A stretch of 63,857 nt of DNA. Origin: an uncultured Telmatospirillum sp. (lineage in GTDB: Bacteria > Pseudomonadota > Alphaproteobacteria > Rhodospirillales > Magnetospirillaceae). Below are positions 1-63,857 of the stretch, piece after piece. Location of the stretch: positions 1 through 63,857 of the forward strand of contig CAIOJO010000064.1 in NCBI GenBank assembly GCA_903858635.1, written 5' to 3'. Below the pieces are notes generated by a model, which saw only the letters and a program-made list of their open reading frames with translations, had not been told where the DNA came from and did no database searches. How positions within the stretch are numbered: the stretch's first letter is position 1; each line of letters begins with the position of its first letter. Position numbers and translations under genes: made by a program.

Positions 1-1
1 C

Positions 2-310
2 TTCGCCAAGCCGATCGACGAGGAGCTGATCCGTCGCCTGGCCACCAACCACGCGGTGCTGATCACCGTCGAAGAGGGCTCCACCGGCGGCTTCGCCACC
101 CAGGTCCTGCATTCCCTGGCCAAGGCCGGCTTGCTCGACCATGGCCTGAAGATCCGCCCGCTGGTCCTCCCCGACCGCTTCCAGGATCACGACAGCCAGG
201 ACCGCCAATACGACCAGGCCGGCCTCAACGCACCCCAGATCGTCGCCGAGGTCCTCCTCGCCATGGGTATGGAAAAGACCCCCGCGGTGGTCCGGGTGTC
301 GAAGCCGTAG
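2..310 (+). CDS. dxs: 1-deoxy-D-xylulose-5-phosphate synthase, C-terminal fragment
   Basis: This is the last 102 codons of a gene whose 5' part lies before the window; the frame is open from base 2 to the TAG at 308-310. The translation begins [13 protein letters not shown] and contains [17 protein letters not shown] and a [18 protein letters not shown] stretch, which match the C-terminal transketolase-type domain of DXS. DXS condenses pyruvate and glyceraldehyde 3-phosphate in the thiamine-diphosphate-dependent first step of the MEP isoprenoid pathway in the cytosol. A strong terminator follows, so dxs ends its transcription unit here. Confidence 0.95.
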
Positions 311-346
311 CCTCTCCTCCGTTATTGCTAAATTGGCATTTTTTCC

Positions 347-379
347 AGTGGGGCGAGCGTCCCGCCCCACTTTGTTTTT
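347..379 (+). terminator. Rho-independent terminator of dxs
   Basis: A perfect 9-bp stem (AGTGGGGCG paired with CGCCCCACT, loop of 7) is followed directly by TTTGTTTTT. It lies 37 bp after the dxs stop, between dxs (+) and the convergent hydrolase gene (-). Confidence 0.85.
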
Positions 380-416
380 CGCTGCCGCTCCTCGCACCCC
401 CGCGCAGGCGGCGCCT

Positions 417-1430
417 TTACAGCCGCCGGAACCGCTGCACCCCGTTGCCGTCGATGTCCCGCGCCACCTTGCCCTGGCCCAGCAGGTAATGCAGATGGGC
501 CAGGCTCTCGCCCAGGGCGAAGAACAGCTGATGGGTGTCGAGTTTGCGGCGGAACAGCACCGCGATCAATTCGGTGGCGGTGATCGGCGTCCGACAGGCC
601 TCGAGGGTTTCTTCCAGTCGCTCGGCGTGATGCCCCTCCAACTGACCGATGCGCTCATGCAGGCCGCGGAACGGCAAGCCGTGTGACGGCAGCACCAGGA
701 TGTCGTCGGGCAATGCGCGGAACCGCTCGAGGGAACTGATGAAGCGGCGCAACGGGTCGCCGTCCGGCTCGGTCGGCCAGACGCTGACATTGGGGCTAAT
801 CGACGGCAGAATCTGGTCGCCCGAGATCATCACCTTGAGCTCTTCGCACCACAGGCAGGCCAATTCGACGGCATGCCCCTCGCCCACCACCACCTTCCAT
901 TTCCGACCGCCCAGCAGCAGCTCGTCGCCCTCGCGGATCCGCCGATAGACCGGTGGGATGTCCTTGACCCGCGCCGCATAGGCGTTGCCGCGCTTGGCCG
1001 CCAGCTCAAGCAGGCCCTGGTCGAAGCCGGCCGCCTTGTAAAAAGCCAGTGATGCGTCGACGAAGGCTTGGCCGTGGTCGAGACTGACCATCCGCCCATG
1101 GGCCCATTCGGCCAGTGTGGTCTCGAGCGTCAGGCCGAACCGCTCGACCAGCCAACCCGCCAATCCCATATGATCCGGATGGAAATGCGTGACGATCAGC
1201 CGTGAGGGCCGGCGTCGCCCCATCGGACCATCGAAGGCCGCTTCCCACAGCTCGCGGTTTTGGCGATCGGGATAGCCGGTGTCGACCAGGACCCAGCCGG
1301 CCTGGTCGTCGATCAGCCACAGATTGACGTGGTCGAGGGCATACGGTAGCGGCATGCGCAGCCATAGGATGCCCGGCGCAACCACGGCAGCCCCGCCGAT
1401 GGCCGGGGCAGTACTGATGGGAAATTCCAC
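417..1430 (-). CDS. Metallo-beta-lactamase-fold hydrolase
   Basis: The protein of about 337 residues carries the signature THFHPDHMGL (HxHxDH), which binds a dinuclear metal centre, preceded by WVLVDTGYPD and followed by GHAVELACLW and SGDQILP segments. This is the glyoxalase-II/MBL hydrolase fold, and the C-terminal half resembles the winged-helix extension of LACTB2-like members. The substrate is unknown. The start is chosen at a GTG at 1428-1430, with GAGGA about 11 bases upstream. The open frame continues to 1904, but that extension lies antisense to the next gene and does not look like protein. The gene runs in the same direction as the kinase-like gene 50 bp upstream of it. Confidence 0.85.
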   Translation of the reverse strand: MEFPISTAPAIGGAAVVAPGILWLRMPLPYALDHVNLWLIDDQAGWVLVDTGYPDRQNRELWEAAFDGPMGRRRPSRLIVTHFHPDHMGLAGWLVERFGLTLETTLAEWAHGRMVSLDHGQAFVDASLAFYKAAGFDQGLLELAAKRGNAYAARVKDIPPVYRRIREGDELLLGGRKWKVVVGEGHAVELACLWCEELKVMISGDQILPSISPNVSVWPTEPDGDPLRRFISSLERFRALPDDILVLPSHGLPFRGLHERIGQLEGHHAERLEETLEACRTPITATELIAVLFRRKLDTHQLFFALGESLAHLHYLLGQGKVARDIDGNGVQRFRRL

Positions 1431-1480
1431 GAAATCATGTCCTCGGTGTGCCGTCGCCGCCGCGGCGCCAACGGCAACGT

Positions 1481-2170
1481 TCAGGGCCGCGCTTCCCCGC
1501 TCGGGGGCAGGCCAAGCATGTCGGCGGCCGCGACCAGCATGTCGACCACTTTTTCGTAGTCCTGGACCCGATCGGTATTGATGATCAGATCGAAGGTGCG
1601 CGGATCGTTGAGTCGCGCCTGGAAATGTTCCCAGACGAATTCGCCACGGCGATGGTTCATGTCCTCGATGCGCTTGAGCGCCGCCTCGACGCTCAAATCT
1701 TCGGCCGCGGCGACCCGTTTGGCGCAGGCCTCGGCCGAGCCGGTAAAGCGGACGCGGAGGGCGCCGCTGCGGGCCAGGATCAGATGCGCCGCTGCGCCGA
1801 GGATGACCCCGCCGGTGCGGCCCAGGGTGACCACCACATTGATCAGATGGCGCTTGTAGGAGCGTTCGCTCAGGTCCTGGCCGGTCACCAGGGAGTAGAG
1901 CCACAGGTCGCGCAGATGGCTGGATCCGGTATCCACCGCCTGCATGGTGGCGGGCTCGGCATCGAGCCGTTTGGCGATCCGATCGATGACCACCCGGTCA
2001 TACAGTTCGAGGCCCAGCCGTTTGGCCAACAGCCGCGCCACCTCGTCGCCACCGCTGCCATAGTCGCGCGAAATGCAGACGACACGACGCGGCGGGGTGA
2101 CGGCGGGCGCTCCCAGCGGGACTTGGAGCGCCTTCAACATCGCCTGGATGGCTTTTTGAACGTCGGGCAT
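1481..2170 (-). CDS. Cytidylate kinase-like family protein
   Basis: The 229-residue protein contains CISRDYGSGGDEVARLLA, the P-loop region of the cytidylate-kinase-like (AAK6) family, followed by conserved ELYDRVVIDRIAKRL and a central ILGAAAHLIL segment. Known relatives are predicted P-loop nucleotide kinases with unproven substrates. The ATG at 2168-2170 has AGAAAGG nearby and gives a natural N-terminus; the open frame upstream (to 2218) adds an unlikely basic tail. It is transcribed with the metallo-hydrolase gene. Confidence 0.8.
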   Translation of the reverse strand: MPDVQKAIQAMLKALQVPLGAPAVTPPRRVVCISRDYGSGGDEVARLLAKRLGLELYDRVVIDRIAKRLDAEPATMQAVDTGSSHLRDLWLYSLVTGQDLSERSYKRHLINVVVTLGRTGGVILGAAAHLILARSGALRVRFTGSAEACAKRVAAAEDLSVEAALKRIEDMNHRRGEFVWEHFQARLNDPRTFDLIINTDRVQDYEKVVDMLVAAADMLGLPPSGEARP

Positions 2171-2260
2171 TCGGCACCTTTCTCGGCTTCGGGTCATCCC
2201 CTTCAGGGAAGATACCATGCCGGTCCGAGCCCTGCCAAACGCCGAGCCTCAGATTCCCCC

Positions 2261-2338
2261 CTCGCCGGGCGGGCGCTGTTCCTTACCAGCCGCCATTGAG
2301 GCGGCGGCCAAGGGGCCGCGATGGCCCCGCCCGGCGAG
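2261..2338. repeat. Imperfect long inverted repeat (REP-like)
   Basis: Arms CTCGCCGGGCGG (2261-2272) and CCGCCCGGCGAG (2327-2338) are perfect complements of 12 bp. The 54 bases between them contain further short G+C complements such as GGCGGCGGCC against GGGGCCGC. It lies downstream of cheZ and upstream of the kinase-like gene, so it could act as a processing or attenuation hairpin. Confidence 0.5.
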
Positions 2339-2350
2339 GGCTATTATGGA

Positions 2351-2390
2351 CCTTGTGCACTGACACATTTGAATGTGTCAGTGCACAAGG
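2351..2390. repeat. Near-perfect 40-bp palindrome
   Basis: Two 19-bp arms are exact complements, CCTTGTGCACTGACACATT (2351-2369) and AATGTGTCAGTGCACAAGG (2372-2390), around a 2-base centre. The element starts 6 bp past the cheZ stop codon on the - strand. No T-tract follows on that strand, so it is not a classical terminator. It could be an operator for a dimeric regulator or a cruciform/REP-type element. Confidence 0.8.
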
Positions 2391-2396
2391 GGGCAC

Positions 2397-3158
2397 TCAG
2401 TCGAATAGCTTGTCGATATCGGCCTGGCTGACGCCCTGATTTTCCAAGGCCGGCCCGTTCAACAGCCGCTTGTCGTCATCCTCGGTGACCTCGGCCGGCC
2501 GCGCGACTTCTTCGAATGCGTCGCGGCCCCAGATATCGATCATCCGATTGACCCGCTGCTCGATGAAATCCAGCGTCTTGACCACCTTGGTGATGCGCTG
2601 ACCGGTGATGTCCTGGAAATTGCAGGCCTCGAACATCTTCATGACGATGTCGTGGATATCCCCGGCGACCTGCAGGACGCCGGCATCCTCGCTTTGATTC
2701 TCCAAGCGCTCGGCCAAGCCGTCGATGGTCTCGGCGGCTTCCAGGATGTCGTGGGTGGCCCGTTCGGTCGAGGTGACGATGGCGTCCAACTCACCGGTCA
2801 CCGCGATCAGCCGATCTTCGTCGGAATTGGGGGGGCGCAACGCCGCAATCTCGGACTTGGTCTGCTCGATGGCGAGCGACAAGGCCCTGATCTCGGTCTT
2901 CAGCAGATTGATCTCCGCCATCTGCTGCAGGAGATCGTCGTCCACGACAACGGGCGCCGGAGCCGGGGCTGGGGCCTGGGCCGGGGCCGCGGCCGATTTC
3001 AGGTCACGCACCAACTGCTCGATATTGCGGATGTCCTGGCCGAGGGCCGCGATGGCCGACGGCACATCGAAGCCGCCATTGACCGGCGCCGCCATGCCCT
3101 TGGCTTTCAGCTGCTGCCGCTCCGCGCTGAACAGCTTGTTCCGGGTCGCCTTATCCAT
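2397..3158 (-). CDS. cheZ: Chemotaxis phosphatase CheZ
   Basis: The 253-residue protein has the CheZ signature FQDITGQRITKVV, containing the glutamine that dephosphorylates CheY-P, a long helical hairpin region, and the C-terminal CheY-docking peptide QADIDKLFD. CheZ shuts off the flagellar signal in the cytoplasm. An alanine/proline linker (APAQAPAPAPAP) at about residues 58-70 separates an N-terminal region from the helical core. The ATG at 3156-3158 follows GAGGGAAGA. The bacteriohemerythrin gene ends 29 bp later on the + coordinate, in the same orientation, so the two may be cotranscribed. Confidence 0.93.
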   Translation of the reverse strand: MDKATRNKLFSAERQQLKAKGMAAPVNGGFDVPSAIAALGQDIRNIEQLVRDLKSAAAPAQAPAPAPAPVVVDDDLLQQMAEINLLKTEIRALSLAIEQTKSEIAALRPPNSDEDRLIAVTGELDAIVTSTERATHDILEAAETIDGLAERLENQSEDAGVLQVAGDIHDIVMKMFEACNFQDITGQRITKVVKTLDFIEQRVNRMIDIWGRDAFEEVARPAEVTEDDDKRLLNGPALENQGVSQADIDKLFD

Positions 3159-3186
3159 TCTTCCCTCAAATCAGCGCATACTTTCG

Positions 3187-3678
3187 TCAGGGAACGTCGC
3201 CGGTTACCAACGGCCCACCATCTTTATCGTCCGCCTGCTGCCACAGGCCGAACCTGCCCAGGAGATTGCCTGGTTCCAGCTCTACCTTTTCTACCCATAC
3301 ACCAATCTGAATATCAACGCCCAAGATATGGCCGACAAGCCAATTCTTTAGGAATTCGAAAAGCTCGTCTACTGCGGCGTGCCGCCCTTCCTCGTATTGC
3401 AATTGAAACAATTTAGCTTCTGCGGCCAGCTTGCGGTGCATTTCCTTATGCGCTTGCGCTCCAGGGTAGCCAGCCATGTCCATCAACTTTTCTTCCCTTT
3501 GGAAGTGATGGACCGTGTACTCGACCAAGACATTAAGGATGCTGCCCACGACCTCGCGGGTGTGCCCCTCTTGGCGCGCCTCATGCATTTGGTTGAGCAG
3601 ACTGATCAATGTCTTGTGGTCGGCATCGATAACAGGAACGCCGACGCTGAAGGAGCCCTGCCATTGTACAAGCGGCAC
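3187..3678 (-). CDS. Bacteriohemerythrin
   Basis: The 163-residue protein has the hemerythrin di-iron ligand pattern: DADHKTL, VHHFQREEKLM (HHxxxE), AHKEMHRKL and GHILGVD. Hemerythrins bind O2 (and NO) at a non-heme di-iron site. The start is decided by the ribosome-binding site: a GTG at 3676-3678 has GGAGAG six bases upstream, whereas the in-frame ATG at 3750 is nearly on top of its purine run. The C-terminus runs about 30 residues beyond the usual family length of roughly 135. Its position upstream of cheZ suggests a role in oxygen-related behaviour, but this is inference. Confidence 0.88.
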   Translation of the reverse strand: MPLVQWQGSFSVGVPVIDADHKTLISLLNQMHEARQEGHTREVVGSILNVLVEYTVHHFQREEKLMDMAGYPGAQAHKEMHRKLAAEAKLFQLQYEEGRHAAVDELFEFLKNWLVGHILGVDIQIGVWVEKVELEPGNLLGRFGLWQQADDKDGGPLVTGDVP

Positions 3679-3953
3679 TACGATCTCTCCCGGGTGTTGG
3701 GATGCCGGCGGCCTCGGTCGGCCTTGCAAAGGCACGGTCTGCCTAACCATTCCCTCAATACACCACCCGAAGGATTGGCAGCAAGGCTGGCCGACATCGC
3801 TGATCGGGGATCGGCCGCCGGGGGCCGCCGGCTGGCCTTTCGCCGGGATCGCCCCGGGTGTATTCTGAAGACTGGCTCTCGCCCGGCGGGAATGGCGGTT
3901 GCCCCGCAGGTCCCGGCGGTTTTGGGGTCGCCAGAGGCGGAGATGCTGCACCG

Positions 3954-4958
3954 ATGGGACGCCGCTTCAGGATCGCCACCTTCAATCTGGAAAGCCTCGA
4001 TGATCGACCGCGGGCCGGCAGCGATTTCGCCGACCGGATCGCCCTGATCGGGCCGCAGCTGATGCGCTTGCGGGCCGATTTCCTTTGTCTGCAGGAAGTC
4101 AATGCGCGCGAGGAAAGTCATCACGGCCCGCGTCATTTGACGGCTCTGGACAGTGTCTTGAAGGGCACCGGCTACGAGGGATACCACCGGGCGGTCAGCG
4201 TGAACCGGGCCGGCAAACGGTTCTCCGACCGCCATAACCTGGTCATCCTGTCACGCCTGCCGATCATCGAGTTCCGACAGGTCTGGCATGACCTGATCGC
4301 TCCGCCCCATTACGCGCCGCATGCCGGCGGCGACGAGAACCTGGTGGTGGAATGGGACCGGCCGTTGCTTCATGCGGTGATCAAACTCGAGGACGGCAGC
4401 CGGCTGCACCTGATCAACCTGCATCTGCGGGCCCCGCGGGCCGCCTTTCTGTCCGGACAGAAGGAGCACGGCGTATGGGCCTCGGTCGCGGGCTGGGGCG
4501 AGGGATTCTTCCTGGCCGCCGTCAAGGGCGCCGGCCAGGCCCTGGAGGCGCGGGTGGTGCTGGATCAGATCTTCGATCGGGAACCGGCGGCGCTGATCGC
4601 CGTCTGCGGCGATTTCAACGCCGACGAACGCGAGGCCCCGCTCCGCATCATCCGGGGCGACGAGGAGGATACTTGCAACGGTCATCTGGCGGCGAAGACG
4701 CTGGTCGCCGTCGAGCGAAGCCTGTCCGAAAGCTTGCGCCACACGGTCATTCATCATGGCCGACGGCTGATGCTCGACCACATCCTGGTATCGCGCCCAT
4801 TGATGGGCCGCTATGTGGGTGTCGAGGTGCACAACGAAGCCCTGGGCGATGAATTGGTATCGCCGACCCTGGTCCAGGCCCCTCCGGACAGCTACCATGC
4901 CCCGGTGGTGGCCGAGTTCACCACGCCCCACCCCTCGCCCGTCAAGGCCGAACCATGA
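3954..4958 (+). CDS. Endonuclease/exonuclease/phosphatase (EEP) family protein
   Basis: The 334-residue protein opens with FRIATFNLESLDD and carries the EEP catalytic series: the FN segment, LQEVN (metal-binding Glu), INLHLRAP, GDFNADERE (Asp/Asn), LDHILVS and a final SYHAPV. EEP enzymes cleave phosphodiester or phosphomonoester bonds with Mg2+; substrates range from DNA to sphingomyelin and nucleotides, and nothing here fixes which. No signal peptide is visible. The ATG at 3954 has GGAG 11 bases upstream. Its stop overlaps the next start (ATGA), making it the first gene of a translationally coupled trio. Confidence 0.82.
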   Translation: MGRRFRIATFNLESLDDRPRAGSDFADRIALIGPQLMRLRADFLCLQEVNAREESHHGPRHLTALDSVLKGTGYEGYHRAVSVNRAGKRFSDRHNLVILSRLPIIEFRQVWHDLIAPPHYAPHAGGDENLVVEWDRPLLHAVIKLEDGSRLHLINLHLRAPRAAFLSGQKEHGVWASVAGWGEGFFLAAVKGAGQALEARVVLDQIFDREPAALIAVCGDFNADEREAPLRIIRGDEEDTCNGHLAAKTLVAVERSLSESLRHTVIHHGRRLMLDHILVSRPLMGRYVGVEVHNEALGDELVSPTLVQAPPDSYHAPVVAEFTTPHPSPVKAEP

Positions 4959-5977
4959 TCCCCGCCGCCGACCGCTTTTCCGGATTCATCATCGGCCAAT
5001 GCCTGGGTGATGCGCTGGGCTTCCTGGTCGAAGGCGAGGCGCCCCATGTCTGCGCCCGCTACGCCCGCGACATCGTTCGCCAAGGCAAGCTGCCGCGGCA
5101 GACCCGGGACGGTTACGCGTTCGGCCAATACTCCGACGAGTCGCAGATGGCCCGCGAGTTGATGGAAAGCTATGTGGTCTGCGCCGGTTTCGACCCCGAG
5201 GACTATGCGCGACGCATCGCCGCGCTGTTTTCCGAAGATCGCGTGGTCGGGCGCGGCCGCACCACCGAAGAGGCGGCGTATCGGCTGGCCCAGGGCGTTC
5301 CATGGCGGGAAGCCGGGACCCCGGCGCCCTTGGCCGGCAATGCCAGCGCCATGCGGGCCGGTGTCCTCGGCCTGCTCTACGGCGACCGTCCGGACGAGCT
5401 GATCCGCCTGGCCTGCCAGCAAAGCGTCATCACCCATGCCGACCCCCGCTGCTCGGCCGGGGCGGTCGCCATGGCCGGTGCGATTGCCTTGGCCGCCGGC
5501 GGCACGCCCGCCGACGGGGCGGCCTTCCTCGAACCCTTGCGCCGCTGGACGCACCAGGTCGAGCCGGCCCTGTCGACCGCCTTGCGCCGACTCGAAGAAC
5601 TGCTCGGCCAGCCGGCCGAACAGGCGGCCGAAGCGATCTCCCGCCTCGGCCTGCCTCCCGGAGTCGACAGCCAATGGCGCGGCGGGGTGTCGGCCTTCGT
5701 GCTGTCCAGCGTCGTCTGGGCGCTCTATGCCTTCCTCAAGCATCCGGACGATTACCTCGAAGCGGTTGCCGTGGCGATCGAAGCCGGCGGCGATGTCGAC
5801 ACCACGGCGGCGATGGCCGGCGCCCTGGTGGGCGCCCGCCACGGGCTGGCCGCCATCCCCAAGCCGCTGACGCTCCATCTCAACGACCATGGCGGCTGGC
5901 GCTACAACGATCTGCTGGAATTGGCCGCTGCCTGTCATGAGGTCGGCTGCCGCGCCGCCGCCGGGTCGCCCCCGTGA
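4955..5977 (+). CDS. ADP-ribosylglycohydrolase family protein
   Basis: The 340-residue protein shows the DraG/ARH fold signatures in order: GQCLGDALGF near the N-terminus, YSDESQMARELMES (usual form TDDTQM), NASAMRAGVLGL, THADPRCSAGAVAM, and GGDVDTTAAMAGALVG (usual GGDTDT). The metal-binding acids are kept, although TDDT is SDES here. Such enzymes hydrolyse N- or O-glycosidic bonds of ADP-ribose on proteins, nucleic acids or small molecules. It overlaps the EEP gene by ATGA and the ROK kinase gene by GTGA, implying a shared metabolic job. The substrate is unknown. Confidence 0.85.
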   Translation: MIPAADRFSGFIIGQCLGDALGFLVEGEAPHVCARYARDIVRQGKLPRQTRDGYAFGQYSDESQMARELMESYVVCAGFDPEDYARRIAALFSEDRVVGRGRTTEEAAYRLAQGVPWREAGTPAPLAGNASAMRAGVLGLLYGDRPDELIRLACQQSVITHADPRCSAGAVAMAGAIALAAGGTPADGAAFLEPLRRWTHQVEPALSTALRRLEELLGQPAEQAAEAISRLGLPPGVDSQWRGGVSAFVLSSVVWALYAFLKHPDDYLEAVAVAIEAGGDVDTTAAMAGALVGARHGLAAIPKPLTLHLNDHGGWRYNDLLELAAACHEVGCRAAAGSPP

Positions 5978-6876
5978 GCCTGCGGGTCGGCATCGATCTG
6001 GGCGGCACCAAGACCGAGGCCATCGCCATCGACGACGACGGAAACGAATTGCTGCGCCGCCGCGTGGCGACCATTGCCGGGGACTATGGCGCCACCCTGG
6101 CCACCGTCAAACACCTGGTGGTCGGCATCGAGCAAAGCCTGGGAGGCCACGCCACCGTCGGCGTCGGTATTCCGGGCAGCATTTCCCCGGCCAGCGGCCT
6201 GGTCAAGAACGCCAATTCGACCTGGCTGATCGGCCGCCCCTTCGATCGCGACCTCGGCGCCTTGCTCGAACGGCCGGTGCGCCTGGCCAACGACGCCGAT
6301 TGCTTCGCCCTGTCGGAGGCGAGCGACGGCGCCGCGGCGGGCTTGCCGGTGGTGTTCGGGGTGATCCTGGGAACCGGCGTCGGCGGCGGCATCGTCGTCA
6401 ACGGCAAGCTGCTCGGCGGCCCCAACGCCATCGCCGGCGAATGGGGCCACAATCCGCTGCCCTGGCCCACCGACTCCGAGCGCCCCGGTCCACCCTGCTA
6501 TTGCGGCCGATCGGGCTGTATCGAGACCTTCCTGTCCGGCCCCGGCCTCGGCCGCGACGATGGCCGGGCGCGGGACGCGGCGGCCATCGCCGCAGCGGGC
6601 GATCCCGCGGCCGAGGCCAGCCTGGCCCGTTACGAGGAGCGGCTGGCGCGGGCCCTGGCCCAGGTGATCAACATCCTCGACCCGCATGCCGTCGTGCTCG
6701 GCGGCGGCCTGTCGAAGCTGCAGCGGCTTTATGCCAATGTGCCGCCGATGTGGGAGCGCTGGGTGTTCTCGGACACCGTCCGCACCCTGCTGTTGCCACC
6801 CCGGCACGGCGACTCGTCGGGTGTGCGGGGCGCCGCCTGGCTGTGGAGCGCCGCTGAGGCCCGGGCCTTGGGATGA
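5974..6876 (+). CDS. ROK family sugar kinase
   Basis: The 300-residue protein begins LRVGIDLGGTKTE (phosphate-binding loop 1), has GVGIPGSISP, NDADCFALSE, GTGVGGGIVVNG, the ROK zinc motif CYCGRSGCIE, and a C-terminal VLGGGLSKL. This pattern matches N-acetylglucosamine kinase/fructokinase-type ROK enzymes, which phosphorylate a hexose with ATP. The GTG start overlaps the preceding stop. In this operon it could phosphorylate a sugar freed by the glycohydrolase, which is inference. Functional alternatives are fructokinase or N-acetylglucosamine kinase acting independently. Confidence 0.88.
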   Translation: MSLRVGIDLGGTKTEAIAIDDDGNELLRRRVATIAGDYGATLATVKHLVVGIEQSLGGHATVGVGIPGSISPASGLVKNANSTWLIGRPFDRDLGALLERPVRLANDADCFALSEASDGAAAGLPVVFGVILGTGVGGGIVVNGKLLGGPNAIAGEWGHNPLPWPTDSERPGPPCYCGRSGCIETFLSGPGLGRDDGRARDAAAIAAAGDPAAEASLARYEERLARALAQVINILDPHAVVLGGGLSKLQRLYANVPPMWERWVFSDTVRTLLLPPRHGDSSGVRGAAWLWSAAEARALG

Positions 6877-7074
6877 CCCGTCCGGAGTTCGCCGGGCCGT
6901 CTGCTGTTGGCCCCCAAGGAGCCGGCCGCGAAGCTACGAAACCGCTTGCCTCATTGAGAGAACGCTCGCTCGTTGGCGGCTGTCCGGACGACAAAATCGA
7001 GTCTGACCACGTGGGTGGTGTCGCTTTCGTTAGAACAATTGCTTGGTCTGCGTATTCGATGCCCGGCGCCGAAT

Positions 7075-7257
7075 TTAATTTTTGTTGGCCTCACGTTTGG
7101 CAATCACTTGTTCCAAGTGCCTCCGCAACGCCGGCACGTCAAACTGCTCCCGGCTAATCCCAAACGAGTAGCGTTCGATTGACTTCGCGGCGTGGCACAT
7201 ATCTTCAAGACAAGCGCTGACACTGTGACGTCGAGATTTGTTCGAAGGTGAGGTCAC
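7075..7257 (-). pseudogene. Internally deleted HepT-like (HEPN/DUF86) toxin remnant
   Basis: Sixty codons remain, starting at a GTG that overlaps the MNT stop (GTGA). The first 40 or so residues (ACLEDMCHAAKSIERYSFGI) match helices 1-2 of DUF86/HepT. The last 20 (VPALRRHLEQVIAK) match the final HepT helix. The roughly 50 residues between these, which normally hold the RNase motif Rx4-6H, are absent, and the join is in frame. HepT proteins are usually about 110 residues. The product is probably an inactive toxin, possibly still able to bind its partner. Confidence 0.65.
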
Positions 7258-7544
7258 AGCGGCTTGGCGTCTTTCAGCACGCTCGCCCGATATCGCTCAT
7301 GGATACTCCCGAGGGTGTGAATGTCGATGCCCACGCCGGTCGCTTCTTCGGCCTCACGTCGGGCTCGAACGAGCGTCAGAAGGGTCGTGCCCTGAGCGGC
7401 ATCCACCAATAGATCGATGTCGCCGCCCTCCTGGTCTTCTCCTCGCGCCACCGATCCGAATACTCGTACATTGCCAAGGCCGTGACGCTTGGCAACCTCC
7501 AGAAGGGCAACACGGTGTCGGGTGACGGCTTCCGAGGGACGCAT
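7254..7544 (-). CDS. MNT-type nucleotidyltransferase antitoxin (MntA-like)
   Basis: The 96-residue protein has the minimal nucleotidyltransferase signature VFGSVARGEDQEGGDIDLLV (GSxARG followed by DxD), plus GVGIDIHTL in the position of the third acid. In MNT-HEPN modules this protein neutralises HepT by adenylylating it. The ATG at 7542-7544 is served by AGGAAGG seven bases upstream. The antitoxin looks intact while its partner is deleted, a state expected after toxin inactivation. Confidence 0.8.
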   Translation of the reverse strand: MRPSEAVTRHRVALLEVAKRHGLGNVRVFGSVARGEDQEGGDIDLLVDAAQGTTLLTLVRARREAEEATGVGIDIHTLGSIHERYRASVLKDAKPL

Positions 7545-7684
7545 AATTCATCCTTCCTAACGATGCCTTGATTATAGGACGACGTTGAGGTCGTTGCCAG
7601 GGAGGCCGTCACGGATCAACGACCAGTTTCACCCAACAGCGGTACTCACAGAACGACCAATACGGTTGGTGAAGACGTGAGCAT

Positions 7685-8183
7685 CTATTGGCTGGGCGTG
7701 GACGAACAGTGCGGCTTCATTCGCCGGGGAAGATCAGCGGGCGTCTGCTCTGTCACGCGAATAAAGCCGCGGCGTCGAAACGCGCCAGACATCTTGTCAC
7801 ACGGGCCATCGTCTGTGACCATCAAGGTTGCGCCTTCAATCTCGCCACGAATGCGGCACTGTCCGTCAATTATCTCGAACGCGTTTCCGTTTGGGTTTGC
7901 CGGCCCCTCCACGGGGTATTCACTAGCGTCGTTGATGTAGACGCGAACATAGAGGTGCAGGGGGGGGACTGTTGTCGTCAGGGGTACGGCTTCGGTCAGC
8001 GCCTGCGGAAATGCCGATTTCATCGCGCCCAGAGCACCAGAGTCCAGTCCATCGAGCTAAGTCAAAGTCATTGCTCTCTGCCGCCGCAAGCGGGAGCGAT
8101 CCCAATACGGCAAAAATGATAGGTAGACCGCCCCGCAGGAATGCCGTGCAGAACCTTTGACATCGATCCTTCGACTGGCTCAT
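7685..8183 (-). pseudogene. Frameshifted small exported protein of unknown function
   Basis: Two overlapping reading frames together make one protein. The first (from ATG 8183) gives a Sec signal peptide ending SLPLAAAES followed by FDLARWTGLWCSGRDEIGIS. The second frame (to 7685) continues with LHLYVRVYINDASEYPVEG and ends RMKPHCSSTPSQ. The frames meet at a run of eight G (7960-7967 on the + strand), where a gain or loss of one base would restore a continuous protein of about 165 residues. I do not recognise the family. The break may be a real slip, phase variation, or a sequencing error. Confidence 0.5.
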
Positions 8184-8308
8184 GGGTTTCGCACTCCGGT
8201 TCGACGGTCCCTACATTGAAATTACGGGCTGGCGGTAGTCAATGGCCGCACATGGCCCACAGCCGTCCATGACAAGAGTGTCTCAGCCTACGGTGCGGCG
8301 AAGTCGGT

Positions 8309-8440
8309 GAGCCGCAAAGTCGCCAAGGACGCCAAGACGCTTCGTCTTCCGGCACAGCCGGAGAATGACGCCCTTCCGCGGTGTTGGCAGAACGCCTGCG
8401 GCGCATTGCCGCCTCTGCGTCCTTGGCGTCTCGGCGGTCC
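8309..8440. repeat. Inverted repeat with 9-bp-periodic arms (copy A)
   Basis: The left arm (8309-8338) holds GCCGCAAAG-TCGCCAAGG-ACGCCAAGA. The right arm (8411-8440), read on the other strand, is GGACCGCCGAGACGCCAAGG continuing ACGCAGAGGC. The arms agree at 22 of 30 positions. The interior includes a small TCCGGC/GCCGGA hairpin. This element fills most of the 320-bp gap between the frameshifted gene and mltG. The same design recurs at 13001-13106 and 52180-52265. Confidence 0.65.
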
Positions 8441-8503
8441 ATTTCGATCGTCCGGCCGAGAAAAATGGCGTCGCACTAAGGTGCGGCGCACGCAAGCCGC
8501 TCG

Positions 8504-9517
8504 CTACCGCGCCGACTTCACCTTCTTGGTGGCCGGCGGTGGCGCCGTCCCCTGCTCGACCTGGCGCAGGCGGCCGACATTGCGGCTGTGCTCGGCCAGC
8601 GTCTTGGCGAAGACATGCCCGCCCGAGCCGTCGGCGACGAAATAGAGGTCGTCGCTGGCCGCCGGGTGCAGCACGGCATTGAGGCTGGCCCGGCCCGGGT
8701 TGCAGATCGGCCCGGGCGGCAGCCCTTCCGTCGCATAGGTGTTATAAGGGCTGACGAAGGCCAGGTCGTCGTGCCCGAGTGGCCGTTCGAGCGCCCCCTC
8801 GCCGTTGCTAATCGCGTAGATGACGGTCGGATCGGACTGCAGCTTCATCCGTTGCCGCAGACGATTGAGAAAGACCGCGGCGATATGCGAGCGCTCCTCC
8901 GGAATCGCCGTTTCGCGCTCGACGATCGAAGCCAGGACCAAGGCCTCGACCTTGTTGGTCACCGGCAGATTGGCGGCCCGGGTCGGCCAGGTTTCGTCCA
9001 AGAGCTCGTTCATCGCCCTGGTCATGCGCATGACCAGGCCATCGCGGCTGTCACCGAACGAATAGAAATAGGTCTGCGGCATCAGGCTGCCCTCATCGGG
9101 CGGCACGGCGATCCCGCCGGTCAACCCTTCGGCTTGCCGCAACTGGGCCATGATCTGGAAGACGGTCAGTCCTTCGGCGATGGTGAAGCGGTGGACCACC
9201 ACCTGGCCGCGATGCAGCAGGTCGATCACCGCAGCCAGGCTGACATGGGCCGGAAAGCTGTATTCGCCGGCCTGCAGCCCTTGCTTGGCCAGCAGCCGGG
9301 CCTCCAGCAGGAACAGCCAGCGGCGGTCGATCACGCCCGCCTCGCCAAGGGTCGCGGCAATGGCCGAAGAATTGGCCCCCTTGGGGATGACCACCGTGGT
9401 CTGCTCCGGAACCGGCCCCGGTTCGCTCAGACGCGCCTTGGCCCAGACCAGGAAGCCGCCCGCCATCGCGTCGGCGAGAGCCAGAACGATGACGAAGCGG
9501 GCCAGCCAGCGGTTCAT
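8504..9517 (-). CDS. mltG: Endolytic murein transglycosylase MltG
   Basis: The 337-residue protein has one N-terminal membrane segment (about residues 7-26), a LysM-like region with IPKGANSSAIAATL, and the YceG/MltG core with the catalytic-glutamate motif SIVERETAIPEE, then LQSDPTVIYA and SPYNTYATEGLPPGPICNPG. MltG cuts nascent glycan strands in the periplasm to set their length. It lies 7 bp after fabF in the same direction, at the end of the fatty-acid cluster, the usual position in proteobacteria. A short Ala/Pro/Lys tail ends the protein. Confidence 0.95.
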   Translation of the reverse strand: MNRWLARFVIVLALADAMAGGFLVWAKARLSEPGPVPEQTTVVIPKGANSSAIAATLGEAGVIDRRWLFLLEARLLAKQGLQAGEYSFPAHVSLAAVIDLLHRGQVVVHRFTIAEGLTVFQIMAQLRQAEGLTGGIAVPPDEGSLMPQTYFYSFGDSRDGLVMRMTRAMNELLDETWPTRAANLPVTNKVEALVLASIVERETAIPEERSHIAAVFLNRLRQRMKLQSDPTVIYAISNGEGALERPLGHDDLAFVSPYNTYATEGLPPGPICNPGRASLNAVLHPAASDDLYFVADGSGGHVFAKTLAEHSRNVGRLRQVEQGTAPPPATKKVKSAR

Positions 9518-9524
9518 CGATGCG

Positions 9525-10784
9525 TCAAACGCCCCTGAAGATCAAAGAAGCATTTGTCCCGCCGAATCCGAAGGAATTCGACAGTGCCACCTTGACCTTC
9601 CGTTCCTTGGCGACGTGCGGCACCAGATCGATGTCGCAGCCGGGGGAAGGATTGTCGAGGTTGAGGGTCGGCGGCACCAGCCCGTTGTTGATCGCCAGAA
9701 TCGAATAGATCGCCTCGACACTCCCAGCGGCCCCCAACAGATGCCCGATCGCCGATTTGGTCGACGACATCGACAGCTTATAGGCGTGATCACCGAACAA
9801 GCGCTTCACCGCGCCCAACTCGATCTCGTCGCCGAGCGGCGTCGAGGTGCCATGGGCATTGATGTAGTCGATGTCCTCGAGAGCGACGCCGGCCCGCTTC
9901 AACGCATTGCGCATGGAACGAAAGGCGCCGTTGCCGTCTTCGGCCGGAGCGGTGATGTGATGGGCGTCGCCCGACATGCCATAGCCGATCACTTCGGCGT
10001 AGATCTTAGCACCGCGCTTCTTGGCGTGCTCGAGTTCCTCGAGCACGACGACGCCGGACCCTTCACCCATGACGAAACCGTCGCGATCCTTGTCCCAGGG
10101 CCGCGACGCCTTGGTCGGGGTATCGTTGAAACCGGTCGACAGGGCCCGCGCGGCGGCAAATCCGGCAACGCCGATGCGGCACACCGCGGCCTCGGCACCG
10201 CCCGCCACCATCACATCGGCATCGTCGAAGATGATCAGGCGAGCCGCATCGCCGATGGCATGGGCGCCGGTCGAACAGGCGGTAACCACCGCATGGTTCG
10301 GGCCCTTGAAGCCATAGCGAATGGAGACATGGCCGGACGCCAAGTTGATCAGGCTGGCCGGAATGAAAAACGGCGAAATACGGCGCGGCCCATTTTCGGC
10401 CAGGGTCTGCGCCCCGGCCGCGATGGACGGGAGGCCGCCGATGCCGGAACCGATCATGACACCGGTCCGTTCGCGTTCTTCCTCGTCGGTGGGTTTCCAG
10501 CCGGAGTCTTCGACCGCCTCGCTCGCAGCCGCCAGGGCGAAGACGATAAAATCGTCCATGCGCCGACGGTCCTTGCTCGACACGACGCTGTCCACATCGA
10601 ACAGATGCGGTTGGCCAACGCCGGTCGGAACCAGCCCGGCAACCCTGGCCGGCAGGTCCGAGACATCAAAATGCTCAATGGCGCGGAGACCGGACTCGCT
10701 CTTGGTCAGGCGATCCCAGTTGGCCTTTGTGCCCGCGCCCAACGGCGTGACCATCCCTAGGCCGGTGACGACAACTCGTCTCAT
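9525..10784 (-). CDS. fabF: 3-oxoacyl-[acyl-carrier-protein] synthase II
   Basis: The 419-residue protein starts [16 protein letters not shown] and carries the Cys-His-His condensing triad in [23 protein letters not shown] and [12 protein letters not shown], ending [12 protein letters not shown]. FabF extends acyl-ACP with malonyl-ACP and tunes membrane fluidity through the C16:1 to C18:1 step. It follows acpP after a 71-bp gap containing a terminator-like hairpin, so it is probably expressed below acpP. Confidence 0.97.
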
Positions 10785-10813
10785 GCGTTCCGCTTATCCG
10801 CTCCCTACAGACG

Positions 10814-10845
10814 AAAACGCCGCCCCGCCTCGATGCGGTGCGGCG
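10814..10845 (-). terminator. Attenuator/terminator between acpP and fabF
   Basis: On the - strand a CGCCGCACCGC/GCGGGGCGGCG stem (loop of 6, one imperfect pair) is followed by TTTTCGTC. It sits 11 bp after the acpP stop. It could cap most acpP transcripts and let a fraction read into fabF, matching the much higher need for acyl carrier protein. Confidence 0.6.
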
Positions 10846-10855
10846 AAAGCCCGCT

Positions 10856-11089
10856 TCAGCTATGTGCCTGAATGAAATCGATCGCGTCTTTGACCGTCAG
10901 AATCTTCTCGGCGGCATCGTCGGGGATTTCGCAACCGAATTCCTCTTCGAAAGCCATCACCAGTTCCACGGTATCGAGACTGTCGGCACCCAGATCGTCA
11001 ATAAAGCTAGCCGTCTCGGTCACCTTGGACTCCTCGACGCCCAGGTGCTCGACGACAATCTTCTTTACCCGCTCGGCGACGTCAGACAT
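10856..11089 (-). CDS. acpP: Acyl carrier protein
   Basis: The 77-residue acidic protein contains the 4'-phosphopantetheine attachment motif [12 protein letters not shown] with the modified serine, after [17 protein letters not shown]. It carries growing acyl chains for fabD, fabG and fabF around it. The ATG at 11087-11089 is preferred over an in-frame TTG two codons upstream because it fits the family N-terminus and has GGGGTTTG upstream. A 144-bp gap separates it from fabG. Confidence 0.97.
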
Positions 11090-11233
11090 GTGCAAACCCC
11101 TTGAAAGTCAGTTGGGCAGGAAATTGGGACTTAGGCGGTCGAGGCTGGCCGATCCCCCCCCGTCCGGCGAAAAGTGCCGTTACCTAGCATACTTTTCCGG
11201 GCTTGACCAGCATCGGGGCAACGGCTGAGGGCC

Positions 11234-11971
11234 CTATATCATCGCCATGCCACCATTGACATGCAAGGTCTGGCCGGTGACGTAGGCCGCCTCCGGGCTG
11301 GCCAGATAAACCGCCGCTGCGGCGATCTCATCGGCCTCTCCCATCCGTCCGACCGGAATCCCTGCCAGCAGCTTGCCCTTGTGTTCGTCGGCCAGCCCCT
11401 CGGTCATCGGCGAGGTGATGAAGCCGGGGGCGATACAGTTGACGGTTATGCCGCGCGAGGCGACCTCCTGGGCCAGCGCCTTCGACATGCCGATCAGCCC
11501 GGCCTTGGATGCCGCGTAATTGGCCTGGCCCGGATTGCCGGTCACCCCGACGATCGAGGTGATGCTGATGATCCGCCCGGATCGGCGCTTCATCATGCCG
11601 CGCAGCACCGCCCGCGCCAACCGGAAGGACGCGGTCAGATTGACATCGAGAACCGCCTGCCAGTCCTCGTCTTTCATGCGCATGGCCAGCCCGTCGCGGG
11701 TCAGTCCGGCGTTGTTGACCAGGATATCAAGCCGGCCCAATGCCGCCTCGGCATCCTTGGCCAGATGCTCGACGGCAACCGGATCGGCCAGGTTGCAGGG
11801 CAGCACCGGACTGTTCCCGCCCAATTCGGCGGCCAATTGGTCGAGGGCGTCGCGGCGCGTCCCCGACAGGGCGACGACAGCGCCCTGTGCGTGCAGGGCG
11901 CGGGCGATCGCCCCGCCGATGGCGCCCGAGGCGCCGGTCACCAGTGCAGTCTTGCCGGCAAGATCAAACAT
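11234..11971 (-). CDS. fabG: 3-oxoacyl-[acyl-carrier-protein] reductase
   Basis: The 245-residue classical SDR has TGASGAIGGAIAR (TGxxxGxG, NADPH site), NNAGLTRDGL, the catalytic Ser in SITSIVG, and YAASKAGLIG (YxxxK). The sequence NYAASKAGLIGMSKALAQE and the GGMAMI C-terminus are FabG-typical. It reduces beta-ketoacyl-ACP in the elongation cycle. It lies 3 bp after fabD and upstream of acpP in one operon. Confidence 0.95.
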   Translation of the reverse strand: MFDLAGKTALVTGASGAIGGAIARALHAQGAVVALSGTRRDALDQLAAELGGNSPVLPCNLADPVAVEHLAKDAEAALGRLDILVNNAGLTRDGLAMRMKDEDWQAVLDVNLTASFRLARAVLRGMMKRRSGRIISITSIVGVTGNPGQANYAASKAGLIGMSKALAQEVASRGITVNCIAPGFITSPMTEGLADEHKGKLLAGIPVGRMGEADEIAAAAVYLASPEAAYVTGQTLHVNGGMAMI

Positions 11972-11974
11972 GGC

Positions 11975-12913
11975 TCAGACTTTCAGGAAGGCTTCGATAT
12001 CGGCCGGCGTATGCAGGGAGGTCGCGGCGATCTCCTTGTCGATGCGCTTGGCCAGGCCGGCCAGAACCTTGCCGGCGCCGACTTCGACCAGCGCGTCGAC
12101 CCCTTTTTCCTTCATCGCCAGCACGCATTCGCGCCAGCGCACGGTGCCGGTGACCTGGGCCACCAACAGGCTGCGGATTTCATCCGGGTCGGTGACCGGC
12201 GCCGCCGTGACATTGGCCACCACCGGCACCACCGGTGGCCGCAACGCAACGCGGGACAGTGCTTCGGCCATCACCTCGGCGGCCGGTTGCATCAGGGCGC
12301 AATGGAAGGGTGCCGATACCGGCAGCAGCATGGCCCGCTTGAATCCCTTGGCGGCGGCCACCGCGATGGCCCGTTCCACCGCCGCCTTGTCGCCGCTGAC
12401 CACCACCTGGCCGGGCGCGTTGTCGTTGGCCGCCTCGCACACCTCGCCTTGGGCGGCTTCGGCGGCGATCTGGCGGGCCTGATCGATATCGACGCCCAGC
12501 AGCGCCGCCATTGCCCCCCGGCCCACCGGCACCGCCTTCTGCATGGCAAGGCCCCGCGTCTTCAACAGGCGCGCCGCATCGCCCAGGCTGAAACTCCCGG
12601 CGGCGGCCAGGGCCGAATATTCCCCCAGACTGTGTCCGGCGACGAACGAGGCCTTCTCGGCCAGCTTCCAGTTGCCCTGCTCGTCCAACACCCGCACCAC
12701 CGCCAGGCTGACCGCCATCAGCGCCGGCTGCGCGTTTTCGGTCAATGTCAGGTCGCCTTCCGGCCCCTCCCACATCAGCTTCGACAGCTTCTGCTTCAGC
12801 GCCTCGTCCACCTCTTGGAAGACATAACGGGCGGCCGGGAAGGCCAGGGCCAACTCGCGGCCCATGCCGACCGACTGGGCACCTTGGCCGGGAAAGACGA
12901 TTGCGCGCGACAT
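11975..12913 (-). CDS. fabD: Malonyl-CoA:ACP transacylase
   Basis: The 312-residue protein begins with AIVFPGQGAQSVGMG, has the active-site GHSLGEYSAL, the SAPFHCALMQPA segment with the catalytic His, and a conserved C-terminal EVGAGKVLAGL. FabD loads malonyl groups from CoA onto ACP. The ATG follows GGGGGCATC. It is the first gene of the fabD-fabG-acpP-fabF-mltG series; its promoter should lie in the 373-bp gap shared with the divergent rpsF operon. Confidence 0.96.
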   Translation of the reverse strand: MSRAIVFPGQGAQSVGMGRELALAFPAARYVFQEVDEALKQKLSKLMWEGPEGDLTLTENAQPALMAVSLAVVRVLDEQGNWKLAEKASFVAGHSLGEYSALAAAGSFSLGDAARLLKTRGLAMQKAVPVGRGAMAALLGVDIDQARQIAAEAAQGEVCEAANDNAPGQVVVSGDKAAVERAIAVAAAKGFKRAMLLPVSAPFHCALMQPAAEVMAEALSRVALRPPVVPVVANVTAAPVTDPDEIRSLLVAQVTGTVRWRECVLAMKEKGVDALVEVGAGKVLAGLAKRIDKEIAATSLHTPADIEAFLKV

Positions 12914-13000
12914 GATGCCCCCAGGGAAAAGACAGGGCCTAGGAATAGCGTGCGCGCCCCGGCTGTCAAGCGCCGTGGCACGGTTGATCGCACGCTATGG

Positions 13001-13106
13001 GAACCGCCAAGGCGCAAAGACGCCAAGGCATTGTTTAAAAGAGTATGCGACGCTGAACTCCGACACGGACGAGAACGTGACCACTGCCTTTGCGTCTTGG
13101 CGGTTC
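13001..13106. repeat. Inverted repeat with 9-bp-periodic arms (copy B)
   Basis: The left arm (13001-13030) reads GAACCGCCAAGGCGCAAAGA followed by CGCCAAGGCA. The right arm (13085-13106) read on the - strand is GAACCGCCAAGACGCAAAGG followed by CA, so it is one period shorter. The spacer is 54 bp. It lies between the divergent fabD and rpsF genes, next to the fabD start. Its unit (CGCCAAGG / CGCAAAGA) is the same as in copy A. Confidence 0.7.
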
Positions 13107-13160
13107 ACCTAAAGGCGGATCCGCCACGCACGGAGCCGGAGTTTGCCGCCCAGCCCGGGC

Positions 13161-13188
13161 TTGCATGGGGGGGCAATTCGTGTATATT
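13161..13188 (+). promoter_or_regulatory. Sigma-70-type promoter of the rpsF operon
   Basis: TTGCAT (13161-13166) and TATATT (13183-13188) are separated by 16 bp, close to the housekeeping consensus. Transcription would start near 13195, leaving a leader of about 90 bases before rpsF. Confidence 0.6.
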
Positions 13189-13233
13189 GCGCGCCTTCTT
13201 GCTCCTTGCCGGCATGGGCCGGCTATGCTCGTG

Positions 13234-13257
13234 CGTCCGAATCTCCGGATAGCGACG
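13234..13257 (+). promoter_or_regulatory. Candidate S6:S18 autoregulatory leader hairpin
   Basis: In the rpsF leader, CGTC pairs with GACG around an inner CCG/CGG pairing with an asymmetric unpaired stretch. Many bacteria use a leader hairpin with a bulged CCG to let the S6:S18 complex repress its own operon. The match here is by shape only and is weak. Confidence 0.3.
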
Positions 13258-13286
13258 GGAAGAGACAAGCCATAAGGAGTGCTTGA

Positions 13287-13754
13287 ATGTCGTTATACGA
13301 ATGCGTGTTCATCGCACGCCAGGACATTGCCACCCCGCAGGTGGAAACCCTGGCCGATGAACTGACCAATGTGATTACCGCCCAGGGCGGCCAGGTTACC
13401 AAGCGCGAGTATTGGGGCCTGCGCAACATCGCCTACCGGGTGAAGAAGAACCGCAAGGGCCATTACGTGCTGTTCAACCTCGACGCCCCTGCGGCGGCGG
13501 TCAAAGAGGTCGAACGCCAGATGTCCATCAACGAGGACGTGCTGCGTTATCTGACCGTCCGCGTCGATGCGCTCGAGGAAGGTCCGTCCGCCGTGATGCT
13601 CAGCAAGAACCAGCGCGATGACCGGCCGCGGCGCGATGGCGACGACCGCCCGCGTCGTGAGGGTGGTTATGGCCGCGACGGCGGCGGCTACGGCCGTGAA
13701 GGCGGCGGCTACGCTCGTCCGCCACGCCCGACGACCGAGGGAGGTGAGGCATGA
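13287..13754 (+). CDS. rpsF: 30S ribosomal protein S6
   Basis: The 155-residue protein opens with [14 protein letters not shown] and has [19 protein letters not shown], typical of bS6, which binds S18 and 16S rRNA in the 30S platform. After about residue 110 a low-complexity tail rich in Arg, Asp, Gly and Tyr follows, with repeats such as [15 protein letters not shown]; alphaproteobacterial S6 proteins often have a charged tail, but this Gly/Tyr pattern is distinctive. AAGGAG lies upstream of the ATG. It overlaps rpsR by ATGA. Confidence 0.97.
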
Positions 13755-14029
13755 GGACCGATACCCGTAGCCCGGGCGGCACCGCTCGCCCCGCCAGCGG
13801 CGCACCGCGCCGGCCGTTCTTCCGTCGCCGCAAGACATGCCCGTTCTCGGGCGAGGGCGCGCCGAAGATCGACTACAAGGACGTCAAGCTCCTGCAGCGC
13901 TTCGTTTCCGAGCGCGGCAAGATCGTGCCGTCGCGGATCACCGCGGTGTCGGCCAAGAAGCAGCGCGAGTTGGCCCGGGCCATCAAGCGTTCCCGTTTCC
14001 TCGGCCTTCTGCCCTACGTGGTGAAGTAA
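13751..14029 (+). CDS. rpsR: 30S ribosomal protein S18
   Basis: The 92-residue basic protein has the bS18 core: [40 protein letters not shown] and [12 protein letters not shown]. It pairs with S6 in the 30S platform. An N-terminal extension of about 20 residues rich in Arg/Pro/Gly precedes the core. The start overlaps the rpsF stop, which couples translation of the two partners. Confidence 0.97.
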
Positions 14030-14042
14030 GGCGCAAGCGGTT

Positions 14043-14073
14043 GACGGCCGCCCGGCGAGGCCGGGCGGCCGTC
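14043..14073 (+). terminator. Strong hairpin after rpsR
   Basis: A perfect 14-bp G+C stem (GACGGCCGCCCGGC with GCCGGGCGGCCGTC, loop GAG) begins 13 bp after the rpsR stop. No T-tract follows, so it more likely attenuates or protects the rpsF-rpsR message than fully terminates before rplI. Confidence 0.55.
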
Positions 14074-14138
14074 GCGCACGCCACGCGACGACTTCGGCTG
14101 GTCGACGCCGCAACTCTGAGGGCGGATACGGGGACGTG

Positions 14139-15077
14139 ATGTCCAGGAGTCTCGGGCTCTCGGTAGCGGCGGGGCTGACCAGCGGGCTGGTCTATCTGTC
14201 GGTGTTGAGCGGCGGGTTGCTCGGTGTGATGCTGAGTTATCTGACGCCGCTGCCACTGGTCATGATCGGGCTTGCCATGGGCCTGGTGCCGGCCGCGATC
14301 GCCGCCTTGATCGCACTGGCGGTGGTGGCCTTGGCAGCGCCGCTGGTGGCGGTTCCGGTGTTCGCCGTGGTGGCGCTGCTGCCGGTTCTGGTGCTGGTGC
14401 GTCAGGCCCTGTTGTGGCGGCCGGGCGCCGGAGGCGCCGGAGAATGGTATCCGCCGGGACGCCTGCTGGCCCAATTGGCCCTGCTGGCGGTCGCGCTGAT
14501 GGGCCTCGGAGCGGCTCTGGCGGTCGAGCGGACGACGGGGTTGGAAGAGGTGGTCCACCAGACGGTCGGCAGTTTCGTCGATCAGGTGGCACCAACCGCT
14601 CCGGCCGACATGAAGGACAGCCTGACCAGCTTGTGGTCGGCCTTGTTCCCGGCGATGCTGGCCGGCGCCTGGCTATTGACCGCGGTGCTGAACGGGATGG
14701 TCGGTGAGTGGACCGTAGCCAAGGCGGGACACGCCCAGCGACCGGTGCCGGACTACGCCGCGTTGGAGTTGCCGCTGTGGCTGCTCGGCGCCTTGGCGGT
14801 GACGGCGCTGATCGGCGGAGTGGCCGGTGGCGACGCCGGTTATCTGGGCCGCAATGCCGCTGTGGTGCTGCTGTGGCCATATGTTTTCGCCGGACTGGCG
14901 ACGGTGCATCGCTGGTCGCGTGGACGGCCCAATGCCGGATTGCTGCTGGCATTGTTCTATTTGGCTTTTTTTGCCATGTTCGGCTGGGCGCTGGTGGCCG
15001 TTGCCGGACTGGGGTTGGTGAGGCATTGGACGAGGCTGAGGCGGCGAGACGCCGCCGGCGGCCAGGAGGAAAAGTGA
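14139..15077 (+). CDS. DUF2232 polytopic membrane protein
   Basis: The protein of about 312 residues is almost wholly hydrophobic, with roughly eight membrane segments, among them [20 protein letters not shown] and [20 protein letters not shown]. It fits the YybS-like DUF2232 family, which commonly lies between rpsR and rplI in alphaproteobacteria. Its function is unknown. The start may be the GTG at 14136 or the ATG at 14139; GGGGAC fits the ATG better. The stop lies 1 bp before rplI. Confidence 0.75.
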
Positions 15078-15078
15078 T

Positions 15079-15618
15079 ATGGAAGTCATCCTGCTTGAGC
15101 GCATCGAGAAGCTGGGCCAGATGGGCGATACGGTAAAGGTGAAGACCGGCTTCGCCCGCAATTATCTGCTGCCGCAGAAGAAGGCATTGCGCGCCACCAA
15201 GGACAACCAGGCCCGCTTCGAATCGCAGCGCGGTCAACTCGAGGCGCAGAATCTGCAGCGCCGCGACGAAGCGCAGGCGGTGGCGGCCAAGCTGGACGGC
15301 CTGTCCATCGTGGTCATTCGCCAGGCCGGCGAAGGCGGCATGCTGTACGGCTCGGTCACCGGCCGCGACGTCGCCGACGCGGTCAAGGGTGCCGGTTTCA
15401 CCATCGAACGCCGCCAAGTGGCGCTCGATACGCCGATCAAGAGCCTCGGCTCCTATGCGGTCCGCATCGCGCTGCATCCGGAAGTGACGGTCACGGTCAC
15501 CGTCACCGTGGCTCGTTCGCAGGAAGAAGCCCAGCGGACGGCCCGGGTGATCGAAGCGGCTCCGGCCGAAGCCGCGGCCGAACCGGAGCCCGAAGACGAG
15601 GACGAAACCGAGGCCTGA
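15079..15618 (+). CDS. rplI: 50S ribosomal protein L9
   Basis: The 179-residue protein has the bL9 N-terminal signature [19 protein letters not shown] with [11 protein letters not shown], a long central helix, and the C-terminal domain with [17 protein letters not shown]. The RBS is AGGAGG. Two oddities are visible: a short TV run ([13 protein letters not shown]), produced by near-identical ACGGTC/ACCGTC units, and an acidic Ala/Glu tail ([11 protein letters not shown]). A terminator follows. Confidence 0.97.
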
Positions 15619-15662
15619 CCGCCGCGGACCAACGCCTCATACCGATTCCATTCCTTCTTGTC

Positions 15663-15704
15663 GGGCGCGCCCGCTGTCTTCGGACGGGGCGCGCCCTGCC
15701 TTTT
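15663..15704 (+). terminator. Terminator after rplI
   Basis: GGGCGCGCCCG pairs with CGGGGCGCGCCC (one bulged G) across a loop of about 11 bases, followed by TGCCTTTT. It closes the rpsF-rpsR-DUF2232-rplI operon. Confidence 0.75.
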
Positions 15705-15770
15705 GGCTATAGCCCTCCAACCATTGGTTCCCTTGGCGGGCAGCGACTTTTCGCGTAAATTGCAGCGACC

Positions 15771-16988
15771 ATGTCCCTGTTCGTGCCATTTCTGCGCAAC
15801 CTGGTGCGCTATGGCCGCCTGACAGTGGTCGACGCCAGGAACCGTACCCATGTCTTCGAAGGCCGCCCCGCCCCAGGGCTGCGGCCGGTGACCATTCGGC
15901 TGCATGATCCCGGCCTGCACTGGCGCCTGCCGCTGCGGCCGGCGATGGTGGCCGGCGAAGCCTATATGAACGGCACTCTGACCGTCGAAGACGGCGACAT
16001 CTACGATTTCATCGCCCTGGCCAACGAGAATATCAACCGCGGCGCCGCCCGCTTCTCGCCCGGCGCGCGGCTCGGCAGCCTGGTCCGGCGGCTGCAGCAA
16101 TGGAACCCGGTGACCATCAGCCGCCGCAACGTCGCTCACCATTACGATCTGTCGGGGGCTCTCTACGACCTGTTCCTGGACCCGGATCGGCAGTATTCCT
16201 GTGCCTATTTCGTCGATGCCACGGCCACCCTCGAACAGGCGCAACTGGCCAAGAAGCGCCACATCATGGCCAAGCTTCTGCTGCAACCGGGACAGAAGGT
16301 GCTCGATATCGGCTGCGGTTGGGGCGGACTGGCCTTGACGCTGGCCCGCGAGGCCGAGGTCGAGGTCACCGGCATCACCCTGTCCGAAGAACAGCTGCGA
16401 GTTGCCCAACGGCGCGCCGAGGAAGCCCAGCTCAGCCACCGCGTGCGCTTTCAGTTGGCCGATTATCGCGAGTTGGAGGGCCGCTTCGACCGGATCGTGT
16501 CGGTGGGTATGTTCGAGCATGTCGGCATCACCCACTACCGAACCTTCTTCCGCCGCATGCGGGAGCTGATGACCGATGCCGGCCTGGCCCTGCTGCACGC
16601 CATCGGCCGCAGCGACGGCCCCGGCACAACCAATCCCTGGATGCGCAAGTACATTTTTCCCGGCGGCTATTCGCCCGCCCTTTCCGAGGTCCTGGGCGCG
16701 GTGGAACGGACCGGTCTGTTCGTCTCCGACATCGAGATCCTGCGCCCCCATTACGCCGAGACCCTGCGCCATTGGCGAAACCGCTTCGCCGAACACCGGG
16801 CGCAGGCGGCAGCCCTTTACGACGAGCGCTTCTGCCGCATGTGGGAGTTCTACCTGGCGGGGTCCGAGACGGCCTTCCGCCACCAGGACCACATGGTCTG
16901 GCAGATGCAATTGACCCGGCGCCCCGAGACGGCGCCCCGGACTCGCGACTATATCGGTCTCGCCGAAGCGAGTTATCCCCACAGTTAA
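15771..16988 (+). CDS. cfa: Cyclopropane-fatty-acyl-phospholipid synthase
   Basis: The 405-residue protein has the Mycolic_acid_cyclopropane_synthase core: NVAHHYDLSGALYDLFLD, the SAM site VLDIGCGWGGLALTLA, VSVGMFEHVG, KYIFPGGYSP and RMWEFYLAGSETAFR. It methylenates double bonds of membrane phospholipids using S-adenosylmethionine, usually at entry to stationary phase. The N-terminal 120 residues form the lipid-binding region with GEAYMNG. No obvious SD is seen near the ATG. Its 3' end overlaps one DnaA-box-like site. Confidence 0.92.
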   Translation: MSLFVPFLRNLVRYGRLTVVDARNRTHVFEGRPAPGLRPVTIRLHDPGLHWRLPLRPAMVAGEAYMNGTLTVEDGDIYDFIALANENINRGAARFSPGARLGSLVRRLQQWNPVTISRRNVAHHYDLSGALYDLFLDPDRQYSCAYFVDATATLEQAQLAKKRHIMAKLLLQPGQKVLDIGCGWGGLALTLAREAEVEVTGITLSEEQLRVAQRRAEEAQLSHRVRFQLADYRELEGRFDRIVSVGMFEHVGITHYRTFFRRMRELMTDAGLALLHAIGRSDGPGTTNPWMRKYIFPGGYSPALSEVLGAVERTGLFVSDIEILRPHYAETLRHWRNRFAEHRAQAAALYDERFCRMWEFYLAGSETAFRHQDHMVWQMQLTRRPETAPRTRDYIGLAEASYPHS

Positions 16989-17013
16989 CAGGCCACTTGT
17001 CCCGATATCCACA
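16973..17013 (+). promoter_or_regulatory. Pair of DnaA-box-like sequences upstream of dnaB
   Basis: TTATCCCCA (16973-16981) and ATATCCACA (17005-17013) each match the DnaA box TTATCCACA at 8 of 9 bases, in the same orientation and 32 bp apart. They lie 58-98 bp upstream of dnaB, the first inside the cfa stop region. They could place dnaB transcription under DnaA control. Confidence 0.45.
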
Positions 17014-17070
17014 GGGCGGCGAACATGTTTGCCGATGCGCCCACGGGTATCCTTCTGCTAGATTTGCCCG

Positions 17071-18588
17071 ATGCTCGCACCGGTGACCACCGCCCCGCTG
17101 CACTCCGACGAGGCGCTCCTTCGCACGCCGCCGCACAACTACGAGGCGGAACAGGCCCTGCTGGGCGCGATCCTGATGAACAATCGGGCGATCGAGAAGG
17201 TCAGCGAGTTCCTGCGGGCCGAACATTTCGCCGATCCGGTGCATGGCCGCATCTACAACGCCTGCCAGGCCCTGGCCAACCGCAACCAGATCGCCAACCC
17301 GGTCACCCTGAAGACCTATCTGGCCGGGGATGCCGGTCTGGCCGAACTGGGCGGTGACGGCTACCTGGCGCGTCTGGCCGGGGCCGCCGCGACGATCATC
17401 AATAGCGAGGACTACGGAAGGCTGATCTTCGATCTGCATCTGCGGCGCGAGCTGATCGCGCTGGGCGAAGACATGGTCAACGATGCCTTCGAACCGGATG
17501 TGGAAGTCAACGCCACCAACCAGATCGAGATCGCCGAACAGAAGCTGTTCGATCTGGCCACCGCCGGGCAGGCGGAAGGCGGCTTCCAGCCCTTCAGCCA
17601 GTCGGTGATCGGCGCCATCCGCCATGCCGAGGCGGCCCACCGGCGCGAAGGCAAGCTGTCGGGGGTCACCACCGGGCTGCGCGACCTCGACCAGAAGCTG
17701 GGCGGACTGCATCCCTCGGACCTGATCATCCTGGCCGGACGCCCGTCGATGGGGAAGACGGCGCTGGCCACCAACATTGCGTTCAGTGCGGCCAAGGCCT
17801 ACCGCGAGGAAATCGGGCCGGCCGGGGACAAGACGGTGGTCGAAGGCGGCATGGTCGCCTTCTTCTCGCTGGAAATGTCGGCCGAACAGTTGGCCACTCG
17901 CATCCTGGCCGAGCGAGCCGAGATCCCGTCCAACAAGATCCGTCAGGGGGAACTGCAGCAGGCCGAATTCGAGCGCCTGGTGGTTGCCGCCCAGGACCTG
18001 CATTCGCTGAGGCTCTATATCGACGACACGCCGGCCTTGTCGGTCTCCGCCGTGCGCACCCGGGCCCGCCGCCTGAAGCGCACCCATGGTCTCGGCATGA
18101 TCATCATCGACTATCTGCAATTGCTGTCGGGCACCAGCGGCAAACGGGCGGAAAACCGCGTGCAGGAGGTTTCCGACATCACCCGCGGGCTGAAGGCCCT
18201 GGCCAAGGAACTGAACGTGCCGGTGCTGGCGCTGTCACAGCTGTCGCGGTCGGTCGAGAGCCGCGAGGACAAGCGGCCGCAACTCTCCGATCTGCGCGAA
18301 TCGGGCTCGATCGAGCAGGACGCCGACGTGGTCACCTTCGTGTTTCGCGAGCAATACTATCTCGAACGGGCCGAGCCGGGCCGGCGGCCGGAAGAGAACG
18401 ACGAAAAGTTCAACACCCGCCACGCCGAATGGCAGAAGCGCTGCGACCAGGTGTGGAATACCGCCGAAGTGATCATCGCCAAGGCTCGGCACGGTCCGGT
18501 GGGAACGGTCAGGCTGTTCTTCGACGGCAATTACACCAAATTCGCCGATCTCGACGACTGGCACGGCCCCGACACAGACCACGAATGA
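17071..18588 (+). CDS. dnaB: Replicative DNA helicase DnaB
   Basis: The 505-residue protein has the N-terminal DnaB domain (PHNYEAEQALLGAILMNN), a linker helix region, and the RecA-like helicase core with Walker A AGRPSMGKTALATNIA, FFSLEMSAEQLA, Walker B MIIIDYLQLL and LSQLSRSVE. It unwinds the fork as a hexamer. No intein is visible. alr starts 7 bp after its stop. Confidence 0.97.
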   Translation: MLAPVTTAPLHSDEALLRTPPHNYEAEQALLGAILMNNRAIEKVSEFLRAEHFADPVHGRIYNACQALANRNQIANPVTLKTYLAGDAGLAELGGDGYLARLAGAAATIINSEDYGRLIFDLHLRRELIALGEDMVNDAFEPDVEVNATNQIEIAEQKLFDLATAGQAEGGFQPFSQSVIGAIRHAEAAHRREGKLSGVTTGLRDLDQKLGGLHPSDLIILAGRPSMGKTALATNIAFSAAKAYREEIGPAGDKTVVEGGMVAFFSLEMSAEQLATRILAERAEIPSNKIRQGELQQAEFERLVVAAQDLHSLRLYIDDTPALSVSAVRTRARRLKRTHGLGMIIIDYLQLLSGTSGKRAENRVQEVSDITRGLKALAKELNVPVLALSQLSRSVESREDKRPQLSDLRESGSIEQDADVVTFVFREQYYLERAEPGRRPEENDEKFNTRHAEWQKRCDQVWNTAEVIIAKARHGPVGTVRLFFDGNYTKFADLDDWHGPDTDHE

Positions 18589-18595
18589 CCGCCGC

Positions 18596-19708
18596 ATGAG
18601 TGACCCTGCACAACGCGCCGGCGCCCTGCTGACAGTTGATCTCGACGCCGTGGTCGCCAATTGGCGGCGCTGTCAGGCGGTGGCCCAGCCGGCTCGCTGT
18701 GCCGCCGTGGTCAAGGCCGACGCCTACGGCCTGGGAATGGCTCCGGTGGCGCGGGTCCTGGCCGAGGCCGGCTGTGCCCGCTTCTTCGTCGCCACCATCG
18801 ACGAGGGGATCGGCCTGCGCGAAGTCCTGCCCGACCGCGAGATCCTGGTCCTGAACGGTCCCTTGCCTGGCACCGAGGCCGATTTCCTCGAGCACCGGCT
18901 GATCCCGGTCCTCAATGCCCCCGGACAACTGGCCGGCTGGGCCGCCTTCGCCGCCGCCGCCGGCCGCAAGCTTCCCGCCGCACTGCATGTCGACACCGGC
19001 ATGGCGCGGCTTGGCGTCGAGCTTTACGACCTGTGGCGGCTGGCCGCCGATACCGCCGCCCTGGCCGCCATCGAGGTGATCCTGGTGATGAGCCACCTGG
19101 CTTGCGCCGACACCCCCGGACATCGCCTGAACCACGGCCAGTTGTCCATATTCCACACGGCGCGCTCGCTGTTTCCCGGAGTCGAAGGCAGCCTTGCCGC
19201 GTCATCGGGGCTGTTCCTGGGCGCCGACTGGCTGGCCGACTGGGTGCGGCCGGGGGCGGCGCTGTATGGCCTCCAGCCGACCGCGGCAGGCCCCAACCCG
19301 ATGCTCCCGGTGGTCCGCCTGGAGGCCAAGGTCCTGCAACTGCGTGACGTTGACGCTGGCGACACCGTTGGTTATGGTGCCACCCACAGCATCACCAAGG
19401 ACACCCGGCTGGCCACCGTGGCCGCCGGTTACGCCGACGGCATCTTCCGCTCGCTGGGCAATCGGGGCTGCGGTCATCTCGGGGAGATCGAAGTGCCGCT
19501 GGTCGGTCGCGTGTCGATGGATCTGATCGTTTTCGACGTCACCGAGGTGCCGGCCGATCGCCTTCAACCGGGTGCCGTCATCGAGCTCCTGGGTCCCCAC
19601 CATACCGTCGACGACATGGCCAAGGCCGCCGGCACCATCGGCTACGAGGTGTTGACCGCCTTGGGCAATCGCTATCACCGCCGTTATCTGGGCGGAGCGG
19701 CCCCATGA
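18596..19708 (+). CDS. alr: Alanine racemase
   Basis: The 370-residue PLP enzyme carries VVKADAYGLGM (PLP-binding Lys), HVDTGMARLGV, the second catalytic base in VGYGATHSIT, and GRVSMDLIVFDVT. It makes D-alanine for peptidoglycan. It follows dnaB by 7 bp, a conserved arrangement, and its stop overlaps the mlaE start by ATGA. Confidence 0.95.
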   Translation: MSDPAQRAGALLTVDLDAVVANWRRCQAVAQPARCAAVVKADAYGLGMAPVARVLAEAGCARFFVATIDEGIGLREVLPDREILVLNGPLPGTEADFLEHRLIPVLNAPGQLAGWAAFAAAAGRKLPAALHVDTGMARLGVELYDLWRLAADTAALAAIEVILVMSHLACADTPGHRLNHGQLSIFHTARSLFPGVEGSLAASSGLFLGADWLADWVRPGAALYGLQPTAAGPNPMLPVVRLEAKVLQLRDVDAGDTVGYGATHSITKDTRLATVAAGYADGIFRSLGNRGCGHLGEIEVPLVGRVSMDLIVFDVTEVPADRLQPGAVIELLGPHHTVDDMAKAAGTIGYEVLTALGNRYHRRYLGGAAP

Positions 19709-20478
19709 CCTTATTGGCGGCGGTTGGCCGCATCTTCCTCGGCTTCCTGCAGTATGCCGGCCGACTGACGGTGTTCACCGGTGTCGCCGTCGCCCATTGT
19801 TTCCGGCCGCCCATTTATTTCCGCCTGATCCTCCGCCAGATGGTGGAGATCGGCTATTTCTCGCTGCCCGTGGTCGGGCTGACGGCAATCTTCACCGGCA
19901 TGGTGCTGGCCCTGCAAAGCCATACCGGCTTCGCCCGGTTCTCGGCCGAGGGCGCGGTGGCCACGGTGGTAGTCATCTCGATGACGCGCGAGCTCGGGCC
20001 GGTGCTGGCCGGGTTGATGGTGGCGGGCCGGATCGGCGCCGCCATGGCCGCCGAAATCGGCACCATGCGGGTCACCGAGCAAGTCGACGCGCTGGTCACC
20101 CTGTCGACCAATCCGTTCAAGTATCTGGTGGCGCCGCGGCTGTTGGCCGGGCTTCTGATGCTGCCCTGCCTGGTGGTGGTGGCCGACATCATCGGCGTGT
20201 TCGGCGGCTTCCTGGTCGGCACCTACCAGCTCGGCTACAACCCGGCGACCTATATCCACAGCAGCTGGGAGTATCTGAAGCCGATCGACGTCATCTCGGG
20301 CCTGGTCAAGGCTTCGGTGTTCGGCTTCGTCATCTCGCTGATGGGTTGCTACAACGGCTATCAGTCTCGCGGCGGGGCCCAGGGGGTCGGCCAGGCGACG
20401 ACCAATGCGGTGGTCTCGGCCTCGATCATGATCCTGACCACCAACTACATCCTCACCGCGCTGTTCTTCAACAAATGA
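19705..20478 (+). CDS. mlaE: MlaE-type lipid ABC transporter permease
   Basis: The 257-residue membrane protein has the MlaE/DUF140 signature: TRELGPVLAGLMVAGRIGAA, MAAEIGTMRVTEQVDAL, LVAPRLLAGLLMLP and a late GCYNGYQSRGGAQGVG. These permeases move phospholipids between the membranes with an MCE-domain partner. The start overlaps alr and the stop overlaps the ATPase gene, so the three are coupled. No MlaD (MCE) gene follows. Confidence 0.88.
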   Translation: MTLLAAVGRIFLGFLQYAGRLTVFTGVAVAHCFRPPIYFRLILRQMVEIGYFSLPVVGLTAIFTGMVLALQSHTGFARFSAEGAVATVVVISMTRELGPVLAGLMVAGRIGAAMAAEIGTMRVTEQVDALVTLSTNPFKYLVAPRLLAGLLMLPCLVVVADIIGVFGGFLVGTYQLGYNPATYIHSSWEYLKPIDVISGLVKASVFGFVISLMGCYNGYQSRGGAQGVGQATTNAVVSASIMILTTNYILTALFFNK

Positions 20479-21242
20479 CCCCCAAAATCCAGCTCATCGA
20501 CGTGCACAAGAGCTTCGGTCCGAAGCTGGTGCTGGACGGTGTGACGGCGGACATTGCCGCGTCCGAGTCCTTCGTCATCATCGGCGGATCGGGCAGCGGC
20601 AAATCGGTCGCCCTGAAATGCATTCTCGGCCTGATGCGGCCGGAACAGGGCCGCATCCTGATCGACGGCGAAGACGTCGTGAACATGAAGGGACGCGAGC
20701 GGGAACGAGTGATGAAGAAGTTCGGTATGCTGTTTCAGGGAGGCGCCCTGTTCGATTCGCTGCCGGTCTGGGAAAACGTCGCCTTCGGCCTGGTCCAGGG
20801 CCGCCGCATGGAGCGGCGGGCGGCCCGCGACAAGGCGATGGAGACCCTGGCCCAGGTCGGCCTCGGCTCGGACGTGGCCGAATTGTCGCCGGCCGAGCTG
20901 TCGGGCGGCATGCAGAAGCGCGTGGCGCTGGCCCGCGCCATTGCCAGCCAGCCCGAGATCATCTTCTTCGACGAGCCGACCACCGGGCTCGACCCGATCA
21001 TGGCCGACGTCATCAACGACCTGATCGTCAAATGCGTCCGCGAACTGGGCGCCACGGCGGTGTCGATCACCCACGACATGCATTCGGCCCGCAAGATCAG
21101 CGACCGCATGGCCATGCTCTACAAGGGCAAGCTGATCTGGGTCGGCCGCACCGCCGAAGTCGACAAAGCCGACAACGCCTATGTCGACCAGTTCATCCAT
21201 GGTCGGGCCGATGGGCCGATCAAGATGGAAATCCGAGGGTGA
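20475..21242 (+). CDS. mlaF: MlaF-type ABC transporter ATP-binding protein
   Basis: The 255-residue ATPase has Walker A GGSGSGKSVALK, Q-loop MLFQGGALFDSLPVWENV, signature LSGGMQKRVALARA, Walker B EIIFFDEPTTGLDP and the switch His in SITHDMHS. The ALFDSL segment after the Q-loop is characteristic of the Mla/Mce ATPases. The ATG overlaps the mlaE stop. The product energises MlaE. Confidence 0.9.
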   Translation: MTPKIQLIDVHKSFGPKLVLDGVTADIAASESFVIIGGSGSGKSVALKCILGLMRPEQGRILIDGEDVVNMKGRERERVMKKFGMLFQGGALFDSLPVWENVAFGLVQGRRMERRAARDKAMETLAQVGLGSDVAELSPAELSGGMQKRVALARAIASQPEIIFFDEPTTGLDPIMADVINDLIVKCVRELGATAVSITHDMHSARKISDRMAMLYKGKLIWVGRTAEVDKADNAYVDQFIHGRADGPIKMEIRG

Positions 21243-21280
21243 TGGCGCAGCATTTCCGACGTTTCGGCGGAGTCTGACGC

Positions 21281-22702
21281 TTGGCGAAGATCTCCGCCCG
21301 TTTCGCCTGCCAGGAATGCGGTGCCAGCTTTCCCCGCTGGGCCGGCAAATGCGAGGCCTGCGGCGCCTGGAACAGCATCGTCGAGGAAGCGCCGGTCGAG
21401 TCGGTGCCGAAGGGGCTGGGCAGCGGCAAGGGTGGGCGCAGGATCGAGTTCGTCGGGCTCGACGGGGGCTCGACGCCGCCGCCACGGCGGCTGACCGGGA
21501 TCGCCGAGCTGGACCGGGTCGCTGGCGGCGGCCTGGTGGCCGGATCGGCCCTGCTGGTCGGCGGCGATCCGGGAATCGGCAAGTCCACCCTTCTGTTGCA
21601 GGCGGTGGCCGCCCTGGCCGGCGAGGCCACCTGTGTCTACATCTCGGGTGAGGAAGCGGTCGACCAGGTGCGCCTCAGGGCCCGCCGGCTGGGCTTGGCG
21701 GCAGCGCCGGTGCAGTTGGCCGCGGCGACCTCGCTGCGCGACATCGTCGCCAGTCTCGACCAGGGCCAGCCACCGGCCTTCGTCGTCATCGACTCGATCC
21801 AGACAATGTATCTGGACGCCCTCGATTCGGCGCCGGGTACGGTGGCCCAGGTGCGCGCCTGCGCCAGCGAGTTGATCCGGCTGGCCAAACGCCGCGGCTT
21901 CACCCTGTTCCTGGTGGGGCATGTGACCAAGGATGGGCAGTTGGCCGGTCCCCGGGTGCTCGAGCACATGGTCGACACGGTGCTCTATTTCGAAGGCGAA
22001 CGCGGCCACCAGTTTCGCATCCTGCGGGCGGTGAAGAACCGCTTCGGCGCCACCGACGAGATCGGCGTCTTCGAGATGACCGATGCCGGATTGACCGGCG
22101 TGGCCAATCCCTCCGCCCTGTTCCTGGCCGAACGACGCGGCAATGTGAGCGGCTCTTGCGTCTTCGCCGGCATCGAGGGGACACGGCCGATGCTGGTGGA
22201 AATCCAGGCCCTGGTGGCGCCGACCAGCTTCGGCACGCCGCGCCGCGCGGTGATCGGATGGGACTCCGGCCGGCTTGCCATGGTAATGGCTGTGCTCGAT
22301 GCCCGTTGCGGGCTTGCTTTGGGCGGAAATGACGTTTATTTGAACGTCGCCGGCGGCTTGCGGATCAGCGAGCCGGCCGCCGATTTGGCCGTGGCCGCGG
22401 CCTTGGTGTCCTCCGCCACCGACGTACCCGTCGAGGCCGATCTGGTGGTCTTCGGCGAGATCGGGTTGTCTGGCGAGATCAGGGCGGTCAGCCAGACCGA
22501 CGGGCGCCTGAAGGAGGCCGCCAAGCTGGGCTTTGCCCAGGCGCTGGTGCCGGCGGTCCCCCGCCAGGGCACGGCCCAGGCGAAACCGGCAAGCAAAGCG
22601 GCAGCGGCCGGGCCGATCGGGCTGCGACGGATCGGCCATGTACAGGATTTGGTGTCCTTGTTCCGCTCCGGCGGCAAGGCTGGCCAGAAATCGGGTGAGT
22701 GA
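21281..22702 (+). CDS. radA: DNA repair protein RadA
   Basis: The 473-residue protein has a four-cysteine zinc finger (CQECGASFPRWAGKCEACGAW), a RecA-like core with Walker A GGDPGIGKSTLLLQ, the RadA-specific KNRFG motif, and a Lon-protease-like C-terminal domain (NVAGGLRISEPAADLAV). RadA drives branch migration in recombination. The start is a TTG at 21281 with GGAG nine bases upstream. It overlaps cvpA by GTGA. Confidence 0.95.
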   Translation: MAKISARFACQECGASFPRWAGKCEACGAWNSIVEEAPVESVPKGLGSGKGGRRIEFVGLDGGSTPPPRRLTGIAELDRVAGGGLVAGSALLVGGDPGIGKSTLLLQAVAALAGEATCVYISGEEAVDQVRLRARRLGLAAAPVQLAAATSLRDIVASLDQGQPPAFVVIDSIQTMYLDALDSAPGTVAQVRACASELIRLAKRRGFTLFLVGHVTKDGQLAGPRVLEHMVDTVLYFEGERGHQFRILRAVKNRFGATDEIGVFEMTDAGLTGVANPSALFLAERRGNVSGSCVFAGIEGTRPMLVEIQALVAPTSFGTPRRAVIGWDSGRLAMVMAVLDARCGLALGGNDVYLNVAGGLRISEPAADLAVAAALVSSATDVPVEADLVVFGEIGLSGEIRAVSQTDGRLKEAAKLGFAQALVPAVPRQGTAQAKPASKAAAAGPIGLRRIGHVQDLVSLFRSGGKAGQKSGE

Positions 22703-23361
22703 CCTTGAACGCTGTCGACATTGCCATTGTCGTCGTATTGCTGGCCTCCGGCGTATTCGCGCTGATGCGCGGCTTCGTCTACGAAGTGCTGGCGATGGCC
22801 GGCTGGATCGCCGCCGGCCTGGCCGCCCTGTGGGGGCTTCCCATTGTCCGCCCGCTGGTCCACCCCTATATTGCGAGCCCGACCCTGGTCGATGTGGTCG
22901 GCGGCGTCGCCATTTTCCTGTTGACCTTGCTCGCCTGCTCGCTGGTCACCCATGCCCTGGCAAGGCAGGTGCAGAAGAGCGCCATCAGCTCGGTCGATCG
23001 CTCGTTGGGATTCGCTTTCGGCTTGTTACGCGGCCTGTTGCTCGCCAGCTTATGCTTCATGGTGGTGACCAAGCTGATGGCCCCGGACGAACCGGAACTG
23101 CTCGCCTCGGCCAGGACCCGGCCCTTGATGGCGGCCGGGGCCCGTCTGATCCAGTCCCTGGTGCCGAGCCATTTGTCGGGCATCGAGGACAAGGCCAAGG
23201 AAGCGGCCAACATGGTCCGACAGGCCGAACAGGCCAATGAGGCCTACGGCAAACTGTTGTCGCCGAAGCCGAAGTCGCCCGAGCCGACGAAGAACGATAA
23301 GCAGCCTAGTTACGACAACAACGGTCTCGAACGGCTGATCGAGACCACGACCGGAAAATAG
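22699..23361 (+). CDS. cvpA: CvpA family membrane protein
   Basis: The 220-residue protein has four hydrophobic segments and the CvpA pattern NAVDIAIVVVLLASGVFALM, GFVYEVLAMAGWIAA and SSVDRSLGFAFGLLRG. The C-terminal 60 residues are polar and rich in Lys and Pro. CvpA homologues are linked to envelope stress and colicin V production, and often precede purF, as here (gap of 10 bp). Confidence 0.88.
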   Translation: MTLNAVDIAIVVVLLASGVFALMRGFVYEVLAMAGWIAAGLAALWGLPIVRPLVHPYIASPTLVDVVGGVAIFLLTLLACSLVTHALARQVQKSAISSVDRSLGFAFGLLRGLLLASLCFMVVTKLMAPDEPELLASARTRPLMAAGARLIQSLVPSHLSGIEDKAKEAANMVRQAEQANEAYGKLLSPKPKSPEPTKNDKQPSYDNNGLERLIETTTGK

Positions 23362-23371
23362 CAGGCGCCCC

Positions 23372-24832
23372 GTGATGCTCACCAGCAACCCCTTCGACGA
23401 CGATCACCTGCATGAAGAATGCGGCGTGTTCGGTATTTTCGGGCAACCCAGCGCGGCGTCGCACGCCGCTTTGGGTCTGCACGCGTTGCAGCATCGCGGC
23501 CAGGAGGCGGCAGGCATCGTCGCCTTCGACGGCGAGCATTTCCACAGTCACCGGGGCCTCGGCCACGTCGCCGACAATTTCGGCACCGAGGCGGTGATCA
23601 AGCGGCTGCCCGGCCATATGGCGGTCGGTCATGTGCGCTATTCGACCACCGGCGAGACCATGCTGCGCAATGTGCAGCCGCTGTTCGCCGATTTCGAATT
23701 CGGCGGGCTGGCCATCGGCCACAACGGCAACCTGACCAATGCGCTGACCATCCGCAAGCAGTTGGTCCGCCGCGGCTGCCTATTCCAGTCGACCACGGAT
23801 ACCGAGGTGATCGTCCATCTGATCGCCATCAGCCTCTACTCGACCGTCGAAGAGCGCATGATCGACGCGCTACGCCAAGTCGAGGGGGCCTATTCCCTGG
23901 TGGCGCTGACCAAGGATGCGGTGATCGGGGTGCGCGATCCACTGGGCATCCGTCCCCTGGTGCTCGGCCGGTTGCCCGGCGGCGCCTGGATCCTGACCTC
24001 GGAAACCTGCGCCCTCGACATCGTCGGCGGCGAGTTCGTGCGCGACGTCGACCCCGGCGAGTTGATCATCCTCGACCATAACGGCGTGCGCAGCATCAAG
24101 CCGTTCGTGAAACGGCCGCGGCGCTTCTGCATCTTCGAATATATCTACTTCGCCCGTCCCGACAGCATGATGGAAGGGACCAGCGTCTACGAAGTGCGCA
24201 AGCAGATCGGCAGCGAATTGGCCCGCGAGAGCGGCGTCGATGCCGATGTGGTGATCCCGGTGCCCGATTCCGGCGTTCCGGCGGCGATCGGCTATGCGGC
24301 GCAGGCCGGCATCCCGTTCGAACTGGGGATCATCCGCAATCACTATGTGGGCCGCACCTTCATCGAACCGACCGACAGCATCCGCCATCTCGGGGTGAAG
24401 CTGAAGCATAACGCCAACCGGGCCGAGATCGCCGGCAAGCGGGTGATCCTGGTGGACGATTCGATCGTCCGCGGCACCACCTCGATGAAGATCGTCGAGA
24501 TGGTGCGCCAAGCCGGGGCGAGCGAAGTGCATATGCGCATCTCCAGCCCGCCGACCACCCACTCCTGCTTCTACGGCATCGACACGCCGGAACGCGACAA
24601 GCTGTTGGCCTACCGCAACAATGTCGAGGCCATGGCCAAATTGATCGGCGTCGACTCGCTGGCTTTCATTTCGCTGGACGGCCTCTATCGGGCGGTCGGC
24701 GAAACCGGACGCGATACCAAGCAACCGCAGTTCTGCGATGCCTGCTTCACCGGGGATTACCCGATCATGCTGACCGACCAAGAGGCCGGCCAGATGCCCG
24801 ACATGCTCAGCCTGATGACCGAAGGCCGCTGA
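23372..24832 (+). CDS. purF: Amidophosphoribosyltransferase
   Basis: The 486-residue enzyme has a short propeptide before the catalytic Cys in HEECGVFGIFG, the Ntn glutaminase domain (HRGQEAAGI, HNGNLTNA), and the PRTase domain with VILVDDSIVRGTTS. Cysteines in FCIFEYIYFARPDS, HSCFYGIDTPE and FCDACFTGDYP indicate the [4Fe-4S] Bacillus-type enzyme. It commits PRPP to purine synthesis. The start is GTG 23372 or ATG 23375; neither has a strong SD. Confidence 0.96.
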   Translation: MMLTSNPFDDDHLHEECGVFGIFGQPSAASHAALGLHALQHRGQEAAGIVAFDGEHFHSHRGLGHVADNFGTEAVIKRLPGHMAVGHVRYSTTGETMLRNVQPLFADFEFGGLAIGHNGNLTNALTIRKQLVRRGCLFQSTTDTEVIVHLIAISLYSTVEERMIDALRQVEGAYSLVALTKDAVIGVRDPLGIRPLVLGRLPGGAWILTSETCALDIVGGEFVRDVDPGELIILDHNGVRSIKPFVKRPRRFCIFEYIYFARPDSMMEGTSVYEVRKQIGSELARESGVDADVVIPVPDSGVPAAIGYAAQAGIPFELGIIRNHYVGRTFIEPTDSIRHLGVKLKHNANRAEIAGKRVILVDDSIVRGTTSMKIVEMVRQAGASEVHMRISSPPTTHSCFYGIDTPERDKLLAYRNNVEAMAKLIGVDSLAFISLDGLYRAVGETGRDTKQPQFCDACFTGDYPIMLTDQEAGQMPDMLSLMTEGR

Positions 24833-24837
24833 CCGGC

Positions 24838-25548
24838 ATGCCGGGCCAGCGACTGGATGGCCGCGTCGCCCTGGTCACCGGGGCGTCGCGCGGTATCGGC
24901 GCGGCGGTCGCCCGCCGATTCGCCGCCGAAGGGGCGCGGGTGATCCTGCTGGCCCGCACCCAAGGCGGGCTGGAAGAGGTCGATGACGCGATCCGCGCCG
25001 CCGGCGGCAGCGCCACGCTGGTCACCCTCGATCTTCGCGATCTCGACGCCATCGACCAGATGGGCTACGCCCTCTACCAGCGGTTCGGCCGGCTCGACAT
25101 TCTGGTGGGCAACGCCGGCGTCCTCGGCGGCCTTAGTCCGGTCGGCCATTACCCGCCCAAGGATTGGGACGAGGTGATGACGGTCAACGTCACCGCCAAC
25201 TGGCGCCTGATCCGCAGCTTCGACGCCTTGATGCGGCAATCCGATGCCGGACGGGCCATCTTCGTCACCTCGGGCGTCACCCGGGGCCTGCCCCCCTATT
25301 GGGGCGCCTATGCGGCGAGCAAAGCGGCACTGGAAGCCATGGCCCGGACCTGGGGGGCGGAAGTGGGACGGACCACCGCGCTCAAGGTCAATCTGGTCGA
25401 TCCCGGGGTGGTCCGCACGCGGCTGCGGGCCCAGGCCTTCCCCGGCGAAGACCCGCGGCAGCACCCCGAACCCGACCGGATCACCCAGGTCTTCGTCGAC
25501 CTGGCCGCGCCCGACTGTCAGAAGAACGGCGAGATCGTCAGAGCGTAG
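24838..25548 (+). CDS. Short-chain dehydrogenase/reductase
   Basis: The 236-residue classical SDR has VTGASRGIGAAVARR (cofactor site), GNAGVLGGLSPV in place of the NNAG motif, a Ser in VTSGVTRGLP, and YAASKAALEAMA (YxxxK). The substrate is unknown. The gene begins 5 bp after purF, so it is likely cotranscribed with it, a placement common in Rhodospirillales but without an obvious metabolic link. Confidence 0.88.
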   Translation: MPGQRLDGRVALVTGASRGIGAAVARRFAAEGARVILLARTQGGLEEVDDAIRAAGGSATLVTLDLRDLDAIDQMGYALYQRFGRLDILVGNAGVLGGLSPVGHYPPKDWDEVMTVNVTANWRLIRSFDALMRQSDAGRAIFVTSGVTRGLPPYWGAYAASKAALEAMARTWGAEVGRTTALKVNLVDPGVVRTRLRAQAFPGEDPRQHPEPDRITQVFVDLAAPDCQKNGEIVRA

Positions 25549-25549
25549 G

Positions 25550-25577
25550 AAAACCCTCGCCCGCTTGCGGGCGAGGG
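25550..25577 (-). terminator. Terminator of the 2-oxoacid dehydrogenase operon
   Basis: A perfect 11-bp stem (CCCTCGCCCGC with GCGGGCGAGGG, loop of 2) is followed on the - strand by TTTTCC. It sits between the convergent SDR (+) and E2 (-) genes and may also slow + strand transcripts, although there is no T-run on that side. Confidence 0.75.
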
Positions 25578-25586
25578 GGCCACCAG

Positions 25587-26699
25587 TCAGTCCCCGCGCA
25601 GATCGCTGATCGCCGCGCCCAGGAAGCGGCTGGCCTCGCCGCCGGTCACCACCTTGTGGTCGAAGGTCAGCGACAACGGAAGGTGTCGGTGCACGGCAAA
25701 CCCATCGCCCGCCGCAACAACCCGGCGGACCAGGCGTCCGCAGCCGAGGATGGCCACCTGCGGTGGCACCACCATCAGCGCCGCCGTCAGGCCGACGCCG
25801 AACACGCCGAAATTGCTCAGGCTGATGGTCGCCCCGCGCAGCTCTTCGGGTTGGATGACGCGTCGCCGCACCAGGTCCTGCAAACGGTGAATCTCGGCCC
25901 GCCATTGCTCCGGGCTATGCCCGCCCACATCCCGCAGTACCGGCACGAACAGGCCGTCGGCGGTGTCCACCGCCAGACCGAGATCGACCTGCCGGTGCAA
26001 GCGCCGGCTCTTGCCCTGGCTGTCATACCAGGCGTTCAGCGCCGGTTGGGCGGCACAGCCAGCCAGCACGGCGCGGATCAGACGGAGCGTGATGTCGCCG
26101 TCGGCCACCCAGCTTTCCACATCGGCTTCGTCCGACACCGTGGTGGCGGCCACCTGCTGGTGGGCCTCGTCCAGGATGCGGGCCATCGCCAACCGCACCC
26201 CGGTCAATTGTTCCACCGCACCGGGGGCCGTCGCGTCGACGGCCGCTGCCTCGACGTCGCGGCTGGTAATGCTGCCGCCCGGGCCGCTCGCCGCGACGGT
26301 GGCCAGATCGACGCCCAGGCGCTGGGCCAAGGCCCGCACCGCAGGCGCCGCCTGCACCGTCGGCGCGGCAATCGGCATCGCCGGGGGTGGCTTGAGGGCG
26401 GCCGGGGCCCCCATCTCGGCTTCCGGCAGGTCGCCGACCACCGAACCGCTGTCCCGTTGGCCGCCATCGCCGAACTCGGCGACCACCTGCCCCACCTTGA
26501 CCCGCTCGCCGGCGCGGATGGCCAGTCGCACCACCTTGCCGGTCACCGGCGAAGGGATTTCCACCACCGCCTTGTCGGTCTCCACCGAAACCAGCGGCTG
26601 GTCGGCCACCACGTAATCACCTTCCTCGACATGGACGGCGAGGATCTCGGCTTCGTCCAGGCCCTCGCCGAGGTCGGGCATCAGGAAGGGTGTCTTCAC
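25587..26699 (-). CDS. 2-oxoacid dehydrogenase E2 (dihydrolipoyl acyltransferase)
   Basis: The 370-residue protein has an N-terminal lipoyl domain with the modified Lys in VETDKAVVEIPSP, a peripheral-subunit-binding domain (RALAQRLGVDLATVAASGPG), and a catalytic domain ending FDHKVVTGGEASRFLGAAI. The usual catalytic HRxxDG is HKVVTG here; Thr for Asp occurs in some members of the family. It transfers acyl groups to CoA. The GTG start overlaps the E1beta stop. The substrate (pyruvate, branched-chain oxoacid or acetoin) is not settled. Confidence 0.85.
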   Translation of the reverse strand: MKTPFLMPDLGEGLDEAEILAVHVEEGDYVVADQPLVSVETDKAVVEIPSPVTGKVVRLAIRAGERVKVGQVVAEFGDGGQRDSGSVVGDLPEAEMGAPAALKPPPAMPIAAPTVQAAPAVRALAQRLGVDLATVAASGPGGSITSRDVEAAAVDATAPGAVEQLTGVRLAMARILDEAHQQVAATTVSDEADVESWVADGDITLRLIRAVLAGCAAQPALNAWYDSQGKSRRLHRQVDLGLAVDTADGLFVPVLRDVGGHSPEQWRAEIHRLQDLVRRRVIQPEELRGATISLSNFGVFGVGLTAALMVVPPQVAILGCGRLVRRVVAAGDGFAVHRHLPLSLTFDHKVVTGGEASRFLGAAISDLRGD

Positions 26700-27676
26700 G
26701 CGTAGCCTACGGCGCGGCGCGCCGCCTCCTCGATATGGGTGCGACTGGGAATGTAATGCCCCTCCAGCCGGGCCAAGGGCACCACCACGTCGGGCGCCGT
26801 CACCCGTTCCACCGGGGCCATCAGCGACATCAAGCCTTGCCCGGCCAGCCGCGCCGCGATCTCGGCGCCGAAGCCGCCGGTCAGCGGCGCTTCGTGGATG
26901 ATCACGCAGCGCCCGGTCTTGGCCACCGAGGCAAGGATGGTGTCCATGTCGAGAGGCGCCAAGGTGGCCACATCGATCACCTCGGCCAAGACCCCTTCGG
27001 CCGCCAGATCGTCGGCGGCGGCCAGGGCTTCCTTGACCATCGCGCCCCAGGCCACCAGCGTCACGTCGCGGCCTTCGCGCAACCGGAAGCAGGTATCGAG
27101 GGGCAGCGCCTGCCCGTCATCCGCCACCTCTTCGCGCAAGGCCCGATAAAGGCGGCTCGGTTCCAGAAAGACCACCGGATCGGGGTCGCGGATGGCGGCC
27201 AGCAACAGCCCGTAGGCGCGACGGGGCGAGGACGGGATCACCGTGCGCAGGCCGGGAATATGCGCCAGCATGGCCTCGGTGCTTTCCGAATGATGCTCCG
27301 GGGCATGGATCCCGGCCCCCATCGGCGCCCGCAGCACCATCGGACAGGAAAGCCGGCCGCGGCTGCGGTTGCGCAGCCGCGAGGCATGGTTCACCAGTTG
27401 GTCGAAGGCCGGATAGAGAAAGCCCATGAACTGGATTTCCCCGACCGGCCGGAAGCCTTGCGCCGCCAAGCCGACGCAGACACCGCTGATCAGCAGCTCG
27501 GCCAGCGGCGTATCGAGCACCCGGTCCCGCCCGAAACGCGCCAGCAAGCCGTCGGTGGCACGGAAGACGCCGCCATCGGCGCCGACATCCTCGCCCAGCA
27601 GGACGACCCGCGGGTCGTCCTCCATGGCGCGGGCCAGTGCCATGGTGACCGCGCCGACCATGGTCAGTTCAGCCAT
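26696..27676 (-). CDS. 2-oxoacid dehydrogenase E1 beta subunit
   Basis: The 326-residue protein has LGEDVGADGGVFRATDGL, TPLAELLISGVCVGLAAQG, RAPMGAGIHAPEHHSES and VIHEAPLTGGFGAEI, the pattern of the transketolase-like beta subunit of pyruvate or branched-chain 2-oxoacid dehydrogenases. With E1alpha it forms the thiamine-diphosphate site that decarboxylates the oxoacid. It overlaps the E1alpha end by 8 bp and the E2 start by GTGA. Confidence 0.9.
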   Translation of the reverse strand: MAELTMVGAVTMALARAMEDDPRVVLLGEDVGADGGVFRATDGLLARFGRDRVLDTPLAELLISGVCVGLAAQGFRPVGEIQFMGFLYPAFDQLVNHASRLRNRSRGRLSCPMVLRAPMGAGIHAPEHHSESTEAMLAHIPGLRTVIPSSPRRAYGLLLAAIRDPDPVVFLEPSRLYRALREEVADDGQALPLDTCFRLREGRDVTLVAWGAMVKEALAAADDLAAEGVLAEVIDVATLAPLDMDTILASVAKTGRCVIIHEAPLTGGFGAEIAARLAGQGLMSLMAPVERVTAPDVVVPLARLEGHYIPSRTHIEEAARRAVGYA

Positions 27677-28796
27677 GCCCGTTCTCCTCGAAACGCCGGC
27701 GCTGCACGGCCAAGGACCGGGGCAGGGTGGCGAACAGATGGTCGAACATCGCGGTCGGGTGATCCGCTGGCATCGCCAGATAGGCGGCCCGCCCCTCTTC
27801 CACGATGCGCTCGCAATCTTTCAGCAGCGCCTCCTCGTCGGCCTTCGACCACCATCCGAGACGCCCCAGATAGGCGCGCAAGCGCGTCAGCGGCTCGGCC
27901 GGCCAATGGGCGCTGACCTCCTCGGTGCTGCGATACCGACTGGCATCGTCGGCCGTGGTGTGATCGGACAGGCGATAGGTCAGCGCTTCGATCAACGACG
28001 CGCCCAGGCCGCTGCGCGCCCGCTCCAGGGCCTCGGTGGCGGCCTGATGCACCGCCAGCACGTCGTTGCCGTCCACCTGCTCGGCCGGGACCCCGCCGGC
28101 GATCGCCTTCTGGGCCAGGGTCTCGGCGGCGCTCTGGCTGGCCCGCGGCAGCGAAATGGCCCATTGGTTGTTGGTCACCACGAACAGCACCGGCAACGAC
28201 CATACGCCGGCCAGATTGAGCGCTTCGTAGAAGTCGCCTTTCGAGGTCGCCCCGTCGCCCAGCATGCAGACCGCGGCGCGATGCTCGCCGCGCAACTTGA
28301 TGGCGGTGGCGACGCCGACCGCATGCGGGGCCTGGCTGGCGATCGGAATGGCGGGTGGAAAGTCCTCGGCCGGCCCCCAATGCTGGTTGCCGCGCTCGTC
28401 ACCGCCCCAGGACAGCAGCAGCTGGGCCGGTGTCACGCCGCGCCACAGCATGGCGCCCTGGTCCCGGTAGGTGGGCAGCAGCACGTCGTTCTGCGCCATG
28501 GCGGCGGCGACGCCGACCGGCACCGCCTCCTGCCCCAACGAGGACGCATAGGTGCCGATCTGTCCGATGCGCTGCATGGCCACCGCCCGCTTGTCGAACA
28601 GGCGGGTCAGGGTCATCGCCCGGTACAAGGCCCGTAGCCGGTCGGCATCGCGGGCCAGGGGAGGCAGACCGTCGGCGGTGTTGCCGTCGGCGTCCAAATA
28701 GCGGCGGTAGCAGATCTCGAAGCGGGCGACGACCGTGCGCTCGGGATGGCTTCGGTCGGGATGCACCCGCTGCAGGTTAGTGGCGACGTCCGGCAT
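27669..28796 (-). CDS. 2-oxoacid dehydrogenase E1 alpha subunit
   Basis: The 375-residue protein has SLGQEAVPVGVAAAM, PTYRDQGAMLWRG, and the thiamine-diphosphate motif MLGDGATSKGDFYEALN ending in NNQWAIS, then YRLSDHTTADDASRYRS. The DFPPAIPIASQAPHAVG segment and the N-terminal extension favour a branched-chain or Pdh of the alpha/beta type. It is the first gene of the E1alpha-E1beta-E2 operon. No E3 lipoamide dehydrogenase is present in the window. Confidence 0.9.
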   Translation of the reverse strand: MPDVATNLQRVHPDRSHPERTVVARFEICYRRYLDADGNTADGLPPLARDADRLRALYRAMTLTRLFDKRAVAMQRIGQIGTYASSLGQEAVPVGVAAAMAQNDVLLPTYRDQGAMLWRGVTPAQLLLSWGGDERGNQHWGPAEDFPPAIPIASQAPHAVGVATAIKLRGEHRAAVCMLGDGATSKGDFYEALNLAGVWSLPVLFVVTNNQWAISLPRASQSAAETLAQKAIAGGVPAEQVDGNDVLAVHQAATEALERARSGLGASLIEALTYRLSDHTTADDASRYRSTEEVSAHWPAEPLTRLRAYLGRLGWWSKADEEALLKDCERIVEEGRAAYLAMPADHPTAMFDHLFATLPRSLAVQRRRFEENGHG

Positions 28797-28988
28797 GAGA
28801 ACTCCACTTCACCTTTAGAGGTAAGAAGAACTCCCTTACTAGATGGGTCGATCGACTGTCGCCCTCAAGTCCAGCCTAACATTAGATATAATATTCATAG
28901 AACTTACCGAATTGATTTATTTTATTGCGTCGACTGCCGGCCGACCATTTCGAAGCTTGCGCGGCGCGGCGTGTGTGGGCAATGCGGG
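28797..28988 (-). promoter_or_regulatory. A+T-rich promoter region of the 2-oxoacid dehydrogenase operon
   Basis: The 192-bp gap between SpmAB (stop 28989) and E1alpha (start 28796) contains the window's most obvious A+T-rich island (about 28875-28925, with ATATAATATTCATAG and TTTATTTTATTG). On the - strand TATTAT is a plausible -10. A GTAAG/CTTAC inverted repeat near 28820-28842 could be an operator. No regulator-specific motif could be assigned. Confidence 0.4.
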
Positions 28989-30281
28989 CTAGCGATACAG
29001 CCAGCTGCAGATCGCCACCGAGAAGACCAGCCCGGTGAGATCCGCCAGAAGGCCGACCAGCAGGGCGTGGCGGATGCGACGGACCCCGACGGCGCCGAAA
29101 TACACCGCCAGCACATAGAAGGTGGTCTCGCTCGAGCCGTAGACCGTGCTGGCCAGGATCCCCAGATAGCTGTCGGGACCGATGGCCGGATCCTTCAGCA
29201 GGGTGGCCAGATAGCCAAAGGAGGCCGAGCCGGACAGCGAGCGCAGCACCGCCATGGTCAGCGCTTCCGCCGGCACCCCAAAGTTCCCGGTGAGCCGGCC
29301 CAGGGGGGCCACCAGCAGCTCCATCGCCCCGCTTTCGCGGAACATGCCGACCGCCACCAGGATCGCCACCAGATAGGGCAGAATGCGCAGACTGACGGTC
29401 AATCCCTCCTTGGCCCCGTCGACGAAGCTTTCGTAGACGGGCACCTTGCGGGCGACACCGCAGGCCAGGACACCGACCATCAGGGCCGGGATGATCCAAG
29501 GCGACAATTGGCGCCCCCACAGCAAGGTGACCGGGATGAGCGCCGCCACCAGGGCGACGGCAAGCGCCGAGGCCCAGCCGGGATAAGGCGGATGCAGCTC
29601 GGCCAGGCCGCCTTCCGCCGCGCCCGTTGCCGCCGGCGGCACCGATCGCAGGATGGCGGAGTCACCGGCTCGCTCCGCCGGAAACCAGCGCGCTCCCCAT
29701 TTGGCGAATAGGACGGCGAGGCCGGTCGACCACAAGGTGGCGAACAGGGTGGTCGGGATCACCGCCGCCGGATTGTGCGAACCCAAGGCCGTGCGCAGGG
29801 CCATGACATGGGTCGGCAACAGGGTGACGTTGGCGGTGTTCAGCGCCAGAAACAGCACCATGGCGTCGCTGGCGGTGCCGCGATGGGGATTGAGGCGATC
29901 CAGCTCCTGCATGGCGCGCAGGCCGAAGGGGGTGGCCGCGTTGGACAAGCCGAGGACATTGGCCGCCATGTTCATCAGCATCGCCCCCATGGCCGGATGG
30001 TCCGGCGGCACCTCGGGGAACAGGCGTTGCACCAGCGGCCGCAGCAGGCGGGCGAAACCCGCCATCAGGCCACCGGCCTCGGCCACTTTCATGATGCCGA
30101 GAAACAGCGCCATGGTGCCGATCAGCCCCAGGCCGAGGGTGACCGCCGCTTCGGCGGCCTGCAGCGCGGCGCCACCCAGGGCCTCCATCGGCGGCACCCC
30201 GGGGCCGGGCGGCAGGAAGGCCTGCCGCCAGCCGGCGACGGCGAAAGCCGAGGCGATGATGGCGAAGAAGACGAGGTTCAC
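28989..30281 (-). CDS. Fused SpmA-SpmB nucleoside-recognition membrane protein
   Basis: The 430-residue protein contains two Gate/nucleoside-recognition domains. The N-terminal half (GLIGTMALFLGIMKVAEAGG, NMAANVLGLSNAATPFGL, FLALNTANVTLLPT) is SpmA-like. The C-terminal half (FVDGAKEGLTVSLRILPYLV, SGSASFGYLATL, VYGSSETTFYVLAVYFG) is SpmB-like. In Bacillus these are separate proteins needed for spore core dehydration; fused homologues occur in non-sporulating proteobacteria with unknown transport role. The GTG start follows GGGGGAAGGG. Confidence 0.85.
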   Translation of the reverse strand: MNLVFFAIIASAFAVAGWRQAFLPPGPGVPPMEALGGAALQAAEAAVTLGLGLIGTMALFLGIMKVAEAGGLMAGFARLLRPLVQRLFPEVPPDHPAMGAMLMNMAANVLGLSNAATPFGLRAMQELDRLNPHRGTASDAMVLFLALNTANVTLLPTHVMALRTALGSHNPAAVIPTTLFATLWSTGLAVLFAKWGARWFPAERAGDSAILRSVPPAATGAAEGGLAELHPPYPGWASALAVALVAALIPVTLLWGRQLSPWIIPALMVGVLACGVARKVPVYESFVDGAKEGLTVSLRILPYLVAILVAVGMFRESGAMELLVAPLGRLTGNFGVPAEALTMAVLRSLSGSASFGYLATLLKDPAIGPDSYLGILASTVYGSSETTFYVLAVYFGAVGVRRIRHALLVGLLADLTGLVFSVAICSWLYR

Positions 30282-30323
30282 GCGAACCCTTCCCCCGGGA
30301 GGCGACCGCCCCTACGACACCAC

Positions 30324-32009
30324 TCAGGCGGCGCGGCGATGCTGCAAGAAATCGGCGATGCCCTTGTCTTCCACCTTGATGTGCTCGCTCATCCAGGTCA
30401 CGGCGAATTCCAGGAGCTGCGGTCCGGCATCGGGGTCCTTCGACTCCACCTTCGCCTTCAGCGGCTCGAACGCGACCCAGAAGGCCTCGTGCCGGGCCCG
30501 GTGCGCCGCCAGATTGGGGTAGCCGGCCCGCGCCATCGCCGCTTCCTCCTCGCGGAAGTGCTGCTTCAAGCTATTGGCCAGGGTGGCAACCATCTCGGGG
30601 GCCGCCTCCAGGCCTTCGCCGAACATCATGCGGGCGAAGAATCCGTTCACCTGCTCGAAGATGTTCTTGTGATGGCGGTCGATGTCGGCGATGCCGAGGT
30701 TCAGGCTGTCATCCCAGGTCATGATGCGCATCTTCGTCTTGTCGGCGCGCACCTGGCCCAGGAATTCACCCACTTGGCTGTTCAGCAAGTCGGACTGACG
30801 CGACAAGCCGCTGGCCGCCGCGCTGATTTCGGTGGCCGTCCGCCCGGTGGACTTGGCCGCTTCCTCGACGCTGGCGATGTTGTCGGAGACGTCCCGCGTC
30901 CCCTCGGCGGCGCAATCGATGCTGCGCACGATTTCGCTGGTCGCCGCGGTCTGTTGTTCGACCGCCGAGGCGACCGAGGTGCTGATGGTGGTGAGGTCGG
31001 TGATGACCTGGGTGATGATGCCGATGGCCGTCACCGCGTCGGCGGTACCGTTCTGCACCGCCAGAATCTTCGCCGTGATGTCTTCGGTGGCCTTGGCGGT
31101 TTGATTGGCCAGGCCCTTCACTTCCCCGGCGACCACGGCGAATCCCTTGCCGGCCTCGCCGGCGCGCGCCGCTTCGATCGTCGCATTGAGGGCCAGGAGA
31201 TTGGTTTGGCTGGCGATATCGTTGATCAGGGCGACCACCTCGCCGATGCTGGTGACGTCCTTCGACAAGGCCTGCATCAGGTTGTTGGCGCGCTTCACCT
31301 CGCCATCGGCGTGATCGGAAATGCTGCGCGAGCGCTCGACCTGGCCGGCGATCTCGGTGATCGACGCGGCCAGCTGTTCGGTGGCGGCGGCGACCGCCTG
31401 GACATTGGCGGACGCGGTGCCGGCCGCCTGGGATACGGAACTGGCCTGGGCCGAAGTTTCGCTGGCGACGCTCGCCATGTGGCGGGCCGAGCTTTGCAAC
31501 TGGCTGGCCGCCGCCGTCACCGCTTCGACCACCGAACCGATCTGCGCCTCGAAGCTGTCCGCCATCTTGCGCAGCGCGGCTTTGCGCTCCGCGTCGGCGC
31601 GGCGCTTCTGCGCCTCCTGCTCGCTTTCCAGGCGCTTCTTGTCGATGGTGGTCTGCTGGAAGATCCGCAAGGCCTTGGCCAGTTCGCCGATCTCGTCACG
31701 CCGCTGGCAATAGGGGACCTCGAAGGAGGTGTCGCCCTTCTCCAGGAGATGGGTCGCCTCGGTGATCTTGTGCAGCGGCGGCACGATGGTCAGGACCAAC
31801 CACAGGACGATCGAGCTGCCGATGGCGATGCCGGCCAGGCCGAGCCATAGGGTCGGCCAGAACGCTTCGGAATTGCCGTGATCGAGCAGGCGGAGATAAA
31901 GAGCGAAGAAAACCCAGGCTACGGCACTCGGTGGGCCGTAGGAGAGGACCGTCTTCAGTCCGATGCCGCGAAAGAAGAACTTCCAATAGCTCGCTACCAA
32001 GCGGATCAT
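30324..32009 (-). CDS. Methyl-accepting chemotaxis protein with C-terminal hemerythrin domain
   Basis: The 561-residue protein has two close membrane helices (about residues 25-42 and 52-76) with almost no periplasmic domain, a HAMP linker, a signalling domain with the hairpin tip [20 protein letters not shown], and a C-terminal hemerythrin domain (about 425-555). The latter has [30 protein letters not shown] and EHIKVEDKG, matching the di-iron ligands. It is probably a cytoplasmic O2/redox sensor for aerotaxis like DcrH of Desulfovibrio. The ATG has GGAG upstream. No CheR-binding pentapeptide ends the protein. Confidence 0.92.
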
Positions 32010-32269
32010 GTTCCTAACTCCACGGCCCGATCCCTCATCCCGAGCCCCAGCCGCCTTCCCGCCCGGGGCCTTGCCTCGGCAGGCCGGGAACGCAAGCTAT
32101 CCCCCTCTAATTGGCGTAGATTCGGACCAGGCAATCGCCTCATCGTTGAATCCGCCGACCAACTTATAAGCCGAGAACTCTCGGCGATCCAGGAAAGTTG
32201 TCAGGACATCAACACTAGAGTCAGCCGATGGCTGGACCGCGGCGAGGCGCTGTGTTAGCGCTCTTGCTC

Positions 32270-32761
32270 ATGCGCCGCATCGCCCTCTCTTTTTGTGTCT
32301 GCCTGGTGGCCTCCGGCTGCGTCAGAACGGCCGATCTACCCCCCTCCAATCAGCCGGAGGAGTGGCGAATCCTGGCATGGACGGATCAGAACAGCAGCAG
32401 CCGATGCATCGGCCGCCCGCTGACGCCGCTCTGCGCGGTCGAGACGCTGCTGGCCTGTTTCCAGCGCGGCCGCATCGAGCTGTGCCGCCTGGTCGACGAC
32501 GACACCGACGCTTACGCTTCGGTGTTCGCCTCGCCGGCGGATCCCCAAGCCGTTCTCGCCTATCGCATCGTCGTGACGCGCCGCATCGAAGAGTCGGTGG
32601 CCGGCCAGGGCCGCCGGGGGGACGTGCTGATCGGTCTCGACCAGCACGAGACCGCGGCCACGGCGCCCGCCCCGCCGGCCGGGCCGGCCGCCACCTTCTT
32701 GTTGCGGCAAGCGCCGGATGGCGGTTGGAAGGTGGTCGGCTGGGGCGATGCCGACGACTGA
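32270..32761 (+). CDS. Small predicted lipoprotein of unknown function
   Basis: The 163-residue protein begins MRRIALSFCVCLVASGCVRT, a type II signal peptide with lipobox VASGC, so it is likely anchored in a membrane facing the periplasm. The mature part has four Cys (RCIGRPLTPLCAV, LLACFQRGRIELCRLV) and ends with WKVVGWGDADD. The start at 32270 gives the best signal peptide; the frame is also open from an ATG at 32228 and a GTG at 32252. I do not recognise the family. The stop lies 5 bp from the convergent membrane-protein gene. Confidence 0.6.
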   Translation: MRRIALSFCVCLVASGCVRTADLPPSNQPEEWRILAWTDQNSSSRCIGRPLTPLCAVETLLACFQRGRIELCRLVDDDTDAYASVFASPADPQAVLAYRIVVTRRIEESVAGQGRRGDVLIGLDQHETAATAPAPPAGPAATFLLRQAPDGGWKVVGWGDADD

Positions 32762-32766
32762 TAACC

Positions 32767-34812
32767 CTATCGCCCCTCGCGCCACCAGGCGATGACCAGG
32801 CCACCGCAAGCCAAGGCCAGCAGCAGCCAAGCCGGCAATAAGGCAATGTCCTCTACCGCCGTGACGATCCGGTCATTGCGCTGTGGCAGGCCGAACCAGC
32901 CGCTGCCGGCGGTGCCGCCGCCGCCGCTGACGCGACGGAATTCCGGCAAGCCGTCGTCGATCCACCGCAAGCCGCCACCGGTGGCGTCGACCACCGGCTT
33001 CAACTTGTCGGGGGTGGCCCGCAATTCCGCCATCTCCACCGGGTTCAGGCTGCCGGTCGCGGCCAGGGCGACCCGCTGGCCGTCGGTCACCCGCCATAAC
33101 CCGGCCTGCTCCACCCGCTGTTCGGCGACGGCGCGGCCGTCACCCTGGTCGGCAAGATGGAGCTTGGTTTCACCACCGTCAGGCGCCGTGACCGTCGCCT
33201 CGACATCACCCTTGGCCAAGCTGCGCCGCTGCACCTGCAGGCGATCCCCGCGGACCTCGGCGGTCAACTGATCCTCCTCCAGTTCGGGCTCCTTCATCAG
33301 CCAATGGGCCAGCCGGCGCAGCAGTTCGGCCTGCGGCCCGCCGCCTTCCCAGCCGCGCGTCCACAGCCAGGCGGTATCGCTCATCAGCTCGGCGACCCGC
33401 CCGTCGCCGACCCGGTCGAGAATCAGCAGCGGCAGGCCATCCGGACCTTCCATCAACGGCGTGGCCTGCCCCTTCAACCGGCTGCCGATGATCCGCGCCC
33501 ATTCGCCCCAATGCGGCGGGTCGCTGTCCGCTCCCGGCAGACCGGCCGACACCGGATGGCGCCGCCCCAACTCGGTGACGCGCGGCAGAAACGGCTCGCC
33601 GAGGACTCGCCCGGTGGGGGCGGCCGGCAGCACATCGGCCAGGGCTGTCGCATAAGGGGTGTCCGCCTCGGCGAATTCCGGGCCGACTGCCATCAACAGG
33701 GCGCCGCCGCCTTTCACATAATCGGCGATGTTCTGGTAATAGATGGGCGGCAGAACACTGCGCCGGCGATAACGGTCGAAGATGATCAGATCGAAGTCGT
33801 GCAGCTTGTCTTCGAACAATTCGCGCACCGGAAAGGAGATCAGCGCCAGCTCGCGCAGCGGCGTGCGGTCGTCCTTCTCGGGCGGTCGCAGAATGGTGAA
33901 ATGCACCAGGTCGACCGAGGGGTCGGCCTTCAGCAGGTTGCGCCAGGTCCGTTCGCCGGCATGCGGTTCTCCCGAGATCAAGAGGACGCGAAGCCGGTCA
34001 CGGACCCCACTCACCGCCACCGCCGCCCGGTTGTTGGCCAAGGTCAATTCGTTGGGCGCCGCCGCCGCCTGCAATTCGACGATATTGGTGCCGGCATGCT
34101 CGACCGGGATATCGACCCGGGTCGACCGATTGAGCGGCACGCTGACCACCGAAGGCGGTCCGCCGTCGCGACGGATGCTGACATCGGCATTGCCGCCCTG
34201 CCCGGGATCCTCGACGCGAAAGGACAGGCTGGCGGTGCCCCCGACGATGCCGTAGCTGGACGTCTGCTCGACCACCAGACGGCGGTCGCGTTCATTCTTG
34301 TGGCCGGCCAGCAGGACATGCAGCGGGGCCCCCAGATCGGCCTGGGCCGGGACGTCGTGCACCTGGCCGTCGGTGATCATCACCACGCCGGCCAATCGCT
34401 GCCGCGGCACATCGGCCAAGGCCCGATCGAGGGCGCCGAACAGCTTGGTTCCCTCGTCACGGTCGGACGATGTCCGGTACCGTTCGACCCGGAGGTCCAG
34501 ATGCGGCAGCTTCCGCAGCCGCTCCAGCACCCCGGCCAGGGCACGCTCGCTCTGGCCGGCACGGTCGCCCACCGCCATGCTCGGGCTTTGGTCGGCGACC
34601 ACCACCACCACATCGTCGAGCGGGATCGCCTCGTCCCGCGCCAAGCGGGGGTTCAACAGAGCCAACAGCAGGGCCGCCAGCGGCACCAGGCGCAGCCACA
34701 GCGGCGTCCGGCCGCGCCACCCCCACAGGACGAGGCCCAATCCGGCTAGGCCGGCCGGAATCAGCATCCAAAGCGGCAGCAGCGGCGACAGCAGCAGGTG
34801 AGGCAGGGTCAT
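32767..34812 (-). CDS. Membrane VWA/glutamine-amidotransferase-like protein
   Basis: The 681-residue protein has two N-terminal membrane helices, then a VWA-like domain with a MIDAS-type DQSPSM, followed by Ig-like segments (FRVEDPGQGGNADVSIRR), a GATase1-like fold (DLIIFDRYRRRS, GGGALLMAVGPEF) and a C-terminal helix (LLPAWLLLALACGGLVIAWW). It is the last gene of the MoxR-DUF58-DUF4159 operon and overlaps its neighbour by 4 bp. Such proteins are thought to help assemble or activate unknown partners at the membrane. Confidence 0.75.
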   Translation of the reverse strand: MTLPHLLLSPLLPLWMLIPAGLAGLGLVLWGWRGRTPLWLRLVPLAALLLALLNPRLARDEAIPLDDVVVVVADQSPSMAVGDRAGQSERALAGVLERLRKLPHLDLRVERYRTSSDRDEGTKLFGALDRALADVPRQRLAGVVMITDGQVHDVPAQADLGAPLHVLLAGHKNERDRRLVVEQTSSYGIVGGTASLSFRVEDPGQGGNADVSIRRDGGPPSVVSVPLNRSTRVDIPVEHAGTNIVELQAAAAPNELTLANNRAAVAVSGVRDRLRVLLISGEPHAGERTWRNLLKADPSVDLVHFTILRPPEKDDRTPLRELALISFPVRELFEDKLHDFDLIIFDRYRRRSVLPPIYYQNIADYVKGGGALLMAVGPEFAEADTPYATALADVLPAAPTGRVLGEPFLPRVTELGRRHPVSAGLPGADSDPPHWGEWARIIGSRLKGQATPLMEGPDGLPLLILDRVGDGRVAELMSDTAWLWTRGWEGGGPQAELLRRLAHWLMKEPELEEDQLTAEVRGDRLQVQRRSLAKGDVEATVTAPDGGETKLHLADQGDGRAVAEQRVEQAGLWRVTDGQRVALAATGSLNPVEMAELRATPDKLKPVVDATGGGLRWIDDGLPEFRRVSGGGGTAGSGWFGLPQRNDRIVTAVEDIALLPAWLLLALACGGLVIAWWREGR

Positions 34813-37484
34813 CGCTTCAGCCGCTCGAGGATGGCCGGCAGATGCACCTGGTCGGCCTTGTAGCTGCCGGTCAGCGCGTACATCACCAGGTTGACGCCGA
34901 AGCGATAGGCCATCTCGCGCTGTTGCTCCCCGCCGGGCACGGCGGCGAACAGCGGATTGCCCCGCCGATCCACCGCCCAGGCGGCAGCCCAGTCATTGCC
35001 GCCGATGACCACCGGCGAGACATTGTCGTTGGCCGGGTCGCCGCCGTCCTGAACGTAGACCGGCGCCCCCTCGTAACGCCCGGGCAGGTCGCGCAGCAAA
35101 TAGAAGGAATGGGTCAGCACATGGTCCTCGGTGACCACCGCCAAGGGCGGGATATCGAGCCCTTCCACCAGTTCGCGCAACTTCTCCGGTCCGCCTTCGC
35201 CGCGATCCTCGGTGTCGAATAGGATCATGCCGCCGTGGCGCATGAAATCGTTGACCTTGGCCCGCGCCTCCGGCGCCAACGCCCCTTGGCGACCGGTCAC
35301 CGGCCAATAAAGCAGCGGAAATACCATCAGCGGGTCGTGCTCGACATCCACCCCCATCGGTTCGCCCAGGGCCGCCGTGGTGCGCCGTTCGACCACCCTG
35401 GACAGGCCGGCCAGGCCGGCGCGGCTGGTTTCGTCGACCTGGCCATCGCCGGTGATCACATAGGCCAGTCGGGTTTGCAGGATCGCTTGCAACACCTGCT
35501 GGTCGGCGGCCTGCCCCCGGGCGGGAAGGCCGATCAGGGCGGCAATGGTCAACACGGCGATGCCGGCGCGCCGTGCCGCCAGGCCGCGCAGCAGAAGCAC
35601 GGCCCCCATATCGGCCAGCAGCAGGAACAATGCGGCGGCGAGCAGCGGCGGCTGCAGGTCGCGTTCCGCCGGCCGGGCACCCAACTCGCTCTCGGCGGCC
35701 CCCAGCGGCGGCACCAACGGCGCCAGCGTCGGGATGGCGGGAGCCAGATTGACCGCCCGCCGGCCGCTGTCGTCGCCGTAGTAACCGGGCGGGTGGCGCG
35801 GCCCCGGCGTCACCGACTGGGCGCCGGCCGGAATCGCCTCGGCGACCCCGGACGGCGGCACTAGGCGCCCCAGTCCGTTGAGCAGATCGGCGGGCGGCAG
35901 CGGCCGATCGGCGATGCCGCCGTCGATTCCTTGCGACAGGTCGAGCAAGCGGTGCAGCATCTCGGGGAACAACCCCGACAAGCCGAGATTGCTCCAGCCC
36001 GGCCAGGCGGTGGTGTGGACCAGCACCAACCATCCCTTTCCGTGATGCTGCGCGGTAACCAGCGGCGTGCCGTCCTCGAGCCGAGCCCAGGTTCGATCGT
36101 TCAGGTCGATGGTCGGTTCGGCCAGCACTTGCGCCTGGACCCGCAGATCCGGAGGCACCGCCAAGCCGGCGAAGGGCCCGTGATCGGGCAGCGGCGCCAA
36201 GGCCATCGGCTGAGTCCAACTCATGGCGCCGCCAAAAGTCCGTCCGCCGCCGCGCAGCCGCACCGGCAACAGGTCGTCGGGATTGTGAGCCAGCTTGGGG
36301 CCGGCCAGACGGACCACCACCCCTCCCTTGTCGATCCAGGACCAGAGCGCCTGGCGGTCGGCATCGGGCAGACCGCCTTGATCGGGCACGACGATCAGCG
36401 ACAATTCCCGTTGCAACAGGTCGGTGACGCGGCCGCGCCGGATCTCGGCCATCGGCGCCAGTGCGCGGTCGCTGTAGTACAGGTCGTCGAGCAGCGGCGA
36501 CGCACTGCCGCCGCCGTCGTCGACCAGGCCGACCGGCCGCCGCTTCCAACGGCCGTCGAGCAAGGCGACGGCCCCGGCCGTGCCCTCTCCTTCGATCTCC
36601 AGGCGGGCCACCCGGTTGCGCAATTCGGCCGGCATCGGCAAGCGCAGCTCCGCCTCCGCCACTCCGGCCGGCATGGCGAGGACGTCGCGGGCCAGGGTGC
36701 GACCGGCGGCATCGGCGGCGCGGACGGCGACCGTTTCGGCCGAACCGCTGACGGCGCGCCGCACCCGCGGCGTCAGATCGGCGGCATCGGCCCGCGGCGG
36801 CAGCAGCAATTTGGCCGTGGCAAAGGCGGATGGCCGTAGAATCGACAGCGGACCAAGGCGCTGCAGGCGGCTGGCCAGGCTCTTGGCCGGCGGATCGTCG
36901 AGGCCATCGGTCACCCAGACGATCTGCGGATGGGCCAATATCGGCAGATGGTCGAGCGCCCGTGTCGCGGCGGCACGATCGGTCGGCCATGGCTGCGGTT
37001 CGATGGCCTGGGCGACAGCCTTGGCCTCACCGGCCGGCAACAGGGCGCTGGCCGCCACCGCGGTGCCGTCGGGGGGTGGGGCGGTGGGCAACAGGATCAC
37101 CGGCTGACCGGCCCGCTCGGCGCGACCGAGCAGGCCGTCCAGCACGGCGCGACGGGCCGGCCACTGCTTGGCCGCGGCCCAGCCATCGTCGATCACCAGG
37201 AGCAACGGCCCGCCCGCCCCGCTCGGCACGGCATCGAGCAGGGGATGGGCCACGGCGCCGATCACCAGGATCGCCAGCAACAGCCGCAACACCACCAGCC
37301 AAAGGGGCGTTCTGGCCGCCGTCCGCTGCGCCGTCTGCAGGCCGAACAGCAGTCGGATGGCGGGAAAGGTCTGCCGCCGCGGCGCTGGCGGCACCACCCG
37401 CAGCAGCCACCACAGCATCGGCAACAGGGCGACGGCGATCAGCGCCCACGGCGCGGCAAAGGAAAGCGAGCCCAGGCTCCACAT
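34809..37484 (-). CDS. BatA-like/DUF4159 membrane protein
   Basis: The 891-residue protein starts with the aerotolerance-regulator N-terminal pair of helices (LSFAAPWALIAVALLPMLWW), continues with a degenerate VWA domain (LLVIDDGWAAAKQWPARR), a long GATase-like middle, a second pair of membrane helices near residues 625-665, and a C-terminal DUF4159 domain (about 690-890: HGGMILFDTEDRG, LTHSFYLLRDLPGRYEG, FGVNLVMYALTGSYKADQVH). DUF4159 proteins always travel with MoxR and DUF58 genes; their substrate is unknown. Confidence 0.8.
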   Translation of the reverse strand: MWSLGSLSFAAPWALIAVALLPMLWWLLRVVPPAPRRQTFPAIRLLFGLQTAQRTAARTPLWLVVLRLLLAILVIGAVAHPLLDAVPSGAGGPLLLVIDDGWAAAKQWPARRAVLDGLLGRAERAGQPVILLPTAPPPDGTAVAASALLPAGEAKAVAQAIEPQPWPTDRAAATRALDHLPILAHPQIVWVTDGLDDPPAKSLASRLQRLGPLSILRPSAFATAKLLLPPRADAADLTPRVRRAVSGSAETVAVRAADAAGRTLARDVLAMPAGVAEAELRLPMPAELRNRVARLEIEGEGTAGAVALLDGRWKRRPVGLVDDGGGSASPLLDDLYYSDRALAPMAEIRRGRVTDLLQRELSLIVVPDQGGLPDADRQALWSWIDKGGVVVRLAGPKLAHNPDDLLPVRLRGGGRTFGGAMSWTQPMALAPLPDHGPFAGLAVPPDLRVQAQVLAEPTIDLNDRTWARLEDGTPLVTAQHHGKGWLVLVHTTAWPGWSNLGLSGLFPEMLHRLLDLSQGIDGGIADRPLPPADLLNGLGRLVPPSGVAEAIPAGAQSVTPGPRHPPGYYGDDSGRRAVNLAPAIPTLAPLVPPLGAAESELGARPAERDLQPPLLAAALFLLLADMGAVLLLRGLAARRAGIAVLTIAALIGLPARGQAADQQVLQAILQTRLAYVITGDGQVDETSRAGLAGLSRVVERRTTAALGEPMGVDVEHDPLMVFPLLYWPVTGRQGALAPEARAKVNDFMRHGGMILFDTEDRGEGGPEKLRELVEGLDIPPLAVVTEDHVLTHSFYLLRDLPGRYEGAPVYVQDGGDPANDNVSPVVIGGNDWAAAWAVDRRGNPLFAAVPGGEQQREMAYRFGVNLVMYALTGSYKADQVHLPAILERLKR

Positions 37485-37487
37485 CGG

Positions 37488-38354
37488 CTAGCCCCCCGAC
37501 AGCAAGGCGTGGAGGCTGATCAGCGTGGTCCGCGCCGGTGCATCGGTGCGATGGGTGGCGAAGCTCCAGCCGAGAGCCCGGGCGATGGCGGCCAGCCCGG
37601 CCCGGTGGCTGGCCAGCCGCTCGGCATAGGCGCCGCGCAGCGATTCGACTCCCGGCACCAGCAACTCGCCTTCGCCCTCCAGGCCGGCGAAGCGCAGCCG
37701 TCCCTGGTAGGGCAGCGTCTCCTCGGCGGGATCGAGCAGTTGCAGCAGATGGCCGTGCACGCCGCCGCCGGCCAGGTGGCGCAGCATGCCGTCCAGCGAC
37801 TCCAGCGGCGACAGGAAGTCGGAGAACAGCACCACATGGCTGTGGCGTGGCAGGCCGAGCTCGGGCAGCGCGGCCTCCGGCTTGGCGGCCTCGAGGGCCA
37901 GGGCCAGCCGCAGCAAGGCGGCCCGCCCCGGCGCCGGTGCCATGGCCTGGTCGAGCAGTCCGACGCGCTCTCCGCCGCGGGTCAGCAGGGTGGCCAGAGC
38001 CAGGGCCAACAAGGCGCCGCGCCCATATTTTTCCGGCAGGTCGGACCGCGAACGCCACCGCATCGATGGCGACGGGTCAACCCACAGCCAGACCGATTGG
38101 GCGGCGGCCCACTCGGTCTCGCGAACATAGAGGGGATCGGACTTGGCCGACTGCCGCCAATCGATGGCCGTCGCCGCATCGCCCGGCTGGTAACGGCGGA
38201 ACTGCCAGAAGTTTTCGCCCGGACCGGTGCGCCGCCGCCCATGGGTTCCCTGGACCACGGTCGCCGCCACCCGCTCGGCCTCGACCAGCAGCGGCGGCAG
38301 CGGTGCCGCCAGGGCCTCGGCCTGATTGCGAAGGACGGCGCCCCGTTCGGCCAT
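37488..38354 (-). CDS. DUF58 domain-containing protein
   Basis: The 288-residue protein has the DUF58 signature FRRYQPGDAATAIDWRQSAK and YVRETEWAAAQSVWLWVD, then a VWA-like core (WVDPSPSM) with FSDFLSPLESL. DUF58 proteins act with MoxR AAA+ ATPases in the MoxR/VWA chaperone-like systems. The start overlaps the MoxR stop by one base. Confidence 0.85.
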   Translation of the reverse strand: MAERGAVLRNQAEALAAPLPPLLVEAERVAATVVQGTHGRRRTGPGENFWQFRRYQPGDAATAIDWRQSAKSDPLYVRETEWAAAQSVWLWVDPSPSMRWRSRSDLPEKYGRGALLALALATLLTRGGERVGLLDQAMAPAPGRAALLRLALALEAAKPEAALPELGLPRHSHVVLFSDFLSPLESLDGMLRHLAGGGVHGHLLQLLDPAEETLPYQGRLRFAGLEGEGELLVPGVESLRGAYAERLASHRAGLAAIARALGWSFATHRTDAPARTTLISLHALLSGG

Positions 38355-39391
38355 CAGCCGACCGTCGCGGCAAGCTGGGCGATCACCTCGACAACGCTGA
38401 TGCCGTCGGCTCGGGCGGCAAAACCGAGCGCCATGCGATGCTGCAAAATCGGCCGCGCCAAGGCGATCACGTCGTCCACCGAAGGCGTAAGGCGGCCATC
38501 GAGCAGCGCCCGCGCCCGGACCCCCAGCATCAGCGCCTGAGCGGCACGGGGTCCCGGCCCCCAGGCGACATGCCGACGGACAAAATCGAGGGAACTATCT
38601 TCAGGACGGCCGGCCCGCACCAGGTTGAGGATGGCGTTGACCACGGTTTCACCCACCGGAATGCGGCGGACAAGGTGCTGCGCTTCCATCAGCGCATCGG
38701 CATCGAACACCGGCACCGGCTTGTCCTCGGCGATACCGGTGGTGGCCAGCAGCATCCGCCGCTCGGCTTCGAGATCCGGATAGCCGACGTCGATCTGCAT
38801 CAGGAAGCGGTCGAGTTGCGCCTCCGGCAGCGGGTAGGTGCCCTCCTGTTCGAGGGGATTCTGGGTGGCCAGAACATGGAAGGGCTGCGGCAGCTCGTGG
38901 TAATGGCCGGCGATGCTCACCCGATGTTCCTGCATGGCCTGCAGCAAAGCCGATTGGGTTCGCGGGCTGGCCCGGTTGATTTCGTCGGCCATCAGCAGCT
39001 GGCAGAACACCGGCCCCTGGATGAAGCGAAAGCTGCGGGCGCCGGTGGCCGCCTCTTCCAGGACCTCGGAGCCGAGGATATCGGCCGGCATCAGATCGGG
39101 CGTGAACTGCACCCGCTTGGCATCAAGGCCGAACACCACGCCCAGGGTTTGTACCAGCCTGGTCTTGGCCAGGCCGGGAACACCGATCAACAGGGCGTGA
39201 CCCCCCGCCAGCAGCGTGATAATGCTAGCATCTATGATATTCGTCTGGCCGAATATGACCCGCCCAATGACCTCGCGCGTTTCTCCCAAACGGGTATTGA
39301 GCCTTTCGATATCCTCTACCACCTTGGGGGAGAGAGAGTCGTCCGCCGATCCCCGGGCGGAAGCAGGCGCATGAGAAGACGGTGGGGTCAC
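38354..39391 (-). CDS. MoxR family AAA+ ATPase
   Basis: The 345-residue protein has Walker A IGVPGLAKTRLVQ, the MoxR-typical VQFTPDLMPADILG, Walker B LLMADEINRASPRTQSALL, HRVSIAGHYHELP and sensor 1 ATQNPLEQEGTYPLPEAQ. MoxR ATPases remodel proteins with VWA partners. It heads the four-gene operon; the GTG start has GGAG eight bases upstream. It is divergent from DUF1285, with 38 bp between the starts. Confidence 0.93.
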   Translation of the reverse strand: MTPPSSHAPASARGSADDSLSPKVVEDIERLNTRLGETREVIGRVIFGQTNIIDASIITLLAGGHALLIGVPGLAKTRLVQTLGVVFGLDAKRVQFTPDLMPADILGSEVLEEAATGARSFRFIQGPVFCQLLMADEINRASPRTQSALLQAMQEHRVSIAGHYHELPQPFHVLATQNPLEQEGTYPLPEAQLDRFLMQIDVGYPDLEAERRMLLATTGIAEDKPVPVFDADALMEAQHLVRRIPVGETVVNAILNLVRAGRPEDSSLDFVRRHVAWGPGPRAAQALMLGVRARALLDGRLTPSVDDVIALARPILQHRMALGFAARADGISVVEVIAQLAATVG

Positions 39392-39429
39392 TGTGTCACT
39401 CCAAGTACGCTGAGCGATAGGGCGAAACC

Positions 39430-39975
39430 ATGAAGCGGCAAGACGCGGTCATTGACGTTCCCGCACCGGCACCGGTCACCACCCCTGACAGAGTGAACTG
39501 CGGCCGGGTGGACCTGCGCATCGCCCGCGACGGCAAGTGGTTCTACCATGGCACGCCGATCCCCCGCAAAGAGATGGTATGCCTGTTCGCCAGTACCCTG
39601 ACCCGCCGCTCCGACGGATCGTACTGGTTGGTGACGCCGACCGAGGAAGCCCGGATCGAGGTCGAAGACGTGCCGTTCCTGGCGGTCGAATTGTTCACCT
39701 GCGGCGCGGGACGGGAAATGGTGTTGAGCTTCCGCACGAACGTCGACGAAATGGTGACGGTGGATGGGGACCATGCCTTGCGGGTGGTGACTGACAGCCG
39801 CGGCGCCCCACCCTATCTGACGGTACGCAATGGACTGGAGGCGCGGCTGACCCGTTCGGTCTATTATGAATTGGTGGCTTTGGGGGTGGAAGAAAAGATC
39901 GGCGAGGCGCGATTATACGGCATATGGAGCAGCGGCATCTTCTTTTCCCTCGGACAGCTCGACGAGCTGATTTGA
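39430..39975 (+). CDS. DUF1285 protein
   Basis: The 181-residue protein matches DUF1285 by DLRIARDGKWFYHGTPIPRK, LFASTLTRRSDGSYWLVTP and VEDVPFLAVELF. The function is unknown. Its TGA overlaps the start of the CoA pyrophosphatase (TTGA), and the order DUF1285-NUDIX-small membrane protein-cca is conserved in alphaproteobacteria, hinting at nucleotide or RNA-related housekeeping. Confidence 0.85.
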   Translation: MKRQDAVIDVPAPAPVTTPDRVNCGRVDLRIARDGKWFYHGTPIPRKEMVCLFASTLTRRSDGSYWLVTPTEEARIEVEDVPFLAVELFTCGAGREMVLSFRTNVDEMVTVDGDHALRVVTDSRGAPPYLTVRNGLEARLTRSVYYELVALGVEEKIGEARLYGIWSSGIFFSLGQLDELI

Positions 39976-40607
39976 CCGGCAGCGAAATCGCCGGCGCGCT
40001 GGCGGCCGGTCTGCGGCAGGCCAAACGCGGCGACCTCGACACGTCCCTGGCGCTGGGCGACACGACACCCCGGCCCCTGACCAGGTCGCCCGGCAAGGAC
40101 CTGATCCCGGCGGCCGTGCTGGTGCCGCTGGTACAGCGCGACGACGGGTTGACCATCCTGTTGACCCAGCGTACCGCGCATTTGGCCAATCACGCCGGAC
40201 AGGTCAGTTTTCCTGGCGGCCGCGTCGAAGCGGGCGACGCCGATCCGGTTGCCGCCGCGTTGCGCGAAACCGAGGAGGAAATCGGCCTGCATCCCGGCGC
40301 GGTGAATGTCCTCGGCCGCTTGGACGACTTCGTCACCAGCACCGGCTTCATGGTGGTACCGGTGGTCGGGCTGATCCAGCCCCCCCTCACGCTGGTGCCC
40401 GACCCTTTCGAGGTGGCCGAGATATTCGAGGTTCCCCTCGCCTTCGTACTCGACCCGAGCAATCATCAGCGCCACTCGCGGATCACCCAGGCCGGTGAAA
40501 CGCGCTATTACTACGCGATGCCCTACAACGACCATTACATCTGGGGCGCCACCGCCAGCATGCTGGTCAACCTCTACGAGGTGTTGGCTGACCGATGCGG
40601 ATCCTGA
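39972..40607 (+). CDS. NUDIX CoA pyrophosphatase
   Basis: The 211-residue protein has the NUDIX box GGRVEAGDADPVAAALRE followed by TEEEIGL, preceded by the CoA-hydrolase motif LLTQRTAHLANHAGQVSFPG. These enzymes cleave CoA to 3',5'-ADP and 4'-phosphopantetheine. The start is set at a TTG that overlaps the DUF1285 stop, because it gives the family N-terminus and translational coupling; the frame is open 16 codons further upstream. Confidence 0.85.
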   Translation: MTGSEIAGALAAGLRQAKRGDLDTSLALGDTTPRPLTRSPGKDLIPAAVLVPLVQRDDGLTILLTQRTAHLANHAGQVSFPGGRVEAGDADPVAAALRETEEEIGLHPGAVNVLGRLDDFVTSTGFMVVPVVGLIQPPLTLVPDPFEVAEIFEVPLAFVLDPSNHQRHSRITQAGETRYYYAMPYNDHYIWGATASMLVNLYEVLADRCGS

Positions 40608-40867
40608 TCGAGTACATCCTGCCGGTCCTGTTGCCGACCGCGCTCTGGATCCTGTGGCTGGCCTGGGGGCGGCAGCGGGCCCGAGCCCGCGGCCGGACCG
40701 AGCCGGCCTGGCAGGCCGTTCCGTGGAGTTGGCTGCTCGCTGCCGGGCTGGTTCTGGCGATGTTGATCGCCACCGGAGGCACCTTGATGCAGGGTTACGG
40801 CACCGGTCGTTATCACCCGGCCATGGTCGATCAGCACGGCCACATCGTCCCCGGCGGATTCGATTGA
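40595..40867 (+). CDS. Small membrane protein (DUF6111-like)
   Basis: The 90-residue protein has two membrane helices (ILIEYILPVLLPTALWILWL and WLLAAGLVLAMLIATGGTLM) with a basic loop between, and a C-terminal GRYHPAMVDQHGHIVPG. It overlaps the NUDIX gene by 13 bp and directly abuts cca (TGAATG). The family assignment is tentative, from position and size. Confidence 0.7.
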   Translation: MRILIEYILPVLLPTALWILWLAWGRQRARARGRTEPAWQAVPWSWLLAAGLVLAMLIATGGTLMQGYGTGRYHPAMVDQHGHIVPGGFD

Positions 40868-42172
40868 ATGGCGACGCTGCCTGACTCCCGGCCGGGCGAT
40901 GCTCCGGTGGGTCAGCTGTCGCCGCAGGACTGGATGCAGGCCGCCGAGACGAAGGCGGTGATGGCCGCCTTGACCGCCGAGGGAGCCGAGGTGCGCTTCG
41001 TCGGCGGCTGCGTGCGTGATGCGGTGCTGCGCCGGCCCATCCGCGATATCGACATCGCCACCCATGATCCACCCGAAAAGGTCATGACCCTGCTCGAACG
41101 GGCCGGACTGCGCGCCGTCCCCACCGGCATCGCCCATGGAACCGTCACCGCGGTGGTCGGCCGGGCGCATTTCGAGATCACCACGCTGCGCTGCGACGTG
41201 GAGACCTTCGGCCGGCATGCCAGGGTCGAGTTCACCAACGACTGGGCGGCCGATGCGGCGCGCCGCGACTTCACCATCAATGCCCTGTTCTGCACCGCCG
41301 ACGGCATGATCTTCGATCCGCATGACGGCCTGGCCGATCTCGGCGCCGGCCGGGTCCGCTTCGTCGGTGACGCCATGCAGCGGATCGACGAAGACGTGCT
41401 GCGACTGCTGCGCTTCTTCCGCTTCCATGCCCATTACGGGCGGCCGCCGGCGGACCGGGATGCCCTGGACGCCTGCCGGGCACAGGCCCATAAGTTGCCG
41501 ACTCTGTCGGGCGAGCGGGTCTCGGGGGAAATCTTCAAGCTGTTGCAGGCCCCCGATCCGGCCTCCGTGCTGCTGCTGATGCAGGCCGAACGGGTGCTTG
41601 CCTATCTGTTGCCGGAAGCCACCGATATCGGCCGGCTGCGCACCCTGTGCTTCCTCGAGACGCGCGGCCTGGTTCGCGCCGGCATCAAAACCGACGCGCT
41701 GCGCCGGCTGGCCGCGGTGCTGAAGGTCGACCACAGCGGCGCCGCCACGGTGGCGGACCGTCTCAAACTCTCCAACGGCCAGACGGACCGATTGGTGGCG
41801 CTGGCGGCGCCGGACCGGGTTCCCGATCCGTCGATGACGGCGCCCACCGCGCGGCGCCTGTTGCACCGTATCGGCGCCGAGCGCTTCCGCGACCTGTTGC
41901 TGCTGGGCTGGGCGGCGGTCAAAGCGGTCGACGCCCATCGACCACCCGGCGAGACCGAGCGCTGGCTCGGCCTCCTCGATCTGGCCGATGCCTGGCAGCC
42001 GGTTACCTTGCCGGTGCGCGGCCAGGATGTGCTGGCCCTGGGGGTGCCACACGGACCGAAAATCGGCGCGATTCTGGCCGAGATCGAGCGCTGGTGGGAG
42101 GATGGCGACTTCCGCGCAGGAAGAGGGGCCGCACTCGAAAGGCTAAGACAGCTGGTAACTGACCAAGTCTAA
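40868..42172 (+). CDS. cca: CCA tRNA nucleotidyltransferase
   Basis: The 434-residue class II enzyme has FVGGCVRDAVLRRPIRDIDI (DxD metal site), EFTNDWAADAARRDFTINAL, DPHDGLADLGAGRVRFVGD and DVLRLLRFFRFHAHYG. It adds or repairs the 3' CCA of tRNAs without a template. The C-terminal half is an alpha-helical body without an HD motif, as usual for alphaproteobacterial members. Confidence 0.93.
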   Translation: MATLPDSRPGDAPVGQLSPQDWMQAAETKAVMAALTAEGAEVRFVGGCVRDAVLRRPIRDIDIATHDPPEKVMTLLERAGLRAVPTGIAHGTVTAVVGRAHFEITTLRCDVETFGRHARVEFTNDWAADAARRDFTINALFCTADGMIFDPHDGLADLGAGRVRFVGDAMQRIDEDVLRLLRFFRFHAHYGRPPADRDALDACRAQAHKLPTLSGERVSGEIFKLLQAPDPASVLLLMQAERVLAYLLPEATDIGRLRTLCFLETRGLVRAGIKTDALRRLAAVLKVDHSGAATVADRLKLSNGQTDRLVALAAPDRVPDPSMTAPTARRLLHRIGAERFRDLLLLGWAAVKAVDAHRPPGETERWLGLLDLADAWQPVTLPVRGQDVLALGVPHGPKIGAILAEIERWWEDGDFRAGRGAALERLRQLVTDQV

Positions 42173-42255
42173 CCTTCCGTTAAGCAAGCGCTGCAAGGAT
42201 GTCGCCACTGCTCCGGCAGCGCGAGCAGAGATGCTATCTGGGGAAATGGCAAATT

Positions 42256-42846
42256 ATGAATTCGTTATGTGTTTTCTGCGGCTCGGCGCCGGGCAAGGAC
42301 GATGTTTACCTCGAGGCAGCTCGCCTATTCGGGACAATTCTTGCTAAGAGAAAAATAACCTTGGTGTATGGCGGGGGCTCGATCGGTCTGATGGGGGCGG
42401 TCGCCAATGCCACGCTGCGCGCCGGGGGCCGCGCCGTCGGAGTCATACCGCGGCAACTTTGGGACCAGGAGGTCGGGCACCGCGCCTTGAGCGACCTGTT
42501 CATCGTCGACAGCATGCATGAACGGAAGGCCAAGATGGCGGAATTGGCCGATGGCTTCGTGGTCCTGCCGGGGGGCATCGGCACCCTCGAGGAATTCTTC
42601 GAGACCTGGACCTGGAGCCAATTGGGGATCCATGCCAAGCCGATCGGCATCCTCGACGTCAACGGCTACTGGTCGGGGTTGTTCGAGTTCCTCGATCGGA
42701 TGATCGTAACCGGCTTCCTCAAGCCCGAGCATCGGGCCCTGGTGCAGCTGTCCTCGGACCCCGAGGCGCTGCTCGACGCAACGGCGGCGTGGGCTTCGGC
42801 GCAGGATCTGGCGCAGCCGCCGCGGCGGGCGGCCACAGCCATTTGA
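42256..42846 (+). CDS. LOG family protein (predicted nucleoside-5'-phosphate phosphoribohydrolase)
   Basis: The 196-residue protein has LCVFCGSAPGKDDVYLEAA, LVYGGGSIGLMGAVANATL and the signature LPGGIGTLEEFFE. LOG enzymes release the base from cytokinin or AMP-like riboside 5'-phosphates and were once called lysine decarboxylases. The ATG at 42256 is preferred over 42199 because GGGGAAA lies about 10 bases upstream and the family begins here. A strong hairpin follows. Confidence 0.9.
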   Translation: MNSLCVFCGSAPGKDDVYLEAARLFGTILAKRKITLVYGGGSIGLMGAVANATLRAGGRAVGVIPRQLWDQEVGHRALSDLFIVDSMHERKAKMAELADGFVVLPGGIGTLEEFFETWTWSQLGIHAKPIGILDVNGYWSGLFEFLDRMIVTGFLKPEHRALVQLSSDPEALLDATAAWASAQDLAQPPRRAATAI

Positions 42847-42887
42847 CCGGGGTCGGCCCTAGGCTCTGTGCATTGGCACAGGCCGAA

Positions 42888-42924
42888 GGAGAGAGGCGGC
42901 CCACCCTCGGCCGCCCCCCTCTCC
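42888..42924 (+). terminator. Hairpin after the LOG gene
   Basis: GGAGAGAGGCGGCC (42888-42901) pairs with GGCCGCCCCCCTCTCC (42909-42924) with a small mismatch and a loop of 7. No T-tract follows. It separates the LOG gene from the phasin gene. Confidence 0.5.
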
Positions 42925-43015
42925 AAGGGCATACGTCCTATGCCGGGACGGAACCGAGAACAGACTCCTGTATCCTGGCGGAGAACCAACACCGCTGCGG
43001 AGGGAGCACGAGAAA

Positions 43016-43360
43016 ATGAGTGACAGACGTCGAGGAGAGGGCAACGAAAAGGCAGTCCCGCCGCGCGGCGCCGCCGTCGATTTCGCCTTGCCCGATTTCG
43101 TCAAGATGGCAACCAGCGTGGTGAACACTTGGTCGGAGCTCAACAGCGATTTGATCGCCTTGGCGCAGTCTTCGCTGGAGAACAACATGGCCGTTGCCGA
43201 GGAGATGCGGCGGATCCAGTCGCCCACCGAACTGGTCGATGTCCAACTGCGCTTCGTTCGGCGCGCCTATGCGGATTATGTCGATGAAGCCGGCAAGATC
43301 GGCCAGATGGTGCAAAAGCTGTCGACCGAAGCCATGCAGGCGTTGACCCCGCACGCCTGA
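43016..43360 (+). CDS. Phasin family protein
   Basis: The 114-residue protein is mostly amphipathic helix (DFVKMATSVVNTWSELNSDL, AEEMRRIQSPTELVDVQLRF), fitting the phasin family that coats polyhydroxyalkanoate granules. The sequence FVRRAYADYVDEAGKIGQMV matches the phasin C-terminal region. GGAGG precedes the ATG. It stands alone between the LOG gene and the GGDEF/EAL gene, so it probably has its own promoter. Confidence 0.7.
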   Translation: MSDRRRGEGNEKAVPPRGAAVDFALPDFVKMATSVVNTWSELNSDLIALAQSSLENNMAVAEEMRRIQSPTELVDVQLRFVRRAYADYVDEAGKIGQMVQKLSTEAMQALTPHA

Positions 43361-43583
43361 TCCCAGGGCGCCGGCCTCCGCGGCTTGGGCGGCGCACCGC
43401 TGCCGATCTGCCCGTGCGGCCGGCGTCTTCCATCATTCGCATCTATCCTCCCAGATCGCCACGGTTCCCCGAGGCGCGACCGGGCTTGGCCCCGTCGGTA
43501 CCGGCTGAGACGGAATGATTGTTCGCGCGAGCCGCTGGGTCTATCCTTTCGCCGAATGGTTGATCGGCTTTGGAAAGTCGGCA

Positions 43584-46112
43584 ATGGATCAAGTGGAGCC
43601 TTCCGACTTACCGACCCCGTCCGTCGGGCAAATCGTCAGCGGAATCTTGTTGTCCTGCCCGCCGGCGACCACGGTATGCGAGGCGGCCCGCCTCATGCGG
43701 AACGCCCGTTGCAGTTCGATCGTGGTGGTTGAGGACGAGGTGGCGCTGGGGATCTGGACCGAGCGCGACGCACTGGCCATTGACTTCGCGGATCCGCGAT
43801 GTTTCGACCACTCCATTGCGTCGGTGATGACCCCCTCGGTCAAGGGGATCAACCGCAAGGCGACCATCCGCGAGGCCGGAATCCGCCTCAAGCAGGAAAA
43901 GATTCGCCATCTCCTGGTCACCGACGATAGCGGCAAGCCCTGCGGCATGCTGTCCCAGACCGACGTCGTCCTCAATCACGGGATCGAGCATTTCCTTACC
44001 TTTCGCGACGTTCGCTCGGTGATGTCGCGGCAGCTGTTGTCCCTGCCGGCCGAGATGCCGATCGCCCAGGCGGCGCGGCTGATCCGCGATTCGTCCGGGG
44101 AGGCGGCAGTGGTGCGGTCGCCGGTCTGGGCGGACGCCGGAATCGTCACCGAGCGCGACATTCTGCGGGTGATCGCCGAACGGCGCAGCGGCTCGGTCGG
44201 CGAAGCGGCGAGCCGGCCGGTTGTTTCGGTGCATCCCAATGAAAGCCTGCTCACCGCCCGTAATCTGTTCGGCAAGCATGGCTTCCGTCATTTGCTGGTC
44301 CGCGAGCCGGGCGGCGAGTTCGTCGGCCTGCTGTCATTCACGCAAATCCTCCAGACTCTCCAATACGAATACGTCGCCCAGATCGATGCCGCCCTGCGCG
44401 AACGCGACAAGGCCCTGATCAACTCAAGCAAGGACCTCCATCTGGCCCGCCAGGTGATCGAGGCGGCGCTCGACGGGGTGATGATCGTCGATGAGCAAGG
44501 GCAGATCGAATACGTCAATCCCTCGTTCAGCCGACTCACCGGCTATGACCAGGCCGAGGTCATCGGCCAGAATCCGCGCCTGCTCAAATCGGGTCGCCAC
44601 AACGACGATTTCTATGCCCGGATGTGGGCCGAGTTGATCGATGTCGGCCATTGGCAGGGCGAAATCTGGAACCGGCGCAAGGACGGCGAGATCTTCGCCG
44701 AATGGCTGACCATCAATTCGATCCGCGGCAAGGACGGGCGGATCACCAAATACGCCGCCATATTCAGCGATATCACGGAAAAAAAGCGCAGCGACGAGGC
44801 GGTCCATAACCTGGCCTATTGCGATCCGCTGACCTCGCTGCCCAACCGCCGCCTGTTCACCGACCGTCTCGACCAGGCGATCGCCAATGCCACCCGCCGC
44901 GGTGGCATCCTGGCGGTGATGTTCCTCGACGTCGATCTGTTCAAGCGGATCAACGACACCTTGGGTCACGACGTCGGCGATGCCGTACTGATCGAAATCG
45001 CCGCCCGGCTCCTGACCTGCGTCCGTCAGGGCGATACGGTGGCCCGCCTGGGCGGCGACGAGTTCGTCGTGTTGTTGCCGCAATTGGAGGACCCCATCGA
45101 CGCCGCCCGCCTGGCGGAGCGGGTCATCGCCGCCGTCAAGGCGCCGCTGAGGCTGTCGGGACGCGAATTCCAGGTCACCATCAGCATCGGCATATCGGTC
45201 TATCCCGAAGATGGTAGGGATGCCGAATCGCTGCTCAAATGCGCCGATCTGGCGATGTACCAGTCGAAGGAAAGCGGCCGCAGCTGTTACCAGCTCTATT
45301 CGCCGATCATCAATGCCCGGTCGACCGAGCGCCTTACCATGGATCACCGCCTGCGCACGGCGGTCGAGAAAGGCGAGATGAGCCTGGCCTATCAGGTCAA
45401 GGTCGACATGACCAGCGGCGAGGTCAGCGGCGCCGAGGCGCTGGTCCGCTGGACCAATCCCCAACTCGGCCCGGTGCCGCCGTCCGAATTCATTCCCTTG
45501 GCCGAGCGCATCGGTATCATGCCGATGCTCGGTGAATGGGTGTTGCGCTCGGCCTGCCGCCAGGCCAAATCCTGGCTCGACCGCGGCCTGCCGCAAGTGC
45601 GGACGGCGGTCAATTTGTCGCCGCGCCAGTTTCTGGTCGGCGACCTGGCCGGAACGGTGGAACGCGTGCTCGATGAAACCGGATTGCCGCCGAACCTCCT
45701 GGAAATCGAATTTCCCGAGGCGGTGATCGTCGACCACCCGCGCGACGTCGGCAAGGTGCTGCACCGTCTGCACGACATCGGCGTCCACATCGCCATCGAC
45801 GATTTCGGGGCCCTGCAAACCAGCCTGATGGCCCTCCGCGAATTGCCCATCGACGCCTTGAAGATCGATCGTTGCTTCATCGACGGTCTCGGTCAGGCCT
45901 TCGAGGAACGCGATATCGTCGGGGCCATCATTCGCCTGGCCCATGCGCTGGGCATGGTGGCGGTGGCCGAGGGGGTCGAGCGGCTGCACCAGGTCGAGGT
46001 GTTGCGGGCCGCCGGCTGCGACGCCATCCAGGGATACCTGATTGGCCGCGCCGTGTCCGCCGAGGACGTCGAGTTGCTGTTCGACCGCCGACTGCTTCCC
46101 GCCCCGGTGTAG
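43584..46112 (+). CDS. Four-CBS / PAS / GGDEF / EAL cyclic-di-GMP protein
   Basis: The 842-residue protein has four CBS domains (about residues 10-255, two Bateman pairs), a PAS domain (YVNPSFSRLTGYDQAEVIGQ), a GGDEF domain with intact LGGDEFVVLL and inhibitory RQGD site, and an EAL domain (GAEALVRW, NLSPRQF). The EAL loop-6 motif DDFGTGYSS is DDFGALQTS, so phosphodiesterase activity is doubtful. The cyclase looks active. CBS pairs usually bind adenine nucleotides. ATG 43584 has GGAAAG six bases upstream; ATG 43515 is an alternative that adds 23 residues. Confidence 0.9.
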   Translation: MDQVEPSDLPTPSVGQIVSGILLSCPPATTVCEAARLMRNARCSSIVVVEDEVALGIWTERDALAIDFADPRCFDHSIASVMTPSVKGINRKATIREAGIRLKQEKIRHLLVTDDSGKPCGMLSQTDVVLNHGIEHFLTFRDVRSVMSRQLLSLPAEMPIAQAARLIRDSSGEAAVVRSPVWADAGIVTERDILRVIAERRSGSVGEAASRPVVSVHPNESLLTARNLFGKHGFRHLLVREPGGEFVGLLSFTQILQTLQYEYVAQIDAALRERDKALINSSKDLHLARQVIEAALDGVMIVDEQGQIEYVNPSFSRLTGYDQAEVIGQNPRLLKSGRHNDDFYARMWAELIDVGHWQGEIWNRRKDGEIFAEWLTINSIRGKDGRITKYAAIFSDITEKKRSDEAVHNLAYCDPLTSLPNRRLFTDRLDQAIANATRRGGILAVMFLDVDLFKRINDTLGHDVGDAVLIEIAARLLTCVRQGDTVARLGGDEFVVLLPQLEDPIDAARLAERVIAAVKAPLRLSGREFQVTISIGISVYPEDGRDAESLLKCADLAMYQSKESGRSCYQLYSPIINARSTERLTMDHRLRTAVEKGEMSLAYQVKVDMTSGEVSGAEALVRWTNPQLGPVPPSEFIPLAERIGIMPMLGEWVLRSACRQAKSWLDRGLPQVRTAVNLSPRQFLVGDLAGTVERVLDETGLPPNLLEIEFPEAVIVDHPRDVGKVLHRLHDIGVHIAIDDFGALQTSLMALRELPIDALKIDRCFIDGLGQAFEERDIVGAIIRLAHALGMVAVAEGVERLHQVEVLRAAGCDAIQGYLIGRAVSAEDVELLFDRRLLPAPV

Positions 46113-46125
46113 CCCCGCCTGGGGC

Positions 46126-46526
46126 TCAGACCACCGCCACCCCGATACCGATCAGAATCGCCACGACGGAGCCGACCAGCAGCGCAAGCCAGGTCAGGCT
46201 CATCCCGGCGACCCGACCGAAGGTCAGGTCGGGAGACCTGGTCATTCCCCAGACGTGCAGCAGCCGGCCGAGGGTGAGGGCGATGCCCAGGCCATGCACC
46301 AGCAGCGCCGAAGCGTGATAGAACTCGATGAGCCCCATCAGGAGCAGCACCAACGGAATCGTCTCGACCGCATTGCCATGGATGCGGATGCGACATTCCA
46401 GTTCGCGATTGCCGTCGGTGCCGAAGGGAATCTTGGCCGTCCCCGGTAGGCCGTCACTCGGATCCCCAGGATGAGGACAAGCAGGCCGTTGAGCCCGGCG
46501 TAAAGCACCGTCACATGGAATGGCAT
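46126..46526 (-). pseudogene. Frameshifted MAPEG-family membrane protein
   Basis: From ATG 46526 the frame gives MPFHVTVLYAGLNGLLVLIL and GIRVTAYRGR, then loses sense and stops. One base over, from about 46437, the sequence reads KIPFGTDGNRELECRIRIHG, NAVETIPLVLLLMGLIEFYH and on to 46126 with three more hydrophobic segments. The join matches the MAPEG (glutathione/eicosanoid) family, so one missing base around 46435-46446 splits a gene of about 134 codons. It is either a recent pseudogene or a sequencing error. Confidence 0.7.
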
Positions 46527-46592
46527 GGGATTCTCCCGATCGCCGGCGGTGGTGTGTGGCCCCCCTTTAGATGACGCGCGCCGCCGCTCCGA

Positions 46593-47900
46593 TCAAGTGG
46601 CGCCGCCCACCCCACCGGCCGCCGCCTCACCCAGCACGTCCCAGGCACGATGCAGGTCGGCCGGTTCGATGCAATAAGGCGGCATGAAGTAGATCACCGA
46701 GCCGATCGGGCGCAGCAGCATGCCGTGTTCCAGGAAGAACGCCTTGATCTTGCTGCCCGCCGCGCTGCCATAGCCGCCTTCGCCCAGCTCCACGGCGGCG
46801 ATGGTACCGCAGGATCGGTGATGGCGGCCGAGGCCGGCGGCGGCCAAGGCGGCCAAGCGGCCGCGGTGGATGGCTTCGATGGCGGCGATCCGGCTCCGGC
46901 ACGCCTCCCCGAGCAGCAGCTCGAGGGATGCCAAGCCGGCGACACAGCCCAGCGGATTGGCGGTATAGGAGTGACCGTGCAGGAACGCCTTGTCGAGTCC
47001 CTCGCCAAGGAAATGCCGGTAGATCGCTTCCCGCACGACGGTGGCGCCCATCGGCAGGAAGCCGCCGGTCAGTCCCTTCGACAGGCAGACCAGGTCCGGG
47101 GTCACCCCGGCCTTGAGGCAGGCGAACAAGCCGCCGGTGCGGCCGAATCCGGTCATCACTTCGTCGAAGACCAGCAAGGCGCCGGCCGCCTTGACCCGCG
47201 CCGCCAGGGCGACCAGGAAGGACGGGCGGCACATCCGCATGCCACTGGCGCCCTGCACCAGCGGCTCGACGATGACGGCGGCGACATCCGGCCCGAGGGC
47301 CCGCTCGATGGTCTCCAGGGCCTCCGCCTCCTTGGCGGCAACCTCCTGGTCACCCTCCCAGCTGGCCGGAAATGGCAGCATCTCGACCGGAAACAAGAGG
47401 CCGTCCCAGGCCCGGAAATAGCCCGAGCTGCGCCCCACCGACATGGCGCCGACGGTGTCGCCGTGATAGCCGCCGTCGAAGGCCACCAACCGGCGGCGCC
47501 GCTCGTCACCGATATTGGCGAAATATTGCAGGGCCACTTTCAGGGCCACCTCGACGGCGGTCGAGCCGTTGTCGGAGAAGAACACCCGATCGAGGTCGCC
47601 CGGCAGCAAGGTGGCCAGCCCGGCGGCCAGACGCGCCGCCGGAGCGTGGGTGAAATCGGCGAACACCACCTGCTCCAGCCGGGCGGCCTGATCGGCCACT
47701 GCGGCGGCGATGGCCGGATGGGCATGCCCGTGCAGATTGACCCACCAGGACGAGATCAGGTCGAGCACCTGCCCGCCGTCCTCGGTCAGCAGATGGGCCC
47801 CGCGGCCGCCCACCGCCACCATCGGTGGCGGCGCCGTCTGGGCCTGGGTAAAGGGGTGCCAGACATGGCGGCGGTCGAGGTCGAGAATCGAATCGGTCAT
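46593..47900 (-). CDS. bioA: Adenosylmethionine-8-amino-7-oxononanoate aminotransferase
   Basis: The 435-residue class III aminotransferase has HVWHPFTQ, ISSWWVNLHGHAHPAI, GSTAVEVALKVALQY, FDEVMTGFGRTG, the PLP Lys in LVCLSKGLTGGFLP, and HGHSYTANPLGC. It makes 7,8-diaminopelargonate. ATG 47900 overlaps the bioD stop (ATGA). It is the last gene of the bioF-bioH-like-bioC-bioD-bioA operon. Confidence 0.95.
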   Translation of the reverse strand: MTDSILDLDRRHVWHPFTQAQTAPPPMVAVGGRGAHLLTEDGGQVLDLISSWWVNLHGHAHPAIAAAVADQAARLEQVVFADFTHAPAARLAAGLATLLPGDLDRVFFSDNGSTAVEVALKVALQYFANIGDERRRRLVAFDGGYHGDTVGAMSVGRSSGYFRAWDGLLFPVEMLPFPASWEGDQEVAAKEAEALETIERALGPDVAAVIVEPLVQGASGMRMCRPSFLVALAARVKAAGALLVFDEVMTGFGRTGGLFACLKAGVTPDLVCLSKGLTGGFLPMGATVVREAIYRHFLGEGLDKAFLHGHSYTANPLGCVAGLASLELLLGEACRSRIAAIEAIHRGRLAALAAAGLGRHHRSCGTIAAVELGEGGYGSAAGSKIKAFFLEHGMLLRPIGSVIYFMPPYCIEPADLHRAWDVLGEAAAGGVGGAT

Positions 47901-48511
47901 GGTGCGAACCCCGGGACTTGCCAAGCCAAAGGCGGATGCCGTCGGAGCGCCGCGGCGTCGGGCAGGGGCGGCAACTCGCCCACCACCGGGGCCGCGCCGA
48001 ACCGCTCGATGGCGTCGCGGTTGTCCGGGTTCGGCGGCCCGTTCAGAATGACCCCGGCGATCGGCAGTTGCCGCCGGCGCAGCGCCTCGAGGGTCAGCAG
48101 CGTATGGTTGATGGTGCCCAATCCGCTGCGCGCCACCACCAGCACCGGCAGGCCGAGATGGGTCATCAGGTCGACCATCAGCTCGGTCTCGTTGAGCGGA
48201 ACCAGGACCCCGCCGGCGCCCTCGACCACCAGCGGCCGGCTGGTCGCCGGCAGGCGAAAGTCACCGAGCCCGATGCGCCGGCCGGCCCGGGCCGCCGCCT
48301 GATGCGGCGACAACGGCTCCGGCAGAGCGTGGCGGCTGGGATGAATGACCGCGTCGGGGGCAAGTTGGCGGATGACGTCGGCGTCCCAGCCCTCCAGCGT
48401 ACCCGACTGCACCGGCTTCCAATATTCGGCCCGCCAGGACAGGACCAGCCAAGCGGCGATCATGGTCTTGCCGACCCCGGTGTCGGTACCGGTGACGAAG
48501 ACACCGCTCAT
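47897..48511 (-). CDS. bioD: Dethiobiotin synthetase
   Basis: The 204-residue enzyme has Walker-type VTGTDTGVGKTMIAAWLV, YWKPVQSG, and VEGAGGVLVPLNE. It closes the ureido ring with CO2 and ATP. It overlaps bioC and bioA by 4 bp each. Confidence 0.95.
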   Translation of the reverse strand: MSGVFVTGTDTGVGKTMIAAWLVLSWRAEYWKPVQSGTLEGWDADVIRQLAPDAVIHPSRHALPEPLSPHQAAARAGRRIGLGDFRLPATSRPLVVEGAGGVLVPLNETELMVDLMTHLGLPVLVVARSGLGTINHTLLTLEALRRRQLPIAGVILNGPPNPDNRDAIERFGAAPVVGELPPLPDAAALRRHPPLAWQVPGFAP

Positions 48512-49263
48512 GCCCGGATCTCGCCGTACAGCACGTGATAGGTGACGGTGAAGCCGCCTTCCAGCGAGGCCAGCAAGCGGCGGAACGGACCCGGCGGCAG
48601 CGGCCGATAGCCGGGGGCCGGCTCGCTGGCGCCGAGCGCCTTCAGGGTCCGCACGAAGTCGTGGCCGTCGGCATAGGGCTGGCGCACCAGTTCCTCGTCC
48701 ATCGCGTGGGCCAGCCCGGGTGGCCACGGGAAGTCGTCCATCGATGGGTATTGCGGGGTGCCGCATTCCAGACCGAGGGCATGATGCGCCGCGCGCCATT
48801 CGCTGAAGGTCTTCTTCCCCAGTGTCGCGAAAGCCAACCGCCCGCCGGGCTCGAGCAGGGCGCCCAGGCGTTGCAGCCCGCCCTTCAGGTCGACGAACCA
48901 TTGGAAGGCCAGATTGGAGCCGATCAGGTCGAATCGCTCGGCGATGCCCTCGGGCCGCTCGCCGTCGAGCAGCATGTAACGCGGCCGGTCCCCCAGACGG
49001 GCCTGGCAGCGGGCCAGCATACTGGGCGCGACGTCGGTCAGCAGCAATGCGCCGTCGGGAAAGAGCTCGGCCAAGCGGGCACTGAGGAAGCCGGTGCCGC
49101 AGCCGATTTCCAGCACCCGCGCCGGGGGATGCAGGGCGCCCGCCGCGATTCGATCGGCCAGACGCTGGGCGACCAGCCATTGCACGTCGGCCGCCACGTC
49201 ATAGGCGCCGGCATGGGACGAAAAGGCCCGCGCGATGCGGTCCTTGCGTCGATCCGTGCTCAT
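48508..49263 (-). CDS. bioC: Malonyl-[acyl-carrier protein] O-methyltransferase
   Basis: The 251-residue SAM methyltransferase has VLEIGCGTGFLSARLAE, SNLAFQWFVDL and FATLGKKTFSEW, typical of BioC, which methylates malonyl-ACP to start pimelate synthesis on the fatty-acid machinery. The ATG at 49261-49263 overlaps the stop of the preceding esterase gene; the longer open frame upstream lies within that gene. Confidence 0.9.
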   Translation of the reverse strand: MSTDRRKDRIARAFSSHAGAYDVAADVQWLVAQRLADRIAAGALHPPARVLEIGCGTGFLSARLAELFPDGALLLTDVAPSMLARCQARLGDRPRYMLLDGERPEGIAERFDLIGSNLAFQWFVDLKGGLQRLGALLEPGGRLAFATLGKKTFSEWRAAHHALGLECGTPQYPSMDDFPWPPGLAHAMDEELVRQPYADGHDFVRTLKALGASEPAPGYRPLPPGPFRRLLASLEGGFTVTYHVLYGEIRA

Positions 49264-49889
49264 GCCCAGGCCTCCCATAGGCGGAACAGCCGCCGGGCGC
49301 ACCATTCGGGGTCCTGCCGCGGCAACAGATGACCCCCAGGGTGCCATTCCACCGCCTGCCCGGCAAATACGGCCTCGGTCAAGTCGGGCGGCGCGATGGG
49401 ATCATTCCGGCCGGCCAGTGCCAGGTCGACCGCAGCGGGCCGTTCGTCCCACCTTGCCAAGCCGTCGAGGGCGGCGCCCAAGCTCGCCCGATCCAAGCCG
49501 GGATGAGCCGCGGGCTGGTCGATCCCGCAACGTTGCAGGAAGCTCGCATGGACCTCGGCCGGGTCTTCGCCGAAGCGCTCGATCATCCGGGCCAACAGGC
49601 GTGGCGCCGTGCCGGCCGGCAAGTCGGCGGCACGGCTGAAACGGGAGAACCCATTGATCGACACCAGCGAACACCATTCGATCGGTCGCTCGTGCAGCAA
49701 CCAGAGAAGGCCGAAGGAATGGCCGACGGCGATCACCGGGCTTCCCGGCGACGGCAGCGGCCGCTCGCCATGGCCGGTGAAGCCGAGGTCCCAGGCCAGG
49801 GTCGGCACCTCCGGCAGGGCCGCCCGCAATGGCGCCCAGAACGAGGCATCCAGCCCCCAGCCATGGACCAGCAGCAGGCAGGCGGTCAT
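49260..49889 (-). CDS. Alpha/beta hydrolase, probable pimeloyl-ACP methyl ester esterase
   Basis: The 209-residue protein has LLLVHGWGLDASFW, the nucleophile elbow VGHSFGLLWL, the acid in AGRNDPIAPP and the histidine in WHPGGHLLPR. In the bioF-bioC interval this is the position of BioH or BioG/BioV-type esterases, which remove the methyl group added by BioC. It overlaps both neighbours by 4 bp, supporting a biotin role. It is shorter than E. coli BioH. Confidence 0.8.
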   Translation of the reverse strand: MTACLLLVHGWGLDASFWAPLRAALPEVPTLAWDLGFTGHGERPLPSPGSPVIAVGHSFGLLWLLHERPIEWCSLVSINGFSRFSRAADLPAGTAPRLLARMIERFGEDPAEVHASFLQRCGIDQPAAHPGLDRASLGAALDGLARWDERPAAVDLALAGRNDPIAPPDLTEAVFAGQAVEWHPGGHLLPRQDPEWCARRLFRLWEAWA

Positions 49890-51067
49890 CGGCAATCCGC
49901 CAGCCGAATCACCGCCTCGGCCAATCGGTCCACTTCCGAGCCATCGTGACGGGCCGAAAAGGCGAATCGGATCCGGCTGCTGCCAACGGGAACGGTCGGC
50001 GGCCGGATCGCCACGCCCAGCAGGCCTTCGGCCTCCAACGCCCGGGCCAAGCCCACAGCCCGCTCGGCCCCGCCCAGCAGCACCGGCACGATTTGCGTCG
50101 ACGAGGCGCCAGTGTCGAGGCCGGCCGCCGCCATAAGCGAACGGAACCGCTGGGCGGTGGCCTGCAGCCGGGCCCGTTCGGCATCGAGTTGGGGAACCAG
50201 ATCGAGGGCGGCGTCCATGGCGCCGAGCACGGCCGGCGGCAGCGCCGTGGCGTAGATCAGGCCGGGGCAACGATTGATCAGAAAGTCGCGCATCAGGCCG
50301 TGGCAGGCGACATAGGCGCCGAATCCGCCGAGCGCCTTGCTGAAGGTGCCCATCACCAGGCAGGCCGGCCCGGCCAGCCCGGCAGCCAATCCAAAGCCAT
50401 CTTCGCCCAGCACCCCGGTGGCATGGGCTTCGTCGAGATAGAGAAAGGCGCCGAAGCGTCTGGCCAGTTCGCACAGCCCGGCCAGATCGGCACGGTCGCC
50501 ATCCATGCTGAATACCGTTTCGGTGACGATGAAGCGCGGCCGCGCCTCGCCGCTCCGACGGGTCAGCAATTCCTCGAGATGCGCCAGGTCATTGTGGCGG
50601 AAGCGGATCTGCCGCACCCCGGCGGCCAGGCAGCCCTGGTGCAGGCTGGCATGGTTCAGGCGGTCGCCGTAGACCAGCGGTTCGGCCCCCAGCACCCGCC
50701 GGTCGAGCAGGGCGGGCAGCACCGAGGCATTGGCCTGGAAGCCGGAAACGAACACCAGGGCCGCCTCGGCGCCCTTGCCCCGGGCCAGCTTGGCCTCCAC
50801 CTCGGCAAAGGGCAGCAGATCGCCGCAGACCAGCCGCGACGCCGTCGCCCCCGCGCCCCAGCGCCGGGCATAGTCAGCGGTCCGCTCGATCAGCAGGGGA
50901 TGGCGCGACAGGCCGAGATAGTCATTGGACGAGAAGTCGAGGAGCGGACCGTTGCCGAAGTCGAGGCGGCCATCGGCCAGCCGGTCGACGCTGCGCAGAC
51001 GCCGCCGCTGGGCGGCCTCGTCGAGGCCGTCGAGGCAACGGCGCCAGCAGTCATCGAAGTCGCGCAT
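49886..51067 (-). CDS. bioF: 8-amino-7-oxononanoate synthase
   Basis: The 393-residue PLP enzyme has DFSSNDYLGLSRHPLL, GAGATASRLVCGD, VYGDRLNHASL, YLDEAHATGVLG and the PLP Lys in VMGTFSKALGGFGAYV. It condenses pimeloyl-ACP with L-alanine. It is the first gene of the - strand bio operon and is divergent from bioB (99 bp apart). The open frame continues antisense through bioB, but that part is not real. Confidence 0.95.
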   Translation of the reverse strand: MRDFDDCWRRCLDGLDEAAQRRRLRSVDRLADGRLDFGNGPLLDFSSNDYLGLSRHPLLIERTADYARRWGAGATASRLVCGDLLPFAEVEAKLARGKGAEAALVFVSGFQANASVLPALLDRRVLGAEPLVYGDRLNHASLHQGCLAAGVRQIRFRHNDLAHLEELLTRRSGEARPRFIVTETVFSMDGDRADLAGLCELARRFGAFLYLDEAHATGVLGEDGFGLAAGLAGPACLVMGTFSKALGGFGAYVACHGLMRDFLINRCPGLIYATALPPAVLGAMDAALDLVPQLDAERARLQATAQRFRSLMAAAGLDTGASSTQIVPVLLGGAERAVGLARALEAEGLLGVAIRPPTVPVGSSRIRFAFSARHDGSEVDRLAEAVIRLADCR

Positions 51068-51166
51068 CCGTCTCTCTCTCTGGAGGTGAAGCGTTCTAAA
51101 GGGTTTTTTTCGGGGATGCAAAGGTGCTATTGAACCCGATCCGGCCAAGCAACGAAAGGGTGCCCT
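51068..51166. promoter_or_regulatory. Divergent bioF/bioB promoter region
   Basis: These 99 bp must contain promoters for both bioF (-) and bioB (+). A run of seven T (around 51105) and AGAGAGAGA just upstream of bioF on the - strand are visible. I saw neither a BioR-type box (TTATMKATAA) nor a BirA-type palindrome, so biotin control is not evident from the sequence. Confidence 0.5.
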
Positions 51167-52171
51167 ATGCAGTCTGCCAGTGTCGTTTCCCGCCCCGCCG
51201 CTCCGACCGCCGCGGGATCGGCCGACGGGCTGCGCCACGATTGGACGCAGGAACAGGTCGAGGCGCTGTTCGCCCTGCCCTTCAATGACCTGCTGTTCCG
51301 CGCCGCCACCCTGCACCGCCAGAATTTCGATCCGAACCGCGTGCAGATCAGCCGCCTGTTGTCGATCAAGACCGGCAAATGTCCGGAAGACTGCAAGTAT
51401 TGCCCGCAGAGCGCGCATTACGACACCGGACTGGCCAAGGAAGACCTGCTGGAAGTCGAAACGGTGCTGGAAGCGGCGCGCGCCGCCAAGGACTCGGGCG
51501 CCTCGCGCTTTTGCATGGGTGCCGCCTGGCGCGGGCCGGGCAAGGATTTCGACCAGGTTCTGCGTATGGTCGAAGGGGTCAAGGCGCTCGGCCTGGAGAC
51601 CTGTGCCAGCCTTGGCCTGTTGAATTCCGAACAGGCCCATCAATTGAAGGATGCGGGGCTCGACTACTACAACCATAACATCGACACCTCGCCCGAGCAT
51701 TACGCCGAGGTCATCACGACGCGCAGCTTCGACGACCGCCTGACCACCTTGGACCATGTCCGCGAGGCCGGGATGAAGGTGTGTTGCGGCGGCATCGTCG
51801 GGATGGGCGAGAAGCAGGACGACCGGGCCCGCATGCTGCAAAGCCTGGCCAACATGGCCAGGCATCCGGAAAGCGTGCCGATCAACCTGTTGATCAAGAT
51901 CCCGGGCACGCCGCTGGAAGGGGTCGAGGACACCGATTCCTTCGACTTTATCCGCACCATCGCCGTCGCCCGCATCCTGATGCCGGCCTCCTATGTCCGG
52001 CTGTCGGCCGGCCGCCAGGCGATGAGCGACGAGATGCAGGCGCTGTGCTTCTTCGCCGGCGCCAATTCGATGTTCTGCGGCGAACGGTTGCTGACCGCCG
52101 GCAATCCTTCGCCGCATGCCGACCGTTCGCTGTTCGGCCGTCTCGGCCTCAAGCCCGAGGGCGCCGCGTAA
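51167..52171 (+). CDS. bioB: Biotin synthase
   Basis: The 334-residue radical-SAM enzyme has the cluster motif [14 protein letters not shown] (CxxxCxxC), [19 protein letters not shown]-like [11 protein letters not shown] and PGTPLEG. It inserts sulfur into dethiobiotin. AAAGGG precedes the ATG. A 9-bp-periodic inverted repeat starts 9 bp after its stop. Confidence 0.96.
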
Positions 52172-52179
52172 GCGGGTTT

Positions 52180-52265
52180 ACCACGGAGAACACGGAGAGC
52201 ACGGAGGGACAATTCTGAGCGGAGCTCGCTAAATCGACCTCCGTGTCCTCCGTGATCTCCGTGGT
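52180..52265. repeat. Inverted repeat with 9-bp-periodic arms (copy C)
   Basis: The left arm (52180-52207) is ACCACGGAG-AACACGGAG-AGCACGGAGG. The right arm (52238-52265), read on the - strand, is ACCACGGAGATCACGGAGGA followed by CACGGAGG, giving 25 of 28 matches across a 30-base spacer. It lies between the convergent bioB and DUF2076 genes and could end both transcripts. The 9-bp unit (xxCACGGAG) differs from copies A and B, but the design is the same. Confidence 0.75.
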
Positions 52266-52275
52266 TCCACTTTCC

Positions 52276-53079
52276 TCACACGTCCGACGTGTCGTCGAAA
52301 CCGCCGTCGAAGCCGCTATCCGACGTATCGTCGTAGGACGCGTCCTGGTAGCCGGCATCCTGGCCCTGATCCTGGTAACCGGCATCCTGGGTCTGCCCCT
52401 GGCTGTCGGCTTGGCCGCCCTGGTCGCCGTAGTAGTTGTTGACGGTCACGTTCTCGACCGTGCCGCTCGGGCTGCCGCCCCACGGACCACCGCCGCCGAA
52501 GCCTCCCACGCCGCCAAAGCCACCGCCGTAGCCGCCGCCGAAATGGTGTCCGCCGAACATGCTGCTGAGCCCTTCGGCGATCAGCGTGCCGCCGGCCACG
52601 CCGGCCGCCATGGTTGCCGCATTGCGCAGGAAGCCGCCGGCCGCCGAAGGCTGCTGGGCCCACCCGCCCGCCACGGGCGGCGGCGCATAGCCCGCCGGAG
52701 GCTGGCCCCAGGCGGCACCGCCGGCCGGAGACGGCATCGGCGCAGCCGGCTGCGGCACCGGAGCGGCACCGGCGCGCGGCACCGAGCCGCCGCCCCAGGG
52801 ACCGGCCCCGGCCAGGAAGCTGCCGCCGCCGGACGGTTGGGGATGGGACGCGGCACGGGCTTCATCGAGTTGCCGCTGCAGTTCGGTGATCCTGGCATTG
52901 GCCTGGCCAAGGCCGATCTCCTGAACGATGACGGCCTGGACCAAGCCATAGGGCGCATCGGGAATTCGCTGCATGTTGTCGCGAATGAGCGCTTCCGCCT
53001 CGGCGTCCTTTTGACCGACGCCGGACCGGCTCAAGCGCTCGAAAACGTTCTGAATAAGGTCTTTTTCCTGGGGAGTCAT
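52276..53079 (-). CDS. DUF2076 domain-containing protein
   Basis: The 267-residue protein begins MTPQEKDLIQNVFERLSRSG, the DUF2076 start, followed by IPDAPYGLVQAVIVQEIGL and a coiled region. The rest is low complexity: Pro/Ala/Gly-rich, a glycine-rich GGGYGGGFGGVGG segment, and a C-terminal Asp/Gln repeat (DAGYQDQGQDAGYQDASYDD). No signal peptide is visible. The function is unknown. The ATG follows GAGGAGAGGAC. Confidence 0.8.
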   Translation of the reverse strand: MTPQEKDLIQNVFERLSRSGVGQKDAEAEALIRDNMQRIPDAPYGLVQAVIVQEIGLGQANARITELQRQLDEARAASHPQPSGGGSFLAGAGPWGGGSVPRAGAAPVPQPAAPMPSPAGGAAWGQPPAGYAPPPVAGGWAQQPSAAGGFLRNAATMAAGVAGGTLIAEGLSSMFGGHHFGGGYGGGFGGVGGFGGGGPWGGSPSGTVENVTVNNYYGDQGGQADSQGQTQDAGYQDQGQDAGYQDASYDDTSDSGFDGGFDDTSDV

Positions 53080-53152
53080 GGGGTCCTCTCCTCGCGGCCT
53101 CGGCAAGATGTAGCCGCCGAACAAGGCGAATCAAGGGCATCCTGCCGCAGTG

Positions 53153-53758
53153 TCAGCGGCCTTCGAGAAAATGCCTGACTCGGCCCAGCTGCCGGCCCCA
53201 ATTGAGATAACCCAACCCGCCGTCGCCGCCGCGATCTTCCAGCGGAGGATTGGACGAATCCCCCAGGGAAATGGTGATGGCGTTGTTGTCGCCCTGAACG
53301 TCGAGTTTGAACCCCTTTTCGCCCAGCATCTTGCCCAACCGATCGAGGGCCGGCCGCGTTCCGGCGTCGGCCGGCGACCGGGCGGCCACCAGCAGGCCGG
53401 CCAGACGCTCCAATTCCTCGGCCGGCATTTGCCGCAATCGCGCCTGCAGGCGCGCCTCGTCGAAGCCGGCTGCGGTATCCAGGTCACTGGCCAGCAGGCC
53501 GAGGGCGGCCTGCTTGGCGGCCGCCCGGCGGGCCTCGCCGGCGGTGCCGCGCGACCGCTGGCGCTGACCGATCGGGCCGGTGCCGGCGCGTTCCTGGGCG
53601 GCCTTCCCCGCCACCTTCTTCAGCGCCTTTCGGCCCACTGCGGTGGGGCGCGGCTTGGCGCCGGCCGCCCGGCGGATCTTCTGCAGCAGGAAGCCGACAC
53701 CGCCGTTGTCGCAATGGCGGCGAACCGCCTGGTCGATGCCCGATGCCTTGTCGTCCAT
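53153..53758 (-). CDS. Hypothetical protein
   Basis: The 201-residue protein is basic and Ala/Arg-rich in its first half (KIRRAAGAKPRPTAVGRKAL), with helical segments around LDTAAGFDEARLQARLRQMP. It ends with a short beta-like part (KLDVQGDNNAITISLGDSSN). I do not recognise a family. ATG 53756-53758 is chosen for GGGGAG about 9 bases upstream; the open frame continues to 53878. It is divergent from the next gene by 83 bp. Confidence 0.55.
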   Translation of the reverse strand: MDDKASGIDQAVRRHCDNGGVGFLLQKIRRAAGAKPRPTAVGRKALKKVAGKAAQERAGTGPIGQRQRSRGTAGEARRAAAKQAALGLLASDLDTAAGFDEARLQARLRQMPAEELERLAGLLVAARSPADAGTRPALDRLGKMLGEKGFKLDVQGDNNAITISLGDSSNPPLEDRGGDGGLGYLNWGRQLGRVRHFLEGR

Positions 53759-53841
53759 GCGGCCCAGCTCCCCGGCAGGATTTGATTGCCATATTCTCTC
53801 TTTTGGATACATTTCGTCAACTGGCAGCAAAGGAGAGGGCG

Positions 53842-54216
53842 ATGTCCGCGAGCATGACCGGTTCCGCCATCGACGCAATGCGCGTCCTGACCGGGCAGAT
53901 CGACCAGGTGGTACAGGGGCTGGTCGACGCCCATGGCTTCGGCTTGGCTGAAATGAAGGCGATGGCAGGCCTGGCGCAGGCGGAATTCCTTAGTTCGGCA
54001 GCTGAACCGAGGCGGCGATGGGGCTTGACCATGACCCAAGCGGTCGACGGAAGCCTCAAGGTGACGCTCCGCCGACCGGTGAGCGCAGCGGCCATTTGCC
54101 TCGACATCCTGGTCGGCGACGAAGGGATCGCCGGCCTGGCCGAAGCGGTCGCCCTGGCCCTGTCCTTCGTTGCCGTTTCGGAACAGCTCGGCGCCTGTTC
54201 CGTCAAGCCTTGCTAG
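53842..54216 (+). CDS. Hypothetical protein
   Basis: The 124-residue protein has no recognised domain. It is helical (QVVQGLVDAHGFGLAEMKAM) with a beta-like middle (WGLTMTQAVDGSLKVTLR). The ATG at 53842 is well supported by AAGGAGAGGGCG. The last 14 bp overlap the convergent EamA gene, so the two cannot share full-length transcripts without antisense pairing. Confidence 0.6.
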   Translation: MSASMTGSAIDAMRVLTGQIDQVVQGLVDAHGFGLAEMKAMAGLAQAEFLSSAAEPRRRWGLTMTQAVDGSLKVTLRRPVSAAAICLDILVGDEGIAGLAEAVALALSFVAVSEQLGACSVKPC

Positions 54217-55156
54217 CCGGGCCGGCTTTCTTCTCGGCCAGGACCAGATAGATCGAGGCCACCAGGACCAGTGCCATGCCCGCCACGCTCCACGGGCCGG
54301 GCAGTTCGCCGAACAACACGAAACCGATGGCCGCCGAATAGAGAATGCGGGCGTAATCGAACGGCGCGATGGCGGTGGCCTCGCCGCAACAGAATCCCTT
54401 GGTGATGAGGCTTTGACCGGTGATGCCGAAAAAGCCGACACAGGTCAGCAAGGCCAATTCGCGCGCCGTCGGCTGCACCCAGGTGAACACCGCCGGGATC
54501 AGGGCGAAGACGGTGTTCCAGAAGGCGTAATAAAACATGATGACGCGAATCGGTTCGGTCCGCGACAGGCGCTTGACGCTGACCACGACCAGGGTGCCGA
54601 ACAGCGCCCCGGCCGCACCGACCAGGGCATTGGCGTCGAAACCGGCGGTAAAGGGGCGCGAATAAAGAAGGATGCCGATGAAGCCGACGATGGATACGCC
54701 GGTGCGGCGAAGGCTGGATTTCTCGCCCAGCAAGACGAAGGCGATGGGGATCATCCACAGCGGGCGCGAAAACTGCAGGGCCATGGAATCGGCCAGCAGC
54801 ATATGGGTGACGGTCCAGAAGAAGCACAGATTGCCGGCCGAACCTTCGGCCCCGCGCAGGAAATGCATCCCCGGCCGTTTGGTGCGCAATGGCTCGAACG
54901 GATCGCGCCGGAAGATCGGCAGGATGAACAGGAAACCGACCGAGGACCGGAAGAACAGGATTTCGAAACTGGGCAGCCGGCTGCCCAGATATTTGGCGAT
55001 CACCGCCATGACGACCAGCAGGATCGAGCCCAGTGAGACATAGGCGGCGCCCCGCGCATTGGGGCCGAGATGGGCCAACCACGCGGCGACCCGGGTCGAC
55101 AACCGGCGGGTTCGCTGGGCAAGGATGGTCGGGGGCGAGGGATCGGAGATGGTCAT
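54203..55156 (-). CDS. EamA/DMT family transporter
   Basis: The 317-residue protein has ten membrane helices in two EamA repeats (for example GAAYVSLGSILLVVMAVIAK and YARILYSAAIGFVLFGELPG, the latter typical of DMT permeases). It is a drug/metabolite transporter; relatives move amino acids, SAM or drugs, and no substrate can be assigned. ATG 55154-55156 is selected; the longer open frame has no membrane-protein features. Convergent overlap with the preceding gene is noted. Confidence 0.85.
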   Translation of the reverse strand: MTISDPSPPTILAQRTRRLSTRVAAWLAHLGPNARGAAYVSLGSILLVVMAVIAKYLGSRLPSFEILFFRSSVGFLFILPIFRRDPFEPLRTKRPGMHFLRGAEGSAGNLCFFWTVTHMLLADSMALQFSRPLWMIPIAFVLLGEKSSLRRTGVSIVGFIGILLYSRPFTAGFDANALVGAAGALFGTLVVVSVKRLSRTEPIRVIMFYYAFWNTVFALIPAVFTWVQPTARELALLTCVGFFGITGQSLITKGFCCGEATAIAPFDYARILYSAAIGFVLFGELPGPWSVAGMALVLVASIYLVLAEKKAGPASKA

Positions 55157-55299
55157 GCCGGCAGGATCATAACCGGGCGTCGCCAAGGAGGCAAATTTCC
55201 GCCCGGCGGCGAACCGGCCTGCGGCTGGCGTCATCCCCTCTTTCCTGAGATGGTGTGCGGTCATCGCAGGATGGCGACAGCCGGAAAGGACGATGCGCG

Positions 55300-57099
<1,800 letters not shown>

Positions 57100-57132
57100 G
57101 GTTGGCGGATCCTGTGGGAGGTCCAGCTTGGT

Positions 57133-57327
57133 TTATTTGTCGGCAGACGAAGAAATCCGCAGAACGCCACCATCCGGCCGGGTGATTTCGATGATGGTTT
57201 CCAGCCGGACGAGACGCGCCTGATGATCCTCGACCTTCTTGGCGAGGCTCTTCACCCCGTCGGTCAAGGTCGTCATCCGCTCGCCGAGCGCCGCCAGTTT
57301 GGCGATGCGATCGAACCAGTCGCTCAC
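57133..57327 (-). CDS. Small coiled-coil protein next to MobC
   Basis: The 64-residue protein (MSDWFDRIAKLAALGERMTT and a heptad-like stretch, ending RPDGGVLRISSSADK) starts 4 bp inside the MobC-like gene end. I do not recognise the family. Its tight coupling to the mobilisation gene suggests it belongs to that module. Confidence 0.5.
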   Translation of the reverse strand: MSDWFDRIAKLAALGERMTTLTDGVKSLAKKVEDHQARLVRLETIIEITRPDGGVLRISSSADK

Positions 57328-57611
57328 GCAGCCCGTCCCGTCGGCATCGTATTATCGTCGAGACGCGATAGAACGGCAGCGAGTTCGACGGTCGCACTAT
57401 CCAGCGCCGCTTCCATCTGAGCGATGATCTGATCGACCTTGTTCAAGGCATCTTGATCGTCACCGAGGGCCCGTTCGCGCAGATAGGCGCTGACCGATAG
57501 GCCGGCGGCCTCCGCCTTGGCGGAAATCTTGGCACTTTCCGCATCGCTCACCAAAGCGGTCAGGCGGGTACCCCGCGATTGCGGCATGGTGGATTCACCC
57601 GATGTGGCCAT
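57324..57611 (-). CDS. MobC-like ribbon-helix-helix mobilisation protein
   Basis: The 95-residue protein has an RHH-type N-terminal half (RLTALVSDAESAKISAKAEA and AGLSVSAYLRERALG) of the MobC/TraJ-like accessory family that helps the relaxase nick oriT, followed by a helical tail (LNKVDQIIAQMEAALDSATV). ATG 57611 is preferred over 57617 because AGAGGA then has proper spacing. A palindrome lies just upstream. No relaxase gene is present in the window. Confidence 0.65.
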   Translation of the reverse strand: MATSGESTMPQSRGTRLTALVSDAESAKISAKAEAAGLSVSAYLRERALGDDQDALNKVDQIIAQMEAALDSATVELAAVLSRLDDNTMPTGRAA

Positions 57612-57636
57612 GAGCATTCCTCTCGAATGACGATGC

Positions 57637-57666
57637 CCATAAACATGCGCCTACACATGTGTATGG
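57637..57666. promoter_or_regulatory. Candidate oriT or MobC operator palindrome
   Basis: CCATAAACATG (57637-57647) and CATGTGTATGG (57656-57666) are inverted repeats with one mismatch and an 8-base loop, and include the perfect palindrome TACACATGTGTA (57652-57663). They sit 26-55 bp upstream of the MobC-like start, where RHH accessory proteins usually bind and oriT is often found. Confidence 0.45.
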
Positions 57667-57742
57667 ACAAGTCGGGGCATTCAGATTTTGGCCGACAGCT
57701 TGGATCGTGGTTATCGACGCTGCGGCTGCCCCCAGGTCAGGT

Positions 57743-58135
57743 TCAGCGCCCGCAGCTGCCCCCCAGCCGGGACGCCGCTGGGGCCGATCCGGCCCGCGCC
57801 CCGCCGCCACAGAGGCCGCGCATGGTCCGGCGGAAATTCGGGGTATCGGCGATGACCCGCAACCAACATCTCTCCCGGTCCCGGGCCTGCGCGGCCAGCG
57901 CTTGGCGAACCTGCAGAATCAGATTGGCCGCTTCCTTGATGTCGTATTCCTCGGTCAGACAATGATGGGCGAAGGACAGCTTTTCGACGGCCATAGGCAC
58001 ATCGACCACCGGCGCCGTAATGATGCTCGTATAAATTGCGTCCAGGGCTTGTTCCGTCTCGGTGGGGCCGCCCTGCTCACCGTTATGGTAGAGAGCCTTG
58101 CGCTTGAGACGTTTATACTGCTCTGTCAGTGACAT
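57743..58135 (-). CDS. Hypothetical protein in the T4SS module
   Basis: The 130-residue protein begins MSLTEQYKRLKRKALYHNGE, has a helical middle (AANLILQVRQALAAQARDRE) and an Arg/Gly-rich tail. No family is recognised. The ATG at 58133-58135 follows GGGGGAC. The much longer open frame (to 58795) upstream is antisense-like and rejected. It lies between the prepilin peptidase and the MobC-like gene. Confidence 0.55.
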   Translation of the reverse strand: MSLTEQYKRLKRKALYHNGEQGGPTETEQALDAIYTSIITAPVVDVPMAVEKLSFAHHCLTEEYDIKEAANLILQVRQALAAQARDRERCWLRVIADTPNFRRTMRGLCGGGARAGSAPAASRLGGSCGR

Positions 58136-58236
58136 GGACGTCGTCCCCCTGCGTCGATCGAGCCGCGTTGCCCATGGCCCTGTCATGAGTTTCTCTACCA
58201 ATGGTAGCATAGTCGACCATTGCCGCTTGGTGAAAA

Positions 58237-58920
58237 TCATGCGGAAAACAACCCCAGATGGAATAGACCATTGGTCGGGGCGGCGCTCAACCAGGCCATC
58301 GCAGCCACGGCGATAGCGGGGGCGAAGGGCATCGGCTCGTCCTTGCCGCAAAGGCGGCGACCCAGCAGAATCGCCAGGATCGCCACCGACGACAGAAGGA
58401 AGATCACCGCCACCGCCAGTGGCCCGAGCCAGGCCCCGAGCGCCGCCAGCAGTTTGACATCGCCCAAGCCGATCCCTCCGCCCCGTCTGCGGCCGAGAAT
58501 CCCGGCCAGCCAAGGCAGCACACCGCCCATCGTCGCGCCGATCCAGGCCTGAGCAGCCGGGGCCGAATCGGCGAAAGGCGCGGCCAAGCCCAGCCCCAGC
58601 AGGGGTAGAACCACCAGATCGGGCAGGATACGGTGACGCCAATCCAACCAGACGCAGATGAACAGGCTGCCACCGAGAATCGGCAAGGCCGCGGAGGACG
58701 CCATCCCGCGCGCCAGCGCCGTGGCCGCCATCAGCGTGGCCGCGCCCAAGGCCTCGACCCAGGGAAGACGGCGCCGACTTCTCCCGGCCCGGCAAGCCAG
58801 TGCCGCCCGAAACCCATGGTCAAGCAACGGATCGATGCGCGCATCCAGCCAGCAGGCGACGGCGCCACTCAGCCAGCCGACCAGTCCGGCCAGCAACAAG
58901 GTGAAGCTCAGCCCGTGCAT
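58237..58920 (-). CDS. Prepilin peptidase (A24 family)
   Basis: The 227-residue protein has about seven membrane helices and the two A24 aspartate motifs, CVWLDWRHRILPDLVVL and GIGLGDVKLLAALG (GxGxGDxKL). Such enzymes cleave and sometimes methylate type IV pilin-like signal peptides. It lacks the N-terminal cytoplasmic methylase domain with Cys pairs. It overlaps the virD4 end by 13 bp, so it is part of the same operon. Confidence 0.85.
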   Translation of the reverse strand: MHGLSFTLLLAGLVGWLSGAVACWLDARIDPLLDHGFRAALACRAGRSRRRLPWVEALGAATLMAATALARGMASSAALPILGGSLFICVWLDWRHRILPDLVVLPLLGLGLAAPFADSAPAAQAWIGATMGGVLPWLAGILGRRRGGGIGLGDVKLLAALGAWLGPLAVAVIFLLSSVAILAILLGRRLCGKDEPMPFAPAIAVAAMAWLSAAPTNGLFHLGLFSA

Positions 58921-60878
58921 GGCCCCTCGGCATCCTGCTGGGCGGATGGCAGCTCGTCGGGACAAAGCCAGGGCGGCATGGCTGGCGCTGGTGGCGGCCC
59001 GCGTCGTCTCCCCACGTCCCAGGCCCGCCGCCGCAATATGGCGTCCTTGAAGTAGAACGGCGTCTGCACCTTGATCGGCCGATTGGCGTATTTCTGGAAC
59101 AGCAGGATATGCGTTCCGGCCGGCATCGACATGAAGTCGGCCGGATGAATCAGCGGAATGCCAGCCAGGCTCCGGTTGACGCTGACGGCAAATGGATTGG
59201 CCTGTTTGGACCAGCCATGGGTCCGGCTGCGGCTCTCGCCCTCATGGGTGCGATTGCCGACCATCTCGGAAAAGCGCTTGGCCACCGCCTCGTTGTTCAG
59301 CGGCAGGACCACCTTCGCCGCGGTGGTGGACAACAGGGTTTCCAGCCCGGTCTTGCCGTATTTCTCCTCGATCTGGGCGAAATCCTGGCCGATCAGCAGG
59401 TACGATACCTTCTGCCCGCGCCCCACGGCCGGCCCGTCGATGAGAGCCTGCAGTTTGGGCATCTGCGGGAACTCGTCCAGGACGAACAACGCCGGGAAAG
59501 GCCCCAACTTGCCCCCCGCCCCATCGCCGGCACCCGGCGGATGGGCCACCAGATAGGCAGACAGCGCTTCGACGAACAGCCCGGTGATGACCCCCAATGC
59601 CCGGGCGTCCTGCTGGCTGACGCAAAGATAGACCGTCACCGGCCGCGGCCGGCCCGAGCCCGGCTGCGGCATGCCGCGCAGATCGGCAAAACTGAAATCG
59701 GAGGTCTGGGTCCGTTGCCGCACGGCGCCGTTCTTGAAGACCGCCAGGCCGGCGTCCATGGTCGACAGGATCGAGCCGCGCTCGCGATCCGGGGTGTGGG
59801 CCAGCTGGGTCAGTTCGAGCACCGCCCGGTGCGCATAATCATTGGCCCGCGCCTCGTTCACCGCTTCCATCAGAAAATTCTTGATGGGGTCGGCGGTGAA
59901 CGCCGCGTTGGGATCGGTCTGCTTCAGTCGCTCGACCTCGTCGCCGGCCCGCAAGGTGGCTTCGGCGATCCAGTCCAGCAACATCGGGAAGCTTGCCTCG
60001 CGGCCCCACCACGCCTCGGGAAGGCCGCCGAACCGCCGGACTTCGCATTTCGACACGATGAACTGGATAAGGCCGGCCAGGGCGGCACGCCCCCGCTTGC
60101 TCCAATGCGGGTCGGCGCCACCCTGCGGATCCGGCACCAGCACGGCGGCCAGGCGATCGACATAGAGATCCCTTTGCGGACCGGCGCCGGGAATCGACTT
60201 CGGCGACAGCGGGTTCCAGCGCGGATGCACCAGCCCCGCCGTGGGATCGTCGGCGGCCGCCCATTCCAGGCGGAACACCGGCCCGACGCGCTGGCGGTAA
60301 CCGGAGGTCAGATGATGCAGTTCCGGCTTCACGTCGTTGATCACCATCGACGCCCCGTCGCAGGTGAGAATGGTCGGAACCACCACCGACGCGGTCTTGC
60401 CGGTCCCCGGCGGCGCGATGCACAACACCGACAAGGTCTCGGGAAGTTTCAGCAGCTGGCGGCGCCAACGCCCGAGAACGATGATGAAGCCGGCCGCCAG
60501 GCCCATGCGCCGCAAGTCGGCGTCATTCGCCCAGCGGGCCGAGCCATGGATATTGGGCGTCGCCGAATAGGGGTTGAGCCCGAGCCCGGCGCCCAGGACC
60601 ATCACGGCCAGGGCCGGCATGGCGATCAGGGGCAGCGGCAGCTTGCCGAGGGCCAGACTGTTGCCCAGCCACACACGATGCACCTCGAGCCAATAGGCGG
60701 GTTGCGCCGATAGGCTGGAGACATAGCCTTGCACCCAGCCCAGGGTGGCAAGGCTGATGCCACGCTCGGCGAGGTAGGTGAGGGGCAAGGCCAGGGGCAG
60801 GGTGACCACCAGCACCGCCAGGGCAAGGCCGCTCGCGCCGACCCGCCAGCGGATGCTCTTGGCGACCTCGTCTTGCAT
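58908..60878 (-). CDS. virD4: Type IV secretion coupling protein VirD4
   Basis: The 656-residue protein has two N-terminal membrane helices, Walker A APPGTGKTASVVVPTIL, HGSARWAND, Walker B LFVLDEFPQMPKLQAL and a conserved GRGQKVSYLLIGQDFAQIEE. VirD4 recruits substrates (relaxase-DNA or effectors) to the secretion channel. The ATG at 60876-60878 has GGGAGGGCAGG. It is followed by the prepilin peptidase. Confidence 0.92.
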   Translation of the reverse strand: MQDEVAKSIRWRVGASGLALAVLVVTLPLALPLTYLAERGISLATLGWVQGYVSSLSAQPAYWLEVHRVWLGNSLALGKLPLPLIAMPALAVMVLGAGLGLNPYSATPNIHGSARWANDADLRRMGLAAGFIIVLGRWRRQLLKLPETLSVLCIAPPGTGKTASVVVPTILTCDGASMVINDVKPELHHLTSGYRQRVGPVFRLEWAAADDPTAGLVHPRWNPLSPKSIPGAGPQRDLYVDRLAAVLVPDPQGGADPHWSKRGRAALAGLIQFIVSKCEVRRFGGLPEAWWGREASFPMLLDWIAEATLRAGDEVERLKQTDPNAAFTADPIKNFLMEAVNEARANDYAHRAVLELTQLAHTPDRERGSILSTMDAGLAVFKNGAVRQRTQTSDFSFADLRGMPQPGSGRPRPVTVYLCVSQQDARALGVITGLFVEALSAYLVAHPPGAGDGAGGKLGPFPALFVLDEFPQMPKLQALIDGPAVGRGQKVSYLLIGQDFAQIEEKYGKTGLETLLSTTAAKVVLPLNNEAVAKRFSEMVGNRTHEGESRSRTHGWSKQANPFAVSVNRSLAGIPLIHPADFMSMPAGTHILLFQKYANRPIKVQTPFYFKDAILRRRAWDVGRRRGPPPAPAMPPWLCPDELPSAQQDAEGPCTG

Positions 60879-60912
60879 CCTGCCCTCCCTCACGCTTGGC
60901 GCCCGGCGCCGT

Positions 60913-61911
60913 TTACCGGTCAATTCCGCCGATGGCGTCGCTGGCCAGGCGCGGAATGTCGATGGCCGTCACCAGCCGCCGCGTCCCCAGGCGATCGATC
61001 TGGACAATGCGGCCAAAGGCCGAACCGATGATGTCGACCGCCGCCGCCGCATCGATGCCGGGGTTGCTTTGCGCCAGGTTCTGGTAAAAGGCCCGCAGCG
61101 CTGCCTCGGGGCTGCTGGCATGGATGGTCGCCATGAAATTGGTGTGGCCGGTGGTCATCAGGCGGAACACGCCCGGCGCATTGGCGATGCCGATCTCGCC
61201 GCAGATGATGACGTCGGGCGTCATGCGGACCACGGCATCGACGATGCGCATGAAGTCCATGCCGTTCGCCGTCTCCGTTCTGGAGACGACGAGATGGACG
61301 CGATTGGCATGCGGCACCACCACCTCGCGCGCGTCCTCGACGGTGACCACCCGGTGCTCGGCCGACAGATAACCGAGGATGGCGTTGAGGAAGGTGGTCT
61401 TGCCAGTCGAAGTCGCGCCCGAGATGAGCAGCGCTTCGCGATTGGCGACGGCGGCCAGCAGATCCTCAAGGGGCGACTCGTCGTAACGGCGCTGTCCCGG
61501 CCGGTGCGGCGCCGCCGTCAGGGATGTCTTGGCGGCGAGACCGTAGCGGTCGAGGGTGATCCGGCGGCCGGGGTCGAACACCCGCACATTGACCGCCACG
61601 CCCCGGCTGTCGCCCATGGCGTAACGGACCCCCGCCCCGACCACGGCGGTAAAGCGATGGCCTTCGGGCAGGGTGGCGTAGAGGATCGGCATCCGCTGGG
61701 GATGAAAGACCTGACCGCTGACATTGGCGAGTTGATGGCAGAGCCTGAGCAGGTAATCCTCGGTGAGTTCGGAATCGCTCCTGGCCTGCCACGCCCCGCC
61801 AGCCATTTTCACCCAGACTTCGCCGGGCCGATTGAGGGCGACCTCCTCGACCATGGCGTCCTCATAATGGGCCGCCAGACGGCGCAAGGTCGCTTGCAGG
61901 AGGGGATTCAA
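60913..61911 (-). CDS. virB11: Type IV secretion ATPase VirB11
   Basis: The 332-residue hexameric ATPase has Walker A LISGATSTGKTTFLNAIL, the Asp box RVVTVEDAREVVVP, RMTPDVIICGEIG (Walker B) and the His box TGHTNFMATIHASS. It powers secretion with VirD4 and VirB4. The start is a TTG at 61909-61911 overlapping the virB10 stop (TTGA), with GGAG eight bases upstream. Confidence 0.92.
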   Translation of the reverse strand: MNPLLQATLRRLAAHYEDAMVEEVALNRPGEVWVKMAGGAWQARSDSELTEDYLLRLCHQLANVSGQVFHPQRMPILYATLPEGHRFTAVVGAGVRYAMGDSRGVAVNVRVFDPGRRITLDRYGLAAKTSLTAAPHRPGQRRYDESPLEDLLAAVANREALLISGATSTGKTTFLNAILGYLSAEHRVVTVEDAREVVVPHANRVHLVVSRTETANGMDFMRIVDAVVRMTPDVIICGEIGIANAPGVFRLMTTGHTNFMATIHASSPEAALRAFYQNLAQSNPGIDAAAAVDIIGSAFGRIVQIDRLGTRRLVTAIDIPRLASDAIGGIDR

Positions 61912-63452
61912 GGCCGTTCTCCGGTCCCGCTGCGGCCGGCCGGCGGACCGCCGGCAGCCCCGGCCGTGGGATTGGCGTCGCGCAGCTGCTGCAGCAGATC
62001 GGATTGGAGAAGTTGCTGCGCGGTTTGCGGAACCAGTTTCTGCATCTGGGGGTTCTGCGCCACCAGCTGGATCAGGGCGGGAAGCAGTTGGGCCAGGTTC
62101 GCCGGACTGGCCAGCCCGAGCCCGCCGCTTCCCTTGGGAGGGGTCACCGCGCGCAGATGGTTCGGGTCGCGCAGCCAGATATCCTCGGCCGGAATGATGT
62201 TGAGCCGGGTGCCTTGGGCGACCGTCAAGACCGGACGGATGTCGACGTTCTCCTGGACCATGCGCTGCCCCAGCGCATCGAGGTCGTTGCCCAGACGGTT
62301 GGCAGCTTGAGCCTTGCCGCTCAAGCTCTGGGTGGTCCCTCCCAGCGGGCTGACGACGGCGGCGCTGCTGCCATCCAGCACCCACTCGCCACCGGCGGCA
62401 ATGACGCTGGTCAGCAGTGAACTCCCATATTTTTCGAAGAAGCGGCTGTCGAGATCGCCAGGCAGGCCGGTGCGGCCCATGACGTCGGCCCCGGGGCTGT
62501 CGATATTGATGTTGACGCCATCCGGCCGGATGATCCGCCACCAGCTGATGTCGAGGCGCGCCTGCCCGACCTTGGCCAGAGACTGGGTGCGCCCGATCAC
62601 CCGGGACCCGGCCGGGATCAGCACCAACCGCCCATCGGAGCCATAGACCGGGCGTTCCACCACGGCGATGGCCCGGCCGGGCAATTGGCTGTTGATGGTG
62701 TTCTCCAGCACGGCCGGAATGTACCGATCGGCGGTGATGACGCGCGAGCGATCCACCGGAAGGCTGCTGACGATGCCCGGCAGGCCGGCCTCGGTATAAT
62801 TCGGATCATCGGCGCCCAAGGGCGGCAGGGCCTCGTCGTCCTCGACGACCAGGCCGGCATCCTGCCGCGAGCGGGCGAACAGGAGCGATGCCTCGGCATT
62901 GGCCACGGGGGCCGATGGCGACGGGCCGAAGCGATCGGCCTGGCTCGGGCCGGCCTCGCCGCTCAACGAAACGAACAGGCTGCCGCCGCCGCCGACCTGG
63001 TCGACCACCACTTCGCCATCGGCGATGCCTTGGCGGGCCGGACGAAAGGTCACCTCGACCTGGCAGGAGGCGCCCGGAGCGACCTCGACGCCCTTGCCGC
63101 AACTGCCGCCCACCCGGTAGGCGGAAGCCTGCCCGGCCACATGGATGGTCCCCAGGGTGACCGGCAGTTCGCCGGTGTTGGCCAGGTCGATCTGCCGAAC
63201 CGCCTGATCACCGGCAGCCAGCGGCGGGAACGCGATGGCCCCGGTGCTGGCCGTCAGGTGGCCGGGAGCGGGCGGCGGCCGGGGCTTGTCCTGCGCTTTG
63301 CGGATCAGGGTATCGAGCGTGCTTTCGCCCTTGGGGATCGGCAGCTTCCGCTCCGGGCGGGGCGGCGGGTTGTCGTCGCAGCCGCCGACCCCCAGCACCA
63401 GACAGGCGGCCAAAGCCACCGCTCGCACCGGGATGCTCCCCCTGGCCACCAT
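61908..63452 (-). CDS. virB10: VirB10/TrbI-like protein with lipoprotein signal and Ig-like (ASH) domain
   Basis: The 514-residue protein begins with a predicted type II signal: VRAVALAACLVLGVGGC with Cys25 followed by Asp-Asp, which favours inner-membrane retention. Residues about 66-170 form an Ig-like, ASH/choice-of-anchor-D type domain (LANTGELPVTLGTIHV, GSCGKGVEVAPGASCQVEVT). The C-terminal half is the TrbI core (IPAVLENTINSQLPGRAIAV, LIPAGSRVIGRTQS). Normal VirB10 has an N-terminal membrane helix and no such domain. Start ATG 63450-63452. Confidence 0.85.
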   Translation of the reverse strand: MVARGSIPVRAVALAACLVLGVGGCDDNPPPRPERKLPIPKGESTLDTLIRKAQDKPRPPPAPGHLTASTGAIAFPPLAAGDQAVRQIDLANTGELPVTLGTIHVAGQASAYRVGGSCGKGVEVAPGASCQVEVTFRPARQGIADGEVVVDQVGGGGSLFVSLSGEAGPSQADRFGPSPSAPVANAEASLLFARSRQDAGLVVEDDEALPPLGADDPNYTEAGLPGIVSSLPVDRSRVITADRYIPAVLENTINSQLPGRAIAVVERPVYGSDGRLVLIPAGSRVIGRTQSLAKVGQARLDISWWRIIRPDGVNINIDSPGADVMGRTGLPGDLDSRFFEKYGSSLLTSVIAAGGEWVLDGSSAAVVSPLGGTTQSLSGKAQAANRLGNDLDALGQRMVQENVDIRPVLTVAQGTRLNIIPAEDIWLRDPNHLRAVTPPKGSGGLGLASPANLAQLLPALIQLVAQNPQMQKLVPQTAQQLLQSDLLQQLRDANPTAGAAGGPPAGRSGTGERP

Positions 63453-63814
63453 CTGCCGCACCGCCCAATTCTCCGAATTGGCAACGAAACGCGGCAAATG
63501 TATCTGTTTTGGATCGCCGTGTAAACAAGGGCGCCCCGCCCCGGGCCGCGAAGCCCCGCTCAGGCCCGCTGACGCCGCCTTATCAGCCCGAAACCGCTGG
63601 CCAGGCTGTGCAGCAGGGCGATGATCCAGCCCAGCATCGGCGGCAGGACCACGGCCGTTCCCATATCGCTGCGCCAGGCGGCCAGTCGGTGCGCGTAAGC
63701 GGCGTCGAGGCAATCATTGGGGATGTCCCGGTCGATGTTGAAATTGGAGGGCAGGCGTTGCTCACCTTGAGCCTGTAGGCTCGGGGTGTCGAATCCGCAA
63801 AGGAGAGCAACGCC
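63453..63814. other. Uncertain 362-bp region upstream of virB10
   Basis: No complete gene could be assigned. On the - strand a frame ending at 63560 reads like protein (DRDIPNDCLDAAYAHRLAAW, LPPMLGWIIALLHSLASGFG), but its only start is an ATG at 63664 (34 codons); it may be the 3' end of a gene entering from beyond the window. The other strand shows an SD and a start at 63815. A hairpin is noted separately. Confidence 0.35.
63763..63788. repeat. Hairpin/operator-like inverted repeat
   Basis: CACC-TT-GAGCC and GGCTC-GG-GGTG are inverted complements around TGTA, with the two inner bases forming wobble pairs. It lies 26 bp before the start of the partial + strand gene. Confidence 0.4.
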
Positions 63815-63857
63815 ATGAAGAAATCTACCACATTGGCCGCCGTCGTTCCGGCGACAA
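63815..63857 (+). CDS. Partial gene with signal-peptide-like start
   Basis: An ATG preceded by AAAGGAGAG (spacing about 6) opens MKKSTTLAAVVPAT, the start of a probable signal peptide, and runs off the window. It would be divergent from virB10. No function can be given, and it conflicts with the long - strand frame mentioned for the gap before it. Confidence 0.45.
   Translation, partial: MKKSTTLAAVVPAT

Follow-up and report, generated by a model that had tools for sequence, protein, structure and literature searches.

The VirB10 homologue encoded on the minus strand at 61908..63452 of the window (the whole stretch of 63,857 nucleotides analysed here, which is the entire contig C64 of an uncultured Telmatospirillum sp. 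whose source genome amounts to 6.13 Mb in 568 contigs) combines a lipoprotein-type signal with an ASH/PapD-like immunoglobulin (Ig) domain and a TrbI domain. The best explanation, towards which we lean, is that of a lipid-anchored VirB10 devoid of a cytoplasmic part, which would belong to a type IV secretion system (T4SS) spread over three loci and accompanied by a type IVb pilus.

Results

Domain architecture of VirB10

The virB10/trbI gene lies near the contig end and encodes 514 residues in an open frame whose position had been given correctly in the first-pass annotation. Pfam TrbI (PF03743) matches residues 238-427 (62172..62741, minus strand) along its full profile, 1-188, with an E-value of 1.2e-48 and 165.9 bits against a cut-off of 35, so that the domain is complete. 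The NCBIfam T4SS_VirB10 equivalog model gives 156 bits, below its cut-off of 220, and the protein is thus a homologue rather than an equivalog by that model. Nine relatives that are 55-65% identical and nearly full length were found among 61 genomes; with the window protein included they make up a family set of ten, five from a single genus (G000-G004) and five from the same family (G020, G024, G028, G031 and G034). Beyond TrbI, an alignment of four relatives delimits a C-terminal extension (residues 428-514; 61911..62171, minus strand) that holds a conserved QNP..Q...PQ.AQQ stretch.

An Ig-like domain of roughly 100 residues with an SCG...PGASC pattern had been noticed ahead of the TrbI core from the sequence alone, and both profile searches and structure prediction bear it out (residues 62-170; 62943..63269, minus strand). 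The NCBIfam model choice_anch_D (NF012200) scores 45.6 bits over residues 62-151, narrowly above its cut-off of 45, while the Pfam ASH (PF15780), HYDIN and Cep192 models give weak matches that all fall below cut-off. AlphaFold2, run on the window VirB10 and three relatives, predicts an all-beta domain at residues 61-170 with a block pLDDT of 75-90. The mean pLDDT of the whole model is 47 and the parts outside the ASH domain are poor; as TrbI was modelled poorly from four sequences, the model supports no inference on assembly, and that no VirB10 structure turned up in the fold comparison carries no meaning. The SPD-2 domain of CEP192 (7ptb) fits the VirB10 domain with a Z-score of 14.1 and a root-mean-square deviation of 1.7 over 103 residues (VIA-align), and further matches from Foldseek and VIA-align include ciliary proteins, HYDIN and the bacterial protease VesB. 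These ASH/PapD-like domains share the fold over about 100 residues with Z-scores of 11-14 and, among the best 15 matches, a sequence identity of 12-23%. Unlike in CEP192, HYDIN and VesB, the domain is here fused to a T4SS subunit, and a common fold does not imply a common function. Both Cys of the pattern are kept in all ten full-length relatives.

The N-terminal signal and start codon

The N terminus had been read at first annotation as a lipobox with Cys25 and Asp at +2, and the relatives uphold this reading. The window protein begins with a tail of 10 residues, two of them basic, and continues with a hydrophobic stretch that leads to Cys25 and to Asp26 at +2 (signal residues 1-24 plus Cys25; 63378..63452, minus strand). 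With the window counted, a Cys closes the hydrophobic stretch in 10/10 full-length relatives and Asp stands at +2 in nine, the exception being G028 with Gly at +2 and Asp at +3. Such conservation, together with that of the two Cys in the Ig domain, makes chance unlikely. The tail ahead of the stretch measures 5-10 residues in nine relatives with the starts chosen, and is start-dependent in G002. None of the eight conjugative VirB10s used as controls, four of which come from the window's own genome, has a lipoprotein-type Cys/Asp start; in all eight, a tail 27-44 residues long that bears 8-19 charges precedes a helix, and the first 62 residues contain no Cys. These comparisons argue for a lipoprotein-type signal on the window VirB10, with lipidation itself being predicted.

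A strict PROSITE-type lipobox pattern matches the window protein and seven of the ten relatives in all; it is missed by those of G001, G004 and G028, each of which has a proline near the Cys. The three misses, along with an ASH-bearing VirB10 in G059 that has a plain helix and no Cys, would suit a hydrophobic segment that persists as an uncleaved helix, VirB10 then being a bitopic protein with a very short cytoplasmic tail and an incidental Cys. We consider this unlikely, given the invariant Cys and the nearly invariant Asp, the very short tails, the cleavable-type signals on sister proteins and the position of the G059 protein outside the clade of 24 proteins described below.

The concern that the true start might lie upstream and supply a normal membrane helix falls away in 9/10 relatives, where a -35/-10-like element ends 6-45 nt 5' of the chosen start and, with the limited in-frame room, leaves no place for such a start. 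The closeness of this element argues against a hidden cytoplasmic tail. In G002 the start first taken overlaps the promoter-like element, and a later ATG must therefore be the start.

In E. coli, Asp at +2 causes lipoproteins to be retained in the inner membrane, a rule that may not hold for the present group. On the VirB7-like lipoprotein of the same systems the +2 residue is S, G or N (Asp in 0/9), and on the PilN secretin it is Q, E, R or G (Asp in 0/7, one with Glu). VirB10 hence bears a different sorting mark, which suggests that it is sorted differently from these two lipoproteins, and its lipid probably resides in the outer leaflet of the inner membrane. Were the E. coli rule to fail here, VirB10 could be a lipoprotein sorted to the outer membrane, with both of its ends there and no VirB10 link to the inner membrane, an arrangement with which the Gly at +2 in G028 and three sister VirB10s seemingly without an N-terminal membrane anchor would be compatible. 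The contrast in Asp usage between VirB10 and the VirB7-like protein and secretin, both outer-membrane lipoproteins, speaks against it, and we regard it as quite improbable.

Sister VirB10 proteins

A search across the order found a match at an E-value of 1e-20 or better in 66 of 317 genomes, with most of the matches listed covering TrbI alone. In a midpoint-rooted FastTree phylogeny of 33 TrbI domains, from which G002 was left out, 24 proteins group together with a support of 0.98, of which nine belong to the window family, seven are further ASH-bearing proteins and eight are short; taken alone, the window's VirB10 family has a support of 0.73. The choice_anch_D model matches the ASH region of eight sisters at an E-value of 0.001 or better, one of them above cut-off, and six of these eight were chosen because their match reached that region, so that the count implies no frequency. 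Two further sisters scanned with the same model gave no match.

The sisters from G275, G280 and G268 have, by eye, cleavable-type signals ending in A-x-A, which agrees with a lineage without the membrane span. Lipobox-type starts are found in those of G257 and G060, and short Cys-bearing starts in those of G050 and G094. We rejected a general classification of short-start sisters (e.g., G265, G019 and G016) as lipoproteins, the strict pattern being present only in G257 and G060 among 13. Sibling T4SSs, to which the first-pass annotation had pointed as a comparison, share the departure in one sense only: phylogenetic sisters are atypical too, three of them through cleavable-type signals, whereas the four other VirB10s of the window's genome, G000 (C250, C423, C15 and C134; L007-L010), are of the ordinary conjugative type, with charged tails of 27-42 residues, a helix and no Cys.

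Several further features were observed among the sister systems. The VirB10s at L173, L174 and L175 (G280, G268 and G275, respectively) are about 600 residues long, seemingly lack an N-terminal membrane anchor and show a weak sodium/calcium-exchanger (Calx-beta-like) match ahead of the ASH domain. The virB10 gene of G268 adjoins genes for VirB9, VirB11 and VirD4, with a VirB8 match just below cut-off. VirB10s of 357-372 residues (L158, L161-L167, L024, L028 and L029) have a short FC(D/E)...GxC start, with Cys about 14 residues apart and no basic tail. Directly behind virB10 in five sister systems lies a gene for a protein of 718-789 residues with a signal-like start (L042:6411-8567, L043:3090-5336, L174:9545-11902, L175:5772-8141 and L177:5565-7826), which precedes virB11 wherever virB11 was seen; the copies at L042 and L174 match no Pfam family, and no such gene was seen in the window's locus.

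Three chromosomal loci

Three chromosomal loci, here called A, B and C, together carry the T4SS genes. Locus A consists of virB10, virB11 and virD4, and is without virB2-B9. In the window, the virB11 ATPase (60913..61911, minus strand; Pfam T2SSE, E 6.9e-28) and the virD4 coupling ATPase (58908..60923, minus strand; Pfam T4SS-DNA_transf, E 4.4e-60) have intact Walker A motifs, GATSTGKT and APPGTGKT, and are followed by a PilU-like type IV prepilin peptidase gene (58237..58965, minus strand; Pfam Peptidase_A24, E 2.5e-17) and a frame (57743..58795, minus strand) with a small protein of about 100 residues and no fixed start, which is conserved by blastp and lies behind virD4 in relatives. A relative of this small protein, L036:4134-4436, has no Pfam family above cut-off. 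Locus A lies near genes for PhoU, an ABC ATPase and cytochrome c in G004, with the same neighbours detected by blast in G001, G003 and G020, and this common neighbourhood points to an inherited chromosomal locus. In other genomes, blast finds relatives of two further window frames, of about 220 and 140 residues (53153-53878, minus strand, and 53743-54216, plus strand), near locus A; the latter frame has no Pfam family, and the two could possibly be accessory or substrate genes of the T4SS.

VirB4 and VirB8 families are found away from locus A with no neighbouring VirB10. Locus B, examined in nine genomes and in some of them in pieces, carries virB2-5, virB7-9 and type IVb pilus genes of IncI type. 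In proteins of G031 and G000, Pfam matches above cut-off identify VirB2, VirB4, VirB8, VirB9, TcpQ/PilL, the secretin PilN, PilO, a PilQ-type ATPase, PilR and PilS; matches to VirB3, VirB5 and PilM fall below cut-off, and the VirB7-like lipoprotein, a PilP-like protein and two more proteins have no Pfam family above it. A scan of the G001 copy shows that the gene divergent from virB2 encodes a helix-turn-helix (HTH) regulator with an S24 match below cut-off. Locus C, with a virB1-like gene and virB6, was examined in eight genomes, with Pfam scans covering G031, a small protein of G024 and one neighbour in G004. A VirB6 gene is present in 8/8 and a second in five (G000, G024, G028, G031 and G034), and blast detects the VirB1-like transglycosylase gene in seven. 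Genes for an IscX-like protein and a beta-CASP metallo-beta-lactamase were also seen by blast near the locus C VirB6 gene in six of the eight genomes (L141:14238-16356).

With VirB4, VirB6, VirB8 and VirB9 (G031) and VirB10, VirB11 and VirD4 (window) above Pfam cut-off, and family matches in G000, a complete VirB/VirD4-type T4SS is present. A type IVb pilus gene set of IncI type is likewise present, its secretin, PAP_PilO and T2SSE (G031), T2SSF and PilS (G000) and Peptidase_A24 (window) all being above cut-off. Pfam scans of the genes within the loci examined gave no match to relaxase families. Genome-wide, PF03432 occurs in 7/10 genomes and PF03389 in 5/10, with neither in G002 or G020, and the single relaxase match on a contig bearing one of the loci (G004:C64) is about 47 kb from locus C.

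A promoter element shared by the loci

The promoter-like element of virB10 (63498..63525, minus strand), which has a palindromic core between its -35/-10-like boxes, is degenerate in the window, and relatives have it at loci B and C as well. Nine locus A promoters, the window site among them, were used to train a matrix, which finds a site upstream of locus B virB2 in 9/9 genomes and upstream of the locus C VirB6 gene in 8/8; the virB2 site is the best of its locus in eight genomes, the best one in G034 being in the same gap on the side facing the regulator. The locus B and C sites score 20.9-36.9, whereas neither the four conjugative T4SS loci in the window's genome nor two distant systems exceed 12.0. 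In twenty shuffles of about 80 kb that preserved single-base composition only, the best score was at most 17.2 in 19 and 23.8 in one, and the virB2-side sites of G001 (23.5) and G034 (20.9), though rightly placed, can thus be reached by one shuffle. A window site at 53792 with a score of 12.2 is at noise level and is not claimed. As a pattern with up to three mismatches, the element occurs genome-wide at 31 distinct sites in nine genomes, of which 20 lie at or near the loci, including one at a stray VirB2-like gene in G020, and 11 lie elsewhere; a control pattern has one genome-wide match. The only two perfect pattern matches, G000:C97 and G001:C16, both lie outside the loci, and eight outside or stray places that were inspected have no gene in common except the VirB2-like one. 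The HTH regulator divergent from virB2 (L106:13506-14132) is a candidate binder of the palindrome.

Association of the loci

Window-type VirB10 occurs in 10 of the 61 genomes and locus-B-type VirB4 (at least 62% identity) in nine, all within those ten. G020, the exception, carries locus A together with a VirB6 gene; it lacks a VirB8 match and a locus-B-type VirB4, its only VirB4 family match being weak, and has a VirB2-like gene (by eye) behind the promoter element. The window has its prepilin peptidase gene in locus A, whereas G001 (Pfam) and G004 (blast) have theirs in locus B, the locus A gene lists of these two showing no peptidase gene on inspection. Co-occurrence, the shared palindromic element and the peptidase gene in A or B link the loci, and this association by sequence indicates that A, B and C would form one T4SS. 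An orphan virB10-virB11-virD4 islet is ruled out by the VirB4, VirB8 and VirB6 genes without an adjacent VirB10 in the same genomes. Locus A might still be a leftover or a separate small system, with B and C belonging elsewhere, as large distances separate the loci (about 200 kb between A and C on one G024 contig) and most of B is missing from G020, which retains A and a VirB6 gene. In view of the three links between the loci, the intact Walker A motifs in VirB11 and VirD4 and the sequence identity that VirB10 has retained over nearly its full length, we hold this to be very improbable.

Discussion

The system described here displays features of several known secretion machineries. As in the minimized T4SSs (A. 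tumefaciens VirB10, R388 TrwE and pKM101 TraF), the TrbI domain is complete, virB10 lies by virB11 and virD4, and VirB7-, VirB8- and VirB9-type partners are encoded in the genome. However, by sequence a lipoprotein-type start takes the place of the cytoplasmic tail and helix, an ASH domain is added before TrbI and a C-terminal extension follows it. In IncI-type conjugation a type IVb pilus, encoded by the pil genes of R64, goes with the T4SS, and the PilN secretin, PilO, PilQ ATPase, PilR, PilS and prepilin peptidase beside a T4SS are R64-like; the present system differs in its VirB-type core (TrbI, CagX and VirB8) and its three chromosomal loci. The rvh T4SS of Rickettsiales has vir genes scattered over the chromosome in islets and more than one VirB6, which is paralleled here by dispersed chromosomal vir genes and a second VirB6, whereas the type IVb pilus, the shared promoter element and the lipoprotein-type ASH-VirB10 are additions relative to rvh.

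We propose the following model of how this VirB10 might be arranged. The protein would be exported, cut before Cys25 and lipidated there, with Asp at +2 most likely confining the lipid to the periplasmic leaflet of the inner membrane. This would place the proline-rich linker and the ASH domain in the periplasm, close to that membrane, while the TrbI domain would form the outer-membrane channel with VirB7 and VirB9. VirB10 would still join both membranes, from the periplasmic face and without a transmembrane helix or cytoplasmic tail, and coupling to VirD4, VirB4 and VirB11 would have to pass via periplasmic partners. The ASH domain may be the docking piece and is the best candidate for replacing the lost contact.

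In other systems the N-terminal region of VirB10 is reported to contact VirD4 (PMC6536674), and VirB10 spans the inner membrane (PMC12857230). If the VirB10 described here is lipidated and retained, both the contact and the span would be missing, the cytoplasmic contact being lost once the signal is processed. From a lipid anchor the first-pass annotation had expected a differently built core complex. This would apply to the inner-membrane end only, since the outer-membrane TrbI part is complete and VirB4, VirB7-like, VirB8, VirB9 and VirB6 partners are present at the two other loci. Titles and abstract openings retrieved in a literature search, whose coverage leaves out most subscription journals, describe no lipoprotein or Ig-bearing VirB10.

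On a broader reading, which we regard as evenly balanced, the inner-membrane span of VirB10 was lost in this T4SS lineage of Rhodospirillales, which takes in the window's system and its relatives within the order, and coupling takes a periplasmic route. The loss would have taken the form of a lipid anchor in the window family, a cleavable signal in G275, G268 and G280, and short Cys-ended starts in others, and the candidate routes are the ASH domain, the protein of 718-789 residues or the base of the type IVb pilus. If this is true, VirB10 in these systems could neither reach VirD4 nor sense ATP use via a helix, and a natural span-less VirB10 with the other parts kept would tell whether secretion itself requires the span or whether only one mode of its control does.
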